From positions 46,619 through 110,618 of the forward strand of contig NZ_RAXT01000008.1 of the NCBI RefSeq assembly GCF_003611475.1: 64,000 nt of DNA. Reading direction: 5' to 3'. Shown one piece after another: positions 1-64,000 of the stretch; positions within the stretch are counted from its first letter, which is position 1; every line of letters begins with the position of its first letter. The notes under the pieces are model-generated. The model was not told the origin of the DNA. It searched no databases and worked only from the letters and a program-made list of their open reading frames with translations. The DNA comes from Acinetobacter rongchengensis. GTDB lineage: Bacteria; Pseudomonadota; Gammaproteobacteria; Pseudomonadales; Moraxellaceae. The translations under genes and the position numbers were made by a program.

Positions 1-702
1 CACAAATGGTTTACCATGCTGTGGCACGATCATATCAATATCCATTTGGCGAACCATTTTGACCCATAAGCGAATAATGCGATTGCTACACATATAACGC
101 TGATGAAAACCACGCATTGTTGGAATATGCAAAGCAAAATTCTCAATCGGTGTAGAAGCATCATCCACAATCGATGCCCCCATATCACCTGAAAATAAGA
201 TCTTTGAAATTGGATCGTAGAATTGGAAATTACCCACTGAATGTAAAAAATGAGCAGGAACCACAATAATCCGTGTTTCGCCTAACGGAATCACCCCGCC
301 TTGGTCAGGCAATTCAATTAATCGCTCTAGCCATCCCCCTTTCATACGATCACTCATAAAAGCGGAGTTTAAATGCGGTAAAAAACGTGCCCATAATTTT
401 GAGGCAACAACTTTTGCATCTGTATATACCAACCAACGCGGCATAGACGTGATAATGTCAGGATCTTGATGCGACGCCATCACATAATCTAAGTTTTGTA
501 GTCGCGTGTATTTATTCAATTCCATCGTCAATGGTACATAGGTTAAATCTCCTCCTGGATCTAAAACTGCTGCACGTTCATTATTGAGAATTAAAAATTG
601 ATTGGCTTGTACGCCTTCCCCTTTAACTAAACTGGTAAAACTGATGCATTTATGTGTCCCATTATCAAACAATACTTGTGACGTGGTACGATCTAAAGCC
701 AT
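1..702 (-). CDS. MBL-fold / oxygen-binding di-iron (ODP-like) protein, partial
   Basis: The C-terminus runs off the left edge of the window; 234 codons are visible from the ATG at 702. The translation has the metallo-beta-lactamase fold pattern seen in flavodiiron-type oxygen-binding proteins: a metal motif SHQDPDI near residue 83, VPAHFLHS around residues 157-164 and FSGDMGAS around residues 178-185. The HxDxD form of the first motif is usual for the stand-alone ODP proteins rather than for beta-lactamases. By family knowledge these bind a non-heme di-iron centre and react with or sense O2; the substrate here cannot be told. No flavodoxin domain is visible in the part present. It is transcribed leftward, apparently alone, with AT-rich DNA upstream. 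Confidence 0.75.
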   Translation of the reverse strand, partial: MALDRTTSQVLFDNGTHKCISFTSLVKGEGVQANQFLILNNERAAVLDPGGDLTYVPLTMELNKYTRLQNLDYVMASHQDPDIITSMPRWLVYTDAKVVASKLWARFLPHLNSAFMSDRMKGGWLERLIELPDQGGVIPLGETRIIVVPAHFLHSVGNFQFYDPISKILFSGDMGASIVDDASTPIENFALHIPTMRGFHQRYMCSNRIIRLWVKMVRQMDIDMIVPQHGKPFV

Positions 703-845
703 AACAAAACCCCAAAAAAATCTTTTAAAATAAATCTTTAATTATTCCCATACAAGATATAAGGTTTTATCCAAACTGACAATAAATATACAACCGAAGT
801 TTAGTAATTATTTTCGTGATTTTTAAATAAATTTTTCACTCATTA

Positions 846-873
846 ATAAAAAACCCAACAATACGTTGGGTTC
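846..873 (-). terminator. Rho-independent terminator of the GDT1-type gene
   Basis: An 8-bp stem AACCCAAC/GTTGGGTT with a 5-nt loop, followed on the minus strand by a T-rich run. It lies 27 bp after the stop of the GDT1-family gene and fits as its terminator. Confidence 0.85.
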
Positions 874-899
874 ACTAAAAGTCAAAATTGAGACTGGTT

Positions 900-1478
900 T
901 TATAGAAAATAATGTTGCACCAATGCCGCAACACCGATCAAAAAGAAAATCGCTGCGCCAATTTTGTGAATCAGTGAGATGGGTAATTTATCTGCCAATT
1001 TATTACCAATAAATACCGCAGGTGCATTCACAAGCATAATACCCAATGTCGTACCTACAGTGACCCAACCAACACTGTCAAATCGAGCTGCTAAAGCAAC
1101 GGTAGCAATTTGCGTCTTATCTCCAATTTCAGCAAGAAAGAACAACACAAAGGTTGCCCCAAATACACCATATTTCTGCCACTTATTGATACTTTCAGAC
1201 TCGTCATCTAACTCATCTGGAATCAACATCCAACCTGCCATTGCAATAAAGCCGAGCGAAACGATCCATAATAGAACGGTAGGGCTGAGAACAGTAGTGA
1301 TCCATTGCCCTAATATGGCAGATACACCATGATTGACTAAGGTTGCTAATAAAATTGCGAAGAGAATTGGAATAGGTTTTCTAAATTTTGCAGCTAGAAG
1401 CAATGCGAGAAGTTGGGTTTTGTCGCCCATTTCAGATAAGGCAACAACCACTAAAGAGATGAGGAAAGCATTTAACAT
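900..1478 (-). CDS. TMEM165/GDT1 (UPF0016) family Mn2+ exporter
   Basis: 192 aa membrane protein with about six transmembrane segments in two homologous halves. Each half carries the family motif E-x-G-D-K-T: SEMGDKTQ at residues 15-22 and AEIGDKTQ near residues 117-124. These acidic motifs bind the transported cation. Bacterial members such as MneA of Vibrio cholerae export Mn2+ across the inner membrane. The manganese assignment here is strengthened by the yybP-ykoY riboswitch in the leader. The protein begins at the ATG at 1478, with a weak AGAG Shine-Dalgarno about 10 nt upstream. It is monocistronic, with its own terminator. Calcium/proton exchange, as in eukaryotic GDT1, remains possible but less likely. 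Confidence 0.88.
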   Translation of the reverse strand: MLNAFLISLVVVALSEMGDKTQLLALLLAAKFRKPIPILFAILLATLVNHGVSAILGQWITTVLSPTVLLWIVSLGFIAMAGWMLIPDELDDESESINKWQKYGVFGATFVLFFLAEIGDKTQIATVALAARFDSVGWVTVGTTLGIMLVNAPAVFIGNKLADKLPISLIHKIGAAIFFLIGVAALVQHYFL

Positions 1479-1490
1479 ATCTTAGTCTCT

Positions 1491-1712
1491 GGCTAGCAAT
1501 ATTTACCGATGACTTACCCCTCCCGCTAGCCTTATGGATAGTCACCTATCCGATGTGGAGTGATAAATCAAAGGTCTTGCCAACAAAAAATAACTGACTA
1601 AGTAAATCAGCTAAATTGGTTCTTTGCTATGATGGCCATGTTCTGTTGAACAATTATGTTGACCATCACCTATTCACTTATCCAAAGATTGTAAATAGCG
1701 GCTACTCCCCAA
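1491..1712 (-). promoter_or_regulatory. yybP-ykoY manganese riboswitch
   Basis: On the minus strand upstream of the exporter the leader contains the two invariant blocks of the yybP-ykoY aptamer: GGGGAGTAGC (1701-1710, the L1 metal-binding loop) and GTCAACAT (about 1655-1662, the L3 loop). GGCAAGACCTTTG follows at 1569-1581. Downstream there is a hairpin GGATAG-GTGA-CTATCC, then an inverted repeat GGCTAGC/GCTAGCC (1525-1531 with 1491-1497) whose 3' arm abuts the AGAG ribosome-binding site. I infer this is the expression platform and that Mn2+ binding frees the start region. The exact aptamer ends need a covariance model. Confidence 0.87.
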
Positions 1713-1796
1713 TGAAGTGCTTCTAGTTTACAATGCATTGAAACTTTTTTCACCTTTTTATCAAAAAAATCATTCTAACTTTATAACTATGTGTCT

Positions 1797-2468
1797 ATGA
1801 ACCAAAACTTTCATCAATATATTCAACACCATAAGTTTATAAATACAATTTTCATTATTGGTGGTGGACCGTCTATAAAAACCCTAGATTTAAGCGGATT
1901 AGATACGTCTAAACATTTGATTATCTGTTGCAACCAAGCTTTTGAACTATTTCCAAATGCACAAATTACCCATCATAGCGATTACAGTTGGTGGGAAAAA
2001 TATCAATCATCATTAGAAATACAGTTCAAGGGGCATTTTATAACAGGATGCGGTTTAGGAAATACCCGAGCTTATCCTGAAATGGTCACACATATGCAAT
2101 TTATTCATCACGCCAATCAAGATCAACTTTTTAGATCAAGCAACCATGTCTATGGAAATAATTGTGGCCTACAAGCCTTATCTATTGCACATCTATTTCA
2201 ACCAAAGAATATTGTTTTAATTGGCTTTGATTTTAAATCTCTTCATGGGAAAACCCATGGTTATGCTCAATCAAACACTCATCCAAACCTAGATTACGCA
2301 CATCTTTGGGCTTTATTTTTAAAAAGTTTTAAAGCATTTGAACAACTCAAAACAACACAATGGCAAACTGTTTATCCTACACGCCATCCACCACAAATTT
2401 GGAATTTGAATCCAGATTCAGCTTTAGCCTTATATAATAAAACTAAGGCCTTAGAAGATTTTTTATGA
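1797..2468 (+). CDS. DUF115-like / Rossmann-type protein of unknown function
   Basis: About 223 aa from the ATG at 1797; a GTG two codons earlier at 1791 is equally open, and neither has a good ribosome-binding site. The N-terminus has a glycine-rich nucleotide-type loop, FIIGGGPSI, then LIICCNQAF and ITHHSD. Later comes NIVLIGFDF followed by a histidine-rich stretch. This order (GGGPS, N-A, D, G-D-F) resembles the DUF115/MAF-glycosyltransferase-like proteins associated with flagellin or surface-sugar modification, but I recognise no specific member. No signal peptide or membrane segment is seen. The gene stands alone between the riboswitch region and aceF, oriented opposite to both neighbours, and is more AT-rich than aceEF. 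It may be an acquired gene. Confidence 0.6.
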   Translation: MNQNFHQYIQHHKFINTIFIIGGGPSIKTLDLSGLDTSKHLIICCNQAFELFPNAQITHHSDYSWWEKYQSSLEIQFKGHFITGCGLGNTRAYPEMVTHMQFIHHANQDQLFRSSNHVYGNNCGLQALSIAHLFQPKNIVLIGFDFKSLHGKTHGYAQSNTHPNLDYAHLWALFLKSFKAFEQLKTTQWQTVYPTRHPPQIWNLNPDSALALYNKTKALEDFL

Positions 2469-2498
2469 AGTCATTTCTAAAAAATAAGCAATAAAAAA

Positions 2499-2655
2499 AC
2501 CTCGCCAAAGCAATAATGCCAGTCGGTTAAGAGTAATTTAAATTTCTCATTTAATAATCCCCCCCTAACCCTGAGCCATATATGGCGCAAGGAAAAGAGG
2601 GGAACTATTGAGAATTTAAAAAACTTAACTGATCAACATTACCCCGAAGCGAGGT
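2499..2655 (-). terminator. aceEF terminator with an inserted palindromic element in its loop
   Basis: The outer stem ACCTCGC (2649-2655, minus strand) pairs with GCGAGGT and is followed by seven T on the minus strand, placing it as the terminator of aceEF. The would-be loop holds 128 bp (2514-2641), itself a long imperfect inverted repeat. Confidence 0.7.
2514..2641. repeat. 128-bp MITE-like imperfect palindrome
   Basis: The ends are TAATG and CATTA. The left arm (TTAAGAGTAATTTAAATT, then TCTCATTTAATAATCCCC) matches the reverse complement of the right arm (GGGGAACTATTGAGAATTT, then AAAAAACTTAACTGATCAA) with a few mismatches over about 45 bp. The middle reads AGCCATATATGGCGC. There is no coding capacity. 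I infer a short non-autonomous repeat; similar elements are common in Acinetobacter intergenic DNA. Confidence 0.65.
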
Positions 2656-2675
2656 CATTAGTTCTAGCGAATCAC

Positions 2676-4655
2676 TTAAAGCAAAATATTACGAATATCT
2701 GCTAAAAGTTTTGTCAGTTTATTGGTGAAGCGAGCCGCATCCGCACCATTAATCACTCGATGATCATAAGACAATGACAATGGCAACATGAGCTTAGGAT
2801 CAAAACCTGAACCATTCCAAACAGGTTGCATCGTTGCTGGTGAAATACCTAAAATTGCCACTTGAGGCCAATTCACCAACGGTGTAAATGCCGTACCACC
2901 AATTGAACCTAAACTGGTAATGGTAAAGTTTGCACCTTGTAAGTCTTTCGGAGAAAGTTTCTTATCACGTGCTTTTTTACTTAATTCACCCAGTTCAATG
3001 GCAATTTGCTTAATTGATTTTTGGTCTGGATTACGCAATACAGGAACCGTGAGTCCATCTGGTGTCGCAACTGCAATTCCCATATGGATTTCATTACGCA
3101 ACAAAACACCTTTTTGATCATCCGCCAAATGACCTGCAAAATACGGTTCTTCTTTCAACAAAAACGCAACTGCTTTGGCAATAAAAGCAAGGATCGTTAA
3201 GCTAATACCTTCTTGCTTAAACTTACCTTTTAACTCACCACGCCAAGCTTCTAGTTCTGTAATGTCCGCAAGATCAAACTGAGTCACTTGTGGAATAAAG
3301 TTATTTAAAGACAACTGTGGAACAGACACTTGCTGTAAGCGTGTCATCGCCGCAATTTCACCACCACCAAATGCACTGAAGTCTGGTAATGCAGGTAAAC
3401 CTGACGCAACTGCCGCTGCAACAACTGGCGCAGTTTTTTGCGGTGCCGTTAAACGTGCTTTCACATAAGCAAACACATCTTCTTTAATTATACGTTGGTG
3501 TGGTCCAGAAGATTCAACCTGTGCAAGTAAAACACCAAGCTCACGTGCAAGTTTACGCACAGCAGGACCTGCATAAACTTTGGCATTTTCAGCTTGCTGT
3601 TCTTTGCTTAACTTGTCTGATGAATCTGCAACATGAGCTTTTGGCTCAACAACGGTTTCAGCCTGAGCTACAGGTTTTGACTCAGCTTTAACAGGTTGCG
3701 CAGCTGCTTTCTCTTGGGCTTGTTCAGAAGGCTGTACATCAGCAATGCCATCAATCGTGACCAATGGCATGCCTTGTTTCACTTCTTGATTTTCACCAAC
3801 ATGAATCGCTTTGATTGTACCTGACACTGTACTTGGTACTTCTACAGAAGCTTTATCAGACTCAACAACAACTAAGCTTTGATCTTTTTCAACACGATCA
3901 CCCACGCTGACTAAGATCTCAGAAACATTGGCCTTGTCCACACCTAAATCAGGTACAGCAATTTCAACTGGACCAGACTGAGTTGCTTGTGGCGCTGGTG
4001 CAGTTCTTGCTGGTTCAGCTGCCGCTACAGGATTAGAGGTCGTCGTTGGTGCCGATGGAGCTGTCGTTACAGAACCTGCAGTTTTAACCGTAATTAAAAC
4101 CACACCTTCTTGAACGCTATCGCCTTCTTTCACGACAACACTTTCAACTGTACCTGCAACGACACTTGGAACTTCTACCGTTGCTTTATCTGACTCAACC
4201 ACAACGATGCTGTCATCCACTGCAATTTCATCGCCAACTTTAACTAAGATTTCACCCACTAAAGCTTTTTCAACGCCAATATCTGGAACTTTAACATCGA
4301 CAATTTGAGTTGAACTCGAAGTCGCTGGCGCAGAGGCTGTAACTGTAGTTTGAACTTCAGGTTTTGCTTGTGGTTTAGCCTCAGCAACAGGTTCAGCTTT
4401 TACATCGGGTTGAGCAGAAGCAGATGCATCCGCCGACTCAACTTCAATCAACACTGCACCTTCTGAAACCTCATCACCTTCTGAAACTGCAATACTTTTG
4501 ACCACGCCTGCTGAAGTGCTTGGCACTTCAACAGAGGCTTTATCCGACTCAAGTAAAACGATACTGTCATCGACTGCAATCGTATCGCCAACTTTCACTA
4601 AAATTTCTGCAACCGTGGCTTTATCTACACCAATATCAGGAGTCTTAATTTGCAT
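2676..4655 (-). CDS. aceF: Pyruvate dehydrogenase E2, dihydrolipoyl acetyltransferase
   Basis: 659 aa. E2 transfers acetyl groups from E1 via lipoyl-lysine to CoA and forms the core of the pyruvate dehydrogenase complex in the cytoplasm. Three lipoyl domains lie at about residues 1-75, 118-192 and 229-304, each with an ESDKA motif; the lipoylated lysines are K39, K157 and K268. They are joined by Ala/Pro-rich linkers. A peripheral subunit-binding domain follows at about 358-396, then the catalytic acetyltransferase domain to the end, with SYDHRVINGADAARF near the C-terminus. The HxxxDG catalytic motif reads HRVING, with Asn in place of Asp, as in the Azotobacter/Pseudomonas enzymes. The ATG is 2 bp after the aceE stop, so the two are co-transcribed. 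No lpd (E3) gene is adjacent. Confidence 0.97.
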   Translation of the reverse strand: MQIKTPDIGVDKATVAEILVKVGDTIAVDDSIVLLESDKASVEVPSTSAGVVKSIAVSEGDEVSEGAVLIEVESADASASAQPDVKAEPVAEAKPQAKPEVQTTVTASAPATSSSTQIVDVKVPDIGVEKALVGEILVKVGDEIAVDDSIVVVESDKATVEVPSVVAGTVESVVVKEGDSVQEGVVLITVKTAGSVTTAPSAPTTTSNPVAAAEPARTAPAPQATQSGPVEIAVPDLGVDKANVSEILVSVGDRVEKDQSLVVVESDKASVEVPSTVSGTIKAIHVGENQEVKQGMPLVTIDGIADVQPSEQAQEKAAAQPVKAESKPVAQAETVVEPKAHVADSSDKLSKEQQAENAKVYAGPAVRKLARELGVLLAQVESSGPHQRIIKEDVFAYVKARLTAPQKTAPVVAAAVASGLPALPDFSAFGGGEIAAMTRLQQVSVPQLSLNNFIPQVTQFDLADITELEAWRGELKGKFKQEGISLTILAFIAKAVAFLLKEEPYFAGHLADDQKGVLLRNEIHMGIAVATPDGLTVPVLRNPDQKSIKQIAIELGELSKKARDKKLSPKDLQGANFTITSLGSIGGTAFTPLVNWPQVAILGISPATMQPVWNGSGFDPKLMLPLSLSYDHRVINGADAARFTNKLTKLLADIRNILL

Positions 4656-4657
4656 GA

Positions 4658-7357
4658 TTATTTCTCCTCAGTATAAGCCGCAACTTCTTGTGTCGTTGGA
4701 TGAGCTTGTGGTAACCACGCGACAGGGCGATCAACATCAAGTTCAAATGTAGAGATCGCATCTTTCACCAAACGTGCATCCACTTCGCCTTCGTCTGCTA
4801 ACTTTTTCAATGTTGCGACAACGATATGCGCAGCATCCACACCAAAATAGCTACGTAAGTTTGCACGAGTATCTGAACGACCATAACCATCTGTACCCAA
4901 AGTCACATAAGGACGGTTGTCTGGGAGATAAGCACGGATCTGTTCACTATAAGCGCGCATATGATCTGTTGCAGAAACCACAATACCATTGGTATCGCGT
5001 AATTGCTGAGATACCCAAGACTCTTTACCATCTTCCAATGGGTGTAAACGATTAAATTCTTCAACCGCCATACCATCACGAGCCAACTCATTGAAGCTTG
5101 TTACACTCCAAACATTTGCGTGGATTTGGTATTCATCACGTAAAATCTGTGCAGCTTTAATCACTTCACGCAAAATCACACCAGAACCAAGCAACTGAAC
5201 AGTCGCTTTATCATCTTTTTCAAATAGATACATACCACGCTTAATCCCCTCAATCGCATCTTGAGGTAAAGCAGGTTGATCATAGTTTTCATTCATTAAC
5301 GTCAAGTAATAGAACACACGCTCTTGGTTCACATACATACGCTCTAAACCATCATGAATGATCACCGCTAACTCATAACCAAAACAAGGATCATAAGAGA
5401 TACAGTTTGGAATGGTATTGGCTAAAATATGAGAATGGCCATCCTGATGTTGTAGACCTTCACCATTCAGTGTCGTACGGCCTGCTGTTGCACCGAACAA
5501 GAAACCTTGAGCTTGAGCATCACCTGCAGCCCATGCAAGATCACCAATACGTTGGAAACCGAACATAGAGTAATACATATACATCGGAATCATTGGCAAG
5601 TTATTGGTTGAATAACTGGTACCCAATGCAGCCCAAGCACTCATCGCACCTGCTTCATTGATCCCTTCATTCAGCATATGACCATCTTTTGCTTCACGAT
5701 AGTTCATCAACTGTTCTTGGTCTTCAGGAGTATAGTTCTGTCCATGCGCAGCATAAATACCCAACTGACGGAACATACCTTCTAAACCAAAAGTTCGAGC
5801 TTCATCAGGAACAATGGGTACAACACGGTCTTTAATAGCTTTATCTTTGAGTAAAGCAGCGATTAAACGTACCATCACCATCGTGGTAGATTGTTCTTTA
5901 CCACCACTGCCTTTGAGAACGCTATCAAAAATTGATAATTCTGGAATTTCTAAAGCCACGCTGTCTTTACGGCGAGCAGGTAAATAACCACCTAATGCTT
6001 CACGACGTGCTTTTAAATATTTTAATTCAGGTGAATTTTCACTTGGGCGATAAAAAGGAAGTTCTTCCAACTCATCATCGGTGAATGGAAGGTTAAAACG
6101 ATTACGGAAATACTTTAACGACTCCAAATGCATTTTTTTGATTTGGTGTGTCTTATTTACCGCTTCAATTTCATCTGATAAACCGTAGCCTTTTACTGTT
6201 TTCGCCAAGATCACTGTAGGCTGACCATTACTGGTCATTGCAGCAGCATAAGCAGCATAAACTTTGTATGGATCGTGACCACCACGGTTCAAGTTATCAA
6301 TATCTTCATCACTTAACGTTTTGACTAACTCTTCAGCTTCAGGATATTTGCCAAAGAAGTGCTCACGTGTATATGCACCACCTTTCACTTGATAACGCTG
6401 GAAATCACCATCTAATGCTTCATCCATACGCGCTTTCAAAGCGCCAGAGGTGTCTTTGTCCAATAATGGATCCCAATGACGTCCCCATACCACTTTAATC
6501 ACACGCCAACCTGCACCACGGAACAATGATTCAAGCTCTTGGATAATTTTACCATTACCACGCACTGGACCATCTAAACGTTGCAAGTTACAGTTCACAA
6601 CCCAAATCAGATTGTCTAACTTTTCACGACCTGCAAGAGAAATCGCACCTAAACTTTCTGGCTCATCCATCTCACCATCACCGAGATAAGCCCAAATTTT
6701 GCGATTTTCATCTTTGATTAAGCCACGATTGGTCAGGTACTTTTGAATATGCGCTTGATAAATAGACATAATCGGACCAAGACCCATCGATACTGTTGGG
6801 AACTGCCAATAATCAGGCATCAAATAAGGATGCGGGTAGCTCGAAAGCCCTTGACCACCGACTTCACGACGAAAATTGTTAAGTTGATCTTCAGTTAAAC
6901 GCCCTTCCAAATACGAACGTGCATAAATACCAGGCGCACAATGTCCTTGGTAATAAATCATATCACCGCCAAAGTTATCACTATTGGCACGGAAGAAATG
7001 GTTGAAACCAACATCATATAACGTTGCCGAAGATGCAAAACTTGCCAAGTGACCACCTAAATCATCACCTGTTTTATTGGCACGGAGCACCATTGCTAGA
7101 GCATTCCAACGAATCAATGCACGAATACGACGTTCCATATCTTGATCGCCTGGCATCGCAGGAGATTCTTCAACCGTAATCGTATTTAAGTAAGGTGTAT
7201 TTAAACGCTGAATAGGAACATGTTTTGAGATTGCTTGTTGATATAGTTTTTCTAATAAAAAAGCAGCACGCTCAGTTCCCATGTGCTGTAACACTGAATC
7301 AAAGGCATCTTGCCACTCTTTGGTTTCTTGAGCGTCGCTATCACCATAATACGCCAT
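4658..7357 (-). CDS. aceE: Pyruvate dehydrogenase E1, homodimeric type
   Basis: 899 aa, the usual length of the single-chain gammaproteobacterial E1. It decarboxylates pyruvate with thiamine diphosphate and reductively acetylates the lipoyl groups of AceF. The ThDP/Mg2+ motif GDGEMDEPES followed about 25 residues later by VNCNLQRLDGPVRG is visible near residues 225-270. The N-terminal GDQDMERRIRALIRWNALAM segment is typical of AceE. It is the first gene of aceE-aceF, with a 275-bp upstream region. No PdhR gene is nearby, so regulation cannot be inferred from neighbours. Confidence 0.98.
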   Translation of the reverse strand: MAYYGDSDAQETKEWQDAFDSVLQHMGTERAAFLLEKLYQQAISKHVPIQRLNTPYLNTITVEESPAMPGDQDMERRIRALIRWNALAMVLRANKTGDDLGGHLASFASSATLYDVGFNHFFRANSDNFGGDMIYYQGHCAPGIYARSYLEGRLTEDQLNNFRREVGGQGLSSYPHPYLMPDYWQFPTVSMGLGPIMSIYQAHIQKYLTNRGLIKDENRKIWAYLGDGEMDEPESLGAISLAGREKLDNLIWVVNCNLQRLDGPVRGNGKIIQELESLFRGAGWRVIKVVWGRHWDPLLDKDTSGALKARMDEALDGDFQRYQVKGGAYTREHFFGKYPEAEELVKTLSDEDIDNLNRGGHDPYKVYAAYAAAMTSNGQPTVILAKTVKGYGLSDEIEAVNKTHQIKKMHLESLKYFRNRFNLPFTDDELEELPFYRPSENSPELKYLKARREALGGYLPARRKDSVALEIPELSIFDSVLKGSGGKEQSTTMVMVRLIAALLKDKAIKDRVVPIVPDEARTFGLEGMFRQLGIYAAHGQNYTPEDQEQLMNYREAKDGHMLNEGINEAGAMSAWAALGTSYSTNNLPMIPMYMYYSMFGFQRIGDLAWAAGDAQAQGFLFGATAGRTTLNGEGLQHQDGHSHILANTIPNCISYDPCFGYELAVIIHDGLERMYVNQERVFYYLTLMNENYDQPALPQDAIEGIKRGMYLFEKDDKATVQLLGSGVILREVIKAAQILRDEYQIHANVWSVTSFNELARDGMAVEEFNRLHPLEDGKESWVSQQLRDTNGIVVSATDHMRAYSEQIRAYLPDNRPYVTLGTDGYGRSDTRANLRSYFGVDAAHIVVATLKKLADEGEVDARLVKDAISTFELDVDRPVAWLPQAHPTTQEVAAYTEEK

Positions 7358-7501
7358 TTGCCACTTACTCCATGAACTGTTTTCTATATGTTATATGTAT
7401 CATGTTTTAGGCTTGTTAAGTTATCGTTACAGCTGAATGTGGATTGTCACTATTATTTAGCAACTAAATAGTCATTGACCAAACGTTACATGAAACAACA
7501 A

Positions 7502-7527
7502 AAAACCGCCAATTTAGGCGGTTTTTT
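7502..7527. terminator. Bidirectional terminator between aceE and the M23 peptidase gene
   Basis: AAAACCGCC-AATTTA-GGCGGTTTT, flanked by A and T runs on both sides. It lies about 105 bp after the peptidase stop on the minus strand and so probably terminates that transcript before the aceE promoter region (7358-7500). Confidence 0.85.
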
Positions 7528-7632
7528 ATACAAACAGAATTTTATTTGATGATAATGTAAATACTCAATCCAATTCATTGCGACAGATGTTTTAGATTTA
7601 GTGCTATCTACACTCAAATGCCGAATAAGGAC

Positions 7633-8334
7633 TTAAGGCAACATTGCCAAGTACGAACTTGGATTTTTACGCTGACCATCTTTTACAACTTCATAGTGTA
7701 AATGAGGACCCGTACAACGACCCGTACAACCTACATTGGCAATATGCTCACCTGCTTTCACTTGATCACCCACACGTGCAATTAAACGTGAAGCATGCGC
7801 ATAACGTGTGATATAACCATTCCCGTGGTTAATTTCAACATATTGACCATAACCTGTGCCCCAACCTGATTTGGTAACAATACCAGGGCCAGTTGCATAA
7901 ATAGGCGTACCGCTCGGCGCTGAAAGATCTAAACCTGAATGGTGTTCTGCACGACCACCCATAGTACGACCACCAAAATCAGAGCTTACACGCTTCATAT
8001 CTGGAAGCGGATGCGTCACTAACCACGAATATGGAGAATTTGCTGAATAGCGATTGGTTGAAGCCGTGCTCGAACCGTATTTCTTAGCAATCGTTGCATT
8101 ATTCAGTTCAATTGGCTTGTCCTGACTACGCAAAGTAATATTTACTTTTGCACTTGCAGGAAGATCAAGATCATCTGGATGGCTATAAGAACCTTGAGAT
8201 AATGTTTTTGATAATTGTTCTAAACGATCAGGTGTTTGAGAATAACTTGAATCAACTTGTACCAAATCTGCGAATGCAACCGAAGCAGCAGAGGCTGCCA
8301 AAGTAAAAGCTAATAAAATACGTCGCGTATGCAT
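7633..8334 (-). CDS. M23-family peptidoglycan endopeptidase, secreted
   Basis: 233 aa. A signal peptide covers residues 1-22 (positive start, hydrophobic core, cleavage after SVAFA). The C-terminal LytM/M23 domain has the zinc motifs H-x-G-x-D (HSGLD, residues 131-135) and HLHYEV near residue 211, with ITRYAHAS between them. These residues bind Zn2+ and cut cross-linked peptides in peptidoglycan, so the enzyme should act in the periplasm. The middle segment (residues 30-100) has no recognisable LysM repeat. Both metal motifs look intact, so it is probably an active enzyme rather than an EnvC/NlpD-type activator. It is divergent from dciA, with a 106-bp shared upstream region. Confidence 0.85.
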   Translation of the reverse strand: MHTRRILLAFTLAASAASVAFADLVQVDSSYSQTPDRLEQLSKTLSQGSYSHPDDLDLPASAKVNITLRSQDKPIELNNATIAKKYGSSTASTNRYSANSPYSWLVTHPLPDMKRVSSDFGGRTMGGRAEHHSGLDLSAPSGTPIYATGPGIVTKSGWGTGYGQYVEINHGNGYITRYAHASRLIARVGDQVKAGEHIANVGCTGRCTGPHLHYEVVKDGQRKNPSSYLAMLP

Positions 8335-8440
8335 AAAAAACCTCTTAAACTGCTCTTAATCAAGTTTCTTGTGTGATCTCATCCTTGATATCAACCGAAA
8401 TGAGCGCTTAAGATAAGACATGGTCATGTAGGAACAATGT

Positions 8441-8890
8441 ATGTCTGAACCAAAAAACGTCTTTCAACCAACAAGACAGCACATAAAAACAGGAAACTTA
8501 TCGTTTCTTACAAAGCAAGTAACCGAATGGCAAAAACTTACTAAATTAATTCAACCGCTCTTACCTCAACCTGAAGTATGGCAAGTTGTCTGTTATCAAT
8601 ACGGTATTTTGACCATTACCGGTGAAAATCAAGCCATGATTAGTCAACTCGGTTATCTTCAAAAACAGTATATTTCTCAATTATCACAAATAAACGAGTT
8701 ACGTGACTTACAGAAATTACAACTGCGTTTACGTACTCCAAACAATAATATCGGAAAAAACCAACAATCCAATAAAACTGCAAAAAGCATCGAACCAGCA
8801 ACCTCTGAAATGTTACAAAATGCTGCTAGTTTTGTGACCGACCCTAAGCTTAGCCAAGCTTTACTACGTTTGGCAAGCAATAAAAAGTAA
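8441..8890 (+). CDS. dciA: DciA (DUF721) replicative helicase loader
   Basis: 149 aa. DciA loads the DnaB helicase at the origin in the many bacteria that lack DnaC or DnaI. The N-terminal half (residues 20-100) fits DUF721: a helix LTKLIQPLLPQPEVWQVV, then GILTITGENQAMISQLGYL, i.e. the KH-like fold with strand TITG. The C-terminal tail (residues 100-149) is polar and Lys/Asn-rich, probably the disordered helicase-contact region. The gene lies between an M23 peptidase and lpxC, the same neighbourhood in which it is found in Pseudomonas. It starts at an ATG 9 nt after AGGAAC. Confidence 0.8.
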   Translation: MSEPKNVFQPTRQHIKTGNLSFLTKQVTEWQKLTKLIQPLLPQPEVWQVVCYQYGILTITGENQAMISQLGYLQKQYISQLSQINELRDLQKLQLRLRTPNNNIGKNQQSNKTAKSIEPATSEMLQNAASFVTDPKLSQALLRLASNKK

Positions 8891-8987
8891 ACAAAATAGC
8901 TGTATTTATAATTAAGCCCCATAAAAATAAGCGTTTCATCACATTTTTATTTGTTACAATATAACATAGCTCCTAAAAGACAATGAC

Positions 8988-9890
8988 TTATATCACATTC
9001 ACAAAATGAATCGGACACAATTTCTCGTCATCAAATGTTACAATTTCGTAGCTACTTGGATCATTTTTCACATTGCGTAAAAGTTGATTATTCAGTGCAT
9101 GGCCAGATTTGTAACCATCAAATTTTGCAATAATTTGGTGTCCTAATAAATATAAGTCACCTACTGCATCTAAAATTTTATGCCGTACAAACTCATCGGC
9201 AAAGCGGAGTCCTTCCTCATTCACCACACCTGTATCATCCAAACCCACGGCATTATCTAAACTTGCACCTAAGGCTAAATTATTGGCTTTGAGATAATCT
9301 AAATCCTTCATAAAACCAAAGGTACGCGCACCACTAACTTCATAAACAAAAGTTTCTGTAGAAAAATCAATGGTTGCAGACTGGTATTCTTTAGCAAATG
9401 CAGGATGATCAAAATCAATGGTGAAATTAATTTGAAACCCATCATGTGGTGAAAAAACTGCACGTTTATCGTCAATCAACGCTTCAACAGGCTTTAAAAT
9501 ACGAATAAATTTCTTCGGTGCATCCTGTTCAACCAACTCACCTTGCATGAGTAAGTAAATAAACGGCCCTGCACTGCCATCCATGATCGGGATTTCTGAG
9601 GCAGACACTTCTATAATGAGGTTATCAATCCCCAAACCAGCAATCGCACTGGTCACATGCTCAATGGTTCCGACTTTGGTTTCTTGATTGACCAAATTTG
9701 AACACATGAATGCTTCTTGGATTAGCATCGCATCCGCTGGAATATCCACAGGTGGATTTAAATCTATACGACGAAAAACAATACCCCCATCCGCCACATG
9801 CGGTAAAAAGTTAATCATGACTTTTTGTCCGCTATGTAGTCCGATGCCACTCGCTTTAACGACTCGCTTCAGGGTACGTTGTTTCAACAT
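8988..9890 (-). CDS. lpxC: UDP-3-O-acyl-N-acetylglucosamine deacetylase
   Basis: 300 aa from the ATG at 9890, the standard LpxC length. The frame remains open 28 codons upstream, but that stretch lacks family similarity. LpxC is the Zn-dependent deacetylase that commits UDP-GlcNAc derivatives to lipid A synthesis. It starts [21 protein letters not shown], and has the zinc-ligand region with [17 protein letters not shown] and the first histidine in [10 protein letters not shown]. It is downstream of ftsZ and separated from it by about 125 bp; this end of the division cluster is conserved among gammaproteobacteria. In enterics LpxC level is set by proteolysis of its C-terminus, which here differs. 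Confidence 0.96.
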
Positions 9891-10015
9891 GCTGGTTAGG
9901 TCTTCATTCTTAAATCTGCTATACGTTAGCACATTTAGCCATTGATAAAAAACAAAAAAGGTAATGAATCTCACTACCTTTTTTGATGATATTTCTTCTT
10001 TTTAAGAATTATCAG

Positions 10016-11206
10016 TTATTTACGTTGTTGATTTTTCAAATAATCTTGAATACTCATTGGCGTAGAACGTGCGCCAGTGCTTGGTGCAGCAGCTGGAGTT
10101 ATACCTTCTTGGCGCTTATTGATCGCAGGAATATCATCCTCATCGACAACAGTATTTTGTGCAGCTTGTTGGAAATGCGCACTTGTATTGCTCACATGCG
10201 TTCTACGTTTAGCATCATTTGCATCTGTTGCATTACGTGTTAAACCTGTTGCAATCACAGTCACACGAATTTCATCACGTGCATCTGGGTCAAATACTGT
10301 ACCAAAGAATACTTCACCTTCTTCAAGGTCAACAATTTGGTTCACAACATCTGTAATCACTTCTGTTTCACGTAAAGTGACATCTGCACCACCAGTGATG
10401 TTAATTAACACCCCTTTGGCATTCATAATGTTGACATTGTCCAATAGAGGGCTACGAATCGCCAAACGTGCAGCTTCTTCAGCACGATCAGGGCCACTGC
10501 TTTTGCCTTCACCCATCATGGCATAGCCACGTGTACTCATTGCCGTTTTTAAATCTGCGAAGTCAAGGTTAATGTGACCTGGACGTACCACTAAATCAAA
10601 AATGCTTCGTACTGCGTTCAATAATACATCATCGGCTTTACGGTAAGCATCTTGCATAGAGATGTCACCGTAAACACTGAGCAAACGCTGATTTGGAATG
10701 ATAATTAAAGAATCTACATGTTGTTCTAAAGCTTCAATGCCTTTTTCAGCCGAACGTTGACGACGACGACCTTCAAAGTTAAATGGTGTTGTTACCACAC
10801 CAACGGTAAGAATACCCATTTCTTGAGCAATTTCAGCAACAACGGGCGCAGCACCCGTACCTGTACCACCGCCCATACCCGCGGTTACAAATACCATATC
10901 CGCACCTTCAAGGTGTTGACGAATTTGCTCACGACTTTCTTCAGCAGCAATTTGACCTACATCTGGATTTGCACCCGCACCCAAACCGCGCGTACTTTGC
11001 TCACCCAATTGCATTTTGAAGGGTGCATTCATACGATCAAGCGCTTGCTTATCCGTATTTGCACAAACAAATTTCACACCTTTGATATCAGATTGCACCA
11101 TGTGTTGTACGGCATTACCACCACCACCACCAACACCAAACACTGTAAAACGGGCTTGACCGTTGTTATCGGTTTGTTCATCGTCTAAAAATTCAAATGA
11201 AGCCAT
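10016..11206 (-). CDS. ftsZ: Cell division GTPase FtsZ
   Basis: 396 aa. FtsZ is the tubulin-like GTPase that forms the Z-ring. Tubulin signature [10 protein letters not shown] lies near residue 108, with [12 protein letters not shown] and the T7-loop region [11 protein letters not shown] following. A variable linker (about residues 320-380) leads to the conserved C-terminal peptide [11 protein letters not shown], which binds FtsA and ZipA. It follows ftsA with a 163-bp gap, long enough for its own promoter and leader; that gap holds a hairpin GGCAGT...ACTGCC (minus strand) close to the start. Confidence 0.98.
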
Positions 11207-11369
11207 GACCTATAAATTTCCTAATATATTTGGCAGTCACTTTAAGCCCGTATACTGCCTTGATCTTCAATAATAAAAATTGCTTTTAGGATGCTGTTCA
11301 TTGCGGAGCTTGTCAAGCGTAGAACGGCTAGCTTACAACTTCCTAACAATATTCCCCAAAGAATTACAC

Positions 11370-12632
11370 CTAAAAAATACCCTTTAATTTGTTATTTAAG
11401 GCATTCCAACCACTTACAACTCGATCAGCAAATGATCGACGGCCTGCAACTTCTGGTTCTTCAACAGCCTCTTGCATATCGCTTTGACTGAATAATAATA
11501 ATCCTGCTGCTGTAGCATACATCGAACGACGTAATGATGGTAAGTGCTGATCATCGGCAACAACTTGCAGCGGTGGATTGCCTAAATGTGCAGAAACACC
11601 AAGTATACGACGAGCCAAGGTCACCATACCTTCAATTTGACAAACATCACCAGTCAATACAACACCATGATACAAACTTTGTAATGCACCACGTTGCTCT
11701 AACTCGTGACGTACCATCGTTAAAATTTCTTCATGGCGTGCAATAATAATTTCAGATAGCTCAATACGACTAATGGTTTGTGGGCCGTCAATTGCCTCAA
11801 ACTGAATCATATGATCAGGTTTAACTTGATGAATATCGACACAACCATGCAAAAGCTTAATGCGCTCCGCTTCCTCTGTGGTGGTTTGCAGCACAGATGC
11901 AATATCTCGTGTTACATTTTCACCGCCACGCTGAATCGTATGCGCGAGAACAAGATGTCCTTCTATATATACAGCAATATTGGTTGTACCTGCACCAATA
12001 TCAACCAGGCAAACACCATACTCTTTTTCATCTTTCAACAGACTTGCTTCAGCCGTCGCTAGACATGACACCACCATTTTTTCTACAGAAATATTGGCGC
12101 CTTTCATAGCACGGTCTAAGTTCTGCATCGTGCTAATTGGCATCATCATCAATTGATAATGCGCAGTCATACTGTTTGCAGACAAATTAATTGGATTCTG
12201 TACCCATTCAGGTGAATCATCTAGCTCAAAACCCAATGGTACAGCACTTGCTAAATAATGGTCGGCAGTCATATGACTGGCCTTGGCAAGCTCTAAAGCA
12301 CGAACCACTTCCGTTGTCGTAATCGTATGTTCAGCATTCGAAATTGGAGTACGACCGATTGCATAATGGCTTTGTAATTCAGTACTCGGAATCGAAACCC
12401 ATGCCGAATGTATACGACATTCTGCCATATCTTCAGCTTCTTGAACGGCTTGTTTAATTGCATTTGTCACTTTATCAAGGCTAACAATTTTGCCTTTATT
12501 CATTCCCTTATTGCGCGCACTAGCCATGCCAATAACCTGAATATGATCAGGGGCATGTACTTTTCCAATCAGTACTGAAACTTTATGTGTCCCAATGTCA
12601 ATTGCAACAACTGAGGGAACAGCTTCATTCAT
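11370..12632 (-). CDS. ftsA: Cell division actin-like protein FtsA
   Basis: 420 aa from the ATG at 12632. A GTG at 12695, 2 bp after the ftsQ stop, would add 21 poorly conserved residues; I prefer the ATG because the protein then begins MNEAVPSVVAIDIGTHK as in other FtsA. The ATPase phosphate loops VAIDIGT and VDIGAGTTNIAVY are present. The C-terminal amphipathic helix (FADRVVSGWNALNN...) is the membrane-targeting sequence that tethers FtsZ to the inner membrane. It is encoded in the same operon as ftsQ and ddl. Confidence 0.96.
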   Translation of the reverse strand: MNEAVPSVVAIDIGTHKVSVLIGKVHAPDHIQVIGMASARNKGMNKGKIVSLDKVTNAIKQAVQEAEDMAECRIHSAWVSIPSTELQSHYAIGRTPISNAEHTITTTEVVRALELAKASHMTADHYLASAVPLGFELDDSPEWVQNPINLSANSMTAHYQLMMMPISTMQNLDRAMKGANISVEKMVVSCLATAEASLLKDEKEYGVCLVDIGAGTTNIAVYIEGHLVLAHTIQRGGENVTRDIASVLQTTTEEAERIKLLHGCVDIHQVKPDHMIQFEAIDGPQTISRIELSEIIIARHEEILTMVRHELEQRGALQSLYHGVVLTGDVCQIEGMVTLARRILGVSAHLGNPPLQVVADDQHLPSLRRSMYATAAGLLLFSQSDMQEAVEEPEVAGRRSFADRVVSGWNALNNKLKGIF

Positions 12633-12697
12633 CACATCACTACCATTATCTTGATTGTTTATGTTTTGGCTTAATGCCTCTTTTTCCAAGCCCACTA

Positions 12698-13552
12698 TTA
12701 TGGCTTCGCAGTCATCCCACCTGCAACGCCTATGTCATTACTCGTTACAACAAATTGACCATTCACAATTTTTGGTGAAACTGAATTTCTCCACTGAATT
12801 GCTAAACCATTTCGGTAACGCAAATCAATTGCAGAAATATTTGACCAAATCGGCTTGAGGTCTGTTTGTGCTAAATGACTTAAGCGTTGAAGCTTACTCA
12901 TCGTCTGATCTTGATCGACAATAACACGTAGACCTGAATCAAACTGCATAAACCAAGTCATTCGTTCAGTGAGATATAACTCTTTTAAACGTATATTAAC
13001 TGGGTGAAATAATTGATTAATTTCATTATAGCGACGCATCATGACTTTGGATTGGCTGAGCGGTCCGTGGAGCAATGGCAAATTTGAATGATTTTTCGCC
13101 GTCGCTTCTGTATAGACATCTCCAGCATCACTTAATAATCGCCCTGTTCCCCAACGAGCAATCGCATGACGTGGCATAACACGTACTCGAATTCCATTTG
13201 GCCATGCCCGTGATACCACAACACGGTCCACCCATGATACTTCAAGTGCTTTATCTCGAATTTGCTCTAAATCCGAAGTAAAATAATTCGCCTTCACAAC
13301 AGGTGCTAAATGTTGTGACATCAATTGGGTTTCTGCCGTTGAATTTGTTCCAACTACTTCTAAGGTTGCAACTCTTGCATCGGTAACAACTTTATAAAAT
13401 CCATATATTCCTGCAAGTAATACAACAACAGCAACCAACATGAGCAACCAACTCCCCACGTTCAGAAGCTTATCCTTACGTGTAGGAGGTTTATCATGAA
13501 TCGATGTAATCGCAGCACGTTTACGGCGCATTGAAGCAGGAAGTTGAGCCAT
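12698..13552 (-). CDS. ftsQ: Cell division protein FtsQ
   Basis: 284 aa bitopic inner-membrane protein of the divisome that connects cytoplasmic and periplasmic division proteins through FtsL and FtsB. A basic cytoplasmic N-terminus (residues 1-30) is followed by one transmembrane segment (about 33-54, LLMLVAVVVLLAGIYGFYKVV) and the POTRA domain (about 60-130, ARVATLEVVGTN...). The beta-rich domain follows, ending in a variable tail. It starts 4 bp after ddl ends. Length is typical. Confidence 0.95.
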   Translation of the reverse strand: MAQLPASMRRKRAAITSIHDKPPTRKDKLLNVGSWLLMLVAVVVLLAGIYGFYKVVTDARVATLEVVGTNSTAETQLMSQHLAPVVKANYFTSDLEQIRDKALEVSWVDRVVVSRAWPNGIRVRVMPRHAIARWGTGRLLSDAGDVYTEATAKNHSNLPLLHGPLSQSKVMMRRYNEINQLFHPVNIRLKELYLTERMTWFMQFDSGLRVIVDQDQTMSKLQRLSHLAQTDLKPIWSNISAIDLRYRNGLAIQWRNSVSPKIVNGQFVVTSNDIGVAGGMTAKP

Positions 13553-13556
13553 AAAC

Positions 13557-14486
13557 TTAGTGTGCTTGTTCCGTTAAAGTTTGCTCTAGAATAGCAACAC
13601 ACAATTCATCAAAGCTATAACCCACGGCTTTCGCTGCTTTTGGCACGAGGGAATGACTGGTCATACCCGGAACAGTGTTCACTTCCAATAGCCAAAATTG
13701 ACCTTGCTCATCAAGCATTGCATCGATACGCCCCCAACCACTTGCACCTACAGCCTGAAAAGCACGCAAACACAATGCTTGTAGACGTTTCTCTTCAGAC
13801 TCACTCAAACCACATGGAATACCATATTCCACGTCATTACGGTTATATTTTGCTTCATAGTCATAGAAAGCAACATCTGCAGGTGGTTGTAAACGAATGA
13901 CAGGTAAGGGCTGACCATTGAGGAATGAAATCGTATATTCACGACCTGTAATCCATTTTTCAGCCATCACAACGGCATCATGCACAGTCGCTTTATCAAT
14001 CGCTGCAACAAGATCTTCAGCCTTTTCAACCTTACTCATACCGACACTTGAGCCTTCGTGTACAGGTTTAATAATCAAAGGCAAACCAAGACTGTCGATC
14101 ACTTCTGTTAAATCTGAATCTTTACTAATAATACGATACGGTGCTGTTGGTAAATCAGAACCTTGCCAAATTTGCTTGGTTTTAACTTTGTCCATACCAA
14201 TCGCAGAACCTTGCACACCCGTACCTGTATAAGGCACATTCATCCATTCCAATGTGCCTTGAATTTGACCATCTTCACCACCACGGCCATGCAAAACAAT
14301 AAATGCACGATCGTAGTTTACAAGTTCTGTCACACTACGCTCTTTCGGATCGAAGCCTTCAGCATTCACCCCCGAACGTAATAATGCTTCTAGTACAGCT
14401 TTACCACTATCTAATGACACCTCACGCTCAGCAGATTTACCACCAAGCAATACCGCTACTTTGCCGAATTTAGAAGCATTTGACAC
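13557..14486 (-). CDS. ddl: D-alanine-D-alanine ligase
   Basis: 309 aa, DdlB-like. It joins two D-Ala with ATP to supply the dipeptide for MurF. ATP-grasp features are clear: VLLGGKSAEREVSLDSG at the N-terminus, the HGRGGEDG loop near residue 65, VHEGSSVGMSKVE near residue 143, and the Mg2+-binding end LLEVNTVPGMTSHSLVPKAA near residue 267. It lies between murC and ftsQ, in the usual order of the dcw cluster. Confidence 0.97.
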   Translation of the reverse strand: MSNASKFGKVAVLLGGKSAEREVSLDSGKAVLEALLRSGVNAEGFDPKERSVTELVNYDRAFIVLHGRGGEDGQIQGTLEWMNVPYTGTGVQGSAIGMDKVKTKQIWQGSDLPTAPYRIISKDSDLTEVIDSLGLPLIIKPVHEGSSVGMSKVEKAEDLVAAIDKATVHDAVVMAEKWITGREYTISFLNGQPLPVIRLQPPADVAFYDYEAKYNRNDVEYGIPCGLSESEEKRLQALCLRAFQAVGASGWGRIDAMLDEQGQFWLLEVNTVPGMTSHSLVPKAAKAVGYSFDELCVAILEQTLTEQAH

Positions 14487-14565
14487 GTTTAAATCCTTAA
14501 ACTTATAAGTTAGTCAATTCAAATTACGAGATTAAGCTCATGATTTATGCGCTCAACCGAATTCA

Positions 14566-16014
14566 TTATTTTAAATAAAGTTGGTTCTGCGCTAATTCTA
14601 GCGAAATCGCTCCAACGTTACCCGCACCTTGTGTTAATAACAAGTCATTTGCTTGTAACACTTTTTGTATCACGTGCTGCAAATTACCTTCTACAGGATC
14701 AATCAAAATCGGTTCAACTTCTCCACGCAAGCGAATACTACGTGCTAATGAACGGCTATCTGCTCCAACAATCGGTTTCTCACCTGCAGCATAAACCTCT
14801 AACAATAATAATTGATCAACTTGTGACAACACATCTACAAAATCATCAAAACAATCACGTGTACGGCTATAACGATGCGGTTGGAACAGCATTACCAAAC
14901 GGCGATCAGGGTGGCTGGCACGTGCTGCTTTAATTGTCGCTTCCACTTCTTTTGGATGATGACCATAATCATCTACCAACTTGACATTACCTTCCCCCAG
15001 TTCAAACTCACCTTGAACTTGGAAACGGCGTCCAACACCACTAAAGCTTTCCAATGCACGTGCAATTGCAGCATCAGATACACCCTCATCTGTCGCGATA
15101 CCAATTGCAGCCAATGCATTTAAAATATTATGTAGACCTGGCAGGTTAATCGTTAAACGTAGTGGTTCACGACCTTTACGCAATACGGTAAAGCTTGATT
15201 GCATACCTGTTTGGTCAATATCTACAGCACGAATATCGTTATCTTCATTAAATCCGTAAGTCACCAATGGACGACCAATACGTGGCATGATTTCACGAAT
15301 ATTTGCATCATCACCACAAACGACCGCCAAACCATAAAACGGCATTTTCTGTAAGAATTTAACAAAAGTATCTTTCAAAACATCAAAACTACCGCCATAG
15401 GTATCCATATGATCTGCATCAATATTGGTCACAATGGCAGCCATAGGCTCTAAGTATAAGAATGAAGCATCAGACTCATCCGCTTCTGCAACAATAAAAC
15501 GACTCGCACCCAATGCAGCATTCACACCCGTACGGTTCAACAACCCACCAATTACGTAAGTTGGATCCATATTTTCTTCTGCCAACATACAAGTCACTAA
15601 ACTTGTTGTAGTGGTTTTCCCATGTGTACCCGCAACAGCGATCCCATGACGGTAGCGCATAAGCTCACCGAGCATTTCAGCACGGCGTACCACAGGAATA
15701 CGGTTTTCAATCGCCGCTTTGACTTCCAAGTTTTCAGGGTCAATCGCTGTTGAAACAACTAAAACGTTTGCATCTTTAATATTTTCAGCGGCATGACCGA
15801 TAAATACTCGAATCCCGTTTTCTTCAAGTTTTGCGGTTGTTTTAGATGCTTTAATGTCTGAACCCGAAACTTTATAGCCTTGGTTTTTCAACACTTCTGC
15901 GATACCACACATCCCTGCGCCACCGATACCCACAAAATGGATATGTTTAATACGACGCATTTCAGGAATTTTAATCAGGCTTTTTGCTTTATCAGCTGGG
16001 CTTGTTGGAGACAT
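14566..16014 (-). CDS. murC: UDP-N-acetylmuramate-L-alanine ligase
   Basis: 482 aa from the ATG at 16014; a TTG two codons earlier is also in frame. MurC adds L-Ala to UDP-MurNAc, the first amino acid of the stem peptide. The Rossmann motif [17 protein letters not shown] is near residue 25, the Mur ligase P-loop [11 protein letters not shown] near residue 120, and [12 protein letters not shown] near residue 340. It is 13 bp downstream of murG, so the two are co-transcribed. Confidence 0.97.
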
Positions 16015-16027
16015 AATCAACTCTAAC

Positions 16028-17125
16028 TTACAAATCTTGAATTAAACCAACCACGCGCTCTGTTGCGTCTGGTTGAGCTTGTTGACGAGCTTTTACCGCC
16101 ATTTCCATCAGTAATTGACGGTTCATTAATGGGGTTAATAAATCTTTTAACGACTCTGGCGTCATGCTACTTTGCGGACAAATTTTCGCTGCGCCTGTTT
16201 TCTCTAGAAATTTTGCATTGGCAGTCTGATGATCGTCCACAGCGCTTGGCAAGGGAACAAAAATCGCAGCTACACCTGCTGTTGCCACTTCAGTGACGGT
16301 TAACGCACCTGCACGGCAAATAATTAAATCTGCATTGCTATAAGCTTGTGCCATATTTTCAATAAATGGCTGCACTTCAACCTGTAAAGTTTCAGGTGCA
16401 TCACTATATAAAGCTTGGGTTGTTTCTTGCTTGTTTTGCCCACACTGATGAAACACTTTCAATGGTACATTGAGCTGTTTTAAAGCTTGTGGCACACACT
16501 CATTCAGCGCTTGTGCACCCAAAGAACCACCAACGATAAGTATATGCAAAGGTTCTGCTACATTTTCACGTTCTTTATAACGAAAAGATGGATTATAAAT
16601 TGCCGTAATTTCTGCGCGTACAGGATTACCCGTCGTCACAATTTTTTCACTTGTAGGAAATGTATTTGGAAAGGCTTCGCACACAATTTTTGCTACGCGA
16701 GAAAGTTGTGTATTGGTAAACCCAGCCACGGCATTTTGCTCATGGATAATCACGGGAATACCCAATAAGCGTGCAGCTAAGCCACCTGGTCCTGCAACAT
16801 AGCCACCAAAGCCTGCAACAGCATCGACTTTGAGTTGTTTCATATAACGCATTGCGCTAAAAGTCGCTTTTAAAATTTTAAACGGCGCACCTAGCTTTCG
16901 AATAATACCGTTACCGCGAACACCTTGAATATCAATTTGGTAAATTGGGATATCGTGTTGTTGTAATAATCGATTTTCCATACCCGTTGGTGTTGCCAAC
17001 CAAGACACTTGACAGCCTTGTTGTTGCAATTCTTTTGCAACTGCAAGCGCTGGGAATACATGTCCACCTGTTCCTGCTGCCATCATCATGACGTGTTTTG
17101 GTGTGCTTTGTTGAGGTTTGGTCAC
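16028..17125 (-). CDS. murG: Lipid II synthase, UDP-GlcNAc transferase MurG
   Basis: 365 aa from a GTG start. MurG adds GlcNAc to lipid I at the inner face of the membrane to make lipid II. It has the two G-loops, [16 protein letters not shown] near residue 15 and [13 protein letters not shown] near residue 196, and the UDP-GlcNAc-binding segment [14 protein letters not shown] near residue 268. It is the first gene of murG-murC-ddl-ftsQ-ftsA. The ftsI, murE/F, mraY and ftsW genes are not present in the 17-18.5 kb region, so the dcw cluster is split here, as in other Acinetobacter. Confidence 0.97.
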
Positions 17126-17347
17126 GGTCTAATTCTTCAATTCAAAAATAAATGTTAACGAATATTTAAAAAACCAATTGTAATCACAAACAGCTATAGG
17201 GGAAAAGTTTATTTACTTTTTTTCACCAAGCGTTTCATTGTTTTTTTCTACTGTTTTGAGAGTTTAAACTACTTTTATCATTAATCTGCTAAAAATTGTT
17301 TAACTATTCGTTATTTTTTATATTTCTTACTCATTTAACACCTTGAT

Positions 17348-17382
17348 AACAAGACCACGCCTTGCAATGGCGTGGTCTTGTT
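17348..17382. terminator. Terminator after gshB in the murG-gshB gap
   Basis: A 14-bp perfect stem AACAAGACCACGCC / GGCGTGGTCTTGTT with a 7-nt loop. It lies 52 bp beyond the gshB stop, with a weak T-run on the minus strand and a better one on the plus strand. The rest of the 308-bp gap (17126-17433) is AT-rich and presumably holds the murG promoter; I see no gene in it. Confidence 0.8.
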
Positions 17383-17433
17383 TTAATTGAAATTTATAAT
17401 TTCCAACGTATTAAATAACCTCTCAAATTTCAA

Positions 17434-18378
17434 TCAAGCAGGTTTTCCTGCTTCCAAAACATCAAATAAATCATCTGCAATAGACGTACCAAACTGTGCA
17501 TCAATCTCACGGATACAGGTCGGACTGGTCACATTAATTTCAGTGACATAATTTCCAATTACATCTAAACCAACAAAGACCAAACCCTTTTCTTTTAAGA
17601 ATGGGCCAACTTTTGCTGCAATCGCTTTATCATTCTCAGTCAATGGACGCGCTTCACCTAGACCACCAGCCGCCAAATTACCACGAACTTCACCATTTTG
17701 AGGAATACGTGCTAAACAATAAGCAACAGGTTCACCATTGACCATTAAAATACGTTTATCGCCATCCACAATTTCAGGAATATAGCGCTGTGCCATAATT
17801 GGTTGCGTACCATTTTCAGTTAAGATTTCAATGGTTGAACCAATATTTACACCATCTTGATACAGTCGGAAAATACCCATTCCCCCCATACCATCCAAAG
17901 GCTTCACAATCACATCGCCATGTTCTTTCAAAAACTCACGAATCAGGCTTTGTTGTGAAGTGACCAGTGTTGGCACTTGTAATTCTGGAAATTGTGTTGC
18001 GAAAAGCTTTTCATTACAGTCACGTAGGCTTTGTGGTTTGTTAATAATCCATGAACCTTCACGTTCTGCTTGTTCTAAAATATAAGTGGTATAGACAAAA
18101 TTCATATCGAAAGGCGGGTCTTTACGCATCAAGATCACATCATAATCTGCGAGCGACGCTTTGGTTTTTTCACCCAGCTCATAATAATGATTGTAGTCTT
18201 CAAATACTTTTAACGGTGAAATCAAACCAAAAGCTTTGCCTTGATCGATATATAAGTCTTGTTGCAATGCATAGCCTAGCTCATGTCCACGGCGTGAAGC
18301 TGCCCAAAGCATCGCCATAGTAGAATCTTTTTTAAGGTTTACATTTTCGATGGGATCCATCACAACAAGTACGCGCAT
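17434..18378 (-). CDS. gshB: Glutathione synthetase
   Basis: 314 aa, the usual GshB length. It joins gamma-glutamylcysteine and glycine with ATP. The start MRVLVVMDPIENVNLKKDST is characteristic. ATP-grasp features follow: VIVKPLDGMGGMGIFR near residue 155, GDKRILMVNGEPV near residue 208 and the C-terminal VTEINVTSPTCIREI near residue 280. It is monocistronic; the partner gshA is at 45247-46824 in this window. Confidence 0.97.
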   Translation of the reverse strand: MRVLVVMDPIENVNLKKDSTMAMLWAASRRGHELGYALQQDLYIDQGKAFGLISPLKVFEDYNHYYELGEKTKASLADYDVILMRKDPPFDMNFVYTTYILEQAEREGSWIINKPQSLRDCNEKLFATQFPELQVPTLVTSQQSLIREFLKEHGDVIVKPLDGMGGMGIFRLYQDGVNIGSTIEILTENGTQPIMAQRYIPEIVDGDKRILMVNGEPVAYCLARIPQNGEVRGNLAAGGLGEARPLTENDKAIAAKVGPFLKEKGLVFVGLDVIGNYVTEINVTSPTCIREIDAQFGTSIADDLFDVLEAGKPA

Positions 18379-18489
18379 ATTGATGCTCTTATAAAATTTT
18401 GGATTGTATGCAGTATAGCGGAGATTCTGGTTTTCTTTTTCTAAATTTCGCTAAACTATTTGCAATTATTGTGAAGAAGTTATACCGAT

Positions 18490-18702
18490 ATGCAACAAAT
18501 CATTATTGGCTTTCATTTGGATGATGAACAACATTGGGTTGCTGATTTGGCATGTGGCCATACGCAACATGTCCGTCACACACCACCTTGGCAGAACCGT
18601 CCGTGGGTACTTACTGAACAAGGGCGCAAAGAAAAGTTGGGAATGGTGTTGAACTGTAAGACATGTGATTGTTTTGAAGAAAGTTTAGATGATAAGACAT
18701 GA
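18490..18702 (+). CDS. DUF3565 small protein
   Basis: 70 aa. The sequence WVADLACGHTQHVRHTPPWQNRPWV matches the DUF3565 pattern found in short proteins next to gshB in Acinetobacter and Pseudomonas. Conserved Cys and His (CGHTQHVRH, then CKTCDC at residues 57-62) suggest a metal site; this is inference. The function is unknown. It is divergent from gshB with a 111-bp gap. Confidence 0.8.
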   Translation: MQQIIIGFHLDDEQHWVADLACGHTQHVRHTPPWQNRPWVLTEQGRKEKLGMVLNCKTCDCFEESLDDKT

Positions 18703-18886
18703 AGTAGCTTAAATATAAAATAAGGTCGACCATCCAGTCTCAAAACATTAACTACAGAATGAATTTTCTACTGTAGAATAAATATATTGTACTTTATCTA
18801 AAAAACCTAAGATTTCAATATTGTAAGTATTGGCAAAAACCATATGACCGTTTTATACAAAATAAACAACTGAAGTTAAGTAGTAA

Positions 18887-19591
18887 ATGAGTGATTTTAT
18901 GCCGAATTCAAATCATCAATCTGAGATTAAAAGCTATTACAACCAACTCGCTCAAAACTACGATGACAACCGCTTTAACAATAGTTATGGACAATACTTA
19001 GACCAACAAGAAAGAAAATTCCTTTCTCAAGTATTAAAAGATATCCCTGCCTCAAAATGTATGGATCTCGGTTGTGGAACAGGTCGCTTACTTGATCACG
19101 CAGATTATGGTGTAGATTTCAGTCCTGAAATGTTGAAAATAGCTGCACAAAAATATCCCCATAAAATACTTTTAGAAGGAAGTTTGACTGATATTCCGAT
19201 TGAAAATGATATCTTAGACGTGATTTATAGTTTCCACGTCATCATGCATCAAGATCTTGAAACCACACAAAACTTTCTCGATCAAGCACACCTAAAACTT
19301 AAACTTGGCGGCAAACTTATTTTTGATTTCCCATCTGCTACACGCCGAAAAACAGTAAAACATCAGCAGAAAGATTGGCATGCAGCCAACCAAATGACCT
19401 TGTCGGATATAGAAAAAATGATTACTCCTCAATGGAAAATTCGTGCAAGTCAGGGCTTTTTATTTTTTCCAATTCATCGCATCCCCAAGCTATTACGTCC
19501 AATATTTAGACGTTTGGATAATTTTATTTGTCGTTCATTTTTTAAAGAATATGCTTCTTATTTAGTCGTCGTTTTAGAAAAAAAACAGTAA
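18887..19591 (+). CDS. Class I SAM-dependent methyltransferase
   Basis: 234 aa; another ATG five codons in (18899) is possible. The SAM-binding motif I is CMDLGCGTGRLL near residue 64, followed by GVDFSPEML (motif II) and a DVIYSFHVIMHQ motif IV region. The N-terminal Y-x-x-x-A-x-x-Y-D (YYNQLAQNYDD) is typical of ubiquinone/menaquinone-type and small-molecule methyltransferases. The substrate is unknown. It is 27 bp upstream of the VanW-like gene and probably in one operon with it, which hints at envelope or lipid chemistry, but only by association. Confidence 0.8.
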   Translation: MSDFMPNSNHQSEIKSYYNQLAQNYDDNRFNNSYGQYLDQQERKFLSQVLKDIPASKCMDLGCGTGRLLDHADYGVDFSPEMLKIAAQKYPHKILLEGSLTDIPIENDILDVIYSFHVIMHQDLETTQNFLDQAHLKLKLGGKLIFDFPSATRRKTVKHQQKDWHAANQMTLSDIEKMITPQWKIRASQGFLFFPIHRIPKLLRPIFRRLDNFICRSFFKEYASYLVVVLEKKQ

Positions 19592-19618
19592 GCCAATAAA
19601 AATTGTAAAGGAAAGCAT

Positions 19619-20329
19619 ATGAAACGCTATTTACCTAAATCATGGAAATTACTTTACCAATTGATTCGTAGATATTGTCGTGAACATTTATTTTCTAAGC
19701 ACAATTTTGCTCTACAACATGACCGAATTTGGCAAACTCAATATCAAATTTCAACACAGCAAGAGATTAAGATAAATCGTTATTTTGACAATAAAGCCCA
19801 TAACATAGATTTAACCATTCAAGCACTGCATGGCTTAGTGATTGAACCCAATCAAACCTTTTCTTTTTGGCATGTTGTGAAAGCACCGACACAGAAAAAT
19901 GGATATAAAGTCGGACGGAATTTAATTCAAGGCAAATTAACAGAAGACATTGGTGGTGGAATCTGTCAAATTTCTTGTTTGCTTTATATCAATGCATTAA
20001 AAACAGGTTTAAGGATTATCGAAAGACATGCTCATTCTATTGATATTTATCAGGAACATGAACGATTTACACCATTAGGCAGTGATGCGAGTGTTGTTTA
20101 TGGCTATAAAGATTTGCAGTTTCAAAATACTTTAGAGTTTCCGATCCAAATTAAAATATTAAGACAGAATAATCAATTACTTGCGCTGTTCTCGACAAAA
20201 CGCCCGACACGAACTTATTTACTGGATTTTGTGATTGAGGATGCCGAACATTATCGAACGGTAAATAGCTATGCTGATCATAAACATATCTCAAAGGACA
20301 AATATCAATTGCCGAGCGATTTAGAATAA
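19619..20329 (+). CDS. VanW-family protein
   Basis: 236 aa with the VanW signature: GLVIEPNQTFSFWHVV, then GRNLIQGKLTEDIGGGICQIS near residues 98-118 and a Leu-Tyr-Ile-Asn segment. The N-terminus (residues 1-40) is basic with no clear signal peptide. VanW proteins were first seen in VanB-type glycopeptide-resistance clusters but are common in genomes without them; their molecular function is not established. No vanHAX-like gene is here, so this is not evidence of glycopeptide resistance. An AAAGGAAAG ribosome-binding site precedes the ATG. Confidence 0.82.
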   Translation: MKRYLPKSWKLLYQLIRRYCREHLFSKHNFALQHDRIWQTQYQISTQQEIKINRYFDNKAHNIDLTIQALHGLVIEPNQTFSFWHVVKAPTQKNGYKVGRNLIQGKLTEDIGGGICQISCLLYINALKTGLRIIERHAHSIDIYQEHERFTPLGSDASVVYGYKDLQFQNTLEFPIQIKILRQNNQLLALFSTKRPTRTYLLDFVIEDAEHYRTVNSYADHKHISKDKYQLPSDLE

Positions 20330-20337
20330 TATTGAGC

Positions 20338-20868
20338 TTATTTGGCTTTATTTGGTTTATTATTTTCAATGATATATCGATCCACAGTGCGTGGATCACG
20401 TGGTAAGTCGAGTCTGACTCGACAACCTAAATCAATATCATCTTTTTCAAAAACAATAATTTCAGCATTTAATTCGATCGGACGTCCTGTTTCAAAATCC
20501 GTTTTTCGTAAATTGCCACCCAATAGTTCTGCATATCTTTTTTCTAAATATCCAATGGTTAAATCTTGGATCATCACTTTAATTGAATATTGCTGATTTA
20601 CACATTCAGGCTCACGTTGTACACGTGCTTTTCTTAAATACCCTGTTTCAGATGCTCTTAACATCAGTTCATTGATCAATTTTTTTTGTGCATGGGTATT
20701 CATGTTTAAAACCAATTCAAATTGTTCCAAACCTTTCCATTGAAATGGATACTGACGAAAATACATATCTCGTTCAAATTGATAGCGTTGCCAACGCTGT
20801 TGATCGACATGCTTGGCAAAAACGATACCAAGGGCAATCACAGCGATAATGATCACTAAAATTAACAT
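20338..20868 (-). CDS. Membrane-anchored protein of unknown function
   Basis: 176 aa. Residues 1-18 form a single hydrophobic segment with no signal cleavage site (MLILVIIIAVIALGIVFA), so it is probably an N-terminally anchored inner-membrane protein with a cytoplasmic or periplasmic soluble domain. The soluble part is charged, with many Arg/Glu/Gln, and I recognise no domain. It lies 77 bp downstream of pyrE on the same strand, beyond a terminator hairpin, and is convergent with the VanW-like gene, with only 8 bp between their stop codons. Confidence 0.6.
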   Translation of the reverse strand: MLILVIIIAVIALGIVFAKHVDQQRWQRYQFERDMYFRQYPFQWKGLEQFELVLNMNTHAQKKLINELMLRASETGYLRKARVQREPECVNQQYSIKVMIQDLTIGYLEKRYAELLGGNLRKTDFETGRPIELNAEIIVFEKDDIDLGCRVRLDLPRDPRTVDRYIIENNKPNKAK

Positions 20869-20902
20869 TGAAGGTCGATATCCATGCTTAAATGAGCCAT
20901 AA

Positions 20903-20928
20903 AAATAAGGAGCATATGCTCCTTATTT
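20903..20928 (-). terminator. pyrE terminator
   Basis: A palindromic stem AAATAAGGAGCA / TGCTCCTTATTT followed by T on the minus strand, 17 bp after the pyrE stop. It sits just before the start of the 176-aa membrane protein. Confidence 0.75.
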
Positions 20929-20944
20929 TATCTAATTTTATAAT

Positions 20945-21595
20945 TTATACACCATATTTCACACGGTAAGCTTCCATTTTTGCTAGTGCTTCTTGCTCAT
21001 TTTTTGCATCTAAATAATTCATCAGATCTTTCATGGTAATCAATGCATGCACAGGAATTTCTAATTCTTTTTGAACTTCTTGAATAGCTGAATACTGACT
21101 TTGACCTTTTTCTTGACGATCTAAAGCCACCAATACACCTGCAATTGTTGCGCCTGCATTTTTAAGAATAGTCACCACTTCACGAATGGCCGTTCCCGCA
21201 GTAATTACATCATCAATGATCCAAACTTTCTTGCCTTCAACTGAAGCACCGACCAATACACCGCCTTCACCATGATCTTTGGCTTCTTTACGGTTGAAGC
21301 CCCAAGGCACACTCACACCATGTACTTGTGACAATGCTACAGCCGTTGCTGCAACAAAAGGAATCCCTTTATACGCAGGACCAAAAATCACGTCCACATT
21401 GTTACATTGTGTGAGTTTATCTGCATAACCTTGAGCTAAAAGCGATAATGCTTCACCATCGTTAAGTAAACCTGCATTAAAAAAATAAGGACTCACACGA
21501 CCTGATTTTAAAGTAAACTCACCAAATTTAAGCACACCTCGTGATAATGCGAGTTCGATAAAAGCTTGCGGGTTAAACTGAGCTGGCGTTGACAT
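20945..21595 (-). CDS. pyrE: Orotate phosphoribosyltransferase
   Basis: 216 aa from the ATG at 21595 (GGAG ribosome-binding site 9 nt upstream); the frame is open 32 codons further but those overlap crc. PyrE converts orotate and PRPP to OMP in de novo pyrimidine synthesis. The PRPP-binding motif [16 protein letters not shown] is near residue 120, and [11 protein letters not shown] near residue 29. It is divergent from crc with only 35 bp between the two start codons. Confidence 0.96.
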
Positions 21596-21630
21596 GAGGT
21601 GCTCCAAAAATTCATACATTGAGGTTATGA

Positions 21631-22455
21631 ATGCACATGATACCAAAGAGTAGCTATCCAAGTGATCAAAAAATTTTAAGAGTCGTCTCAATCAACGTAA
21701 ACGGCCTGCGTTCATCCGTGACTAAAGGACTGCTTGAATGGATGGAAAAATCAGATGCAGACGTCATCTGCATCCAAGAAAGTCGCATTACCCATGAGCA
21801 ATGGACAGACAAATTTAAACCCGAAGGTTGGTTTACCCATTTGTTCCCTGCTGAAAAATCAGGTTATGCAGGCACTGCGATTTATAGTCGCTTACCTTTT
21901 AAATCTGTGCAAAATGGTTTAGGTTTTGAACTTGCAGACTCACAAGGTCGTTTTATTACGGCTGAATTTGATCTAGGTTTAAACAAGCCTGTATATATTT
22001 GCTCTTTGTATTTGCCTTCGGGTTCATCTGGTGATGAAGCCCAAGCGCGTAAAGATCACTTTTTAGAAGAATATACAAAAATTTTAAAACAATGGCGTGA
22101 TGAAGATAAATCTATCATCGTCTGTGGTGACTACAACATTGTGCATAAACGCATCGATATCAAAAACTGGTCAGGCAATCAAAAGTCTTCAGGTTGTTTA
22201 CCCCATGAACGCGCATGGTTAGACCATATTTATGATGATTTAGGTTATGTCGACACATTCCGTGAAGTCCGTAAAGAAGCTGAATTATATTCTTGGTGGT
22301 CAAATCGTGGACAAGCACGCGCTAAAAATGTGGGTTGGCGTATTGATTACCAAGCTTGTTCACCTGATTGGAAAGTGCGTACGGTAAATGCATGGGTGTA
22401 TAAAGATGAATGGTATAGCGATCATGCTCCTGTAATCATTGATTATACGATATAA
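21631..22455 (+). CDS. crc: Catabolite repression control protein Crc (ExoIII-fold)
   Basis: 274 aa, endonuclease/exonuclease/phosphatase fold. Alignment by eye to Pseudomonas Crc is strong: [23 protein letters not shown] and the ERAWLD...LGYVD block; the position next to pyrE is also that of crc. In Pseudomonas, Crc acts with Hfq to block translation of catabolic mRNAs. Unlike Pseudomonas Crc, this copy keeps ExoIII catalytic residues: IQES (Glu50), CGDYN and SDHAP, where Pseudomonas has QDT, GSLY and SQHAP. Nuclease activity is therefore possible. The start at 21631 is supported by GAGG 6 nt upstream. ExoIII is the alternative call; synteny and the Crc-specific blocks favour Crc. Confidence 0.85.
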
Positions 22456-22468
22456 ATATTAAAAAACT

Positions 22469-22502
22469 GCACATTGAGTTTACAAGTGTAAACTCAATGT
22501 GC
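22469..22502. repeat. 34-bp perfect palindrome after crc
   Basis: Arms GCACATTGAGTTTACA and TGTAAACTCAATGTGC around a 2-bp centre. On the minus strand it is followed by T6 and could act as a terminator in that direction, but no minus-strand gene needs one. On the plus strand there is no T-run. It could instead be a crc mRNA 3' end structure or a regulator site for the small RNA downstream. Confidence 0.75.
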
Positions 22503-22546
22503 GTCAAAATCTCACAAAACTTGTCGTGTTATCTTATATTCTCTTC

Positions 22547-22735
22547 ATGCAAATAAGAGCATTATAGCTTCACGGCACAGGGACATTGTCAGGATGACAG
22601 CAAAAGGATAGGACGCCGTAGGATGAAAGGAAATAAATATTTTTATATTTGTTTTCCAAGGATGTGACATTGGACGTTGTACTGAGACCCGCATAATCAG
22701 GATGATTTGATGCGGGCTTTCTCTTTTTTAAATTA
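22547..22735 (+). ncRNA. Candidate CsrA/RsmA-sequestering small RNA (CsrB/RsmZ type)
   Basis: Between 22581 and 22702 there are nine GGA trinucleotides (starts 22581, 22592, 22606, 22611, 22621, 22629, 22660, 22672, 22700), seven as AGGA, far above the one or two expected by chance. TGTC-AGGAT-GACA (22587-22599) puts the motif in a hairpin loop. A Rho-independent terminator follows (CCCGCAT...ATGCGGG, about 22688-22716, with CTTTCTCTTTTTT after) whose apical stem-loop is AATC-AGGAT-GATT. That layout matches RsmY/Z/X and CsrB RNAs. There is no open frame. The 5' end is uncertain; possible -10 elements at 22535-22540 (TATATT) or near 22562. Confidence 0.78.
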
Positions 22736-22932
22736 TCCTTTCTAAAAAACTCATTTCCAATATCTTGAGTTATTTCTTCTAGTGTATTTATTTCAAATTT
22801 AAACTCAAAATATGAAAGCTTTATGACAAAAGCTAGATTGCTTAAAATATACTACTCAAACATATACATTTTTCATTGGCAATTTTGCTATCCTTTCAGT
22901 CAAATCAGATAATTAAATGCTTAGGTTTAAAC

Positions 22933-23280
22933 ATGCTTAAAATTTATGGAATCAAAAACTGCAACTCTATGAAAAAGGCTTTTGATCTACTGACTGAACT
23001 GGGTTTGAGTTATGAGTTTCATGACTATAAAAAACAAGGGATTGATGCTGAAACAATCAAAGTTTGGTTAAAACAGATTCCGCAAGATATTCTTTTAAAT
23101 AAAAAAGGAACAACTTGGAAAAAACTCAGCGAACAAGAACAGCAGCTTGCCCTTTCAAGCCAAGAAGAATTGATTAAAGCGTTGACCACACACAGCAGCT
23201 TAATTAAACGCCCAGTGATCGATCAAGCGGGGCAATTTGTAGTAGGTTTTGATGAAGACAAAATCAAAGCTTTAAAATAA
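22933..23280 (+). CDS. ArsC/Spx/YffB-family protein
   Basis: 115 aa from the ATG at 22933. The frame opens earlier but the family N-terminus MLKIYGIKNCNSMKKAFDLL begins here. Thioredoxin-like fold with a single active-site cysteine in the KNCNSMKKA motif, followed by YEFHDYKKQGI and a C-terminal TTHSSLIKRPVI segment containing the family's conserved Arg-Pro. YffB/Spx relatives are annotated as arsenate reductase-related; arsenate reduction is not established for YffB proteins and no ars genes are nearby. I call it a YffB-like protein of undefined redox role. Confidence 0.83.
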   Translation: MLKIYGIKNCNSMKKAFDLLTELGLSYEFHDYKKQGIDAETIKVWLKQIPQDILLNKKGTTWKKLSEQEQQLALSSQEELIKALTTHSSLIKRPVIDQAGQFVVGFDEDKIKALK

Positions 23281-23302
23281 CTCATAAAATAATCCATTTA
23301 AA

Positions 23303-23338
23303 AACAAAAACCCGATCACGTGATCGGGTTTTTGTTTA
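23303..23338. terminator. Bidirectional terminator (36-bp perfect palindrome)
   Basis: AAACAAAAACCCGATCA-CG-TGATCGGGTTTTTGTTT, shared by the convergent YffB-like and DUF2147 genes. Confidence 0.9.
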
Positions 23339-23350
23339 AACGCAAGGCAA

Positions 23351-23782
23351 TTAGTTGGCACGAACCCAAGTTTGGTTACGACCAAGCGCAGCAATACCAA
23401 TATAACCACGTAATTTCAACTGATTACCAGCAAGCTCAGCTTTTAATTTATAAGTCTTACCATTTTTTGGATCTAGAATAGAACCATTATCATAGTTTTT
23501 ACCACCAACGTTCTTCAAGCCAGTCACAATCGTGACGCCTTTTAAAGACTTATTGTGATAAGGCCCTTCACATTTAACACAAGCGTTTTCTTCGCCAGGA
23601 GTTAATACATTTTGAATGGTTGCGTTCAGCGTTCCATTTTTCTGTTCTGTGAATTTCACCACTGCTTTAGGCTGTTTCGTTGTATCGTCAATTGTTTTCC
23701 ACACAGTTCCATTTAATGGATCTGCAGCATTTGCAAAAACTGTTGCAGATAGTAATCCTAGTGCAAGAGCAATTTTTTTCAT
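23351..23782 (-). CDS. DUF2147 secreted protein
   Basis: 143 aa from the ATG at 23782 (AGGGAAAA upstream). A signal peptide, MKKIALALGLLSATVFANA, is followed by the mature start ADPLNGTVWKTIDDTTKQPKAV. This and the segment PYHNKSLKGVTIVTGLKN plus GSILDPKNGKTYKLKAEL match DUF2147, a small beta-barrel-like domain of unknown role found in periplasmic proteins. It has one cysteine pair motif (CVKCEG). It shares a divergent promoter region with the hydrolase at 23937 that contains two copies of the same 12-bp sequence. Confidence 0.85.
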   Translation of the reverse strand: MKKIALALGLLSATVFANAADPLNGTVWKTIDDTTKQPKAVVKFTEQKNGTLNATIQNVLTPGEENACVKCEGPYHNKSLKGVTIVTGLKNVGGKNYDNGSILDPKNGKTYKLKAELAGNQLKLRGYIGIAALGRNQTWVRAN

Positions 23783-23808
23783 TGTTTTGTTTTCCCTAGT
23801 CATTTATG

Positions 23809-23870
23809 ACACTATATAGTATTAAAAACTCACAGCCAATTAGCAATTTTTGTCTGTGACTATATAGTGT
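23809..23870. promoter_or_regulatory. Symmetric divergent promoters with paired 12-bp sites
   Basis: ACACTATATAGT occurs at 23809-23820 on the plus strand and, in inverse orientation, at 23859-23870, 38 bp apart. Each copy contains TATAGT placed as a -10. For the DUF2147 gene the -35 is TTGGCT with a 17-bp spacer (minus strand); for the hydrolase the -35 is TTAGCA at 23840-23845 with a 17-bp spacer. The palindromic core ACTATATAGT suggests a common regulator, which is inference. Confidence 0.6.
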
Positions 23871-23936
23871 ACCCTTGTAAAAATTGTTGGTAAATCCACA
23901 AAAATAATGATCAAATTTCAAAAAAATGGAAGAAAC

Positions 23937-24851
23937 ATGAAGATTAATCCTGCCTTGAAACAATATTTTACAGAATCGATTCTGAAAGCGAGCTTCAAAT
24001 ATCCAAGCCGATTTAATCTTTCACCAAGCACCATGCGTTTTAGCATAGAACAACTTTCTCGTATTTTCCCACAACGCAAAGATGTTCATATTCGGAATTT
24101 ACGGATCGCAGGCGTTCGTGCTGAAGAAATCAAACCTCAAGCACACTCTACACAAATGATTTTACATATCCACGGTGGCGCTTTTTTTGTGGGCTCTTTA
24201 AATACTCATCGTGCTTTTTTATCTGAGGTTGCAGCTAGAACTCAAATGCAAGTCTTACATTTAGACTATCCACTTGCACCAGAAAACCCTTTTCCTGAAG
24301 CAGGAGATGCTATTTATGATGTTTATCAACAACTTTTAGATCAGGGTGTTTTACCTAAAGACATTATTATTTCAGGTGATTCATGTGGTGCAAATTTAGC
24401 ATTGGCGTTAGTTTTAAGAATAAAAGAAGAAAATAAACAACAACTTCCAAGCGGTTTGATTTTAATGTCACCTTTTTTAGATTTGACACTGACAGGTGAA
24501 TCAATGCGTTATAATCAAAAACATGATGCATTGTTATCAATGGAAGCGCTTGAAATAGGCATTGAACACTATGTTCCCAAACATTTAGATCGCTCTTTAG
24601 CTCCACTATCGCCTATTTTTGGTGATTTTGAAGGACTTCCACCGACTTTAGTCCAAATTGGTTCGAAAGAAATTCTTTTATCAGATGCACAACGTTTTGA
24701 AGAAAAAGCCAAAGCTGCACATGTTAAAGTAATTTATAAACTTTACACGGGTATGTGGCACAACTTCCAAATGTTTAGCCCTTGGTTTGATGAAGCAAAA
24801 CGCTCACTTGCAGATATTGCCGAATTTGCCCATCACCTTGATCGTGATTAA
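23937..24851 (+). CDS. Alpha/beta hydrolase, HSL-type esterase
   Basis: 304 aa from the ATG at 23937, chosen for the GGAAG 5 nt upstream. The oxyanion-hole motif HGGAFFVGS near residue 75 and the nucleophile elbow GDSCGANLALAL (Ser near residue 144) are those of the hormone-sensitive lipase family, together with the YPLAPENPFPEA segment. A distal Asp (LLSDAQRF) and His (GMWHNFQMF) complete the likely triad. It probably hydrolyses short acyl esters; no signal peptide is evident, so it should be cytoplasmic. It is divergent from the DUF2147 gene. Confidence 0.85.
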   Translation: MKINPALKQYFTESILKASFKYPSRFNLSPSTMRFSIEQLSRIFPQRKDVHIRNLRIAGVRAEEIKPQAHSTQMILHIHGGAFFVGSLNTHRAFLSEVAARTQMQVLHLDYPLAPENPFPEAGDAIYDVYQQLLDQGVLPKDIIISGDSCGANLALALVLRIKEENKQQLPSGLILMSPFLDLTLTGESMRYNQKHDALLSMEALEIGIEHYVPKHLDRSLAPLSPIFGDFEGLPPTLVQIGSKEILLSDAQRFEEKAKAAHVKVIYKLYTGMWHNFQMFSPWFDEAKRSLADIAEFAHHLDRD

Positions 24852-25267
24852 TAACTGAGTAACTCCTCGTTATAATATTTAATCAAAAATTGTGATATAT
24901 AAATCATATATTTATATATCGCCCTATCAGTATTCATTTATATATTAAAACTTAAACAAAATAGTTAGCTGTCATTTTATTTTAACAATAGATTTATTTT
25001 TTATTGAAATTATATTTACAATCAAATATTTAAGAATTCATATTTAAATATAATCAATTATTTCTATTATGATTATATTTTAAATCTATTATTTAGTTTT
25101 ACCAGCACCTATTAATTATCCACTTTTATTGAAAAATTCATCACAGTTTTTACTATAATGAATATATCTATCAATATTTTACAAAAATTTTAATTTGAAA
25201 CCCACCCAATTAATTGCTACATTTATAAAGTAACACAATAAAAATCGAGTGTCCGGGTGGAAAAAAG
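24852..25267. other. AT-rich intergenic region, no gene seen
   Basis: 416 bp of very AT-rich DNA with no terminator or coding sequence that I can support. It ends with the leader of the degenerate GGDEF gene and a GGTGG-type ribosome-binding site. Confidence 0.6.
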
Positions 25268-25870
25268 ATGCGAAATAAAGTTTATTCAAAGAGACGCCGT
25301 AAGATTCACTCTTTATTCAATCAAGTATTGAAAACGTCGTTTATTTCTAAATTAATGGGTAAGAGTCAACTCGATAATCACCTAGAAATAGATTCAGTTA
25401 CGGGTATATACAATCAATTTGCGATTAATAACTATCTCAAAGAGTTACATCCACAACCTGAGGCAAATTTTGGTATTATTCTATTAAGTATTGATAATTT
25501 GAAGCAAGTAAAAGAAAAATTTAACCAAAAGATTGCCGATAAAGCTTTGCTTTCAACGGCGCAGCAATTAACACATCATATCCGTGATACAGATTTGGTC
25601 GGTCGTTATAGTGAGTCTGAATTCATTATTATTCTTGGTGATGTAACGCAGGATCAAGCGATTGGTATTGCTGATCGACTCACCAAATTAATCAATAAAA
25701 ATGCACTAAAAGCAAACCGCAAAAATGTTTCATTGAAAGCCAGTTGTGGTGTATCTGTTTCAGAAAAAGACTCCATTAGCGATAACGTTCTTCAGCAGGC
25801 TGATCAAGCTTTATATCTTGCAAAAACCAATGGGGTTAGCTTTTATTCCAATACTCACCTATTATCATAA
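25268..25870 (+). CDS. GGDEF-domain protein with degenerate active site
   Basis: 200 aa, no membrane segment. The GGDEF domain covers about residues 40-200: it has the start DSVTGIYNQFAINNYL, then IILLSIDNLKQVKEKF. Where active cyclases read R-Y-G-G-D/E-E-F it reads VGRYSESEFIIIL, so both glycines and the first acidic residue are lost. C-terminal ASCGVSVSEKD and QQADQALYLAKTNG are well kept. It therefore probably does not make c-di-GMP and may instead be an effector or regulatory partner, perhaps of the intact cyclase downstream. The first 35 residues are basic. Confidence 0.85.
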   Translation: MRNKVYSKRRRKIHSLFNQVLKTSFISKLMGKSQLDNHLEIDSVTGIYNQFAINNYLKELHPQPEANFGIILLSIDNLKQVKEKFNQKIADKALLSTAQQLTHHIRDTDLVGRYSESEFIIILGDVTQDQAIGIADRLTKLINKNALKANRKNVSLKASCGVSVSEKDSISDNVLQQADQALYLAKTNGVSFYSNTHLLS

Positions 25871-26258
25871 TACGTAGTATTGCCCTAAAATAAGTTTAGA
25901 TTTGAATGGCTTATTTTAGGGTACTGTCATGTTCTGAAATAAGTTTAAAAAATCAATGTCAAATAATCAGCACAGAATTATGTTAAATATTGAATAAATC
26001 TATAATTATAAAAATGATACACCGATCGTTTGAATCGAAATTAATTTAGCCTTTTTTATTTGATTTACAATGAATTAAATAGCTCTATCAAAAAGCAATA
26101 CAACACGTACCCTTTATCGCGATTGTCATTAATCTTTCTTTTATATACAGAGTCGAAGCAATCTGTATAATATTTCTACCACCATAATTAAATTTACTTA
26201 ATCAATTCAAAATAAATTTTTTTATCGCTTTTCCAAATTTTAAATGGATTAAAGAGAA
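25871..26258. other. Intergenic region with an extended hairpin, no gene seen
   Basis: A 12-bp stem CCCTAAAATAAG / CTTATTTTAGGG (25883-25894 with 25910-25921) follows the degenerate GGDEF gene, without a T-run; it may still end that transcript. The remaining bases are AT-rich. Confidence 0.55.
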
Positions 26259-27434
26259 ATGAGCTTCTTCAGCACAAAAAAGAATAAATTCCTCACAAAG
26301 CTACAAAAGCAATTTAATTCAAACATCATTATGAATTGGAGCAACGTTCATAAATGTATACTGATTCTGATACTAACCTTAGGCGTGCATTTTATATGGA
26401 TTGGATGGAAATCATTCATTTTCTTAAATCCAACGCTTTGGCAATGGGTTAACTTCTCTCTACTCAAATCACAAATTTATTTCAATATTTGCACAGCTAG
26501 CCTCGTGTTTGTCTTGATTATTTTGTGCTATTTTTTCCAAAAAAAACGATGGGCAGAAACTGTTTTACCGCATATTGTTATTGCCATTTTTGTAAATGTA
26601 ATGCTCTTTGACGGTTTCTTAATCGGTATTTACAGCCCTGCAACCATCTTTGCATTTGTTTGTATCTCAGGTTTAGGGCTTATTTTATTCAATCGAAAAA
26701 CCTTTTATTTTCAGCTTACTGTAGCACTTTTTGTGTACTTTTCACTTATATATTGTACATACAATAAACTCATTCCATATGCCCCCTTATTCAGTCAGAA
26801 CTTGTTAAATCATAATCCAGATCGCAATTTCTTCTGGATTTCGAGTATGTTTCTTTTCATTATGCCGATATTCATCACCTGTTTTATTTTATGTGAGGTT
26901 TTACTTTCACAATGGCGTAACCAAGAATCATTTATCAAGAATTTAAGCCAAACAGACCCCTTAACCAATTTGTATAATCGCCGTTTTTTTAATGAAACGC
27001 TGGATACTATTCAAAAAAATCAATCCCGTTATGCAATTATCCTCATGGATATCGATCACTTTAAAATGATCAACGATCAATATGGTCATCATTTCGGAGA
27101 TGAGGTACTACAACGTGTCGCAAGTCTGCTGTGTTCTCAAACACGACATACGGATATTGTTGCTCGATATGGAGGCGAAGAATTTATTATCGCTTTACCT
27201 GACACATCATTGGCAGTTGCACATGAGATTGCCGAGCGTTGTCGTTTAATCATTCAAAATGAAATTTTAGAAACAGTTGAACATAAAAATATCCGATGTA
27301 CTGCGAGTTTTGGTGTCGCTATTTCTATATATGGAATCCATATAAACAAAGTTATTCATCTCGCCGATCAAGCTTTATATCATGCAAAACAACTCGGAAG
27401 AAACCAAGTTCAATCGTTTACAGATCTTCATTAA
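26259..27434 (+). CDS. Diguanylate cyclase, membrane-bound
   Basis: 391 aa. The N-terminal half has about six hydrophobic transmembrane segments (residues 25-220), resembling a MASE-type sensor but with no recognisable ligand motif. The GGDEF domain (about 230-391) is intact: QTDPLTNLYNRRFF, ILMDIDHFKMINDQYGH and the active site RYGGEEF, followed by ASFGVAIS and ADQALYHAKQLGRN. It should make c-di-GMP from two GTP at the inner membrane. No RxxD inhibitory site is obvious. It has its own upstream region, so it is probably not co-transcribed with the degenerate GGDEF gene. Confidence 0.93.
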   Translation: MSFFSTKKNKFLTKLQKQFNSNIIMNWSNVHKCILILILTLGVHFIWIGWKSFIFLNPTLWQWVNFSLLKSQIYFNICTASLVFVLIILCYFFQKKRWAETVLPHIVIAIFVNVMLFDGFLIGIYSPATIFAFVCISGLGLILFNRKTFYFQLTVALFVYFSLIYCTYNKLIPYAPLFSQNLLNHNPDRNFFWISSMFLFIMPIFITCFILCEVLLSQWRNQESFIKNLSQTDPLTNLYNRRFFNETLDTIQKNQSRYAIILMDIDHFKMINDQYGHHFGDEVLQRVASLLCSQTRHTDIVARYGGEEFIIALPDTSLAVAHEIAERCRLIIQNEILETVEHKNIRCTASFGVAISIYGIHINKVIHLADQALYHAKQLGRNQVQSFTDLH

Positions 27435-27462
27435 TCGAGTAAACGCATTGTTATACGAGCAC

Positions 27463-28146
27463 TTAAGCTTTTTGAGTTCGATATGGTTCTTCACATTCGA
27501 CAAAAACATGTTCTGCTTTCGCTTCTGCAATCCATTGTTGCACTGCAACTAGGTTCAATATGCTGTGTATATAGTGTTGATTCACAGCTGATACAGGAAT
27601 GCCATAGCCAATAAAACGCATGACCACGGGAGCGAAGAAAGCATCAACGATACTAAACTCATCACCACACAAAAAACCATTTTGGCTCGGTCGTTCAGCC
27701 CATAAGGTTTCAATCCGTTTCACATCTTGCTGCAGTTGCGAATTTTCAGACCAAAGCTTAGCCCCTACTTCTGCTAAATCTGCATCAAGATTCATACCAC
27801 ATGTGCTACGTAACGCCGTAAAACTGCTATGCATTTCAGCACTCATACATCGTGCACGTGCTCTTTGCTTTGTATCCTTGGGCCATAGTTGTTTTTCGGG
27901 ATACTTTTCTGCTAAATATTCACAAATTGCCAAAGAATCCCAAATTAAAAGCTCGCCATCTCTTAGCGCTGGAACTTTTCCCGTCGGATTGATTGTTAAT
28001 ATCGTTTTTTTAAAAAGACTATCTGGCTGAAAATCATCAAACGCAATCAAATGTTCTTTGAATTGAATATCAAAATGTTTTAAAACGAGCCAAGGACGCA
28101 TAGACCACGTTGAGTAATTTTTATTGCCAATAAATAAGTCTAACAT
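27463..28146 (-). CDS. Glutathione S-transferase family protein
   Basis: 227 aa. The N-terminal thioredoxin-like domain begins LFIGNKNYSTWSMRPWLVLKH, with the glutathione-binding NPTGKVPAL and the ESxA-equivalent WDSLAICEYLAEKYPE. The all-helical C-terminal domain follows from about residue 90. It should conjugate glutathione to or reduce some electrophile; the substrate is unknown. It resembles the E. coli YfcF-like group. It is transcribed alone and is convergent with the diguanylate cyclase. Confidence 0.85.
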   Translation of the reverse strand: MLDLFIGNKNYSTWSMRPWLVLKHFDIQFKEHLIAFDDFQPDSLFKKTILTINPTGKVPALRDGELLIWDSLAICEYLAEKYPEKQLWPKDTKQRARARCMSAEMHSSFTALRSTCGMNLDADLAEVGAKLWSENSQLQQDVKRIETLWAERPSQNGFLCGDEFSIVDAFFAPVVMRFIGYGIPVSAVNQHYIHSILNLVAVQQWIAEAKAEHVFVECEEPYRTQKA

Positions 28147-28255
28147 CAGATAAACTCCTTTTATTTCTTCTCAATTTTTATCATAGAATAACAATATTAG
28201 ACCTATTAAATCGTTTTTATCCCCCTATTTTCGATGAAAAATGAATCCCTTTAGC

Positions 28256-28284
28256 AATAAAAAAGGGTAGCTAGACTACCCTTT
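28256..28284 (-). terminator. Terminator of the outer-membrane protein gene
   Basis: AAAAGGGTAG-CTAGA-CTACCCTTTT, with a T-rich tail on the minus strand, 38 bp after the stop of the beta-barrel gene. Confidence 0.85.
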
Positions 28285-28321
28285 TGCGTATTGTGACTTC
28301 AGTTTTTATGACTATATTGAT

Positions 28322-29089
28322 TTAGAATAAAAATGAAACACCAAAGCCCGCTTTATAGCTGCGATCTTCGCCACTCAAATCGACGCCAATGCTACCATCA
28401 AACTGAGTACGATCATTTAAAGCATAGATCAAGCCAGACGATAGACCATATTCATAGTCCTGACTCTCAGCTTTATGGTAAACAAACTCTGAAAAACCGG
28501 ACAGATTACCAGCAATTTTATAACCCACTGTAGGAATAGCAGTAACAGACCAATCACCATCTTGCACAGCATAGTTCATTACGATTCCAGTATTCACTAA
28601 ATCGTTATATTTATAATCCAAAGCTGTTCCAATGCTATAGATATCATCTTCTGCTGTGAAACCTTCGTTGCCCGTTGCAATCACCGCTTGAGCCAAGATT
28701 GCCATAGACAATTTATCATCATTTAAATCAATGGCTTTTTTAATACCGATAGAAACATCACCCAAACCAGAGTTATCTTCTTTATCGCCTTTGTACTTGG
28801 TTTGTGTCCAAGCTGGACCTTGCCAACCCAATTGCAATTCCATACTTGGCGTCAAACCTGTACGCAATAACATATCACCATTCAGTGTTACTGTTTTTGC
28901 CTTTGCACCATCAATCGTGGTTTCAGTATAAGTTGCACTTGGTAGACCTTGTTCCCATGCTAAGTGCCCTACAGGTGTAATCCCTGTACCAAAGCCCTCT
29001 CCAGGACGATCAAAGGAAAACTCAGCAGCCATTGCACTAACACTTAGGCTTGAAACAAGGACTAGAGTTGCTGTTTTTAAAATTGCCAT
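28322..29089 (-). CDS. Outer-membrane beta-barrel protein (phenol MetA-like transporter family)
   Basis: 255 aa from the ATG at 29089; an in-frame TTG lies four codons upstream. The signal peptide MAILKTATLVLVSSLSVSAMAA is followed by EFSFDRPGEGFGTGITPVGHLAWEQGLP, which with the repeated amphipathic strands and terminal Phe (GVSFLF) fits the 'meta-pathway of phenol degradation' (Phenol_MetA_deg) transporter family. Alternating hydrophobic strands run to the end. The substrate is unknown. It lies just downstream of the ankyrin-like gene, likely in one operon. Confidence 0.75.
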   Translation of the reverse strand: MAILKTATLVLVSSLSVSAMAAEFSFDRPGEGFGTGITPVGHLAWEQGLPSATYTETTIDGAKAKTVTLNGDMLLRTGLTPSMELQLGWQGPAWTQTKYKGDKEDNSGLGDVSIGIKKAIDLNDDKLSMAILAQAVIATGNEGFTAEDDIYSIGTALDYKYNDLVNTGIVMNYAVQDGDWSVTAIPTVGYKIAGNLSGFSEFVYHKAESQDYEYGLSSGLIYALNDRTQFDGSIGVDLSGEDRSYKAGFGVSFLF

Positions 29090-29104
29090 AATCTGACTCA
29101 AAAT

Positions 29105-29647
29105 TTATGCTAATTCTTTAGACATCTTCGCACCGCGACTACGTAGTAACTCTAAAGATTCTTTCTCTTCAGGTAAAGCCTGTGACCAATCTATTTGATC
29201 AAATTCACAATCAAAGAATAGATCACTAATCGAAGATAAGATAGTTTTTCCTTCTTCATCTTTGGTATTTGGGTCAACTTTATAGTCTAATAGCTTTTGA
29301 ATGGCTGGTGTACAAGCTGCACTTGCCGCATCCCATAAAGGGCCGTAACACTCTTCAGCATCCCACAAATAAAAATTTGCTTTGGCTTTGATTAATTCAT
29401 CTAAAATTTCCAAATGTGGCTGCAAATCTTGTACTTTTTGTTCAGCACTAAGCGGTTGTCCTGCTTCATAAGCATCACAAACTTTTTCCCACCATTTAAA
29501 TAGTCCATCAGACCAAATCGAAACTGCTGGACCTTTTTCAGGCTCTATAAAGTTTGGGTCAAATCCATCTGCAAGTAAACGTCGAACTTGAGCAATATCT
29601 AAATCTTCCAAAGCCTGAACAAAAACTTGTTGCTGTGCTGATAACAT
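29105..29647 (-). CDS. Ankyrin-repeat-like protein
   Basis: 180 aa from the ATG at 29647 (frame open further). The segment ALEDLDIAQVRRLLADGFDPN near the start and ACTPAIQKLLDYKVDPNTKDEEGKT near residue 130 are two ankyrin-type helical hairpins, separated by about 90 residues with no clear repeat. No signal peptide. Such proteins are usually protein-interaction modules; the partner is unknown. It ends 15 bp before the start of the outer-membrane protein gene. Confidence 0.7.
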   Translation of the reverse strand: MLSAQQQVFVQALEDLDIAQVRRLLADGFDPNFIEPEKGPAVSIWSDGLFKWWEKVCDAYEAGQPLSAEQKVQDLQPHLEILDELIKAKANFYLWDAEECYGPLWDAASAACTPAIQKLLDYKVDPNTKDEEGKTILSSISDLFFDCEFDQIDWSQALPEEKESLELLRSRGAKMSKELA

Positions 29648-29810
29648 ATTGATCACTCTATTATATTCATATCTACCCATTATGACGAATATTTTCAAAA
29701 TTACTGGAAAAAATTAATTGCCCCTCATTTTTTGATCAAAACGGCATTTATTGTTATTTTCTGACAAAGTTAAACCCTTTTGTAACCGCTGACTAAAATC
29801 TATATACATA

Positions 29811-29834
29811 AAAAAAGCCCCGCAGGGCTCTTTT
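29811..29834 (-). terminator. Terminator of the hibernation-factor gene
   Basis: AGCCC-CGCA-GGGCT flanked by A6 (T6 on the minus strand), directly beyond the stop codon. Confidence 0.85.
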
Positions 29835-29835
29835 C

Positions 29836-30186
29836 TTAAACTTCCTCGTCAACAATTTCAGGTTGACCACCTCGAGGATTCTCTTTTTTCTCAAATACAT
29901 GTTCTAAACTACGTTTTACTCGCTCTATTGCGCCATGTAAGGCCAAATCAATATTTTTTGCTTTATGCGTAACAACCACAGGCTTTAATCCGGCTGCTTT
30001 TGCTTCAACCATACAGCGGATATCATCATCACCACCTTTGTCCCCATTTTCATCACTTAAATGAACCGAAAACTGAGTAATACGTTCACTATGACGTTGA
30101 AATTCCTGATTTAACTCTTCTCTCACATATGTAATCAAACGTTCACTATTTTGTATATTTTTATCTGTACGGATTTCAATGTTCAT
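29836..30186 (-). CDS. HPF/RaiA-family ribosome-associated protein
   Basis: 116 aa. It has the HPF/RaiA fold: MNIEIRTDKNIQNSERLITYVREELN, then SVHLSDENGDKGGDDDIRCMVEAKAAGLKPVVV, and a helix with DLALHGAIERVKRSLEHVFEKK. Family members bind the 30S decoding region to inactivate or dimerise ribosomes in stationary phase. It lacks the C-terminal dimerisation domain of long HPF, so it is the short form. The insert GDKGGDDD is longer than in E. coli HPF. Hibernation activity is inferred, and a RaiA-like role is equally possible. It has its own promoter region and terminator. Confidence 0.85.
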   Translation of the reverse strand: MNIEIRTDKNIQNSERLITYVREELNQEFQRHSERITQFSVHLSDENGDKGGDDDIRCMVEAKAAGLKPVVVTHKAKNIDLALHGAIERVKRSLEHVFEKKENPRGGQPEIVDEEV

Positions 30187-30719
30187 AAAATATTATCCTC
30201 ACATTATCTGAATCTTATTTATTGCACAAAATGATCAATAAGTTTCAATTTTGCGCATGTTTAAAGCTTGCTGTTTACACAGCTGGTCATCTTCAATGAA
30301 TTGGAACTTGTCACTCCTCAATTGAATAAATGAACACCTTTTTATCTGCAGATTCGTGTTCTTATACATTCAATATCAGGCCATATTGAAAAATATGCAA
30401 GCGTATTTTTGAATTTTTTATGAAAACAATATGAAAAATGACAAGTTGTTACTTTGTTATATAATTTTATGATTTTTATATATTTTTTTAATTTAATTTT
30501 CACTATAATATTGCCTATAAAATTAACCGAGAATCGATGGGTCACTCCCCTGTTGTTGGCTTTGATTCGTACTTAAAATAAATTTTTCCTTAGAAATTCT
30601 AAATGAGAAAGTTTCTCTATCTCAATTTTTACATATTTATTTATCTTTCATCTTATTTTCACTTTATTTTTATTTAAGAATCTGTATCCTTGAAGCGCTT
30701 TCTTGGGGGGGAGATTTTC
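30187..30719. other. AT-rich intergenic region between two divergent genes
   Basis: 533 bp. It contains GAACAC...GTGTTC (30332-30361) enclosing ATCTGCAGAT, a hairpin that could be an operator; I cannot assign it. Otherwise low-complexity AT-rich sequence with the promoters of the hibernation factor (minus) and the Tsx channel (plus). Confidence 0.55.
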
Positions 30720-31442
30720 ATGAAACTGACACAAATTGCTGCTATCTGCGCAATCGCTTCTACTGCAACTTTGGCTCAAGCTACACCAGTTTGGCAAGAT
30801 TTTAGTATTACTGGGCTTTATGGTGAAAACTATGAATTAACACCAGATGAGAAACAATCAACAATTACTTTTGAATATGCTGCAAAGCTTCAATATGGTG
30901 ATTTCTTTGCATTTGCTGACCGCACCAATAGTGACGGTCAATCAGATACTTACTTTGAAGTTTCACCACGCCTAAGCTTAGGTGCTGTTTCAGGTAAGAA
31001 ACTTGAATTGGGCCCAATTAAAGATGTGCTGATTGCAACCACTTGGGAAGGTGGTGATGACATGAACAACTACCTTTATGGTGTTGGTGTTGATTTAGCA
31101 ATTCCATATTTCCAATATGCGCAATTGAATTTCTACCGTGCAAACAACGACATTCAAGAAGACGATTATCAAATGACGTTTGTTTATGGCATTCCATTTA
31201 AATTGGCTTCAGAAGAATTCCTTGTAGATGGTTTCCTTGATTGGTCTACTGCTGAAAAAGATGAAGTTGCACATAAAAGCGAGCTTAACTGGACAACGCA
31301 ATGGAAATGGAATGCTGGTAAACACATTTCTCCAAGCACTAAGTTTTATTTAGGTATTGAGCATTCTGTATGGCATAACAAATACGGCGTTCCAAATAAA
31401 GATGAGAACAACGTCAGTGCTCTAGTTAAATATCACTTCTAA
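30720..31442 (+). CDS. Tsx-family nucleoside-specific channel-like outer-membrane protein
   Basis: 240 aa from the ATG at 30720, chosen for the very strong GGGGGGGAG 6-14 nt upstream. A signal peptide (MKLTQIAAICAIASTATLAQA) leads into PVWQDFSITGLYGENYEL, then strands such as FFAFADRTNSDGQSDTYFEV and a terminal aromatic residue (LVKYHF). These match the Channel_Tsx family of 12-stranded barrels that let nucleosides pass the outer membrane. Nucleoside selectivity in Acinetobacter is not proven. The gene stands alone with a terminator after it. Confidence 0.85.
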   Translation: MKLTQIAAICAIASTATLAQATPVWQDFSITGLYGENYELTPDEKQSTITFEYAAKLQYGDFFAFADRTNSDGQSDTYFEVSPRLSLGAVSGKKLELGPIKDVLIATTWEGGDDMNNYLYGVGVDLAIPYFQYAQLNFYRANNDIQEDDYQMTFVYGIPFKLASEEFLVDGFLDWSTAEKDEVAHKSELNWTTQWKWNAGKHISPSTKFYLGIEHSVWHNKYGVPNKDENNVSALVKYHF

Positions 31443-31464
31443 ACGATATTGACATCACCCATTT

Positions 31465-31492
31465 AAAAGCAAGGCTTCTGCCTTGCTTTTTT
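31465..31492 (+). terminator. Terminator of the Tsx-family gene
   Basis: AAAAGCAAGG-CTTCTG-CCTTGCTTTTTT, 23 bp after the stop codon. Confidence 0.9.
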
Positions 31493-31552
31493 ATTGCTCC
31501 AAAACATAATTCTTTTTAAAATAATCATTCAAACTCTCACTTGATTACTTTC

Positions 31553-32056
31553 ATGAATTTCAGAATAAGACCTGCCCAAATATCCGATTTAGAACATATT
31601 ATGCAGATTTACAACCATGAAATATCAACAGGTTTGGCGACATGGAATAGTCAACTCAAAACACTGGAAGACTATCAACAATGGTTTGTAGATTTAACCC
31701 AGCAACAATTTCCAATCTTGGTCGCTGAAGAGCTTTCAAGCCAAGCTATTGCTGGCTTTGCAGACTATTCTAGTTTTAGACAAATCAATGGTTATAAACA
31801 AACTGTCGAACATTCTGTTTATATAGATCCAAAGTTTGCTCGACAGGGTTTAGGTAAAGCCCTCATGCTTCAACTGATTGAATATGCTAAACAACATCAT
31901 ATTCATGTGATGGTTGCAGCAATTGACTATGAAAACACAGGTTCAATTTATCTCCATACCCAACTCGGCTTTAAACAAACAGGCTATATGCCACAAGTCG
32001 GACAAAAATTTGGACAATGGCGTGATTTGGTCTTGATGCAACTGAATTTTGATTAA
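31553..32056 (+). CDS. GNAT N-acetyltransferase, phosphinothricin-acetyltransferase-like
   Basis: 167 aa from the ATG at 31553. The acetyl-CoA loop is RQGLGKALM in motif A; before it stands EHSVYIDPKFA, and LHTQLGFKQTGYM in motif B, in the order typical of the PAT/Bar subgroup (IRPAQISDLEHIMQIYNHEI at the start). That subgroup acetylates phosphinothricin, methionine sulfoximine or related amines; the real substrate here is unknown. It is followed after 29 bp by a secreted protein gene on the same strand. Confidence 0.83.
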   Translation: MNFRIRPAQISDLEHIMQIYNHEISTGLATWNSQLKTLEDYQQWFVDLTQQQFPILVAEELSSQAIAGFADYSSFRQINGYKQTVEHSVYIDPKFARQGLGKALMLQLIEYAKQHHIHVMVAAIDYENTGSIYLHTQLGFKQTGYMPQVGQKFGQWRDLVLMQLNFD

Positions 32057-32085
32057 ATACTGATACAAAATTCGAGATGATCAAA

Positions 32086-32826
32086 ATGAATCAAACATTA
32101 CTCAAAACAATATTTTTCGCAACAGGCATTTTACTGGCGTCTCATAGCCATGCAGAATTTTCATATGAACAAGAATTACAACAAGGCTGTGCTAAAATCA
32201 AACAATACCGTCAATCTGGTCAAAAATTTTATCAGCAAAAAAATTATAAAAAGGCTTTAGAGCCTTTTCAAAATCAAGCCTCATGGTCAGCATTTTGCTT
32301 AAGCCTAAAGGATGAAAGTGGTATTCAAATTTCAGAAAAAGACGTCGATATCGCCAATAATAATGTTGGTTTAACTTATGCCAAATTAGCGAAACCCTTA
32401 TGGGCTAGGGCTTGGTTTCAAATTAATACTCAATCAGAAATCAGTCAATTTAATTTAAAACAATTAGCTACACCTAAAAAGCAAACCGATTTATCAGGCG
32501 AATACGTCAATTATGCAGGTTATGGCGCATGGAACTACATTAGCGTAAAAAAGCATAATCAAAAATATAACATTGAATTTAATGGTGTTTATATGGGCAT
32601 TCGTAGTCTGATATATGGCCCTAACCTAGGTCAATTTGAAACCACCATGCCACTCAATCATAACAAAGCAAGAACCCAAGAATGTGCGATTGATTTAGCT
32701 TTTGGTTTTAATGCTCAAGTTGGAAATTTTGTCTCCGTCAATCAAAAGCAAAACTTATCCGATTGTGGATATTTTGGACACAATGTTTCTGCAAATGGTA
32801 TCTATCAAAAAGTGGAAAATCGATAA
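32086..32826 (+). CDS. Secreted protein of unknown function
   Basis: 246 aa from the ATG at 32086; an ATG at 32077 is in the same frame. Signal peptide MNQTLLKTIFFATGILLASHSHAEFS. Residues 30-60 are a TPR-like helix pair (QKFYQQKNYKKALEPFQNQ) and then a cysteine pair region. The C-terminal half is rich in Gly, Tyr and Asn (SGEYVNYAGYGAWNYISVKKHN) and may be beta-sheet. No known family is recognised. It probably functions in the periplasm. Confidence 0.7.
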   Translation: MNQTLLKTIFFATGILLASHSHAEFSYEQELQQGCAKIKQYRQSGQKFYQQKNYKKALEPFQNQASWSAFCLSLKDESGIQISEKDVDIANNNVGLTYAKLAKPLWARAWFQINTQSEISQFNLKQLATPKKQTDLSGEYVNYAGYGAWNYISVKKHNQKYNIEFNGVYMGIRSLIYGPNLGQFETTMPLNHNKARTQECAIDLAFGFNAQVGNFVSVNQKQNLSDCGYFGHNVSANGIYQKVENR

Positions 32827-33152
32827 TCGAATTGGGACCAATCAATATTATTAATATAAATCAAGCCACTACTGTTTTTTGATCTATTAACCCTACCACG
32901 ATATGACTATCGTGGTAGGCTGTATGGATGCCGCCGTTGGGCAAGGGCGATAATATCCCCTTTGTTCAACAGGATTGGGTTACCTTACGGAGCAATACCT
33001 CCTCATCTTTCAAAGTAACAAACGCCTACGCAAATTGTTTTAAAATTTTCATTATCATTGAGGCAATTCAAACTATTAATTTGCTTTACAGAATATTATT
33101 AAAAACCCCTTCCCTTTTGTAAAAGAAAGTTAGTAAGGACTCAAGCTGAAAA
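32827..33152. repeat. Intergenic repeat region with hairpins
   Basis: 326 bp without a gene. CCTACCACGATA-TGAC-TATCGTGGTAGG (32892-32919) is a perfect 12-bp stem without a T-run. Further on the block CGGAGCAATACCTCCTC plus ATCTTTCAAA (32986 on) resembles the 55881-55910 element (CGGAGCACGCTCCTC, ATCTTTGAAA). I read these as members of a dispersed repeat family. No terminator for urtE is clear. Confidence 0.6.
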
Positions 33153-33851
33153 TCAAATCGCCACTAAATCTCGAATCCCCTGCTCAGGCATTTCTATCCC
33201 TAATCCTTGAGCAACGACTTGGCCACGTGCCATGACGGTATAATTGTCTGCTAGTTCTTCTGCAAAATCATAAAATTGCTCAACCAAGACGATTGCCATT
33301 TCACCACGGTCTGCCAATTTACGAATTACCCGACCAATATCTTTAATAATAGAAGGCTGAATACCCTCAGTCGGTTCATCTAAAATCAATACTTTAGGCT
33401 CTGATGCTAAGGCACGTGCAATTGCCAATTGCTGTTGCTGACCGCCTGATAGGTCACCACCACGGCGATATTTCATTTCGTCTAATACAGGAAAGATTTG
33501 GTATAAATGCTCAGGTACTTTTCGGGTTTTTGCACCTGAAAATTTTGCCATACCAATCAAAATATTTTCCTCAACCGTCAATGTTGAAAAAATATCACGG
33601 CCTTGTGGTACATAGGCCAAACCCGCACGTACGCGTTGTTCAGGGCTCATTTTGGAAATGTCTTTGCCATCTAATAAAATTTGCCCTGATTTAATCGGTA
33701 AAATCCCCATTAAACATTTTAATAAAGTGGTCTTACCGACCCCATTTCGCCCTAAAATCACAGAACATTCCCCAATCGGCGCTTGCAAAGTCACATCACG
33801 TAGAATGTGACTGCCACCATAAAACTGATTGACGTCTTTAACTTCTAACAT
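33153..33851 (-). CDS. urtE: Urea ABC transporter ATPase UrtE
   Basis: 232 aa. Walker A GRNGVGKTT near residue 36, the ABC signature LSGGQQQQLAIARAL and Walker B VLILDEPTEGIQP are all intact. The order of genes urtA-B-C-D-E and the LivF-like sequence identify UrtE, one of two ATPases of the urea importer. It is the last gene of the operon, starting 10 bp after the urtD stop. Confidence 0.94.
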   Translation of the reverse strand: MLEVKDVNQFYGGSHILRDVTLQAPIGECSVILGRNGVGKTTLLKCLMGILPIKSGQILLDGKDISKMSPEQRVRAGLAYVPQGRDIFSTLTVEENILIGMAKFSGAKTRKVPEHLYQIFPVLDEMKYRRGGDLSGGQQQQLAIARALASEPKVLILDEPTEGIQPSIIKDIGRVIRKLADRGEMAIVLVEQFYDFAEELADNYTVMARGQVVAQGLGIEMPEQGIRDLVAI

Positions 33852-33861
33852 GCTGTTCCCC

Positions 33862-34698
33862 TTAACGGCCTAAATATTTTTCAATCACATCTTCATTAGC
33901 TTGGACTTCTGCCAGTGTGCCTTCGGCAAGAATTGCACCTTGTGCAAGCACGGTGACTTTTTCACTAATGCTGTCGATAAAACTCATATCGTGTTCCACT
34001 ACGATCAAAGTGTGGTTCTTTTTCAATTCTAAGCACAATTCAGCTGTACGCTCTGTTTCTGCATCCGTCATGCCCGCAACAGGTTCATCCAATAAAATCA
34101 ACTTTGGACGTTGCATCAACAGCATGCCTATTTCAAGCCATTGCTTTTGACCATGTGACAATAAGCCTGCTGGTTTTTGAACAAACTCCTGTAAACGGAT
34201 TTGTTCTAAGGACTCATCCAACGCCAATTGTGCATCAGGTGCAAGTTTGCTGAAAAAGCTCTTTTTTACCGTTTTATCTTTTGGCGCAGCCAGTAACAAA
34301 TTTTCCATCACTGTAAAATTTTCAAATACCGTCGGTTTTTGAAATTTACGGCCGATCCCTGCTTCTGCAATTTGTTCTGTACTCATTTTGGCTAAATCAT
34401 AATTTTGTCCAAAAAAAGCGGTACCTTGTGTAGGCCGTGTTTTACCCGTGATCACATCCATCAACGTAGTTTTTCCTGCACCATTGGGACCAATGATGCA
34501 GCGTAATTCACCTTCTTCGATATAAAGAGACAAATCATTTAATGCACGAAAGGAATCAAACCAAACACTGACTTTCTCTAAATACAGCGCAATACCATGA
34601 CTGAAATCAGCACCCTCTGCTTTTGGTCGACCATAACCTTCACCAATTTGCCCACCATGTGGAGCATTCAAACCCAAATCTGAAAGTAGTGCTGACAT
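33862..34698 (-). CDS. urtD: Urea ABC transporter ATPase UrtD
   Basis: 278 aa, LivG-like. Walker A GPNGAGKTTLMDVITGKTRPTQG near residue 72, LSHGQKQWLEIGMLLM as the signature region and LILLDEPVAGMTDAETE as Walker B. The N-terminal 35 residues are an extension typical of UrtD. Its start overlaps the urtC stop by one base (translational coupling). Confidence 0.94.
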   Translation of the reverse strand: MSALLSDLGLNAPHGGQIGEGYGRPKAEGADFSHGIALYLEKVSVWFDSFRALNDLSLYIEEGELRCIIGPNGAGKTTLMDVITGKTRPTQGTAFFGQNYDLAKMSTEQIAEAGIGRKFQKPTVFENFTVMENLLLAAPKDKTVKKSFFSKLAPDAQLALDESLEQIRLQEFVQKPAGLLSHGQKQWLEIGMLLMQRPKLILLDEPVAGMTDAETERTAELCLELKKNHTLIVVEHDMSFIDSISEKVTVLAQGAILAEGTLAEVQANEDVIEKYLGR

Positions 34699-35768
34699 TA
34701 GTGATCCTCCTTTTTAAAACGCTCAAATAATCCGATCACACCTTTAGGAAGGAAAATAGTTACGACAATAAACAATGCACCAAGGATCAATAACCATGCT
34801 TCTGGATAAGCCACCGTAAAGTAAGTTTTAACAGCATTGATTAAACCTGCACCTAGGATTGGGCCAATCAAAGTACCACGTCCACCTGCCGCCACCCAAA
34901 CTGCCATTTCAATTGAATTTACAGGATTCATTTCACTTGGATTGATAATCCCTGCTTGTGGTACATAAAGTGCGCCTGCAATACCCGCGATAACAGCCGA
35001 TAAAACCCATGCAGATAACTTGTACCACAGCGTACGATAACCGAGATATTGCAACCGATTTTCACTGTCACGAATTGCTCCCAATACTCGTCCATAAGGT
35101 CGATTCATTAAACTCCGTAAACCCATAAAGCAAAGTAATAAGGCGAGTGCCGTTAGAAAACACAATGTTGCTCGCATAGAAGCTGAGGTTATGTCTAAGC
35201 CTAAAATCGTTTTAAAACCAGTAAAGCCATTGTTCCCACCAAAACCAGTTTCATTACGGAAGAACAATAAAGCTGCAGCAAAGGTCATGGCTTGCGTGAT
35301 AATAGAAAAATAGACTCCTTTAATTTTGGAACGAAATGCAAAGAATCCAAAAATAAAAGCGATCACACCTGGTACTAAAACGACCAGTGCCAAAGCCCAA
35401 ACAAAGTGCTCAGTTCCAACCCAATACCAAGGTAATTCAGTCCAGCTTAAAAACCGCATAAAATCGGGTAATTGGTCACCTGCTGACTCACGCATTAAAT
35501 ACATACCAAAGGCATACCCTCCCAAGGCAAAATATAAGCCATGCCCTAAACTGAGGATGCCTGCATAGCCCCAAACCAAATCTAAAGCCAAGGCAACCAA
35601 AGCTAAACACATGATTTTCCCAATCAAGGTTACCCAATACGCTGAAAGATGTAACGCAGAATCCTGTGGTAAAAGATGAAACCAAGGCAAGAGCAACATC
35701 ACAGCGAAACAGACGGCTATCGCCATGGCGCTATAGGGTTTATCTGAAAGTAATGAGGTGATTTTCAT
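34698..35768 (-). CDS. urtC: Urea ABC transporter permease UrtC
   Basis: 356 aa from the ATG at 35768; frame open further. LivM-like permease with about ten transmembrane segments, including the region LVWGYAGILSLGHGLYFALGGYAFGMYLM and the ATPase-contact EAA-like loop with GALYVPQAGIINPSEM. It starts 4 bp after urtB ends. Together with UrtB it forms the inner-membrane channel of the transporter. Confidence 0.93.
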   Translation of the reverse strand: MKITSLLSDKPYSAMAIAVCFAVMLLLPWFHLLPQDSALHLSAYWVTLIGKIMCLALVALALDLVWGYAGILSLGHGLYFALGGYAFGMYLMRESAGDQLPDFMRFLSWTELPWYWVGTEHFVWALALVVLVPGVIAFIFGFFAFRSKIKGVYFSIITQAMTFAAALLFFRNETGFGGNNGFTGFKTILGLDITSASMRATLCFLTALALLLCFMGLRSLMNRPYGRVLGAIRDSENRLQYLGYRTLWYKLSAWVLSAVIAGIAGALYVPQAGIINPSEMNPVNSIEMAVWVAAGGRGTLIGPILGAGLINAVKTYFTVAYPEAWLLILGALFIVVTIFLPKGVIGLFERFKKEDH

Positions 35769-35772
35769 TGGC

Positions 35773-37422
35773 TTACTCCACAAAACGACCTTTGACGGCA
35801 AATAAACCTTGTGGACGTTTTTGAATAAACAAAATCACAAGAACCAAGAGAATAATTTTAGCCAGTACCGCACCCATTCCAATTTCAAGAATGGTTCCAC
35901 TTACCCCTAGACCTAATGCAGCAAGTACTGCACCCCATACTTGACCTACGCCACCAACAACCACGACAAGGAATGCATCGATAATATAATTCTGTCCTAA
36001 ATCAGGCCCGACATTGCCCACTTGAGCCAAAGCACAACCAGCTAAACCCGCAAGTCCTGAACCCAAACCAAAGGCCATCATGTCGATGCGTGCAGAACGA
36101 ATACCAACAGCCCGTGCCATTTGACGATTTTGTGTTACCGCTCGAACGAATAATCCAAAACGAGTTTTATTGAGCAGATAAATAAGCAGTGAAAGCACAG
36201 CTACAGTAAAGACGATGATGGCAATACGGTTATAAGGCAACATCAAGCTTGGCGTAATTGAAATGCCACCTGAAAGCCACGAGATATTAGAAACCTCAAC
36301 ATTTTGTGCACCGAAAATCATCCGAACCAATTGCATCAAAATTAGACTGACACCAAAAGTTGCCAATAAAGTTTCCAATTGACGACCATATAAAGGACGA
36401 ATCACAGTCCGTTCGATCAACATGCCAATCAAAGCACTCACTAAAAATGCAACAGGAATTGCAACAATCAAATACCAATCAACATACCCACTCAAATGCG
36501 TTTTAAAGAAACCTTGCACAACATAGGTGGCATAAGCGCCAATCATAATTAACTCACCATGTGCCATGTTAATCACACCAAGCAGCCCATAAGTAATGGC
36601 TAAACCCAATGCTGCGAGCAATAAGATACTGGCTGTACTTAACCCTGAAAATACATGCCCTGCCCATTCACTGGCTTGTAGGCGTGTTTTAATACTGCTT
36701 TTGGCATCGACCAAAGCGACTTTTAGTTCTGAATTCAAATGGGGTTGTTGTAATTCTTGATCCACAATTGCTAAAACATCTGGGCGATTTGATTCTTTCA
36801 AAATTTTAACTGCTTGAATTTTTGTTAATACATCGGGGCTGTTAAAATCAATACGTGCCTTTAACTGCGCTAATCTGGCTTTTACTTTATTATTTTTTTC
36901 ATCAAGATAAAGTTGATTGACGACTTTGATATCCAATTCATCTAAGTTATTTTCTAAGATATCAATTGCAGCCAAACGTTGCGATGCATCCTCTGATTGT
37001 AGTTTTATTTTCGCCTGTCCAAAATTCAATGCCTTACGAAGTGTATTGACTAAAGTGACCTGATTCAGATCCGCGGGCCAATCAGTAATATTTTGATTTT
37101 GAGGGTAATTAAATAGCTTATCCCCCCCTTTCATAATGTAGGTATTGCCCGAACTATCTGTATACAACTCATCATTTTCGACATAAGCAACCAGTTTATC
37201 GAGTTCTTCAATACTGGCTGGCCACTGATTTAACATGACTCGGCGTTGTGCAAAATCTGCTCGTACAAATTGTTGAATCGCATCATCATTGAGATTGACC
37301 GATACTGCCGTTTGCTCAGGCAATTGCTGATTTGTACGAGGAGATTCAGCAAAAATCTGTTGCATGAAAAATGTTTGGAATATGATCAAGACAAGTGCCG
37401 CAAAATTCAGTTTAAGAAACAT
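35773..37422 (-). CDS. urtB: Urea ABC transporter permease UrtB, with N-terminal extension
   Basis: 549 aa. A signal-like hydrophobic stretch (residues 5-24) is followed by about 210 residues that are soluble and helical, with the repeated pattern ILENNLDELDIKVVNQLYLDEK and KVKARLAQLKARIDF, before the LivH-like permease from about residue 255 (LAITYGLLGVINMAHGELIMIGAYATYV). The extension is present in other UrtB proteins and probably lies in the periplasm. It is separated from urtA by 84 bp that contain a hairpin. Confidence 0.92.
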   Translation of the reverse strand: MFLKLNFAALVLIIFQTFFMQQIFAESPRTNQQLPEQTAVSVNLNDDAIQQFVRADFAQRRVMLNQWPASIEELDKLVAYVENDELYTDSSGNTYIMKGGDKLFNYPQNQNITDWPADLNQVTLVNTLRKALNFGQAKIKLQSEDASQRLAAIDILENNLDELDIKVVNQLYLDEKNNKVKARLAQLKARIDFNSPDVLTKIQAVKILKESNRPDVLAIVDQELQQPHLNSELKVALVDAKSSIKTRLQASEWAGHVFSGLSTASILLLAALGLAITYGLLGVINMAHGELIMIGAYATYVVQGFFKTHLSGYVDWYLIVAIPVAFLVSALIGMLIERTVIRPLYGRQLETLLATFGVSLILMQLVRMIFGAQNVEVSNISWLSGGISITPSLMLPYNRIAIIVFTVAVLSLLIYLLNKTRFGLFVRAVTQNRQMARAVGIRSARIDMMAFGLGSGLAGLAGCALAQVGNVGPDLGQNYIIDAFLVVVVGGVGQVWGAVLAALGLGVSGTILEIGMGAVLAKIILLVLVILFIQKRPQGLFAVKGRFVE

Positions 37423-37462
37423 CTGTAACGCCCCCTTTTTTGTTTAAATTTGCTGAAAGCCA

Positions 37463-37500
37463 CTGCAAAGCCTGTTGCGTAGAGCAGGCTTTGCAATGTT
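37463..37500 (-). promoter_or_regulatory. Hairpin between urtA and urtB
   Basis: GCAAAGCCTG / CAGGCTTTGC inverted repeat in the urtA-urtB gap (minus-strand transcript). No T-run follows, so it is more likely an mRNA-stabilising or partial read-through structure that keeps urtA expression above the permease genes. That role is inferred from the usual excess of solute-binding proteins. Confidence 0.6.
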
Positions 37501-37506
37501 TATTTA

Positions 37507-38793
37507 TTATTTAGGGATGTAAGGGCTCCAAGGCTCAGCCTTGATCGGTTGTGGAGATTTGTAAACCACATCAAATTGACCATCACCTCGAATTTGTCCA
37601 ATCATGACTGGCTTATGTAAGTGATGATTGGTCGCATCCATAGTCAAGGTATAACCCGATGGTGCTTTAAATGTTTGACCTGCCATTGCTTCACGGACTT
37701 TATCAACATCTGTGCTGCCCGCTTTTTCTACGGCTTGCTTCCACATATTGATCCCCACATAGGTTGCTTCCATTGGGTCATTGGTCACCATTTTATTGGC
37801 ATTTGGCAGTTTGTATTCCACAGCATACTGCTTCATTTTATTGACGAATTCAGCATTGACTGGATTTTTCACAGACATGAAATAATTCCATGACGCTAAA
37901 TGCCCAACTAAAGGTTTGGTATCAATACCGCGTAATTCTTCTTCACCAACTGAGAAAGCCATGACAGGAATGTCTGAAGCTTTAATACCTTGATTACCTA
38001 GCTCACGATAGAAAGGTACGTTTGAATCCCCATTAATTGTTGAAATAACTGCTGTTTTTTTCCCAGCTGAGAATTTTTTGATATTGCCGACTATGGTTTG
38101 ATAATTGCTATGACCAAACGGCGTATATTCTTCCATGATATCTGCATCGGCAATCCCTTTAGACTTTAGGAAAGCACGCAGAATTTTATTGGTGGTTCGA
38201 GGGTAGACATAGTCCGTACCCAGTAATACAAAACGTTGTGCCTTGCCTCCTTCATCACTCATAAGATATTCCACAGCAGGAATCGCTTGTTGGTTAGGTG
38301 CTGCACCTGTGTAGAAAATATTTTTAGACTGTTCTTGCCCTTCATACTGCACTGGATAAAACAGCAGACCATTCAACTCTTCAACCACGGGCAGTACAGA
38401 TTTACGAGATACAGATGTCCAACATCCAAAAATCACTGCAACTTTATCTTGGGTAATCAGCTGACGCGTTTTTTCAGCAAATAACGGCCAATCTGACGCA
38501 GGGTCGACCACCACAGGCTCTAACTTTTTACCCATCACACCACCCTTGGCATTAATCTCGTTAATTGCCATCAATGCGGTGTCTTTCAATGATGTTTCTG
38601 AAATCGCCATGGTCCCTGACAGCGAGTGCAAAATACCCACTTTAATGGTATCGCCACTCGCAGCAGGCGCTTGTGTTTCATTGGTTGGCTTAGACTCCGT
38701 TTTATCAGCAGGTTTTGAACAAGCAGTTAATACAATGCTTCCCATTATTGTTGTCGCAAGTAGTGCTTTTGAAATCATATTATTTTGGAACAT
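37507..38793 (-). CDS. urtA: Urea ABC transporter substrate-binding protein UrtA
   Basis: 428 aa lipoprotein: signal peptide with lipobox IVLTAC (Cys near residue 25) then a Lys/Thr/Ala-rich linker. The binding domain begins TIKVGILHSLSGTMAISETSLKDTALMAI, continues VVDPASDWPLFAEKTRQLI and has WTSVSRKSVLPVVEELNGLLFYPVQYEG, all characteristic of UrtA/FmdD proteins. It binds urea in the periplasm and delivers it to UrtBC. First gene of urtABCDE; GGAG ribosome-binding site 7 nt upstream. No urease genes are in the window. Confidence 0.95.
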   Translation of the reverse strand: MFQNNMISKALLATTIMGSIVLTACSKPADKTESKPTNETQAPAASGDTIKVGILHSLSGTMAISETSLKDTALMAINEINAKGGVMGKKLEPVVVDPASDWPLFAEKTRQLITQDKVAVIFGCWTSVSRKSVLPVVEELNGLLFYPVQYEGQEQSKNIFYTGAAPNQQAIPAVEYLMSDEGGKAQRFVLLGTDYVYPRTTNKILRAFLKSKGIADADIMEEYTPFGHSNYQTIVGNIKKFSAGKKTAVISTINGDSNVPFYRELGNQGIKASDIPVMAFSVGEEELRGIDTKPLVGHLASWNYFMSVKNPVNAEFVNKMKQYAVEYKLPNANKMVTNDPMEATYVGINMWKQAVEKAGSTDVDKVREAMAGQTFKAPSGYTLTMDATNHHLHKPVMIGQIRGDGQFDVVYKSPQPIKAEPWSPYIPK

Positions 38794-38840
38794 CTTTTTT
38801 CTCCGAACCTTTCAAGGCGTGCTTATTTATATCTTTGTTA

Positions 38841-38857
38841 TTCAATTTCCATGCCAA
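38841..38857 (-). promoter_or_regulatory. Sigma-54-like promoter of urtA
   Basis: On the minus strand, TTGGCATGGAAATTGAA matches the -24/-12 consensus (TTGGCACG-N4-TTGCW) except for C to T after TTGGCA and GC to GA at the -12 element. A transcription start about 12 bp downstream (near 38830) would leave a leader of about 37 nt before the urtA ATG at 38793. It is an inference from the pattern. Confidence 0.55.
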
Positions 38858-38916
38858 CGATTTAAATAATTGTTTTATATTAATTTTCACACATTAATTT
38901 AATTTTAGCGCATATC

Positions 38917-38938
38917 TTGTATACAACGTTGCATACAA
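38917..38938. promoter_or_regulatory. Tandem TTGTATACAA-type operator upstream of urtA
   Basis: Palindrome TTGTATACAA (38917-38926) and, 2 bp on, the near copy TTGCATACAA (38929-38938). This 10-bp palindrome is the recognised style of GntR-family (FCD) operators. It lies about 60 bp upstream of the sigma-54-like promoter. A 12-bp palindrome GCAAAGCTTTGC follows at 38977-38988. Confidence 0.55.
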
Positions 38939-39022
38939 AATAGAACTTCACTCGTCATAATTTGGTGCATTTGTAAGCAAAGCTTTGCACCTTTATTGTT
39001 TGATTCAGCTATTTTGTTCAGC

Positions 39023-39056
39023 CCATAAAAAAGCCCGCGATCTGCGAGCTTTGATT
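39023..39056 (-). terminator. Terminator of the 39075-40253 gene (copy 1 of a duplicated terminator)
   Basis: AAAAAAGCCCGC-GATCT-GCGAGCTTTGATT; stem AGCCCGC/GCGAGCT with T6 on the minus strand. The same sequence recurs at 40488-40521. Confidence 0.8.
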
Positions 39057-39074
39057 TAATATTGGATTCTCAAA

Positions 39075-40253
39075 TTAAATTTTTTCGAACAAATCTTGGG
39101 CAATTTTGCGAGCTAATTGATCTTTTTCGTCATTCAATTGCTCTAGATGAATAGCATATTGGATTGCTTCCCTTCCTGCTATTTCCATAGGCCCATAATC
39201 ATCATATTCTTCTCCTGTATAGGCATTATAAGCTCTGAAATCATCTTTGGTAAAATCTGTATTTAATAATTGTGCCAAATAAATATAAACCCAAGCTTCT
39301 CCACTATTTTTAAATATTTTCTGATATAGAAAAGTTTCAATCGCATCTAAATCACCACGATTACATAGATAAAGAAATTGTTTATAGACAGTCTCTCCAT
39401 CAGCATCCATATCAATCTCTGCAATATTTGCTGGGGCAAACTTGATAAACTCTTCATAAAAGTTTGCAAGCTTTATTAATTCTTCATATTGCTTAATATT
39501 ATCAGTCGTTTTTTGGGATTTAACATATTTTTGTTTTTGGTTATCCCATGTACTTCCAAATGTTGAACCTTGTCGTCCATATGGAGCTATTTGATTTGCT
39601 AAATAGCGATAATAACTTGCCAGAACAGCATAAGCATCCAAATTATTGCGCTCTTTAGCGTAATCCTCTATTTGCTCTAAGTTTTCTTCTATATCTATAA
39701 AACTAGTCGTACTAGAGCTATCCGCATTTTCAAAACTATAAATTTCATCATCCAATGAATCAGGATCAATTAAACCATTTTGAAAGCTTAAAAAAGCAAT
39801 TCTCTGTCTAAAATACGAGAAATTTAAATAACTTAGATTCAGACTCAACAGTTCTCTTACTACTAATTTTGCAATATGAAAATACATTTCTTCAGAAATT
39901 TTTTGTTTTAATAATAATTGAACTCTTTCTATAAATATTTTTATTTTTTCCAATAGTTCACGGCTTTCATAATTATCCCAATGAATTGCGTCATCATCAT
40001 AATTTGCATAATCTGTTTTTGGTGGGTTTTTTAAAATATCTAATGTCAGTAAATTTAATAACTCATGCTCATGATACTCTTCTGATACATCATATTCACA
40101 ATCGAGTAAAAGGTTTTGAGCAACAAAAGAATTATAAGACCGATAACCTTGATTTAAAGCAATCAACTCATAGATATGTGAACGACTGATTTTAATACCA
40201 TGTTCTTTCTGAATCTTTTGCGCTAATTGATATGCGAATGTTTGAATAGACAT
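39075..40253 (-). CDS. Unassigned protein with N-terminal helix-turn-helix-like motif
   Basis: 392 aa from the ATG at 40253; the frame opens earlier. Residues 1-50 (AYQLAQKIQKEHGIKISRSHIYELIALNQGYRSYNSFV) resemble the short N-terminal domain seen in some glyoxalase-related and TPR-like bacterial proteins, where 'S-x-S-x-A-x-E-L-I-A-x-x-x-G-x-x-x-W/Y-N' recurs. The remainder is acidic and helical, with a Glu/Asp-rich centre and helices like those of Sel1/TPR proteins, but no repeat is certain. No membrane segment. It is AT-rich relative to parE and is bracketed by two copies of one terminator. Confidence 0.6.
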   Translation of the reverse strand: MSIQTFAYQLAQKIQKEHGIKISRSHIYELIALNQGYRSYNSFVAQNLLLDCEYDVSEEYHEHELLNLLTLDILKNPPKTDYANYDDDAIHWDNYESRELLEKIKIFIERVQLLLKQKISEEMYFHIAKLVVRELLSLNLSYLNFSYFRQRIAFLSFQNGLIDPDSLDDEIYSFENADSSSTTSFIDIEENLEQIEDYAKERNNLDAYAVLASYYRYLANQIAPYGRQGSTFGSTWDNQKQKYVKSQKTTDNIKQYEELIKLANFYEEFIKFAPANIAEIDMDADGETVYKQFLYLCNRGDLDAIETFLYQKIFKNSGEAWVYIYLAQLLNTDFTKDDFRAYNAYTGEEYDDYGPMEIAGREAIQYAIHLEQLNDEKDQLARKIAQDLFEKI

Positions 40254-40487
40254 AATTTTCTCATCTTTCAATCCTAATCATAACAATGATTTTGGTGTCA
40301 TTAGACTTTTAGCAACGCATGTTTAAATACTAAGAACCAAACGGATTGATACTTAAGAAAATTAAAATTTTATACAGTTTAAATTTTAAACTGAATTTAG
40401 AAATCCCTTTTCTACTCATGCGTAAGTACGGTAGGCGACCTTAATGATTAAGTTAATAAACTTTTAAAATATTTGCAAGGACTGCAC

Positions 40488-40521
40488 CATAAAAAAAGCC
40501 CGCGATCTGCGAGCTTTGATT
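40488..40521 (-). terminator. parE terminator (copy 2 of a duplicated terminator)
   Basis: CCATAAAAAAAGCCCGC-GATCT-GCGAGCTTTGATT, just beyond the parE stop; near-identical to the hairpin at 39023-39056. Confidence 0.85.
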
Positions 40522-40533
40522 CATCTTTCAAAT

Positions 40534-42414
40534 TTAAACGGCTAAATCCGCCAAATTACCTTTCTGCTCCAACCAATGTTTACGGTCAGCTGAACGTTTC
40601 TTGGCAAGTAATTTATCCAACAGCCCTGCTGTAAAATGACTATCATCCAAATCGAGTTGAACTAAACGGCGGGTATTTGGATCCATCGTCGTTTCACGCA
40701 ATTGGCTTGCATTCATCTCACCCAAGCCTTTAAATCGTGTGATTTGCGGATTTTTACTTTTGACTTTCTTTAAGATAGCTTCTAACTCATCTTCATCCAG
40801 TGCGTAATACACATCTTTAGCATCATCAATACGGAACAAAGGTGGCATTGCAACATATAAATGCCCTGCTTCGACCAAGTTTGTGAAATGCTTAACGAAC
40901 AAGGCACATAGCAAGGTTGCAATGTGTAGACCATCCGAATCGGCATCGGCAAGAATACATACTTTGCCATAACGTAACTCTGACAGATCATCACTGCCAG
41001 GGTCTACACCAATCGCAATCGCAATATCATGAACCTCTTGTGAAGCAAGCACTTCGTCAGAAGAGACTTCCCAAGTATTGAGAATTTTCCCACGAATCGG
41101 CATGATCGCTTGGAAATTTTTATCTCGTGCCTGTTTAGCAGATCCCCCCGCTGAATCACCCTCGACAATAAATAATTCAGACTCATCAAGCGAATGCCCT
41201 ACACAGTCTGCTAATTTACCCGGTAGCGCAGGCCCCGAAACGATTTTCTTACGTTCAACTTTTTTGGCTGCTTTTAAACGGCGCCCTGCTTTCGCAATCG
41301 CCAATTCAGCCAGTTGCATGGCCACATCAGAATTTTGGTTCAACCATAATGCAAACGCATCTTTGGCAATATTTAATACAATATTGGCCGCTTCTCGGCT
41401 AGAAAGACGCTCTTTGGTTTGTCCTGAAAACTGCGGTTCTTGGAATTTAAGAGACAGAATATAATTAACACCATCCCAAACATCTTCTGCAGATAATTTC
41501 ATATTACGTGGCAACAAGTTACGTAATTCGCAGAACTCACGCAATGCATCTGTTACACCTGAACGTAAGCCGTTCACATGCGTACCACCTTGCGCAGTTG
41601 GAATCAAGTTGACATAACTTTCTTGGATCTGCTCACCGCCTTCTGCATTCCAACAAATTGCAAATTCGGCACTGGCACGTTCAGCATCACCACTTGCAAC
41701 AAAAGCAGGATCTGGAATAATTTCTCGATCTTCCAATTCATCCATCAAATAGTCCACTAGACCATTTTCAAACTGCCATTCTATTTTTTCATCATTAATT
41801 TGATCGATATAATTAATCTGTAAGCCCGCAGCAAGAACAGCCTTGGCTTTTAAGTTATGTTTTAATGCTTTAAGCGCAAACTTAGGTGAATCAAAATATT
41901 TAGCTTCTGGCCAAAAACGTACGGTTGTTCCTGAGGCACGTTTTGGTGCTTTACCTTCTAAAACCTCTAAAGGTGCAAGGGGTTCACCACGTTCAAACGC
42001 CATCTTATACAGATTGCCCTGACGTTGAACTTCAACTTCTACCCGATCCGATAATGCGTTGACCACAGAAATCCCGACACCATGCAAACCACCTGAAAAT
42101 TGGTAGTTATCTGTACTGAATTTACCACCTGCATGCAGTTTGGTCAGGATAATTTCGATACCACTTTGCCCATATTCAGGGTGAATATCGACTGGCATAC
42201 CACGCCCATTATCTTCTACAGACAATGATCCATCTTTATAAACCGTGACTGTAATTTTATTGGCATGTCCTGCAAGTGCCTCATCGACTGCATTATCAAT
42301 AACTTCTTGCGCCAAATGGTTTGGGCGAGTGGTATCGGTATACATTCCTGGACGCCGACGAACAGGATCTAAACCCGATAAAACTTCAAGTGATTGAGCC
42401 GTATATTGAGACAC
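40534..42414 (-). CDS. parE: DNA topoisomerase IV subunit B
   Basis: 626 aa, the standard ParE length and shorter than GyrB. GHKL ATPase features: RRRPGMYTDT near residue 19, EVIDNAVDEALAGHA with the catalytic Glu, VEDNGRGMPVDIHPEYG, GGLHGVGISVVNALS. The TOPRIM domain has IVEGDSAGGSAKQARD and ILADADSDGLHI. With ParC (not in the window) it separates linked daughter chromosomes. It directly follows yqiA with 1 bp between them, so they are probably co-transcribed. Confidence 0.97.
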   Translation of the reverse strand: MSQYTAQSLEVLSGLDPVRRRPGMYTDTTRPNHLAQEVIDNAVDEALAGHANKITVTVYKDGSLSVEDNGRGMPVDIHPEYGQSGIEIILTKLHAGGKFSTDNYQFSGGLHGVGISVVNALSDRVEVEVQRQGNLYKMAFERGEPLAPLEVLEGKAPKRASGTTVRFWPEAKYFDSPKFALKALKHNLKAKAVLAAGLQINYIDQINDEKIEWQFENGLVDYLMDELEDREIIPDPAFVASGDAERASAEFAICWNAEGGEQIQESYVNLIPTAQGGTHVNGLRSGVTDALREFCELRNLLPRNMKLSAEDVWDGVNYILSLKFQEPQFSGQTKERLSSREAANIVLNIAKDAFALWLNQNSDVAMQLAELAIAKAGRRLKAAKKVERKKIVSGPALPGKLADCVGHSLDESELFIVEGDSAGGSAKQARDKNFQAIMPIRGKILNTWEVSSDEVLASQEVHDIAIAIGVDPGSDDLSELRYGKVCILADADSDGLHIATLLCALFVKHFTNLVEAGHLYVAMPPLFRIDDAKDVYYALDEDELEAILKKVKSKNPQITRFKGLGEMNASQLRETTMDPNTRRLVQLDLDDSHFTAGLLDKLLAKKRSADRKHWLEQKGNLADLAV

Positions 42415-42415
42415 G

Positions 42416-43015
42416 TTAATGTTTTTCCTTATATGCTACGGAGTAGGATAAAAACTCCAAAATCATCGGTATTTTATCTGCAAAATCTTCCATGGCATGG
42501 TTACCATGCATTTCTGTCATGAGCAACGATGTATGTGGAGCGGTACTATAATACTGTTCCGCTTCACGATAATCCAAAACTTCATCACCTTGTTGGAGTA
42601 ATACCAGTATTTTGTCTGCATCTTGCACAAACGGTACTGCTATATGTTCTAAGTGATCAAGTTGTGCATCATCTAAAGTCCATTGTTCAGTGACTTGATA
42701 TGGAATTTGCTCAATTCCAAATAAATCTCGAAATAGCTGCCATGGTCGCACAGCAGGATTAATTAAAACAGCGGGAATACCATACTTTGCGACCAACTGT
42801 GTCGCATAAAAGCCACCGAGGCTACTTCCAACCAATGCAACGTCATCAAGTTGTTCAATTAATTTTGAAATTTTATCTAAAACATGTTGCGGTTGCATAT
42901 TTAAATCGGGTAAATAAACATGATGCGATGAATGACAATGGCAATAGTCATTTAGTAATTGCCCTTTTATTGATAAAGCGCTACTTTTAAAACCATGTAA
43001 ATAAATAATATTCAT
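42416..43015 (-). CDS. yqiA: YqiA/YcfP-family esterase
   Basis: 199 aa alpha/beta hydrolase. Start MNIIYLHGFKSS contains the oxyanion HGF motif, and VALVGSSLGGFYATQL (Ser near residue 63) is the nucleophile elbow. LLQQGDEVLDYREA supplies the acid and EMHGNHAMEDF the histidine. The same gene sits directly upstream of parE in E. coli (yqiA). It hydrolyses short acyl esters in vitro by family knowledge; the physiological substrate is not known. Confidence 0.85.
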   Translation of the reverse strand: MNIIYLHGFKSSALSIKGQLLNDYCHCHSSHHVYLPDLNMQPQHVLDKISKLIEQLDDVALVGSSLGGFYATQLVAKYGIPAVLINPAVRPWQLFRDLFGIEQIPYQVTEQWTLDDAQLDHLEHIAVPFVQDADKILVLLQQGDEVLDYREAEQYYSTAPHTSLLMTEMHGNHAMEDFADKIPMILEFLSYSVAYKEKH

Positions 43016-43257
43016 ATAGATAAATTGCGATTAAAGTCAAAATTGATTTATATTTATGCGTTACAAGTCACATTTTGTTTTAATTTGTATATGACTGCAT
43101 ATTGTCAGACAAAAAAATTAAAACTTAAATACAATCAAGAGTATTTTAAACATTGTTCAGGACGAACAGCATAAGCCGATTGACTAGGAATTTATACATT
43201 GATCTTGTCGAAAAATAAAGCTTTGACAAATGATCAATCAGGATGAGGAAAATAACA

Positions 43258-44589
43258 ATGCCAAGTTTAACCCCTTTACACGAAACATACTGTAAGTGGG
43301 ATCGTTCTCCTCCTAGTCAGGCAGACGTATTAGAAGGCTTAGCTCAACTTGTGAGTACGCCTTTAAGTGGTGTTGTTCAAGATTTTATCCTATCGATTCA
43401 ACGTGAAATGTTGTTGAGTATTTTTGGTCTAAGTAAGCAAAAAGCCAAGCGATTTCAATCACGCCCCATGGTCGATAAATTATATAAATTGGGTTATAAC
43501 GCATTACAAAACTATGGTAGTCACCTATTAGCACCCATTCTAAGAAAGACCATTGAACGCTTCCCAAACCTACACGAAAAACAGTTAACAGCACATATGA
43601 CATTTTTAGTGAGTGCTTTAAATGGTGTGCTGGGTGATTATTTATTGGCGACCCATAATCCATTAGCACTTTCTCCTGTTTTATATGACCATTATGGTGC
43701 GTTACAACAAGGAGATTTAGCAGGTCGTGTCGTGATTTTTACGCATGGTTTGTGTATGAATCATTTAGATTGGACCAATCGTGGTAATGGCGGTATTGGT
43801 GAAAAATTATTAGCGCAACGTGATAACAACACCATGTTGTATTTTAATTACAACACAGGACGAAGAATCTCTGCCAATGGGCGTTCTTTGTCTAATCTGT
43901 TAGAAGATTTAGTTAAACGTAACCCACGTATTACCAGTATCGATTTGATTGGTCACAGTATGGGTGGCTTGGTTTGTCGTAGCGCATTGTTCTACGGCAA
44001 ACAGAATATGCAACAATGGTTCCATATGGTGGAAAATCTGGTCTGTATCGGCTCACCCCATCATGGCGCAGTATTAGAACGTTTTGGCTTTGCAATCCAA
44101 GATAAAATTGGTAACTTCCCAATTGTTAAAATTATCAGTCATGTGGTGAATATTCGCAGCAACGGAATTTTAGATTTGCGGTTTGGTAGTGTCCGTGATG
44201 ACGATTGGGAACATAATAATGCACGCATTGGTTTGGTCGATGATAATCGTAAACCTGCACCCTTACCGTCACATATCAATACCTTCTTAATTGCAGGCAC
44301 ATTAGAATTTGAAAATCGTAAGAATCGCACTTTAAAAGTGATTGGTGATTACTTGGTGAGTGTAAAAAGTGCTTTAGGTGAACACCCAAATCCACGCTTT
44401 CAACTGAAATTACCTGAATCACATAAAGCTGTTTTTTATGGCCTGAATCATTTTGATATTCAGTATCATCCTGATGTTGCTGAACAAATTGCAAAGTGGT
44501 TCTATCCGCACCATGATGAAATTGCGGAAGAACAGATTCGAAAATATTTGATTAAATTAGAAAGTATGCAAGGTATTGTAGAGACTTAA
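43258..44589 (+). CDS. Alpha/beta hydrolase, lipase-like
   Basis: 443 aa from the ATG at 43258 (GAGGAA 8 nt upstream). Residues 1-130 are helical and unassigned. The hydrolase domain has VIFTHGLCMNHLDW (oxyanion) near residue 160 and DLIGHSMGGLVCRSALF (nucleophile Ser) near residue 232, then SPHHGAVLERFG. The DxxGHSMGGL form is that of triacylglycerol lipases and PGAP1-like proteins. No signal peptide is visible, so an intracellular or membrane-surface esterase acting on lipids is likely. Substrate unknown. Confidence 0.82.
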   Translation: MPSLTPLHETYCKWDRSPPSQADVLEGLAQLVSTPLSGVVQDFILSIQREMLLSIFGLSKQKAKRFQSRPMVDKLYKLGYNALQNYGSHLLAPILRKTIERFPNLHEKQLTAHMTFLVSALNGVLGDYLLATHNPLALSPVLYDHYGALQQGDLAGRVVIFTHGLCMNHLDWTNRGNGGIGEKLLAQRDNNTMLYFNYNTGRRISANGRSLSNLLEDLVKRNPRITSIDLIGHSMGGLVCRSALFYGKQNMQQWFHMVENLVCIGSPHHGAVLERFGFAIQDKIGNFPIVKIISHVVNIRSNGILDLRFGSVRDDDWEHNNARIGLVDDNRKPAPLPSHINTFLIAGTLEFENRKNRTLKVIGDYLVSVKSALGEHPNPRFQLKLPESHKAVFYGLNHFDIQYHPDVAEQIAKWFYPHHDEIAEEQIRKYLIKLESMQGIVET

Positions 44590-44668
44590 TCGTTTTAAAA
44601 ACTGATTTCATGTTCCGTTTTGCGTTTTTGATACAGATCATGTCCAAAACTAGATACATTCTGAATAA

Positions 44669-44698
44669 GAAAAAGCCAGTGAATACTGGCTTTTTTTT
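44669..44698. terminator. Bidirectional terminator
   Basis: AAAAGCCAGT-GAAT-ACTGGCTTTT flanked by A and T runs, between the convergent lipase-like gene and dsbB. Confidence 0.9.
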
Positions 44699-44717
44699 CG
44701 ACGGGACAAACAACAGA

Positions 44718-45218
44718 TTATTTTGGATATTTTCTAAATAATTGCCAAAGGCTAATCAATGCCAATACAGCAAAGAAAAGACATGACCATACAGGGAGTG
44801 ACTGTCCCAAGAACGTCCAATCGACCATGGCACATTCGCCAGAACCTTTTAAAACATTTTCAAATACTGCTTTTAAAGGCAAGGTATCAACCCAGTAATC
44901 TAAACCCGGCCCACAACTTGGCACTTGGTCTTTAGGTAGATTTTGCAACCATACATGACGTGCAGCCACACCAACTGACCAGCTAATTGCAACCAATCCT
45001 AAAAATGCATAAATTCGTTTAAAGGCATTACTTTTAGGGCTGTGTAAAAAAGCAATCAGTGAAATTGTCCCTAGACCAATTAAACCAATCCGTTGGAAAA
45101 TACATAACGGACAAGGTTCAAGCCCCTGAACATGCTCTAGATACAACGCAAATGCCATCCCAATTACACTTGCTAAAAACAAAAAACCACTCACGAAGCG
45201 ATAACTACGCCATTGCAT
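44718..45218 (-). CDS. dsbB: Disulfide bond formation protein DsbB
   Basis: 166 aa with four transmembrane segments. The first periplasmic pair is C36-P-L-C39 (EPCPLCIFQRIG) and the second pair is the cysteine in VPSCGPG and that in GSGECAMV, matching the two disulfides that pass electrons from DsbA to quinone. It lies 28 bp downstream of gshA on the same strand. The length is typical. Confidence 0.93.
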   Translation of the reverse strand: MQWRSYRFVSGFLFLASVIGMAFALYLEHVQGLEPCPLCIFQRIGLIGLGTISLIAFLHSPKSNAFKRIYAFLGLVAISWSVGVAARHVWLQNLPKDQVPSCGPGLDYWVDTLPLKAVFENVLKGSGECAMVDWTFLGQSLPVWSCLFFAVLALISLWQLFRKYPK

Positions 45219-45246
45219 GGAATTTCCTCTAAATTTTTATCTTTGA

Positions 45247-46824
45247 TTATCTAAACTTAGCAAGATATTCATCAAAACTGATTTCTTTTTCTTGCTCAAG
45301 TTGCTGTTGGTTTTGCAGTGAAGTCTGCGCAAGTTGCTCAAAATACGCTAAAGTCTCAGCACTTAATACATGTTGTTCGTAAAAATCAAGATGTTGGTTT
45401 GCCATAAAACTACCAAAGTTCCATGTTCCACCTTGTTGCGTGGTATCTTCAATGACTTGCGCAGAAAGCGTTTCATCTACATTATCAATACGCTTTTGCA
45501 TTTCAAGTAATGCTTTACTGTACAAATCCGTTGCATAGCTTTGATTTAAAATCTCAGCCAAGGGTTGCATCGCTGTGACATGTTGTTGAATCCATTCATT
45601 TAATGGATATTCCTGCCCTGCTTGTTGAATTTTCGCATTTGGCGCACGACCACGATTCACCACTTCAGCCTGATTCAGCTCAATCACGTCTTGTTCAGCA
45701 TCTAAAAGCTCAGGACTGTCTTTGAGTAAACAATACAACGCTAAAACTTCCAAGAAACCCGCAGTGTCTTCATTAATCCCAATTGCACTATATGGATTCA
45801 CGTCAACTGCACGTAATTCCACATAACCAATACCACGATTTGCCAAAGCTTGAGATGGTGTTTCACCTGCTTGCGGTACTTGCTTAGGGCGAACGAGACT
45901 GTAGTATTCATTTTCGATTTGTAATACATGATCATTGATTTGAATCGGTTCAGCATTTTCATCATTTAGGCCCAAACGGCTAAACTGAGCATAAGGGGTA
46001 TTGACTGCTTTTTGCAGCTCAGCAACATAACCTTCTAAGTTGTTATAGTGAATACCAAGTTGTTTTTGTGCAGAATTTTGATAGCCAAAACGCCCCATAC
46101 GCAATGCAGTTGCATAAGGTAAAAATAACGTTCCTTTGATCAAAGGTAATAACTGATGTTCACGCCCAGTCATAAAACATTTACAAACAGATGGACTTGA
46201 ACCGACCAAATACATGACCAATGGGGTTAAACGAATAAAATTACGAACCAATCCTAAATAACGATGACTACGATAGTCTTGTAAACTTAATTTTTTTAAT
46301 GCTTCATCTGTTTCATGTTGCTGTAATTGTTCAAATAAATGATCTGGAAATGACACATTATAATGCACACCCGAAATGGTCTGCATACGACGACCATAAC
46401 GAATACCTAAACCATGACGGTATAAGGTTTTGAATTTACCGATATTAGAGCTGCCATATTGTGCTAAACGAATATTCTCTTCTTGATCATCTAACATGCA
46501 TGGCATTGATAACGGCCATAATTTTTCATCATTTTCTAAATGACCATGTACCACAGCATGAATATCCGTCAGAAAATTTAACGCCTCTGGAATACTCTCT
46601 TTAGGTGGTGTAATAAATTCCATCAACGCTTCAGAATAATCCGTTGTAATATGCGGATGCGTTAAAGCTGAACCTAAACTACGCGGATGATCTGCTTGGG
46701 ATAAAAAGCCATTACTTTGCATACGCAAGCTTTCACGCTCAATGCCACGCAACATCCCCTTGAATAAGGTAGAATCCACCCAACTTGGTAAAATAGATTG
46801 GGAAATCACTTCGGGTTGACTCAT
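45247..46824 (-). CDS. gshA: Glutamate-cysteine ligase
   Basis: 525 aa, GshA type I of proteobacteria. It catalyses the first step of glutathione synthesis, joining Glu and Cys with ATP. Features: GIERESLRMQ near residue 27, LTHPHITTDYSEALMEFITPP near residue 53, and the conserved GVHYNVSFPDHL near residue 152, and ANRGIGYVELRAVDVNP near residue 330. It is upstream of dsbB with 28 bp between and possibly one operon, linking two thiol-redox genes; the partner gshB is at 17434-18378. Confidence 0.96.
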   Translation of the reverse strand: MSQPEVISQSILPSWVDSTLFKGMLRGIERESLRMQSNGFLSQADHPRSLGSALTHPHITTDYSEALMEFITPPKESIPEALNFLTDIHAVVHGHLENDEKLWPLSMPCMLDDQEENIRLAQYGSSNIGKFKTLYRHGLGIRYGRRMQTISGVHYNVSFPDHLFEQLQQHETDEALKKLSLQDYRSHRYLGLVRNFIRLTPLVMYLVGSSPSVCKCFMTGREHQLLPLIKGTLFLPYATALRMGRFGYQNSAQKQLGIHYNNLEGYVAELQKAVNTPYAQFSRLGLNDENAEPIQINDHVLQIENEYYSLVRPKQVPQAGETPSQALANRGIGYVELRAVDVNPYSAIGINEDTAGFLEVLALYCLLKDSPELLDAEQDVIELNQAEVVNRGRAPNAKIQQAGQEYPLNEWIQQHVTAMQPLAEILNQSYATDLYSKALLEMQKRIDNVDETLSAQVIEDTTQQGGTWNFGSFMANQHLDFYEQHVLSAETLAYFEQLAQTSLQNQQQLEQEKEISFDEYLAKFR

Positions 46825-47035
46825 TACTTACTCGCTTATCTTAAAGAACTTTTTAAAATAAAATATTTTTGGTGCGCGCAGTATAACGTGAATTATCGAT
46901 ATACATGTATATCTAGAATACTTTTGAGCTGATAATTCGTCTTATTTCAGTAATTTTTTATCACAAATACATGCTACAAGATATTTTAAATTTGTGTTTT
47001 GATAGAAAAAATCTTACTAATCAATTGTAAACATT

Positions 47036-47575
47036 ATGAATTATCAAACTATTCTCGATTTTTGGTTCAACCCTGAAACTCAGCCCTTTTGGTTTGCTAA
47101 AAGTGATGCTTTTGATCAAAAATTACATCAGCAATTTACAAAGATCCTTGAACAAGCACGTCAATGTGAGCTTTGGTCATGGCGTGAAAATGCAGCAGGT
47201 CGACTGGCTGAAATTATTGTTTTAGATCAGTTTTCTCGTAATATTTATCGGGATCAAATCGCTTCTTTTACACAAGATCCGTTAGCACTTGCTTTGGCGC
47301 AAGAGGCTGTAGCTTTGGGACTGGATCAAGAGCTCAGTCCAGAGCAGCGCTCTTTTTTATATATGCCATTTATGCATAGCGAGTCTAAACTCATTCATGA
47401 GCAAGCTCTCATCTTATTTGAAGCACTGGCTAATCCAATTAACTTAGATTTTGAGAAAAAGCACAAAGCGATTATCGACCGTTTTGGACGATATCCTCAT
47501 CGCAATACTATTTTAGGACGTGAATCCACAGCTGAAGAAATTGAATTTTTAAAACAGCCAAATAGTCATTTTTAA
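47036..47575 (+). CDS. DUF924-family protein
   Basis: 179 aa, helical. It has the family sequence LDFWFNPETQPFWFAKSDAFDQKLHQQF at the start, IIVLDQFSRNIYRD near residue 62, and the PFMHSESKLIHEQALILFEAL segment. DUF924 has a TPR-like fold and no demonstrated activity. It is transcribed alone. Confidence 0.88.
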   Translation: MNYQTILDFWFNPETQPFWFAKSDAFDQKLHQQFTKILEQARQCELWSWRENAAGRLAEIIVLDQFSRNIYRDQIASFTQDPLALALAQEAVALGLDQELSPEQRSFLYMPFMHSESKLIHEQALILFEALANPINLDFEKKHKAIIDRFGRYPHRNTILGRESTAEEIEFLKQPNSHF

Positions 47576-47655
47576 GCCATGAATATTTTATATTCAATGT
47601 CTTAATTTTAATCCTTATGATAAAAATCTGATCATAAAAACTTAAAAAATATCAA

Positions 47656-47698
47656 TCACATGAATTGTCTATTTATTATAAGTAGATTATTCATGTGA
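47656..47698. repeat. 10-bp inverted repeat upstream of an esterase gene
   Basis: TCACATGAAT (47656-47665) and ATTCATGTGA (47689-47698) with a 23-bp spacer, about 78 bp before the start of the hydrolase at 47776. It could be an operator or an mRNA structure. Confidence 0.45.
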
Positions 47699-47775
47699 AT
47701 TTACAAAAATATAATATATCAGCCCAAATTGCTTAGATATGCTTTGTGAACAATATCAACAAGGACAGAAGAAAT

Positions 47776-48459
47776 ATGGCACAGCCTACAATTGTACTCG
47801 TTCACGGATTCTGGGGTAATTCCCTTCACTGGCAACATGTGATCCCTCAATTAGTTAAGCAAAATTATCAAGTTAAAGCAGTTGAGGTTCCTTTAACATC
47901 TCTAGCGGATGATGTAGAACGAACCAATAAAATGATTAATCAAATCGAAGGTTCTGTGTTATTGGTGGGTCACTCATATGGCGGTGCTGTGATTACAGAA
48001 GCGGGGAATAACGATAAAGTTGTTGGCTTAGTATATATCGCTGCATTTGCACCAGATACTGGTGAAAGCCCAGGCATGATTACTCAACAACATTTGCCTG
48101 AAGCGGCTGCGAATCTTGCACCAGACAGCGATGGTTACTTATGGGTTGTTGCAGACAAATATCATGAAAGTTTCTGTCAAGATTTAGGCGCTGATGAAGC
48201 TATAGCACTCGCTGTTGCACAAAAAGCACCGCTTGCTAGCACTTTTGGTGACAACATCACCACACCAGCGTGGAAAACCAAACCTTCTTGGTATCAAGTT
48301 TCAACTCAAGATCGTATGATTGCTCCTGAAAATCAACGCAAAATGTCTGCACGATTAAATGCAAAAGAAATCATTGAACTTGATGCAAGTCATGCTTCTC
48401 TTGCGTCTAGACCAAAAGAAATTGCTGACTTTATTCTTCAGGCAGCATCATCGCTATAA
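47776..48459 (+). CDS. Alpha/beta hydrolase
   Basis: 227 aa from the ATG at 47776 (a GTG ten codons upstream is open but the family start is at MAQPTIVLVHGFWGN). The HGFWGN oxyanion loop, LLVGHSYGGAVITEAG (nucleophile Ser) and a late Asp and His (QDRMIAPENQ, DASHASLASRP) complete a catalytic triad. The closest recognisable group is the plant-esterase-like SABP2/EstC family of small hydrolases. Cytoplasmic. Substrate unknown. Confidence 0.83.
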   Translation: MAQPTIVLVHGFWGNSLHWQHVIPQLVKQNYQVKAVEVPLTSLADDVERTNKMINQIEGSVLLVGHSYGGAVITEAGNNDKVVGLVYIAAFAPDTGESPGMITQQHLPEAAANLAPDSDGYLWVVADKYHESFCQDLGADEAIALAVAQKAPLASTFGDNITTPAWKTKPSWYQVSTQDRMIAPENQRKMSARLNAKEIIELDASHASLASRPKEIADFILQAASSL

Positions 48460-48853
48460 TTATGACTGACCATTTACATATTGACTTCCAAACTATATGC
48501 GTCAATAAAAAGTTGGTCTGATCCTTGTTGGTTTGATCATTAAAGATGTCGCAAAACTGGGAGTGGAATAAGCTCCCAGTTTTGTATTAAAACACTTGAA
48601 ACAATATTTTATTTTTATCTATCAGTTTTGTGATTATGCTGCCCTTCATACTTCTCAGCAACTGACTTTTTTCAATACAATACCAAGAAAATCTCTGCTC
48701 AATTTAAACTCAACCTGTTCCAAATCTTTTTACTTTTACAATAGAATGAATTAACAAAAATCTTCTTGAAATTCACTATAAATCCCTCATTTTAAAGCAA
48801 TATAGAAGATTAAATTACTGGTCCATCTGCACAAGAGTGGAAAGGAGCAACAT
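48460..48853. other. Intergenic region holding a terminator
   Basis: A terminator AAAACTGGGAG-TGGAATAAG-CTCCCAGTTTT (48553-48583) ends the hydrolase transcript. The rest (48584-48853) holds only AT-rich promoter-like sequence and the AAGGAG ribosome-binding site of the lipoprotein gene. Confidence 0.8.
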
Positions 48854-49414
48854 ATGAAAAAAACACTCATCGGTCTGACTATGGTGGCAGTACTCACAAT
48901 GACGGGGTGTGCAATCTCACCAAGCAAGCCCAAAACCTTTGATCAGCTTGGACAATACTCAACTGTGCCACTCAATGATCACAGTTATCGTGTGAGCTTT
49001 CGTGCTAAAAATGATATGAGTTTTGGAACCGCCGAAGAAATTACCCTACTCAAATCTGCACAAACAGCAGTATTGAATGGATTCCAATTTTTTAAAGTTC
49101 TTGATGATCCAAGTAATCGCAATCAACCACCACGTAAAGCCGTGGTTTATCCAACCCCAATGTATCCACCTTATGGTTATGGATATAGACGTTTAGGCGG
49201 ATTCTACGACCCGTTTTATGATATTCCACAAGTGGTCACTGTTGATCCTATTCAAGTAGCCTATAGTATTGAATGTTATAAAGATAAAAAATCAGCCCCT
49301 AGCGATGCCTTTGACGCTCGTCTGATTTTACAATCTTTAGGACAAAAATACGGTGTTAGCCCGACAGGACAAGTACTTCAACCCCAACCTGTTGCGGTAA
49401 CATCAACTCAATAG
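48854..49414 (+). CDS. CC0125/CC1285-family lipoprotein
   Basis: 186 aa. Signal peptide with a lipobox, LTMTGC (Cys at residue 19), then SKPKTFDQLGQYSTVPLNDHSYRVSFRAKNDMSFG, which matches the CC0125/CC1285 lipoprotein family of unknown function. A Pro/Tyr-rich middle (PMYPPYGYGYRR) follows. It is attached to the inner or outer membrane by lipid. It ends 29 bp before the DUF445 gene on the same strand. Confidence 0.8.
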   Translation: MKKTLIGLTMVAVLTMTGCAISPSKPKTFDQLGQYSTVPLNDHSYRVSFRAKNDMSFGTAEEITLLKSAQTAVLNGFQFFKVLDDPSNRNQPPRKAVVYPTPMYPPYGYGYRRLGGFYDPFYDIPQVVTVDPIQVAYSIECYKDKKSAPSDAFDARLILQSLGQKYGVSPTGQVLQPQPVAVTSTQ

Positions 49415-49443
49415 TTATTTTAGAATCATTTTTAGGCATATGA

Positions 49444-50751
49444 ATGGGCGAAATAGAACAGCACGTAATCCCAAGTTTAGACCGCAGTAAACGTTTTGCA
49501 ACGATTGCTTTAATTGTTGCTGTGGTTGCTTGGATCATTCTCATCATCACAGCCAAGCTAATGCCTGAATATGCATGGTTCATTCATATCCTCATGCTCG
49601 GTGCAGAGGCGGGTGTAGTCGGTGGCCTAGCTGACTGGTATGCAATTACTGTTCTATTCCGCAACCCTTTTGGGAAAATTCCTATTCCCAAATTTTTACG
49701 TGATCACACAGAAATCATTCCTCGAAATAAAGCACGTATTGCTGAATCCATGGGGAAGTTTGTTCAGGAAAATTTTCTGTCTCCACAAGTTGTAGAAACC
49801 AGTTTAAAAAGAACTGATCTCAGTTTAGCTGTAGGTCAATGGCTTGCCAATCCACAAAATAACCGTCAAGTGGTAGATGTCATTCAACAAACTGTACCTA
49901 AAATATTTGAATTCGTCGGACAAGAGCAAATTGGACGTTTTATTCAAAGCAACAGTGTGCAATGGGTTCGTAATACGAGAATCAACAATCTCGCCAGTGA
50001 AATGTTACGTGCAGTTTTGGAAAATGATTTCCACCAAGACGTATTGCAGCGTGGCTTAGATTTAGCACATGAATGGATGATGACCCATCCAGACAAAACC
50101 CGTGAACTCACTCAAACCTTATTTAAAGAGCTTGGCGTTTCTCGTCTCGCCAAAGGTGCAAGCTGGATTGGCATTGATGTTGAGCAACGTACCATTGACT
50201 CTGTGATTGAAAAAGTTGAATCTATGTTGGCTGATCAGGAACATCCAATCCGTCAAAAAATTGAAGAAGCGGCTCACCAAGTGATGGTTCAACTCTCTGA
50301 TAATCAGAGTACAACCAGTATTCGTTTAAATGAAACCAAGAATGCACTTTTAGACAGCCCGTCTGTGTTGAACTTCATCACAGGTGCAGTGGTTATCCTA
50401 TGCGATGCGATCAAGTCAGACTTGATGAAAGCAGATTCAGGCATTGCCATGAACCTACGTGTTGCAATCCAACAAGTTGGTGAAAACTTAATTCAAAATC
50501 AATCTGTTCGTGATTTATTGAATGAGCGTATTAGTGGTATTGCGGTCAATTTGAGTGATCAATACAGTGAAAAAATCATTCGTTTTATCAGTCAGCGGAT
50601 CCATGAGTGGGATTCAACTGAAATGATTGCCAAGATTGAGAATGAAGTCGGCGGTGATTTACACATGATTCGTGTAAATGGCGTAGTGGTCGGTGCTTTT
50701 ATTGGTCTAACACTGGGTGTGATTCGTGCTGTGATTGATTTTGTGATTTGA
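49444..50751 (+). CDS. DUF445 (YjiN-family) membrane protein
   Basis: 435 aa. A hydrophobic segment at about residues 17-40 (TIALIVAVVAWIILIITAKLM), the signature GLADWYAITVLFRNPFGKIPIPK near residue 60 and a hydrophobic C-terminus (VVGAFIGLTLGVIRAVIDFVI) bracket a long helical domain. This architecture is the DUF445/YjiN family, for which no function is established. Probably anchored at the inner membrane at both ends. Confidence 0.9.
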   Translation: MGEIEQHVIPSLDRSKRFATIALIVAVVAWIILIITAKLMPEYAWFIHILMLGAEAGVVGGLADWYAITVLFRNPFGKIPIPKFLRDHTEIIPRNKARIAESMGKFVQENFLSPQVVETSLKRTDLSLAVGQWLANPQNNRQVVDVIQQTVPKIFEFVGQEQIGRFIQSNSVQWVRNTRINNLASEMLRAVLENDFHQDVLQRGLDLAHEWMMTHPDKTRELTQTLFKELGVSRLAKGASWIGIDVEQRTIDSVIEKVESMLADQEHPIRQKIEEAAHQVMVQLSDNQSTTSIRLNETKNALLDSPSVLNFITGAVVILCDAIKSDLMKADSGIAMNLRVAIQQVGENLIQNQSVRDLLNERISGIAVNLSDQYSEKIIRFISQRIHEWDSTEMIAKIENEVGGDLHMIRVNGVVVGAFIGLTLGVIRAVIDFVI

Positions 50752-51252
50752 ATCTAAATCCGCTCAACCCATCCTAACTTATGAATATAGATGAAGCTAT
50801 AAGGAATACGTTCTTTCATAAGTTATGGCTTAACCCACTGAAAGTTATAAACTTTAGCAATTCTATTCAATCTTAGTTCTCGGCATTTACCTCTATTTCT
50901 GTGTCTTTCACTTAAAACCTTAAGGCTTTTAATTTGTTTTTAAACACTGAATGGAGGCATTCTGTTGCATCAAATGATAACAATGTCCCAACCAAACCCT
51001 GTTAATCAATAAAAAGAAATGCTTACAAACTTTTAAATATCAATAGATCTGATCATTCAATTATGCGTGAAATTTCAGAAAAATTTTACTTTAAAAATAA
51101 ATCACTGATTGATCATTTTTTGATTTATAAATGTAGCTTGTTATTTAAAAAATTAATTCTATACTCTTAATAAATACCAATTAATTATAGTCATTATATG
51201 TCAAGTAACTTGACACTAAGTGTTTAATCTAAGAACTAAATTGGAGCTTCTT
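50752..51252. other. Intergenic region with an inverted repeat, no gene seen
   Basis: 501 bp. AACTTATGAA (50776-50785) pairs with TTCATAAGTT (50815-50824) with flanking partial pairing, which may end the DUF445 transcript, although no T-run follows. The rest is AT-rich, ending in a GGAG ribosome-binding site for the DUF1254 gene. Confidence 0.55.
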
Positions 51253-52683
51253 ATGAGTATAAAGCGCGTCATATTATATTTTTCGTTTTTACTCTTTTTT
51301 GTCGCAGCCGTCACTGGGTGTAGCAAAAAAGAATCCACAACTGCAACAAAACAGACTGAAACAAAAACAGAGTCTTTAAAAGAAATTGCGACAGAAGCTT
51401 ATATCTATGCTTACAGCCCTGTGTATGCTTACTGGTATTTAAGTGATGAAGTTTTTAATCAAAAATCAACAAACTATATCGGTGAATTTAATAAGTTCCG
51501 TCACTATAGAGTTCGTAATACCCCTGAAGATCAAATGATTACACCTGCAATTGATATTCTCTATAGTCGTAACTGGCTGGATTTGCGTGGTGAACCAATG
51601 GTGGTCAGTATTCCAAAAATTACACCAGAGTCTCGCTACTATGTGATGCAATCAATCTCATTAGACCATTATAACCTTGACTTCTATGGTACACGTACAG
51701 CGGGATCCAAAGGTGGTAATATTCTTTATGTCGGTCCAAGCTATAAAGGGAAAATTGACGAAACCAAATTTGATCGTGTAGTACATTCAAAAACTGATTT
51801 TGTTTACTTACAAGGTCGTATTTTGGTCGGTGATGATGCAGATGTCAAAAAGGTCAATGCCATTCAAGATCAAATCATTACTACGCCATATAATAAATTT
51901 GTCCAGCAACCTGCTACAGCAACGAGTGCAGGCAAATCGGATATGACGCCTTTTATCCCAGCGGATAAAATGAAAGCGCTTTATTCGATTGAAACATTAG
52001 ACGTTTACGCTCGTATTATGCCTTACATTCATTTAGACAATCCAAGCGACTTGGCAATGCTCGAACGCTTTAAAAAGATTGGTTTAGAATCGGGTAAGAA
52101 ATTTGATCTTTCTAAATTCTCTGAAGCAGATCAAAAAGAGATTCAGGCTGGAATACAAGCAGGTGTAGCACAAGTTCAACAAGCCGTTAATAATGCATCT
52201 TCTAGTATTGGTTTATTGGGTACTGAAGAGGAGCTCAATCGTAATTATCTCAATCGTGATGCAGGCGTTGGCGTGGGTATCTTCGGTAATTCTCCTGCTG
52301 AAGCAATGTATCAGGGTCGTAGCATGGTCGATGCGAAGCCTGGTGATCAATATGTTCTTCACTTTGATGCAGATAATTTACCGCCAATCCATAAAGAAGG
52401 CTTTTGGTCTGTAACGATGTATAATCTTCCTCAACGTCTTCCTTTCCATAATGAAATTGAACGTTATACCTTAGGAAATCGTTCTGAAGGTTTAAAATAC
52501 AATAAAGACGGTAGCCTAGATTTATACTTCCAAAGTGAAAAACCGGCAGCAGATAAAGTATCAAATTGGTTGCCTACACCAAAAGAAGGACCTTTCTTCT
52601 ACATCTTACGTATGTATGTTCCACAAGAGAAAGTAAGCAAAGGTGACTGGATGATTCCAGATCTGAAAAAAGTAGAAAAATAA
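51253..52683 (+). CDS. DUF1254/DUF1214 lipoprotein
   Basis: 476 aa from the ATG at 51253 (GGAG 7 nt upstream). Signal peptide with lipobox AVTGC. The domain begins ATEAYIYAYSPVYAYWYLSDEVFNQ (DUF1254) and continues to the C-terminal DUF1214 block with LPPIHKEGFWSVTMYNLPQRLPFHNEIERYTLG and a long aromatic segment. The function is not established; members are often secreted or membrane-anchored. It is transcribed alone with a terminator downstream. Confidence 0.88.
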   Translation: MSIKRVILYFSFLLFFVAAVTGCSKKESTTATKQTETKTESLKEIATEAYIYAYSPVYAYWYLSDEVFNQKSTNYIGEFNKFRHYRVRNTPEDQMITPAIDILYSRNWLDLRGEPMVVSIPKITPESRYYVMQSISLDHYNLDFYGTRTAGSKGGNILYVGPSYKGKIDETKFDRVVHSKTDFVYLQGRILVGDDADVKKVNAIQDQIITTPYNKFVQQPATATSAGKSDMTPFIPADKMKALYSIETLDVYARIMPYIHLDNPSDLAMLERFKKIGLESGKKFDLSKFSEADQKEIQAGIQAGVAQVQQAVNNASSSIGLLGTEEELNRNYLNRDAGVGVGIFGNSPAEAMYQGRSMVDAKPGDQYVLHFDADNLPPIHKEGFWSVTMYNLPQRLPFHNEIERYTLGNRSEGLKYNKDGSLDLYFQSEKPAADKVSNWLPTPKEGPFFYILRMYVPQEKVSKGDWMIPDLKKVEK

Positions 52684-52821
52684 GTTCATAACTTTGAGTT
52701 TTAAAATGCTCTTAATATTTAAGGGCATTTTTAGTGATTTAACTGATGTCGATTATATGATTAACATTAAATATTAATTTAAATATCATATATTTATAGA
52801 ATTAAACAGTTATAACAAACA

Positions 52822-52855
52822 TAAAATGCCGACTTTAAATAAGTCGGCATTTTAT
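52822..52855 (+). terminator. Terminator after the DUF1254 gene
   Basis: AAAATGCCGACTT-TAAAT-AAGTCGGCATTTT, about 140 bp after the stop. Some AT-rich sequence lies between. Confidence 0.75.
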
Positions 52856-52916
52856 TGAGTAGATCTGTTACGTTCAGCCAATAAAATGAATTAAAAAACA
52901 CGCAATCAATGCATTC

Positions 52917-53128
52917 ATTGCCACTCACATTGACGCAAATATTAAGCAACAGAAGTTCTCGCAACAATCTGCTGAACAGTATCAGATGCAATCCATTTAT
53001 TATTCTCCCAAGTCGCTAAGGAAAAGACTTTACCTTTTGAGATTTGGCAAACCAATCCTGAAACCATTGCAGCCATGGAAGATCCAACGCATTTTACAAC
53101 CAACTCCCGCCGCCTATTTTGCTGTTAA
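52917..53128 (+). pseudogene. Decayed RelB/DinJ-family antitoxin
   Basis: Reading with frame changes gives ATHIDANIKQ (frame of 52917), then after a shift TEVLATIC-stop-TVSDAIHLLF, SQVAKEKTLPFEIWQTNPET, IAAMED, ending at a TAA at 53126. The order ATHIDANIKQ, VLATIC, TVSDAI, AKEK-LPFEIWQ-NPETIAAMEE matches RelB/DinJ antitoxins. The start codon is lost (ATT), there is one frameshift and one in-frame TGA. No toxin gene (YafQ/RelE) is next to it; 53178 begins an aminotransferase. Confidence 0.8.
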
Positions 53129-53177
53129 AAATGACCTGCTAAACTGCGTCTAATCTATTCAAATAATCCGTCTGGTC

Positions 53178-54335
53178 ATGATCGAAATCCACTCTAAACT
53201 TCCTGCACAAGGCGTCACTATTTTCAGTACTATGACTGCGATGGCACAACGCTTAAACGCATTAAATTTATCACAGGGTTTTCCAGACTTTCCCGCTCCA
53301 CCTGATTTACTGCAAGCTTTAAGCGAAGCGACTTTAGCGGGCTATAATCAATATGCAGCTGGAGATGGCTTCGTTCCGTTAAGAGAACAATTGGCACAGC
53401 TTTTTTTAAACCGAGATCAATTAAAACTAGACCCGATCACCGAAATCACCATCACTGCAGGTGCGACTATTGCTATTTTTTCAGCAATACAAGCAATGCT
53501 ACATGCAGGAGATGAAGTGATTATTTTCGACCCAAGTTATGACAGCTATGCGCCGAGTGTGCAATTGGTTGGAGCAAAGGCGATTCACATCCCACTAAAT
53601 GCACCTGAGTTTTGTGTCGACTGGAATCAAGTCAGATCTGCAATCACGGATCAAACCCGTATGGTCATTGTCAATACACCGCATAATCCAACAGGTGCTA
53701 TTTGGTCAAAACAAGATTGGCTCAATTTGATTGAACTGATTCAAGATAAAAATATTGTTGTTTTGTCCGATGAAGTGTATGAACACCTCATCTATGACGA
53801 CAAACAACATTATTCAGCCCTATCCTTTCCAGAATTAAGAGATCGTAGTTTCGTGGTGGGTTCTTTTGGTAAAACCTTTCATGTCACAGGCTGGAAAACA
53901 GGTTATTGTATTGCTTCGCCTGCACTTATGAGCGTCTTTCGACAGGTGTACCAATTCGCCAACTTTTGTGGTGTCACCCCTGTGCAAATGGCTTTAGCCA
54001 CCTATATGCAGCAACATCCTGAACATATCGCAGGCTTATCTGAGTTCTATCAAAACAAACGAGATTTGTTTATTTCAGGAATTCAACATTCAAAGTTTCG
54101 TTTTATTCCATCACAAGGGACATTCTTTCAAAATGTAGATTACAGCCTTATTCGCCCGGATTTAAATGATGTTGAAATGTGTAATTTTTTGGCTGAAGAA
54201 CATAAAATTGTGGCTATCCCTGTTTCTGTTTTCTATCAACAAGCTCCTGAGAATTTACGCTTAATTCGTTTTTGTTTTGCCAAAACAGAACAAACTTTGC
54301 TGCAAGCTTGTAAAATTTTAAATCAAATTGAATAA
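53178..54335 (+). CDS. Class I/II aminotransferase (YbdL methionine aminotransferase-like)
   Basis: 385 aa PLP enzyme. LNLSQGFPDFPAPPDLL near the start, TAGATIAIFSAIQAML near residue 95, NTPHNPTGAIW and SDEVYEHLIYDD, and the Schiff-base lysine in SFGKTFHVTGWKTGYC near residue 235. These match YbdL-type methionine or kynurenine-oxoglutarate aminotransferases. Methionine as the substrate is suggested by YbdL family knowledge. Cytoplasmic and transcribed alone. Confidence 0.87.
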   Translation: MIEIHSKLPAQGVTIFSTMTAMAQRLNALNLSQGFPDFPAPPDLLQALSEATLAGYNQYAAGDGFVPLREQLAQLFLNRDQLKLDPITEITITAGATIAIFSAIQAMLHAGDEVIIFDPSYDSYAPSVQLVGAKAIHIPLNAPEFCVDWNQVRSAITDQTRMVIVNTPHNPTGAIWSKQDWLNLIELIQDKNIVVLSDEVYEHLIYDDKQHYSALSFPELRDRSFVVGSFGKTFHVTGWKTGYCIASPALMSVFRQVYQFANFCGVTPVQMALATYMQQHPEHIAGLSEFYQNKRDLFISGIQHSKFRFIPSQGTFFQNVDYSLIRPDLNDVEMCNFLAEEHKIVAIPVSVFYQQAPENLRLIRFCFAKTEQTLLQACKILNQIE

Positions 54336-54460
54336 CGATCCTAAACCGTGATCCTTGCAAAAATAACCCGTTTAAGTTACTCAAATACTCAGGCTTTTTC
54401 TAAGATCTATGCTACTGTCGTAAAAGCAATAAATGTAAAAATTGGACAATAGAAATATAA

Positions 54461-55828
54461 ATGCCAGCACGTCAAAGTTTGATTGATCACCCACAGTTTT
54501 GGAAAGCATTTTTAATCTTTCTAGGCCCACTGATTGTCACCAATATCTTGCAAAACCTATCGGGTACTGTGAATACAATTTTTGTCGGGCAAATGCTGGG
54601 GGTAAATGCAATTGCAGCTATTTCCGTCTTTTTTCCAATCTTGTTTTTGCTGTTGGCATTTGTGATTGGTTTATCTTCAGGTGCAACCGTATTGGTCGGG
54701 CAAGCTTGGGGGGCAAAAAATGTTGAAAAAGTCCGCACCATTGTGGGCTCATTATTATTTATGACGTTGATTGGCGGAACAATCATTGCCCTTGTCGGCG
54801 TATTTTTCTCAAAGCAGATTTTATTACTTTTAGGAATAGATCCAAAAATCATGCATCTATCCTTACCTTATGTAAGATGGATGTTACTCGGTAGCCCGTT
54901 CTTGTTCATTTACATCACTTATACGTCTATTTTGCGTGGCGTCGGTGACAGCACCACGCCGCTTATTGCATCAGGCTTAACCATTATCATCGGTGTCATC
55001 ACCACACCTATTTTAATCGGTGGATATTTCGGTTTTCCAAAAATGGGGATTGTTGCTCCCGCTATCGCCAGTATTTTAGGTTTTATGGGGGTTTTAATTT
55101 TTCTTTATATTTATTTAAATAAGAAAAATCATGTGCTTAAACTTGATGCCAATTTGATCGGTCATATTCATCATCACCCTGAATTAAGTCGAATTATTTT
55201 AAGACTAGGTATTCCGACAGGAATCCAAATGGTCACCAATTCAGTTGCAGGACTGGTGGTTATTGGTTTGGTCAATCAATATGGCGCACATGCAACTGCG
55301 GCTTATGGTGCAGTGAATCAAGTTCTGAATTATATTCAATTTCCTGCGCTTTCTATTGCGATTGCAGCGTCTATTTTTGCTGCTCAAGCGATAGGCGCAG
55401 GAAAATCTGAACTTCTCGCCAAAGTGACCAAAACTGCTTTATTCAGCAATATTGCCATTACAGGTGGATTGGTGATTTTGGCTTACTTAGCTTCAAAATA
55501 TTTAATGGCGTTGTTTATTACAGACCCAGCCGTGATTGAACTCGGGCAGCAATTATTATTTATCGTACTGTGGTCAATTTTATTTTTCGGGGCAAGTGCA
55601 ATTTTTGCATCGATCATGCGAGCCAGTGGTACGGTCAATGTTCCTTTGATTCTCAATATCTTGGCCATTGTGATTATTGAAATCCCTTGTGCTTATTTAT
55701 TTAGTCACTGGTTTGGCTTACAAGGTATTTGGTATGCGCTTGCGTTAACATTTTTTAGTCTATGTCTGATGCAAGGACTGTATTATCAATTTGTATGGAA
55801 GAAAAAAACCATTAAGGTTTTAGTTTAA
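54461..55828 (+). CDS. MATE-family efflux transporter
   Basis: 455 aa with about twelve transmembrane segments in two homologous halves. It has the MATE-type features GTVNTIFVGQMLGVNAIAAIS, SSGATVLVGQAWGAKNVEKVR and, in the second half, ATAAYGAVNQVLNYIQFPALSIAIAASIFAAQAIGAGKSE. It should export organic cations or drugs in exchange for Na+ or H+; specificity is not visible. It is 125 bp downstream of the aminotransferase and may be transcribed separately. Confidence 0.9.
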   Translation: MPARQSLIDHPQFWKAFLIFLGPLIVTNILQNLSGTVNTIFVGQMLGVNAIAAISVFFPILFLLLAFVIGLSSGATVLVGQAWGAKNVEKVRTIVGSLLFMTLIGGTIIALVGVFFSKQILLLLGIDPKIMHLSLPYVRWMLLGSPFLFIYITYTSILRGVGDSTTPLIASGLTIIIGVITTPILIGGYFGFPKMGIVAPAIASILGFMGVLIFLYIYLNKKNHVLKLDANLIGHIHHHPELSRIILRLGIPTGIQMVTNSVAGLVVIGLVNQYGAHATAAYGAVNQVLNYIQFPALSIAIAASIFAAQAIGAGKSELLAKVTKTALFSNIAITGGLVILAYLASKYLMALFITDPAVIELGQQLLFIVLWSILFFGASAIFASIMRASGTVNVPLILNILAIVIIEIPCAYLFSHWFGLQGIWYALALTFFSLCLMQGLYYQFVWKKKTIKVLV

Positions 55829-55870
55829 AAGTAAAAATCTGAATAAATCATTGTGCTATTGATATTTAAA

Positions 55871-55921
55871 TCCTCCCCCCTTGCGGAGCACGCTCCTCAT
55901 CTTTGAAAAAGGTGGGGGAGG
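55871..55921. repeat. Intergenic GC-clamped inverted repeat
   Basis: CCTCCCCCC (55872-55880) pairs with GGTGGGGGAGG (55911-55921). The inside contains CGGAGCACGCTCCTC plus ATCTTTGAAA, similar to the repeat near 32986. It may also end the MATE and SDR transcripts as a hairpin. Confidence 0.65.
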
Positions 55922-55938
55922 TTCAAATATTTCTAAAA

Positions 55939-56787
55939 TTAAGCTTTTGGTTCTAATTTTTTACTAAATTTTGTCGCAAAACCTGTCAGCTTTTGATAGC
56001 CCGTCGGTAAGATACGTTGAATCAAATCTAAAGTCTTCGCATCATTACCAATCAATAAACGACGTTTATCTTTCAGTACCGCATCAAGCATTTGCTGAGC
56101 AGCTTCTTCTGGAGGCATGCGTAATAATTTATTAAATACTTTTGCAGATTTATCTGGGTTCATTCCCAATGAACGAATGCTGTCACTCATACGTGCATCA
56201 TTGGCAATATTGGTACGAATACCCCCTGGATGTACACAAAGTGCTGATACACCACAATTTTCCATGTCTAATTCTTGGCGTAAAGATTCAGTGAACCCCC
56301 GTACCGCAAATTTAGTTGCATTATAAGCAGATTGCGTAGGTTGCGCAGTTAAACCAAACAAACTTGAAATGTTGATGATGTGCCCATCACCTGTTTTTTT
56401 AATGTACGGCAGAAATTCTTTGGTACCGTAAACCACGCCCCAAAAGTTAATATTCATAATCCATTCAAGTTCTTCATAGGTTGCACCCTCAACAGTAGAA
56501 CCCAATGCCACACCAGCATTGTTAAAAATCATATTTACAGAACCATGATTTTGTTCAGTTTCAGCGGCCCATGCTCTTACTTCTTCGACATTGGCAACGT
56601 TGACTTTCTTGCTGGTTACACGAACGTTATAAGGCTTAACCAATTCAACAGTCTCTGCTAAACCTTTTTCATTGACATCACTGATTGATAAATGACAGCC
56701 TGCTTTTGCCAATAAAACAGCCAACTGTTGTCCCATGCCAGAGCCTGCACCCGTAATTGCAGCGACTTTGTTTTTAAAATTCTTCAT
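55939..56787 (-). CDS. Short-chain dehydrogenase/reductase
   Basis: 282 aa, classical SDR: cofactor loop TGAGSGMGQQLAVLL near residue 13, NNAGVALGST near residue 90, catalytic Ser in NISSLFGLTAQP and YNATKFAVRGF (Tyr, Lys) near residue 155. The pattern after the cofactor loop (SDVNE) suggests NAD(P)H without a clear preference. Substrate unknown. It is transcribed divergently from a TetR gene, and its promoter carries a likely TetR operator. Confidence 0.9.
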   Translation of the reverse strand: MKNFKNKVAAITGAGSGMGQQLAVLLAKAGCHLSISDVNEKGLAETVELVKPYNVRVTSKKVNVANVEEVRAWAAETEQNHGSVNMIFNNAGVALGSTVEGATYEELEWIMNINFWGVVYGTKEFLPYIKKTGDGHIINISSLFGLTAQPTQSAYNATKFAVRGFTESLRQELDMENCGVSALCVHPGGIRTNIANDARMSDSIRSLGMNPDKSAKVFNKLLRMPPEEAAQQMLDAVLKDKRRLLIGNDAKTLDLIQRILPTGYQKLTGFATKFSKKLEPKA

Positions 56788-56851
56788 TGTCTATCCTTTT
56801 TTAAACCCGCACACAACTGTCATGATGTGTAGCTCAGGTCTCCAATATAAT

Positions 56852-56873
56852 TTTGACAATGATTGTTGTCAAA
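56852..56873. promoter_or_regulatory. TetR-type operator overlapping the SDR promoter
   Basis: TTTGACAA-N6-TTGTCAAA, a perfect 22-bp dyad. On the minus strand TTGACA (in the operator) with a 17-bp spacer to TATATT forms a near-consensus promoter for the SDR gene. The dyad covers its -35 and spacer, so a bound repressor would block transcription; the divergent TetR gene at 56998 is the obvious candidate. Confidence 0.75.
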
Positions 56874-56997
56874 TATTATATTATCATTTAACAGATGTTT
56901 TTTTATACAAAGTCCTTAAGATAGGTTTCAAGAGCATTTATTGCTAAAATAAAGTCACCTTAGGACAATCTACATATCATACGAGTAATCAACGTCT

Positions 56998-57672
56998 ATG
57001 ACTGAGCAGCAAATCATTGAAGAAAAATCAATAAAAAAAACAGCCAATGAACGCCAATTTAAAGGCATGTCGCTGAGTGAAAGGAAGCTTGCACGTCGTG
57101 AAAAGTTAATTGAAGCGGGAATCGAAGCCTATGGAAACCATGGTTTCTTCTCTGTGACCGTAAAAGATATTTGTACTGAAGCGAAGCTAACTGAACGTTA
57201 TTTTTATGAATCATTTAAAAAGAGTGAAGAGCTTTTTCAGACCATCTTTCTACAACTGATCGAGAAATTACAAAAAACAGTGATGGAAGGTGTTATGCAA
57301 GCAGCACCTGAACCTAAAAATATGATCCATTCAGGCCTCACTGCTTTATTTACATTGCTCAAGGATGACCCACGTGTTGCTCGGATTATCTATGTCGATG
57401 CGATGCTGGTGCAAGAACTGCATAATCATGCCACCATACAAGAAACCATGGGCCGTTTTGATCGTATGATTCATGCCTTTGTCATGCTCATGTTGCCTCA
57501 TATTGACCGCAGTGAGCGCGAAATTTCACTCGTTGCAACAGGTTTAAATGGTTATGTAACACAAATTGCTGTGCGTTGGGTGATGGGTGGATTTAAACAA
57601 TCGTTAGAAGAAATCGTAACAGCGTGTGAAGTTGTATTTATTGCGCTCATCAATACTTTTGCACAAAAATAA
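56998..57672 (+). CDS. TetR-family transcriptional regulator
   Basis: 224 aa. HTH domain about residues 30-80: RREKLIEAGIEAYGNHGFFSVTVKDICTEAKLTERYFYESFKKSEELF, with the TetR signature. The ligand-binding domain is helical and I recognise no ligand. The first 28 residues are a charged extension. It sits next to the SDR gene with 210 bp between, containing the dyad at 56852-56873; probably it represses the SDR gene and possibly itself. Confidence 0.9.
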   Translation: MTEQQIIEEKSIKKTANERQFKGMSLSERKLARREKLIEAGIEAYGNHGFFSVTVKDICTEAKLTERYFYESFKKSEELFQTIFLQLIEKLQKTVMEGVMQAAPEPKNMIHSGLTALFTLLKDDPRVARIIYVDAMLVQELHNHATIQETMGRFDRMIHAFVMLMLPHIDRSEREISLVATGLNGYVTQIAVRWVMGGFKQSLEEIVTACEVVFIALINTFAQK

Positions 57673-57839
57673 CATGATCAAAAAAGGTCAAAAATATAAT
57701 GACTTGAAGGTGAATAGCTCTCTTGGCTTTGATCTTGAAATTTTTTTGACTTGATTCGTTATAAATGATGCATTGAATTTATTATTATTTTTTATATTTT
57801 TTTGCAAAAAAGAGTGCATATACCTTTTTTGCAATGATA

Positions 57840-57877
57840 CTGTCATAATTAATCTTTGTAATAAGCCTGTCATAAAT
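57840..57877 (+). promoter_or_regulatory. Pho-box half sites upstream of phoB
   Basis: CTGTCATAATT at 57840-57850 and CTGTCATAAAT at 57867-57877 match the 11-bp PhoB half-site (CTGTCAT plus AT-rich 4 bases). The palindrome ACGGTATACCGT at 57883-57894 follows, just before the start. PhoB self-activation is inferred. Confidence 0.65.
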
Positions 57878-57915
57878 AAAAAACGGTATACCGTTCATAC
57901 ATAGGATATTGCGTT

Positions 57916-58626
57916 GTGAAAGATGACTATATATTAATCGTCGATGACGAACTTCCAATTCGAGAGATGATCCATACCTCATTGGATATGGCAGGTTTTC
58001 AGTGTTTACAAGCTGAAGATGCAAAACAAGCACATCAAATGATCGTCGATCAACGACCTTCTTTAATTTTATTAGACTGGATGATGCCGGGTGGCGTCAG
58101 TGGTGTAGATTTATGCCGCCGTCTAAAACGCGATGAAAATTTATCAGAAATTCCAGTGATCATGTTAACTGCACGTGGTGAAGAAGACCATAAAGTACAA
58201 GGTCTTGACGCAGGTGCAGATGACTACATGACCAAACCATTCTCTACACGTGAATTGGTTTCTCGTATCAAAGCGGTATTACGTCGTGCCAATGCATTGA
58301 GTGGTGAAAAAACCATTGATGCCAATGGATTAGTTTTAGATCCTGTCAGCCAACGTGTCAGCTTTGGTAATCATATTTTAGAGATGGGACCTACAGAATA
58401 CCGATTATTGGCATTTTTTATGACCCATCCTGAACGTGCTTATACACGTGCGCAACTTCTTGACCAAGTTTGGGGGGGTAACGTATATATCGAAGACCGT
58501 ACCATTGACGTACATATCCGTCGCTTACGTAAAGTGCTAGAACCTTATGGTGCTGACCGTTACGTTCAAACTGTACGTGGAACTGGTTATCGTTTTTCAA
58601 CGCGTGCAGATGTTGCTCTAGGCTAA
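57916..58626 (+). CDS. phoB: Phosphate-response regulator PhoB
   Basis: 236 aa from a GTG at 57916. Receiver domain (1-120) with acidic pocket Asp10/Asp11, phosphoacceptor Asp54 in ILLDWMMPG, and Lys in MTKPF near residue 108. The C-terminal winged helix has the OmpR-type helix [29 protein letters not shown] and [25 protein letters not shown] sequence. The phoR gene begins 28 bp later. The phoB-phoR order, length and sequence identify it as PhoB rather than another OmpR-type regulator. Confidence 0.95.
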
Positions 58627-58653
58627 CGCTTTTTCAAGGTTAAATTATTTTTT

Positions 58654-60012
58654 ATGTATGAACCCTACCCTGTCCCTGATCTCGCTCGCGAACATCAAAA
58701 GTTTCGTTACAGCAGTTTATGGACTTTTGCTAAACAAGATTTACGCTTACTCGCTTTTTTATTGGTTATTGGGGGCTTTATCGGTTTAGGAATCGGGTAT
58801 TTTTGGATTTGTATATCCATTGCTTTTGCTGTCTTTTTTATCTTTCAATTACACTCTTTATACCTTGTGAATGATTGGATTTCGAATCGACCTTATGATT
58901 CACCACCCAATTTAGAGGGAATTTGGGGCGCATTACTGTTTAATGTGTATCGGGCACAACGACAAGAACGTGTTGTGCAAGCAGAGATGGTTGGCTTAAT
59001 CGATCGAGCACAATCATCTTTAGTTGCATTAGCTGAAGCTGTTGTATTAACAGATGAATTACATCAAATTGAATGGTGGAACCCTGCTGCGGAAAAGCTT
59101 CTTGGTATTCAACCCCTAGATCGTGGTCGCAACATTTTAACTATTATTCGTCAGCCTAGTTTTATTGAATATTTTAATAATATTGACCAGTCACCCGATG
59201 GTATAAAAATCAAATCATCGGTTTATGAAGAACATTATGTTCAAATCAAACTGACTCGTTTTGGCAGTGAAAGTCGTTTAGTGGTTGCCTATGATGTCAC
59301 ACGTATGCACAACTTAGAGCAAATGCGTAAAGACTTTGTAGACAATATTTCACATGAATTAAGAACACCTTTGACCGTTTTAAGTGGTTATATCGAAACC
59401 TTTACTGACCAAGAGGATTTAAATCCACGTTGGAAACGTGCTTTTGAACAAATGCAATCTCAAACACGTCGCATGAATGCATTGGTCAACGATTTATTAT
59501 TATTATCAAGACTTGAAGGCAATAAACAAATTGCTAAAAACCAAATTATTGATATGCCAAATTTAATGAATCAATTGTTTGATGATGCTCAAGCTTATAA
59601 TGTCGATTATGGGCATACTTTAAACTTAGACATTGACAGCCATTGCGATTTAATTGGTTCAGATGCTGAGCTGGCCAGTGCTTTTAGTAACTTAATCACC
59701 AATGCCATCAAGTACACTCCGAAAGGGGGTACTGTGACCATTGGTTGGCATGATGATGCTGAGCATGGCTATTTCACTGTTGAAGATACAGGGATTGGTA
59801 TTGACCCAAAACATATTCCTCGCCTCACTGAACGTTTTTATCGAGTTGACAGCGCACGTAGCCGTCAAACGGGTGGAACAGGTTTAGGACTTGCCATCGT
59901 CAAACATGTATTAATGCAACACAATGCTTACTTAGAAATTGATTCCAAAGAAAATCAAGGTTCTACATTTAAAGTTGTCTTCCCTAAAGAACGTCTTGAT
60001 TTTGCAGATTAA
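58654..60012 (+). CDS. phoR: Phosphate-regulon sensor kinase PhoR
   Basis: 452 aa. One hydrophobic region of two short membrane segments (residues 31-66) and no large periplasmic domain, as usual for PhoR. A PAS-like domain covers about 120-215; the phosphoacceptor is His234 in NISHELRTPL. Kinase motifs follow: NLITNAIKYTPKGG (N box), VEDTGIGIDPKHIPRLTERFYR and GGTGLGLAIVKHVL. It phosphorylates PhoB when phosphate is low, by signalling through the Pst transporter (not in the window). Confidence 0.94.
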   Translation: MYEPYPVPDLAREHQKFRYSSLWTFAKQDLRLLAFLLVIGGFIGLGIGYFWICISIAFAVFFIFQLHSLYLVNDWISNRPYDSPPNLEGIWGALLFNVYRAQRQERVVQAEMVGLIDRAQSSLVALAEAVVLTDELHQIEWWNPAAEKLLGIQPLDRGRNILTIIRQPSFIEYFNNIDQSPDGIKIKSSVYEEHYVQIKLTRFGSESRLVVAYDVTRMHNLEQMRKDFVDNISHELRTPLTVLSGYIETFTDQEDLNPRWKRAFEQMQSQTRRMNALVNDLLLLSRLEGNKQIAKNQIIDMPNLMNQLFDDAQAYNVDYGHTLNLDIDSHCDLIGSDAELASAFSNLITNAIKYTPKGGTVTIGWHDDAEHGYFTVEDTGIGIDPKHIPRLTERFYRVDSARSRQTGGTGLGLAIVKHVLMQHNAYLEIDSKENQGSTFKVVFPKERLDFAD

Positions 60013-60032
60013 TCATTTTCAAGGATAAATCG

Positions 60033-60452
60033 ATGCGATTATTTTTAGACTGTGAGTTTAATGGCTTTGGTGGAGAACTGATTTCTTTGGCTTTGGTTGA
60101 TGAAAATAATCAATCTTTCTATGAAGTTTTAGCATGCCAAAACCCTATTCCTTGGGTCGTTGAACATGTTATTCCTATTTTAAATCAAACCCCTATTTCT
60201 TTAGAAGCGTTTCAGAAGCAACTACAAAAATTCTTAAATCTATATGATGCCATTGAAATTATTGCCGATTGGCCAGAAGATTTTGCTCTATTTTCACGTT
60301 GCTTAATTGTTTCTGCTGGAAGATGTTTAAGCCTCCCACCCTTGAAGATGCAACTTTGGATGCAAGAAAGCAATGCAAAAGTTGCATCGCAACAACCGCA
60401 CAACGCCTTGGCCGATGCACAAGCTTTAAAATTGTCTTATACCATTCAGTAA
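60033..60452 (+). CDS. DEDD-type 3'-5' exonuclease-like protein
   Basis: 139 aa. MRLFLDCEFNGFGGELISLALVDE has the first DEDD acidic motif (D-x-E-F), and HNALADAQALKLSY the last motif (H-N-A-x-x-D-A). A middle Asp lies in IIADWPEDF. Length and order match small RNase T/oligoribonuclease-type proteins annotated as 3'-5' exoribonucleases. All key residues appear to be present. It follows phoR by 20 bp and may be part of its operon. Confidence 0.72.
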   Translation: MRLFLDCEFNGFGGELISLALVDENNQSFYEVLACQNPIPWVVEHVIPILNQTPISLEAFQKQLQKFLNLYDAIEIIADWPEDFALFSRCLIVSAGRCLSLPPLKMQLWMQESNAKVASQQPHNALADAQALKLSYTIQ

Positions 60453-60539
60453 ATATTACTTAATATATCTTCTTAAAAAGGTAATTTAATCAAACTCTGC
60501 TTTTTCTTTGCTTCAAATTATTAATGGATACACGGAAAC

Positions 60540-60690
60540 GTCATCCGCTATTGTTTGAGGCAAGACTACTTTTGATATGGAATGTTTCTGTGATCAATTC
60601 GTCAAGGTGATGGTAGTGAACGAGTTCAGCGGATGACAATGCTTTTGCTTACTTTTTGCGAAAAAAAAGTAAGTCTAGCCGAAGGCTTAT
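60540..60690. repeat. Acinetobacter-type intergenic repeat with inverted ends
   Basis: GTCATCCGCT at 60540-60549 and its complement AGCGGATGAC at 60628-60637 bound a 98-bp stretch. A terminator-like hairpin with CTTACTTTTT/AAAAAGTAAG (about 60649-60674) and GCCGAAGGC follow. There is no coding potential. I recall similar blocks in several Acinetobacter genomes. Confidence 0.65.
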
Positions 60691-60812
60691 CTCTTAATTA
60701 TAACTTTTGGTGTAAGACTCCGTCGCAAATTCATAACTTTATTTATATTATGTAAATTTTTAAGATTGGTATTATTTGAATACTATGGCTTTTTAAATAT
60801 TCATTCTAGCTA

Positions 60813-60846
60813 GAAAAAAAGCACCCTCCGCAAGGAAGAATGCTTT
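60813..60846 (-). terminator. psd terminator
   Basis: An imperfect stem AGCATTCTTCC / GGAGGGTGCT with loop TTGC, with T7 on the minus strand, about 34 bp after the psd stop. Confidence 0.8.
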
Positions 60847-60878
60847 AAGTAATTAATACTTTAACAATAAATAATGAA

Positions 60879-61730
60879 TTAAAGCGTATGCCCTAAAGCT
60901 TCACCCATAACGACAACCGAATTCGCTTTGAATTGTGCATCCCAATTCATCTTACCTTGTTCAAATAACACAACCGCTGTTGAACCCAGATAGAAACGAC
61001 CGAGCTCATCACCTTTTGCCAATACTAAATCATGATGATTTAACTCTAAACGACCTGTTGGTTTGACTTTACCCGTTGCCACAGTTTCAATTCCCGCAAC
61101 GATCATTGCACCGACCAAAACCACTGCCATACGACCCAGTTCAGTATCAAACAAGCACACCATACGTTCATTACGTGCAAATAACCCCGGTATATTTTCT
61201 GCAGTCGTTTGATTTACAGAGAATAATTCACCTGGAATATATAACGTTTCAGTTAACGTTCCTGCAAAAGGAGTATGTACACGGTGATAATCACGTGGCG
61301 ATAAATAAACCGTAGCAAATTGACCATTTTTAAATGGCTCTGCCAATTGTGGATCACCAATCAATTTTTCTACTGAGAAACTTTGACCTTTGGCTTGAAA
61401 AACATCACCATTTTCAATTTTCCCGAGCTGAGAAATTGCGCCATCTGCTGGAGAAACAATGCTGTTTGGATCGCTATCAATTTCACGAACACCATCTTTT
61501 AATGCACGAGTAAAAAACTCATTAAATGACTTATATTTAAGTGCATCGGTTTGCTCAGCGATTGAAAGATCAATCCCATACTGTGCTTTAAATGCTTGAA
61601 TTGCGATATTTTTTACAATGAGATTTTCACTTGCTGCAACCTTACCAACAACACGACTTAGCTGTTGCTGCGGAACAACTTTTTGCGCTTGAATAAAAAT
61701 TTGTTTTTTTAACTTCGATGTAAGACTCAC
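60879..61730 (-). CDS. psd: Phosphatidylserine decarboxylase proenzyme
   Basis: 283 aa from a GTG at 61730. It decarboxylates phosphatidylserine to phosphatidylethanolamine at the inner membrane. It self-cleaves at the LGST motif ([18 protein letters not shown] near residue 249), giving a pyruvoyl group on the alpha chain. Conserved [22 protein letters not shown] and [17 protein letters not shown] are present. Its start overlaps the sulfurtransferase stop by 3 bases (GTGA), so the two are coupled. Confidence 0.95.
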
Positions 61731-62575
61731 GCAGGTGATTCTCCAGTAGTAATTGGACTATCGAGGCGATTGCCCCACTCGCTCCACGCACCATCATAGG
61801 CTTGAATATTCCAACCCAATAGTCGACCTACAATATAAGCCAGCCCTGAGCGATGATGTGACTGACAATATACCACTACAGGTTGATCGAGCTGAAAGCC
61901 TAATTGTTCTAAACGTTGTTGCGTGCGCTCTAATGGATGTAATTTTAAATGATTTTGACGATTAATAGCACTACTCCATTCAAAATGAATGGCGTTTGGA
62001 ATGTGACCACCGCGTCTAGCTGCTAAACGCTGACCTGTGTATTCATCATCGGTACGGCAATCCCAAAGTTGAGTAGATTGCTGATTTACTTTTTCTAATA
62101 GCTGTGAATATTCAATCCGATACTGTTCGATATTGTCTAAATTTACTTGAACCAAGGACTCAACTTTTGCAAGGTCTTCAACCTCGGAAGAGGTAGGATA
62201 ACCTGCACCGAGCCATGCATGAATACCACCATTCAACAAGCTGACATTTTTAAAACCCAAACAATGTAAATTCCAAATCAAACGCCCTGCCCATGCTCCA
62301 CCTTCATCGTCATAAACGACGACATGATGATTTGGCGAAATATTCAAGTATTCGATCAAAGCATTCAAGCCAGCCTCATCAGGCAACAACCCCGAAGCTT
62401 GCTCTTCCTGACGCACCAAAAGCTGAGGTTTCAGATGTATTGCATGCGGGATATGCAATTGTTCGTAGACTGAACTACGACTCAGGTCAACGATTCTGAG
62501 TGATTCATGCCCTAAAAAAGGCACAATCTGCTCCGCTTCTACGAGCAATCCAAAGTTAAAGTCTGTTGCAGTCAT
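61727..62575 (-). CDS. Two-domain rhodanese-family sulfurtransferase
   Basis: 282 aa. Two rhodanese domains (about 15-130 and 160-280): [22 protein letters not shown], then [35 protein letters not shown] in the first, and [28 protein letters not shown] then [15 protein letters not shown] in the second. The active cysteine is in CQSHHRS of the second domain. The loop differs from that of E. coli SseA, so the acceptor is unknown. It is the first gene of a two-gene operon with psd. Confidence 0.88.
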
Positions 62576-62684
62576 ACGATTTTTCTAATTTAAGACCTGT
62601 ATAAAATGATCTTATCACAGTGTTTTTTACCCATATGCTGATTTTTTACTTTCCTTTAGCAAAAAATCAGCTATGGATTTTCCG

Positions 62685-63893
62685 TTATTCGGCAAGTTCA
62701 GGAATTTCAAAGACCTGACGTAAATAAGCCAAGAATGTATCATTATCCGTCATGGTTTTTCCTGGGCTGTCAGAAATCTTCGCCACAGACTGCCCATTAC
62801 ATTCCACCAGTTTTAATACGATATTCAACGGCTTTTGCCCCATATCATTGGTTAAATTGGTGCCAATCCCGAAACTGACCTGGAAACGATCTTTAAAGTA
62901 TTGATACAGGCTCCAAGCACGCTCTAAATCTAAACCATCACTAAAAGTAAGCATCTTCGTTTTCGTATCAATTTTGAGTTTACGATAATGCTGATAAGCC
63001 TTATCGCCCCATTCGTACGGATCACCACTGTCATGGCGCAATCCATCAAAGAGTTTGGCGAAATATAAATCAAAATCACGCAAGAATGCGTCCATTCCTA
63101 CCACATCTGTTAGTGCAATACCTAAGTCGCCACGATACTCTTGTACCCAAGTCTCTAGTGCAGATTTTTGAAAATCACGCAAACGTACATCAAGTGCTTG
63201 AAAAGCTTGTAAGAACTCATGTGCCATCGTACCGATTGGGTAAATATTGAGTTCTTTTGCCAACAAAACATTACTGGTGCCACGGAAAACTGTGGGTACG
63301 GCTTGGTGGAAAGTTTGAATCACATGACGTTGCCAATCGAGGCTGTAACGACGTCGAGTACCAAAATCTGAGACCAATAATGGTGGATCGTTTGGTTTTA
63401 AGTCCTGTTCATATTGTTTCAATAATGCAACTTTAGCTTTTAAACGGCGTTCACCTTCGATCAGCACAGCATCTGAACGAATACGTTGAAAATAAAGCTC
63501 ATTTACAATTGCCAGTACAAAAATTTCAAACATCATCGCCTGAACCATTGGTCCTTCAACCCAAATGTCCAAACGACCTTCTGCATCTATTCCAGCTTTG
63601 ATAAAACGGCGCTTCAGTTGGAATAATTCTAAATAATCAACAAAATCACTTTTTATAAAACGTAAGCTACGTAAATAGGTCAATTCATCTTCTTGAAATT
63701 TTAAAGTACACAGTTGATCAAGTTGATCATTTAAATCATCCAAAATATCCGTCAATGGATATGCTGTATCGTCTAAATTGCGACATCTGAAATGGTAGAC
63801 ACTATGCGTTTGGGGAAACTTGTGTAAAACCACTTGTAACATTGTGAATTTATATAAATCGGTATCAAGCAAAGACTGAATTATGGGTTGCAT
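62685..63893 (-). CDS. pncB: Nicotinate phosphoribosyltransferase
   Basis: 402 aa, standard PncB length. It makes nicotinate mononucleotide from nicotinate and PRPP in NAD salvage. Characteristic blocks: [27 protein letters not shown] at the start, [18 protein letters not shown] near residue 172, [23 protein letters not shown] near residue 200 and [18 protein letters not shown] near residue 285. It lies 109 bp upstream of the sulfurtransferase gene and is transcribed on the same strand. Confidence 0.97.
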
Positions 63894-64000
63894 AGCCTAT
63901 CCGTTCGGAATGTTCTTCATTCACTATAAATAACTGAATCCATTGTTGCATAACATCCAACGTCATTTATTCTTTTTTCTTCTCCTTTTAACAAAAAAAT

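Follow-up and report, generated by a model that had tools for sequence, protein, structure and literature searches.

The region at 22572-22727 (+) of the window, the 64,000-nt stretch of Acinetobacter rongchengensis DNA that was analysed here, is probably a Csr/Rsm-type untranslated RNA that would titrate CsrA, with a FabR/DesT-type palindrome putatively controlling its promoter beside a broken GacA box. The RNA part of this explanation is surer than the promoter part: that the element is a real, conserved RNA of the Csr/Rsm type is the most likely reading. CsrB and CsrC, and likewise RsmX, RsmY and RsmZ, titrate CsrA/RsmA; multiple GGA motifs, AGGAT-type hairpin loops and an intrinsic terminator are the features of this family. 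The predicted RNA resembles CsrB/CsrC of the enterics and RsmX/Y/Z of Pseudomonas in its multiple GGA, its AGGAT-type loops, its short transcript, predicted to be untranslated, its intrinsic terminator and the presence of CsrA and GacA-like genes. Unlike them, however, it lies below their Rfam thresholds, and its GacA box is broken in the main Acinetobacter clade.

The GGA-rich stretch and its neighbours

Nine GGA in 122 bp had been described in the initial annotation, and our recount of all starts (22581, 22592, 22606, 22611, 22621, 22629, 22660, 22672 and 22700, the stretch running from 22581 to 22702) agreed with it. The two AGGAT hairpin loops described there, one at 22587-22599 and one in the terminator at 22688-22716 with a T-rich run behind it, were also found. 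Its proposed extent of 22547-22735 begins about 25 nt upstream of the 5′ end that we predict, 22572. The features of the region are as follows.

21631-22455 (+): crc-like gene of the exodeoxyribonuclease III family, on the upstream side; NCBIfam TIGR00633 with 230.8 bits, exceeding the cut-off
22477-22494 (no strand): 18-bp palindrome AGTTTACAAGTGTAAACT, candidate operator of the FabR/DesT type; 12/16 to AGTGAACA-NN-TGTTCACT, fully symmetrical
22499-22516 (+): place of the GacA box of the relatives; right half CTCACA (22511-22516) only, left half 0/6, right half 5/6
22560-22565 (+): −10-like hexamer CATTAT; a GCATTAT-like block is conserved in the alignment, the start site is predicted
22572-22727 (+): predicted CsrB/RsmZ-like RNA of about 150-155 nt with nine GGA, from GGA layout, conservation and structure counts
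22572-22619 (+): 5′ domain closed by ACGGC (22572-22576) and GCCGT (22615-22619), which pair; inside lie the first AGGAT hairpin and additional GGA
22587-22599 (+): hairpin TGTC-AGGAT-GACA, TGTCAGGATGACA, with covariation in 24 sequences
22629-22657 (+): variable A+T-rich hairpin, from the fold; its GGA is not conserved and its sequence differs among species
22667-22680 (+): ACATTGGACGTTGT, candidate small GGA hairpin, drawn by eye and absent from the consensus structure prediction
22688-22730 (+): intrinsic terminator whose stem-loop, CCCGCATAATCAGGATGATTTGATGCGGG (22688-22716), has an AGGAT loop and is followed by a T-rich tail
22933-23280 (+): gene of the ArsC/Spx family on the downstream side, some 200 nt past the terminator; TIGR01617 above cut-off

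The gene at 21631-22455 is taken to be crc, as in the initial annotation; Crc belongs to the exodeoxyribonuclease-III family. No ORF of at least 60 aa is listed within 22456-22875, in keeping with the earlier statement that the element has no protein product. No conserved −35 was seen in the promoter alignment of the Acinetobacter loci.

A 150-nt scan of the plus strand (63,850 positions) reached its maximum, nine GGA, at this stretch: 29 of the positions had nine, all of them starting at 22553-22581, and the minus-strand maximum was six. Nine GGA were attained in 22 of 2000 dinucleotide shuffles and in 2 of 2000 mononucleotide shuffles. By itself, composition is a moderate argument for a GGA-rich RNA. 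The shuffles show that it accounts for part of the GGA density, and so conservation must bear the case; it is a strong argument that the GGA-rich stretch is real. The single-sequence fold was modest (z −1.85), with 6 of 200 shuffles equally stable.

The search with CsrB/RsmX/Y/Z models that the initial annotation had proposed gave nothing at threshold: the Rfam models CsrB, CsrC, RsmX, RsmY and PrrB_RsmZ had no match at the gathering threshold in the whole window, nor any at E up to 10. The best Rfam score, that of rsmX with 23.9 bits (threshold 56, E 0.6), fell on a relative in genus g12. Elsewhere in the window, a manganese riboswitch (yybP-ykoY) was identified at 1566-1722 (−) with 60.8 bits, above the Rfam threshold.

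Conservation and predicted structure in Acinetobacter

A search with a 201-base DNA query detected the element in 93 of the 99 Acinetobacter genomes, with a single strong copy in each and an identity of 75-100%, the match of 100% being the window's own genome. We examined and aligned 49 of these 93 loci, the 30 best and 19 weaker ones. The RNA lies downstream of crc in all 49, and the ArsC/Spx-family gene lies downstream of the RNA in all 49. In one locus (L034/L121) an ORF of 236 aa on the opposite strand stands between crc and the RNA with its palindrome. A. baumannii, A. nosocomialis and A. baylyi all possess the RNA, and in A. baylyi DSM 14961 crc, RNA and ArsC gene are on the same strand. 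Among the six genomes with no DNA match, G031 and G076 have diverged copies found by model R1 and G029 is 65% complete; in the remaining G013, G030 and G097 neither the DNA query nor R1 finds the RNA, although crc is open there. The crc-linked RNA was likewise not found in the Acinetobacter genome G125.

The initial annotation had named loss of the GGA loops in related species as evidence against its reading. Eight of the nine GGA proved to be kept in 48 or 49 of the 49 loci downstream of crc (seven in all 49, GGA 22660 in 48), and the ninth, GGA 22629 in the variable hairpin, in two. In alignment A1, which holds 44 of the 49 sequences (the near-duplicates L017, L018, L019, L027 and L030 were omitted), the two AGGAT hairpins and the terminator hardly vary, GGACGTT of 22667-22680 is invariant, and the A+T-rich middle hairpin drifts. 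The six core pairs of the terminator are formed in 44 of 44 sequences. A consensus terminator scan of the window did not list the plus-strand terminator at 22688-22730; its sole site was on the minus strand.

Within the genus, two-sided changes were seen in 3 of 23 predicted pairs of the 44 sequences, and the covariation term was slight (−0.45). With other genera added (A3, 24 sequences), 92.9% of the cells are paired and 8 of 19 pairs have two-sided changes. These come to 36 cells; shuffles, which ignore relatedness, gave a mean of 9.3, and slid structures no more than 9. In the number of pair types, A3 did not exceed the shuffles (310/500). L115, L087, L092 and L116, the rows that diverge most, are misaligned in the terminator, which lowers its paired percentage. 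In the first AGGAT hairpin, three of four pairs have two-sided changes and every lettered cell is paired, the outer pair being gapped in 7 of 24 sequences; across the relatives its letters shift from TGTC/GACA to GGCA/TGCC with the pairing intact. All four counted pairs of the 5′ domain are 100% paired in the 24 sequences, three being invariant and one being G-C in 19 and A-U in 5. The element thus has what marks a Csr/Rsm RNA, many conserved GGA, some of them in loops, the loops staying fixed while the stems covary.

This pattern bears on the idea of a small RNA that depends on Hfq and acts by base pairing, with GGA motifs that serve for anti-Shine-Dalgarno pairing or are incidental. A broad network of Hfq-bound small RNAs exists in A. 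baumannii, according to the parts of PMC12802169 available to us, but no such RNA is named in these parts, and GGA in fixed loops on covarying stems are the Csr pattern. We consider an Hfq-dependent RNA very unlikely.

Relatives in other Moraxellaceae and GacA boxes

At E up to 0.1, model R1 gave RNA matches in 40 of 119 Moraxellaceae genomes, which belong to 7 of the 16 genera; four matches lie above E 0.005, and at least one of the four (L111) is a chance match by eye. Ten weak model matches (L085, L086, L111, L284, L285, L287, L288, L290, L293 and L297) looked by eye like gene ends or interiors and were not counted as relatives. The weak model matches L283, L286, L289, L294 and L296 are rich in GGA and carry a box of the GacA type, and L110 is GGA-rich.

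The neighbourhood varies among genera. In genus g10 all four loci have crc upstream, in g8 it is within the fetched flank of one of four copies, and the g12 copies have no crc within their fetched flanks. The initial annotation's placement after crc holds for all 49 Acinetobacter loci examined, with an ORF intervening in one; for several copies of other genera the fetched flanks do not show it. The copies in g8 and g12 also have no ArsC/Spx-family gene in their fetched flanks. A cis-acting leader of that gene, which follows the RNA in 49 of 49 Acinetobacter loci, would have to do without it there, and in Acinetobacter some 200 nt and a strong terminator separate the two; we regard a leader as extremely unlikely.

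In genus g5, the R1 matches of G117, G128 and G138 adjoin csrA and are convergent with it, and model R2 adds G102. There, L107, L108, L109 and L281 are GGA-rich RNA modules, apparently in tandem pairs, adjoining csrA and convergent with it. A GGA-rich RNA next to the gene of the protein that it would titrate offers circumstantial but telling support for the Csr reading. The genome of the window encodes CsrA in one copy (91.8 bits), and the gene was found in 111 of the 119 Moraxellaceae. A GacA-like protein was found in 30 of the 32 genomes queried, and the window's genome has a GacA-like gene. The g11 genome G149 has neither CsrA nor GacA and is not among the R1 matches.

Upstream of the copies outside the main Acinetobacter clade we found TGTAAG-N6-CTTACA, which we take to be the GacA box of the Pseudomonas literature: it matches at 10-11 of 12 positions, at −75/−74, in 17 of the 19 copies with upstream sequence (L092 has none and stands outside the 19). 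The second modules L107 and L108 of g5 have no GacA box. A match of at least 10/12 arose anywhere in 53 of 4000 shuffled upstream regions. The main clade differs. In 49 of 49 loci the right half matches at 4-6 of 6 positions and the left half at 0-2 of 6, in a register (−75/−74) chosen by the better right half; at the window's RNA, with 0/6 on the left, the box is not intact.

Exact GacA boxes (TGTAMG-N6-CTTACA) were found by pattern scan at six other places of the window's genome.

G000:C9:1580: exact GacA box
G000:C112:103033: exact GacA box
G000:C175:22180: exact GacA box
G000:C183:54385: exact GacA box
G000:C217:10273: exact GacA box
G000:C232:2044: exact GacA box

All six (L350, L351 and L353-L356) have at least four GGA on one side within a distance of about 270 nt, and in five of them the count is five or more; several end with an AGGAT-loop terminator. 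Over ten genomes, 32 of 36 box sites were readable, and at least four GGA were counted in 26 of them (30% at random positions) and at least five in 21 (10% at random positions). A DNA query with one GacA-box RNA of G010 had matches in 63 of the 99 genomes, frequently more than one per genome, many of these matches being short and covering the terminator end only. These six loci are candidate sister Rsm RNAs. Given such GacA-box, GGA-rich loci elsewhere, the crc-linked RNA is one among several candidates, namely the one with the broken box. Neither these further candidates nor the palindrome at 22477-22494 had appeared in the initial annotation.

Some related observations were made by eye. Behind the GacA box of L354 (G000), L358 (G013), L364 (G030) and L369 (G125) lies a different type of transcript with a similar terminator loop, TTTTGGGAGAGA. 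The weak own-genome R1 matches L088 and L093 were ruled out as sister RNAs; L093 (G000:C35:50197) has a hairpin, TTAGTCAGGATGACTAA, just 5′ of a GGA Shine-Dalgarno sequence and a signal-peptide-like protein start, and is a candidate CsrA-target leader. G013 and G030, where the crc-linked RNA was not found, carry several GacA-box, GGA-rich loci.

It could be argued that the crc-linked RNA is an ordinary GacA-driven RNA of the RsmZ type, that GacA acts through the remaining right half-site, and that the palindrome is unrelated to it. The right half kept in all 49 loci, the box in 17 of 19 relatives and the wide presence of GacA-like genes speak for this. But a left half at 0-2 of 6 throughout the clade stands against exact boxes at six other places of the same genome, and the spacing between palindrome and RNA is fixed. 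We judge this explanation unlikely. Whatever drives it, the CsrB/RsmZ-type identity proposed in the initial annotation appears to be the best reading, with conserved GGA in covarying hairpins, promoter-like and terminator elements, CsrA and GacA-like genes, and relatives with near-consensus GacA boxes.

Two RsmA-regulating RNAs have been predicted in silico in A. baylyi ADP1 (Fakhry 2017, PMC5568370), and the available part of that paper attributes further predicted CsrA-binding RNAs of A. baylyi to Kulkarni 2006; in the available part of PMC12442408, a CsrB-like RNA is credited to the 2006 paper. As far as these texts go, the ADP1 predictions concern the same genus and the same claimed role as the crc-linked RNA. 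The orientations given for the Fakhry 2017 loci (-><-<- and <--><-), however, misfit the one-strand crc-RNA-ArsC order of A. baylyi DSM 14961. Term searches in the available parts of the A. baumannii papers PMC3976366, PMC5538643, PMC11472050, PMC12802169, PMC8567240 and PMC10269061 gave no such RNA. Our literature search, over main texts and with few subscription journals covered, found no characterised CsrA antagonist for Acinetobacter. It is stated in the consulted part of PMC12802169 that csrA is essential for growth of A. baumannii on rich media.

The upstream palindrome and its possible regulator

The palindrome AGTGAACA-NN-TGTTCACT is found at −96 (37 loci) or −97 (12 loci) from the RNA in 49 of 49 main-clade loci, scoring 11-16 of 16, and at least 14/16 in 42 of them; one A. 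baumannii record has 16/16 and another 14/16. Against this fixed spacing, the distance to the crc stop spans 101-432 nt in 48 loci. The site of the window is weak, as 60 of 4000 shuffled upstream regions attain 12/16 somewhere. We dropped the palindrome as a variant of the GacA/UvrY box; the GacA boxes of the distant relatives sit 21 nt further down.

The palindrome might instead be a hairpin that ends crc transcripts, the GGA stretch being the 3′ tail of crc mRNA or a processing product. In the window a 15-bp stem starts 14 nt past the crc stop, and a T-rich tail follows the palindrome in 12 of 49 loci. Such a tail is missing in the other 37, though, and we set aside a plus-strand crc terminator, the sole site in the terminator scan being on the minus strand. 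The palindrome moreover stays with the RNA where crc is 300-432 nt off (two loci) or behind an ORF, the RNA has its own conserved −10-like block, and in other genera there are copies whose fetched flanks lack crc. This origin appears highly improbable.

A scan of 13 Acinetobacter genomes with at most two mismatches gave 44 palindrome sites, versus 7 for the reversed-pattern control. Of these 44, 11 were at the RNA, 17 between a FabR/DesT-like gene and its divergent reductase-like gene, 2 before a fatty-acid desaturase gene (2 of 13 genomes), and 14 at genes of other or unnamed kind. The 11 sites at the RNA are not independent evidence, because most of the 13 genomes were chosen for a good RNA site. 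The 17 sites are spread over 8 of 13 genomes, with one to three in each, and the other five have no palindrome at a FabR/DesT-like gene at this limit. In the window's genome there are four sites, all at a FabR/DesT-like gene or a desaturase, while its RNA site and that of G062, with just 12/16, fall below the two-mismatch limit.

The regulator is a TetR-family protein whose sole NCBIfam match at 1e-8 is FabR, with 143.5 bits (just below the cut-off of 151), and whose sole PDB relative at 1e-5 is DesT (E 1.2e-27). Its divergent neighbour has ferredoxin and FAD domains, and a regulator gene divergent from a reductase-like gene is shared with the FabR/DesT systems. The E. coli FabR motif, as printed in the part of PMC4273635 consulted, agrees with our palindrome at 13/16, and the operators of E. 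coli FabR and P. aeruginosa DesT are of equal palindrome length. At genus level, then, the palindrome agrees with a published operator and recurs at regulator and desaturase genes, and the sequences make its putative assignment as a FabR/DesT operator firm for the genus. For the window's genome the assignment is weaker, since the RNA site, although symmetrical, reaches 12/16. A whole-word literature search that combined Acinetobacter with DesT, TetR and desaturase, covering few subscription journals, had no match.

The literature targets of FabR/DesT operators, in the texts available, are fatty-acid genes, whereas here the site precedes a predicted regulatory RNA. In the accessible portion of PMC3462791, fabA of P. 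aeruginosa is described as having a DesT site that lies upstream of a putative activator site, the effect of DesT being modest; the layout of palindrome and GacA-box place resembles this one.

We consider the following mechanism probable, its RNA part more so than its promoter part. The RNA would be transcribed from about 22572, and the FabR/DesT-like repressor would bind the palindrome, centred near −87. With saturated acyl groups in excess, the repressor would release its site and the RNA would be made, drawing CsrA from its mRNA targets. GacA-driven sister RNAs encoded elsewhere in this genome would contribute the classical signal. We give about an even chance to the further reading that a FabR/DesT-type acyl-CoA sensor has replaced GacA at the most conserved Csr decoy RNA of Acinetobacter, so that the supply of membrane lipids or fatty acids would set free CsrA directly, with the separate GacA-box RNAs retaining the classical input. 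Repression was chosen because the named relatives are repressors: as the available part of PMC4273635 has it, DesT senses the acyl-CoA pool and represses desB, and the targets of Shewanella FabR are lowered by unsaturated and raised by saturated fatty acids. A site at −87 is unusual for blocking RNA polymerase, which is a point against direct repression; alternatively, the regulator may block or help a remaining activator.

Short organic acids and fatty-acid synthesis are linked to Csr systems indirectly, through BarA/UvrY and LetA/LetS. If the proposed wiring is true, lipid supply would likely tune the CsrA switch by a direct input at the promoter. What would be new is this wiring; we do not claim the first Csr RNA with a FabR/DesT site. 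For Acinetobacter, the RNA is a precise, genus-wide candidate CsrA antagonist, and its alignment defines an RNA family with no Rfam model at threshold.

At two further loci, L142 (G064) and L145 (G082), a FabR/DesT-type palindrome was seen between a histidine-kinase-like ORF and the same unnamed ORF.
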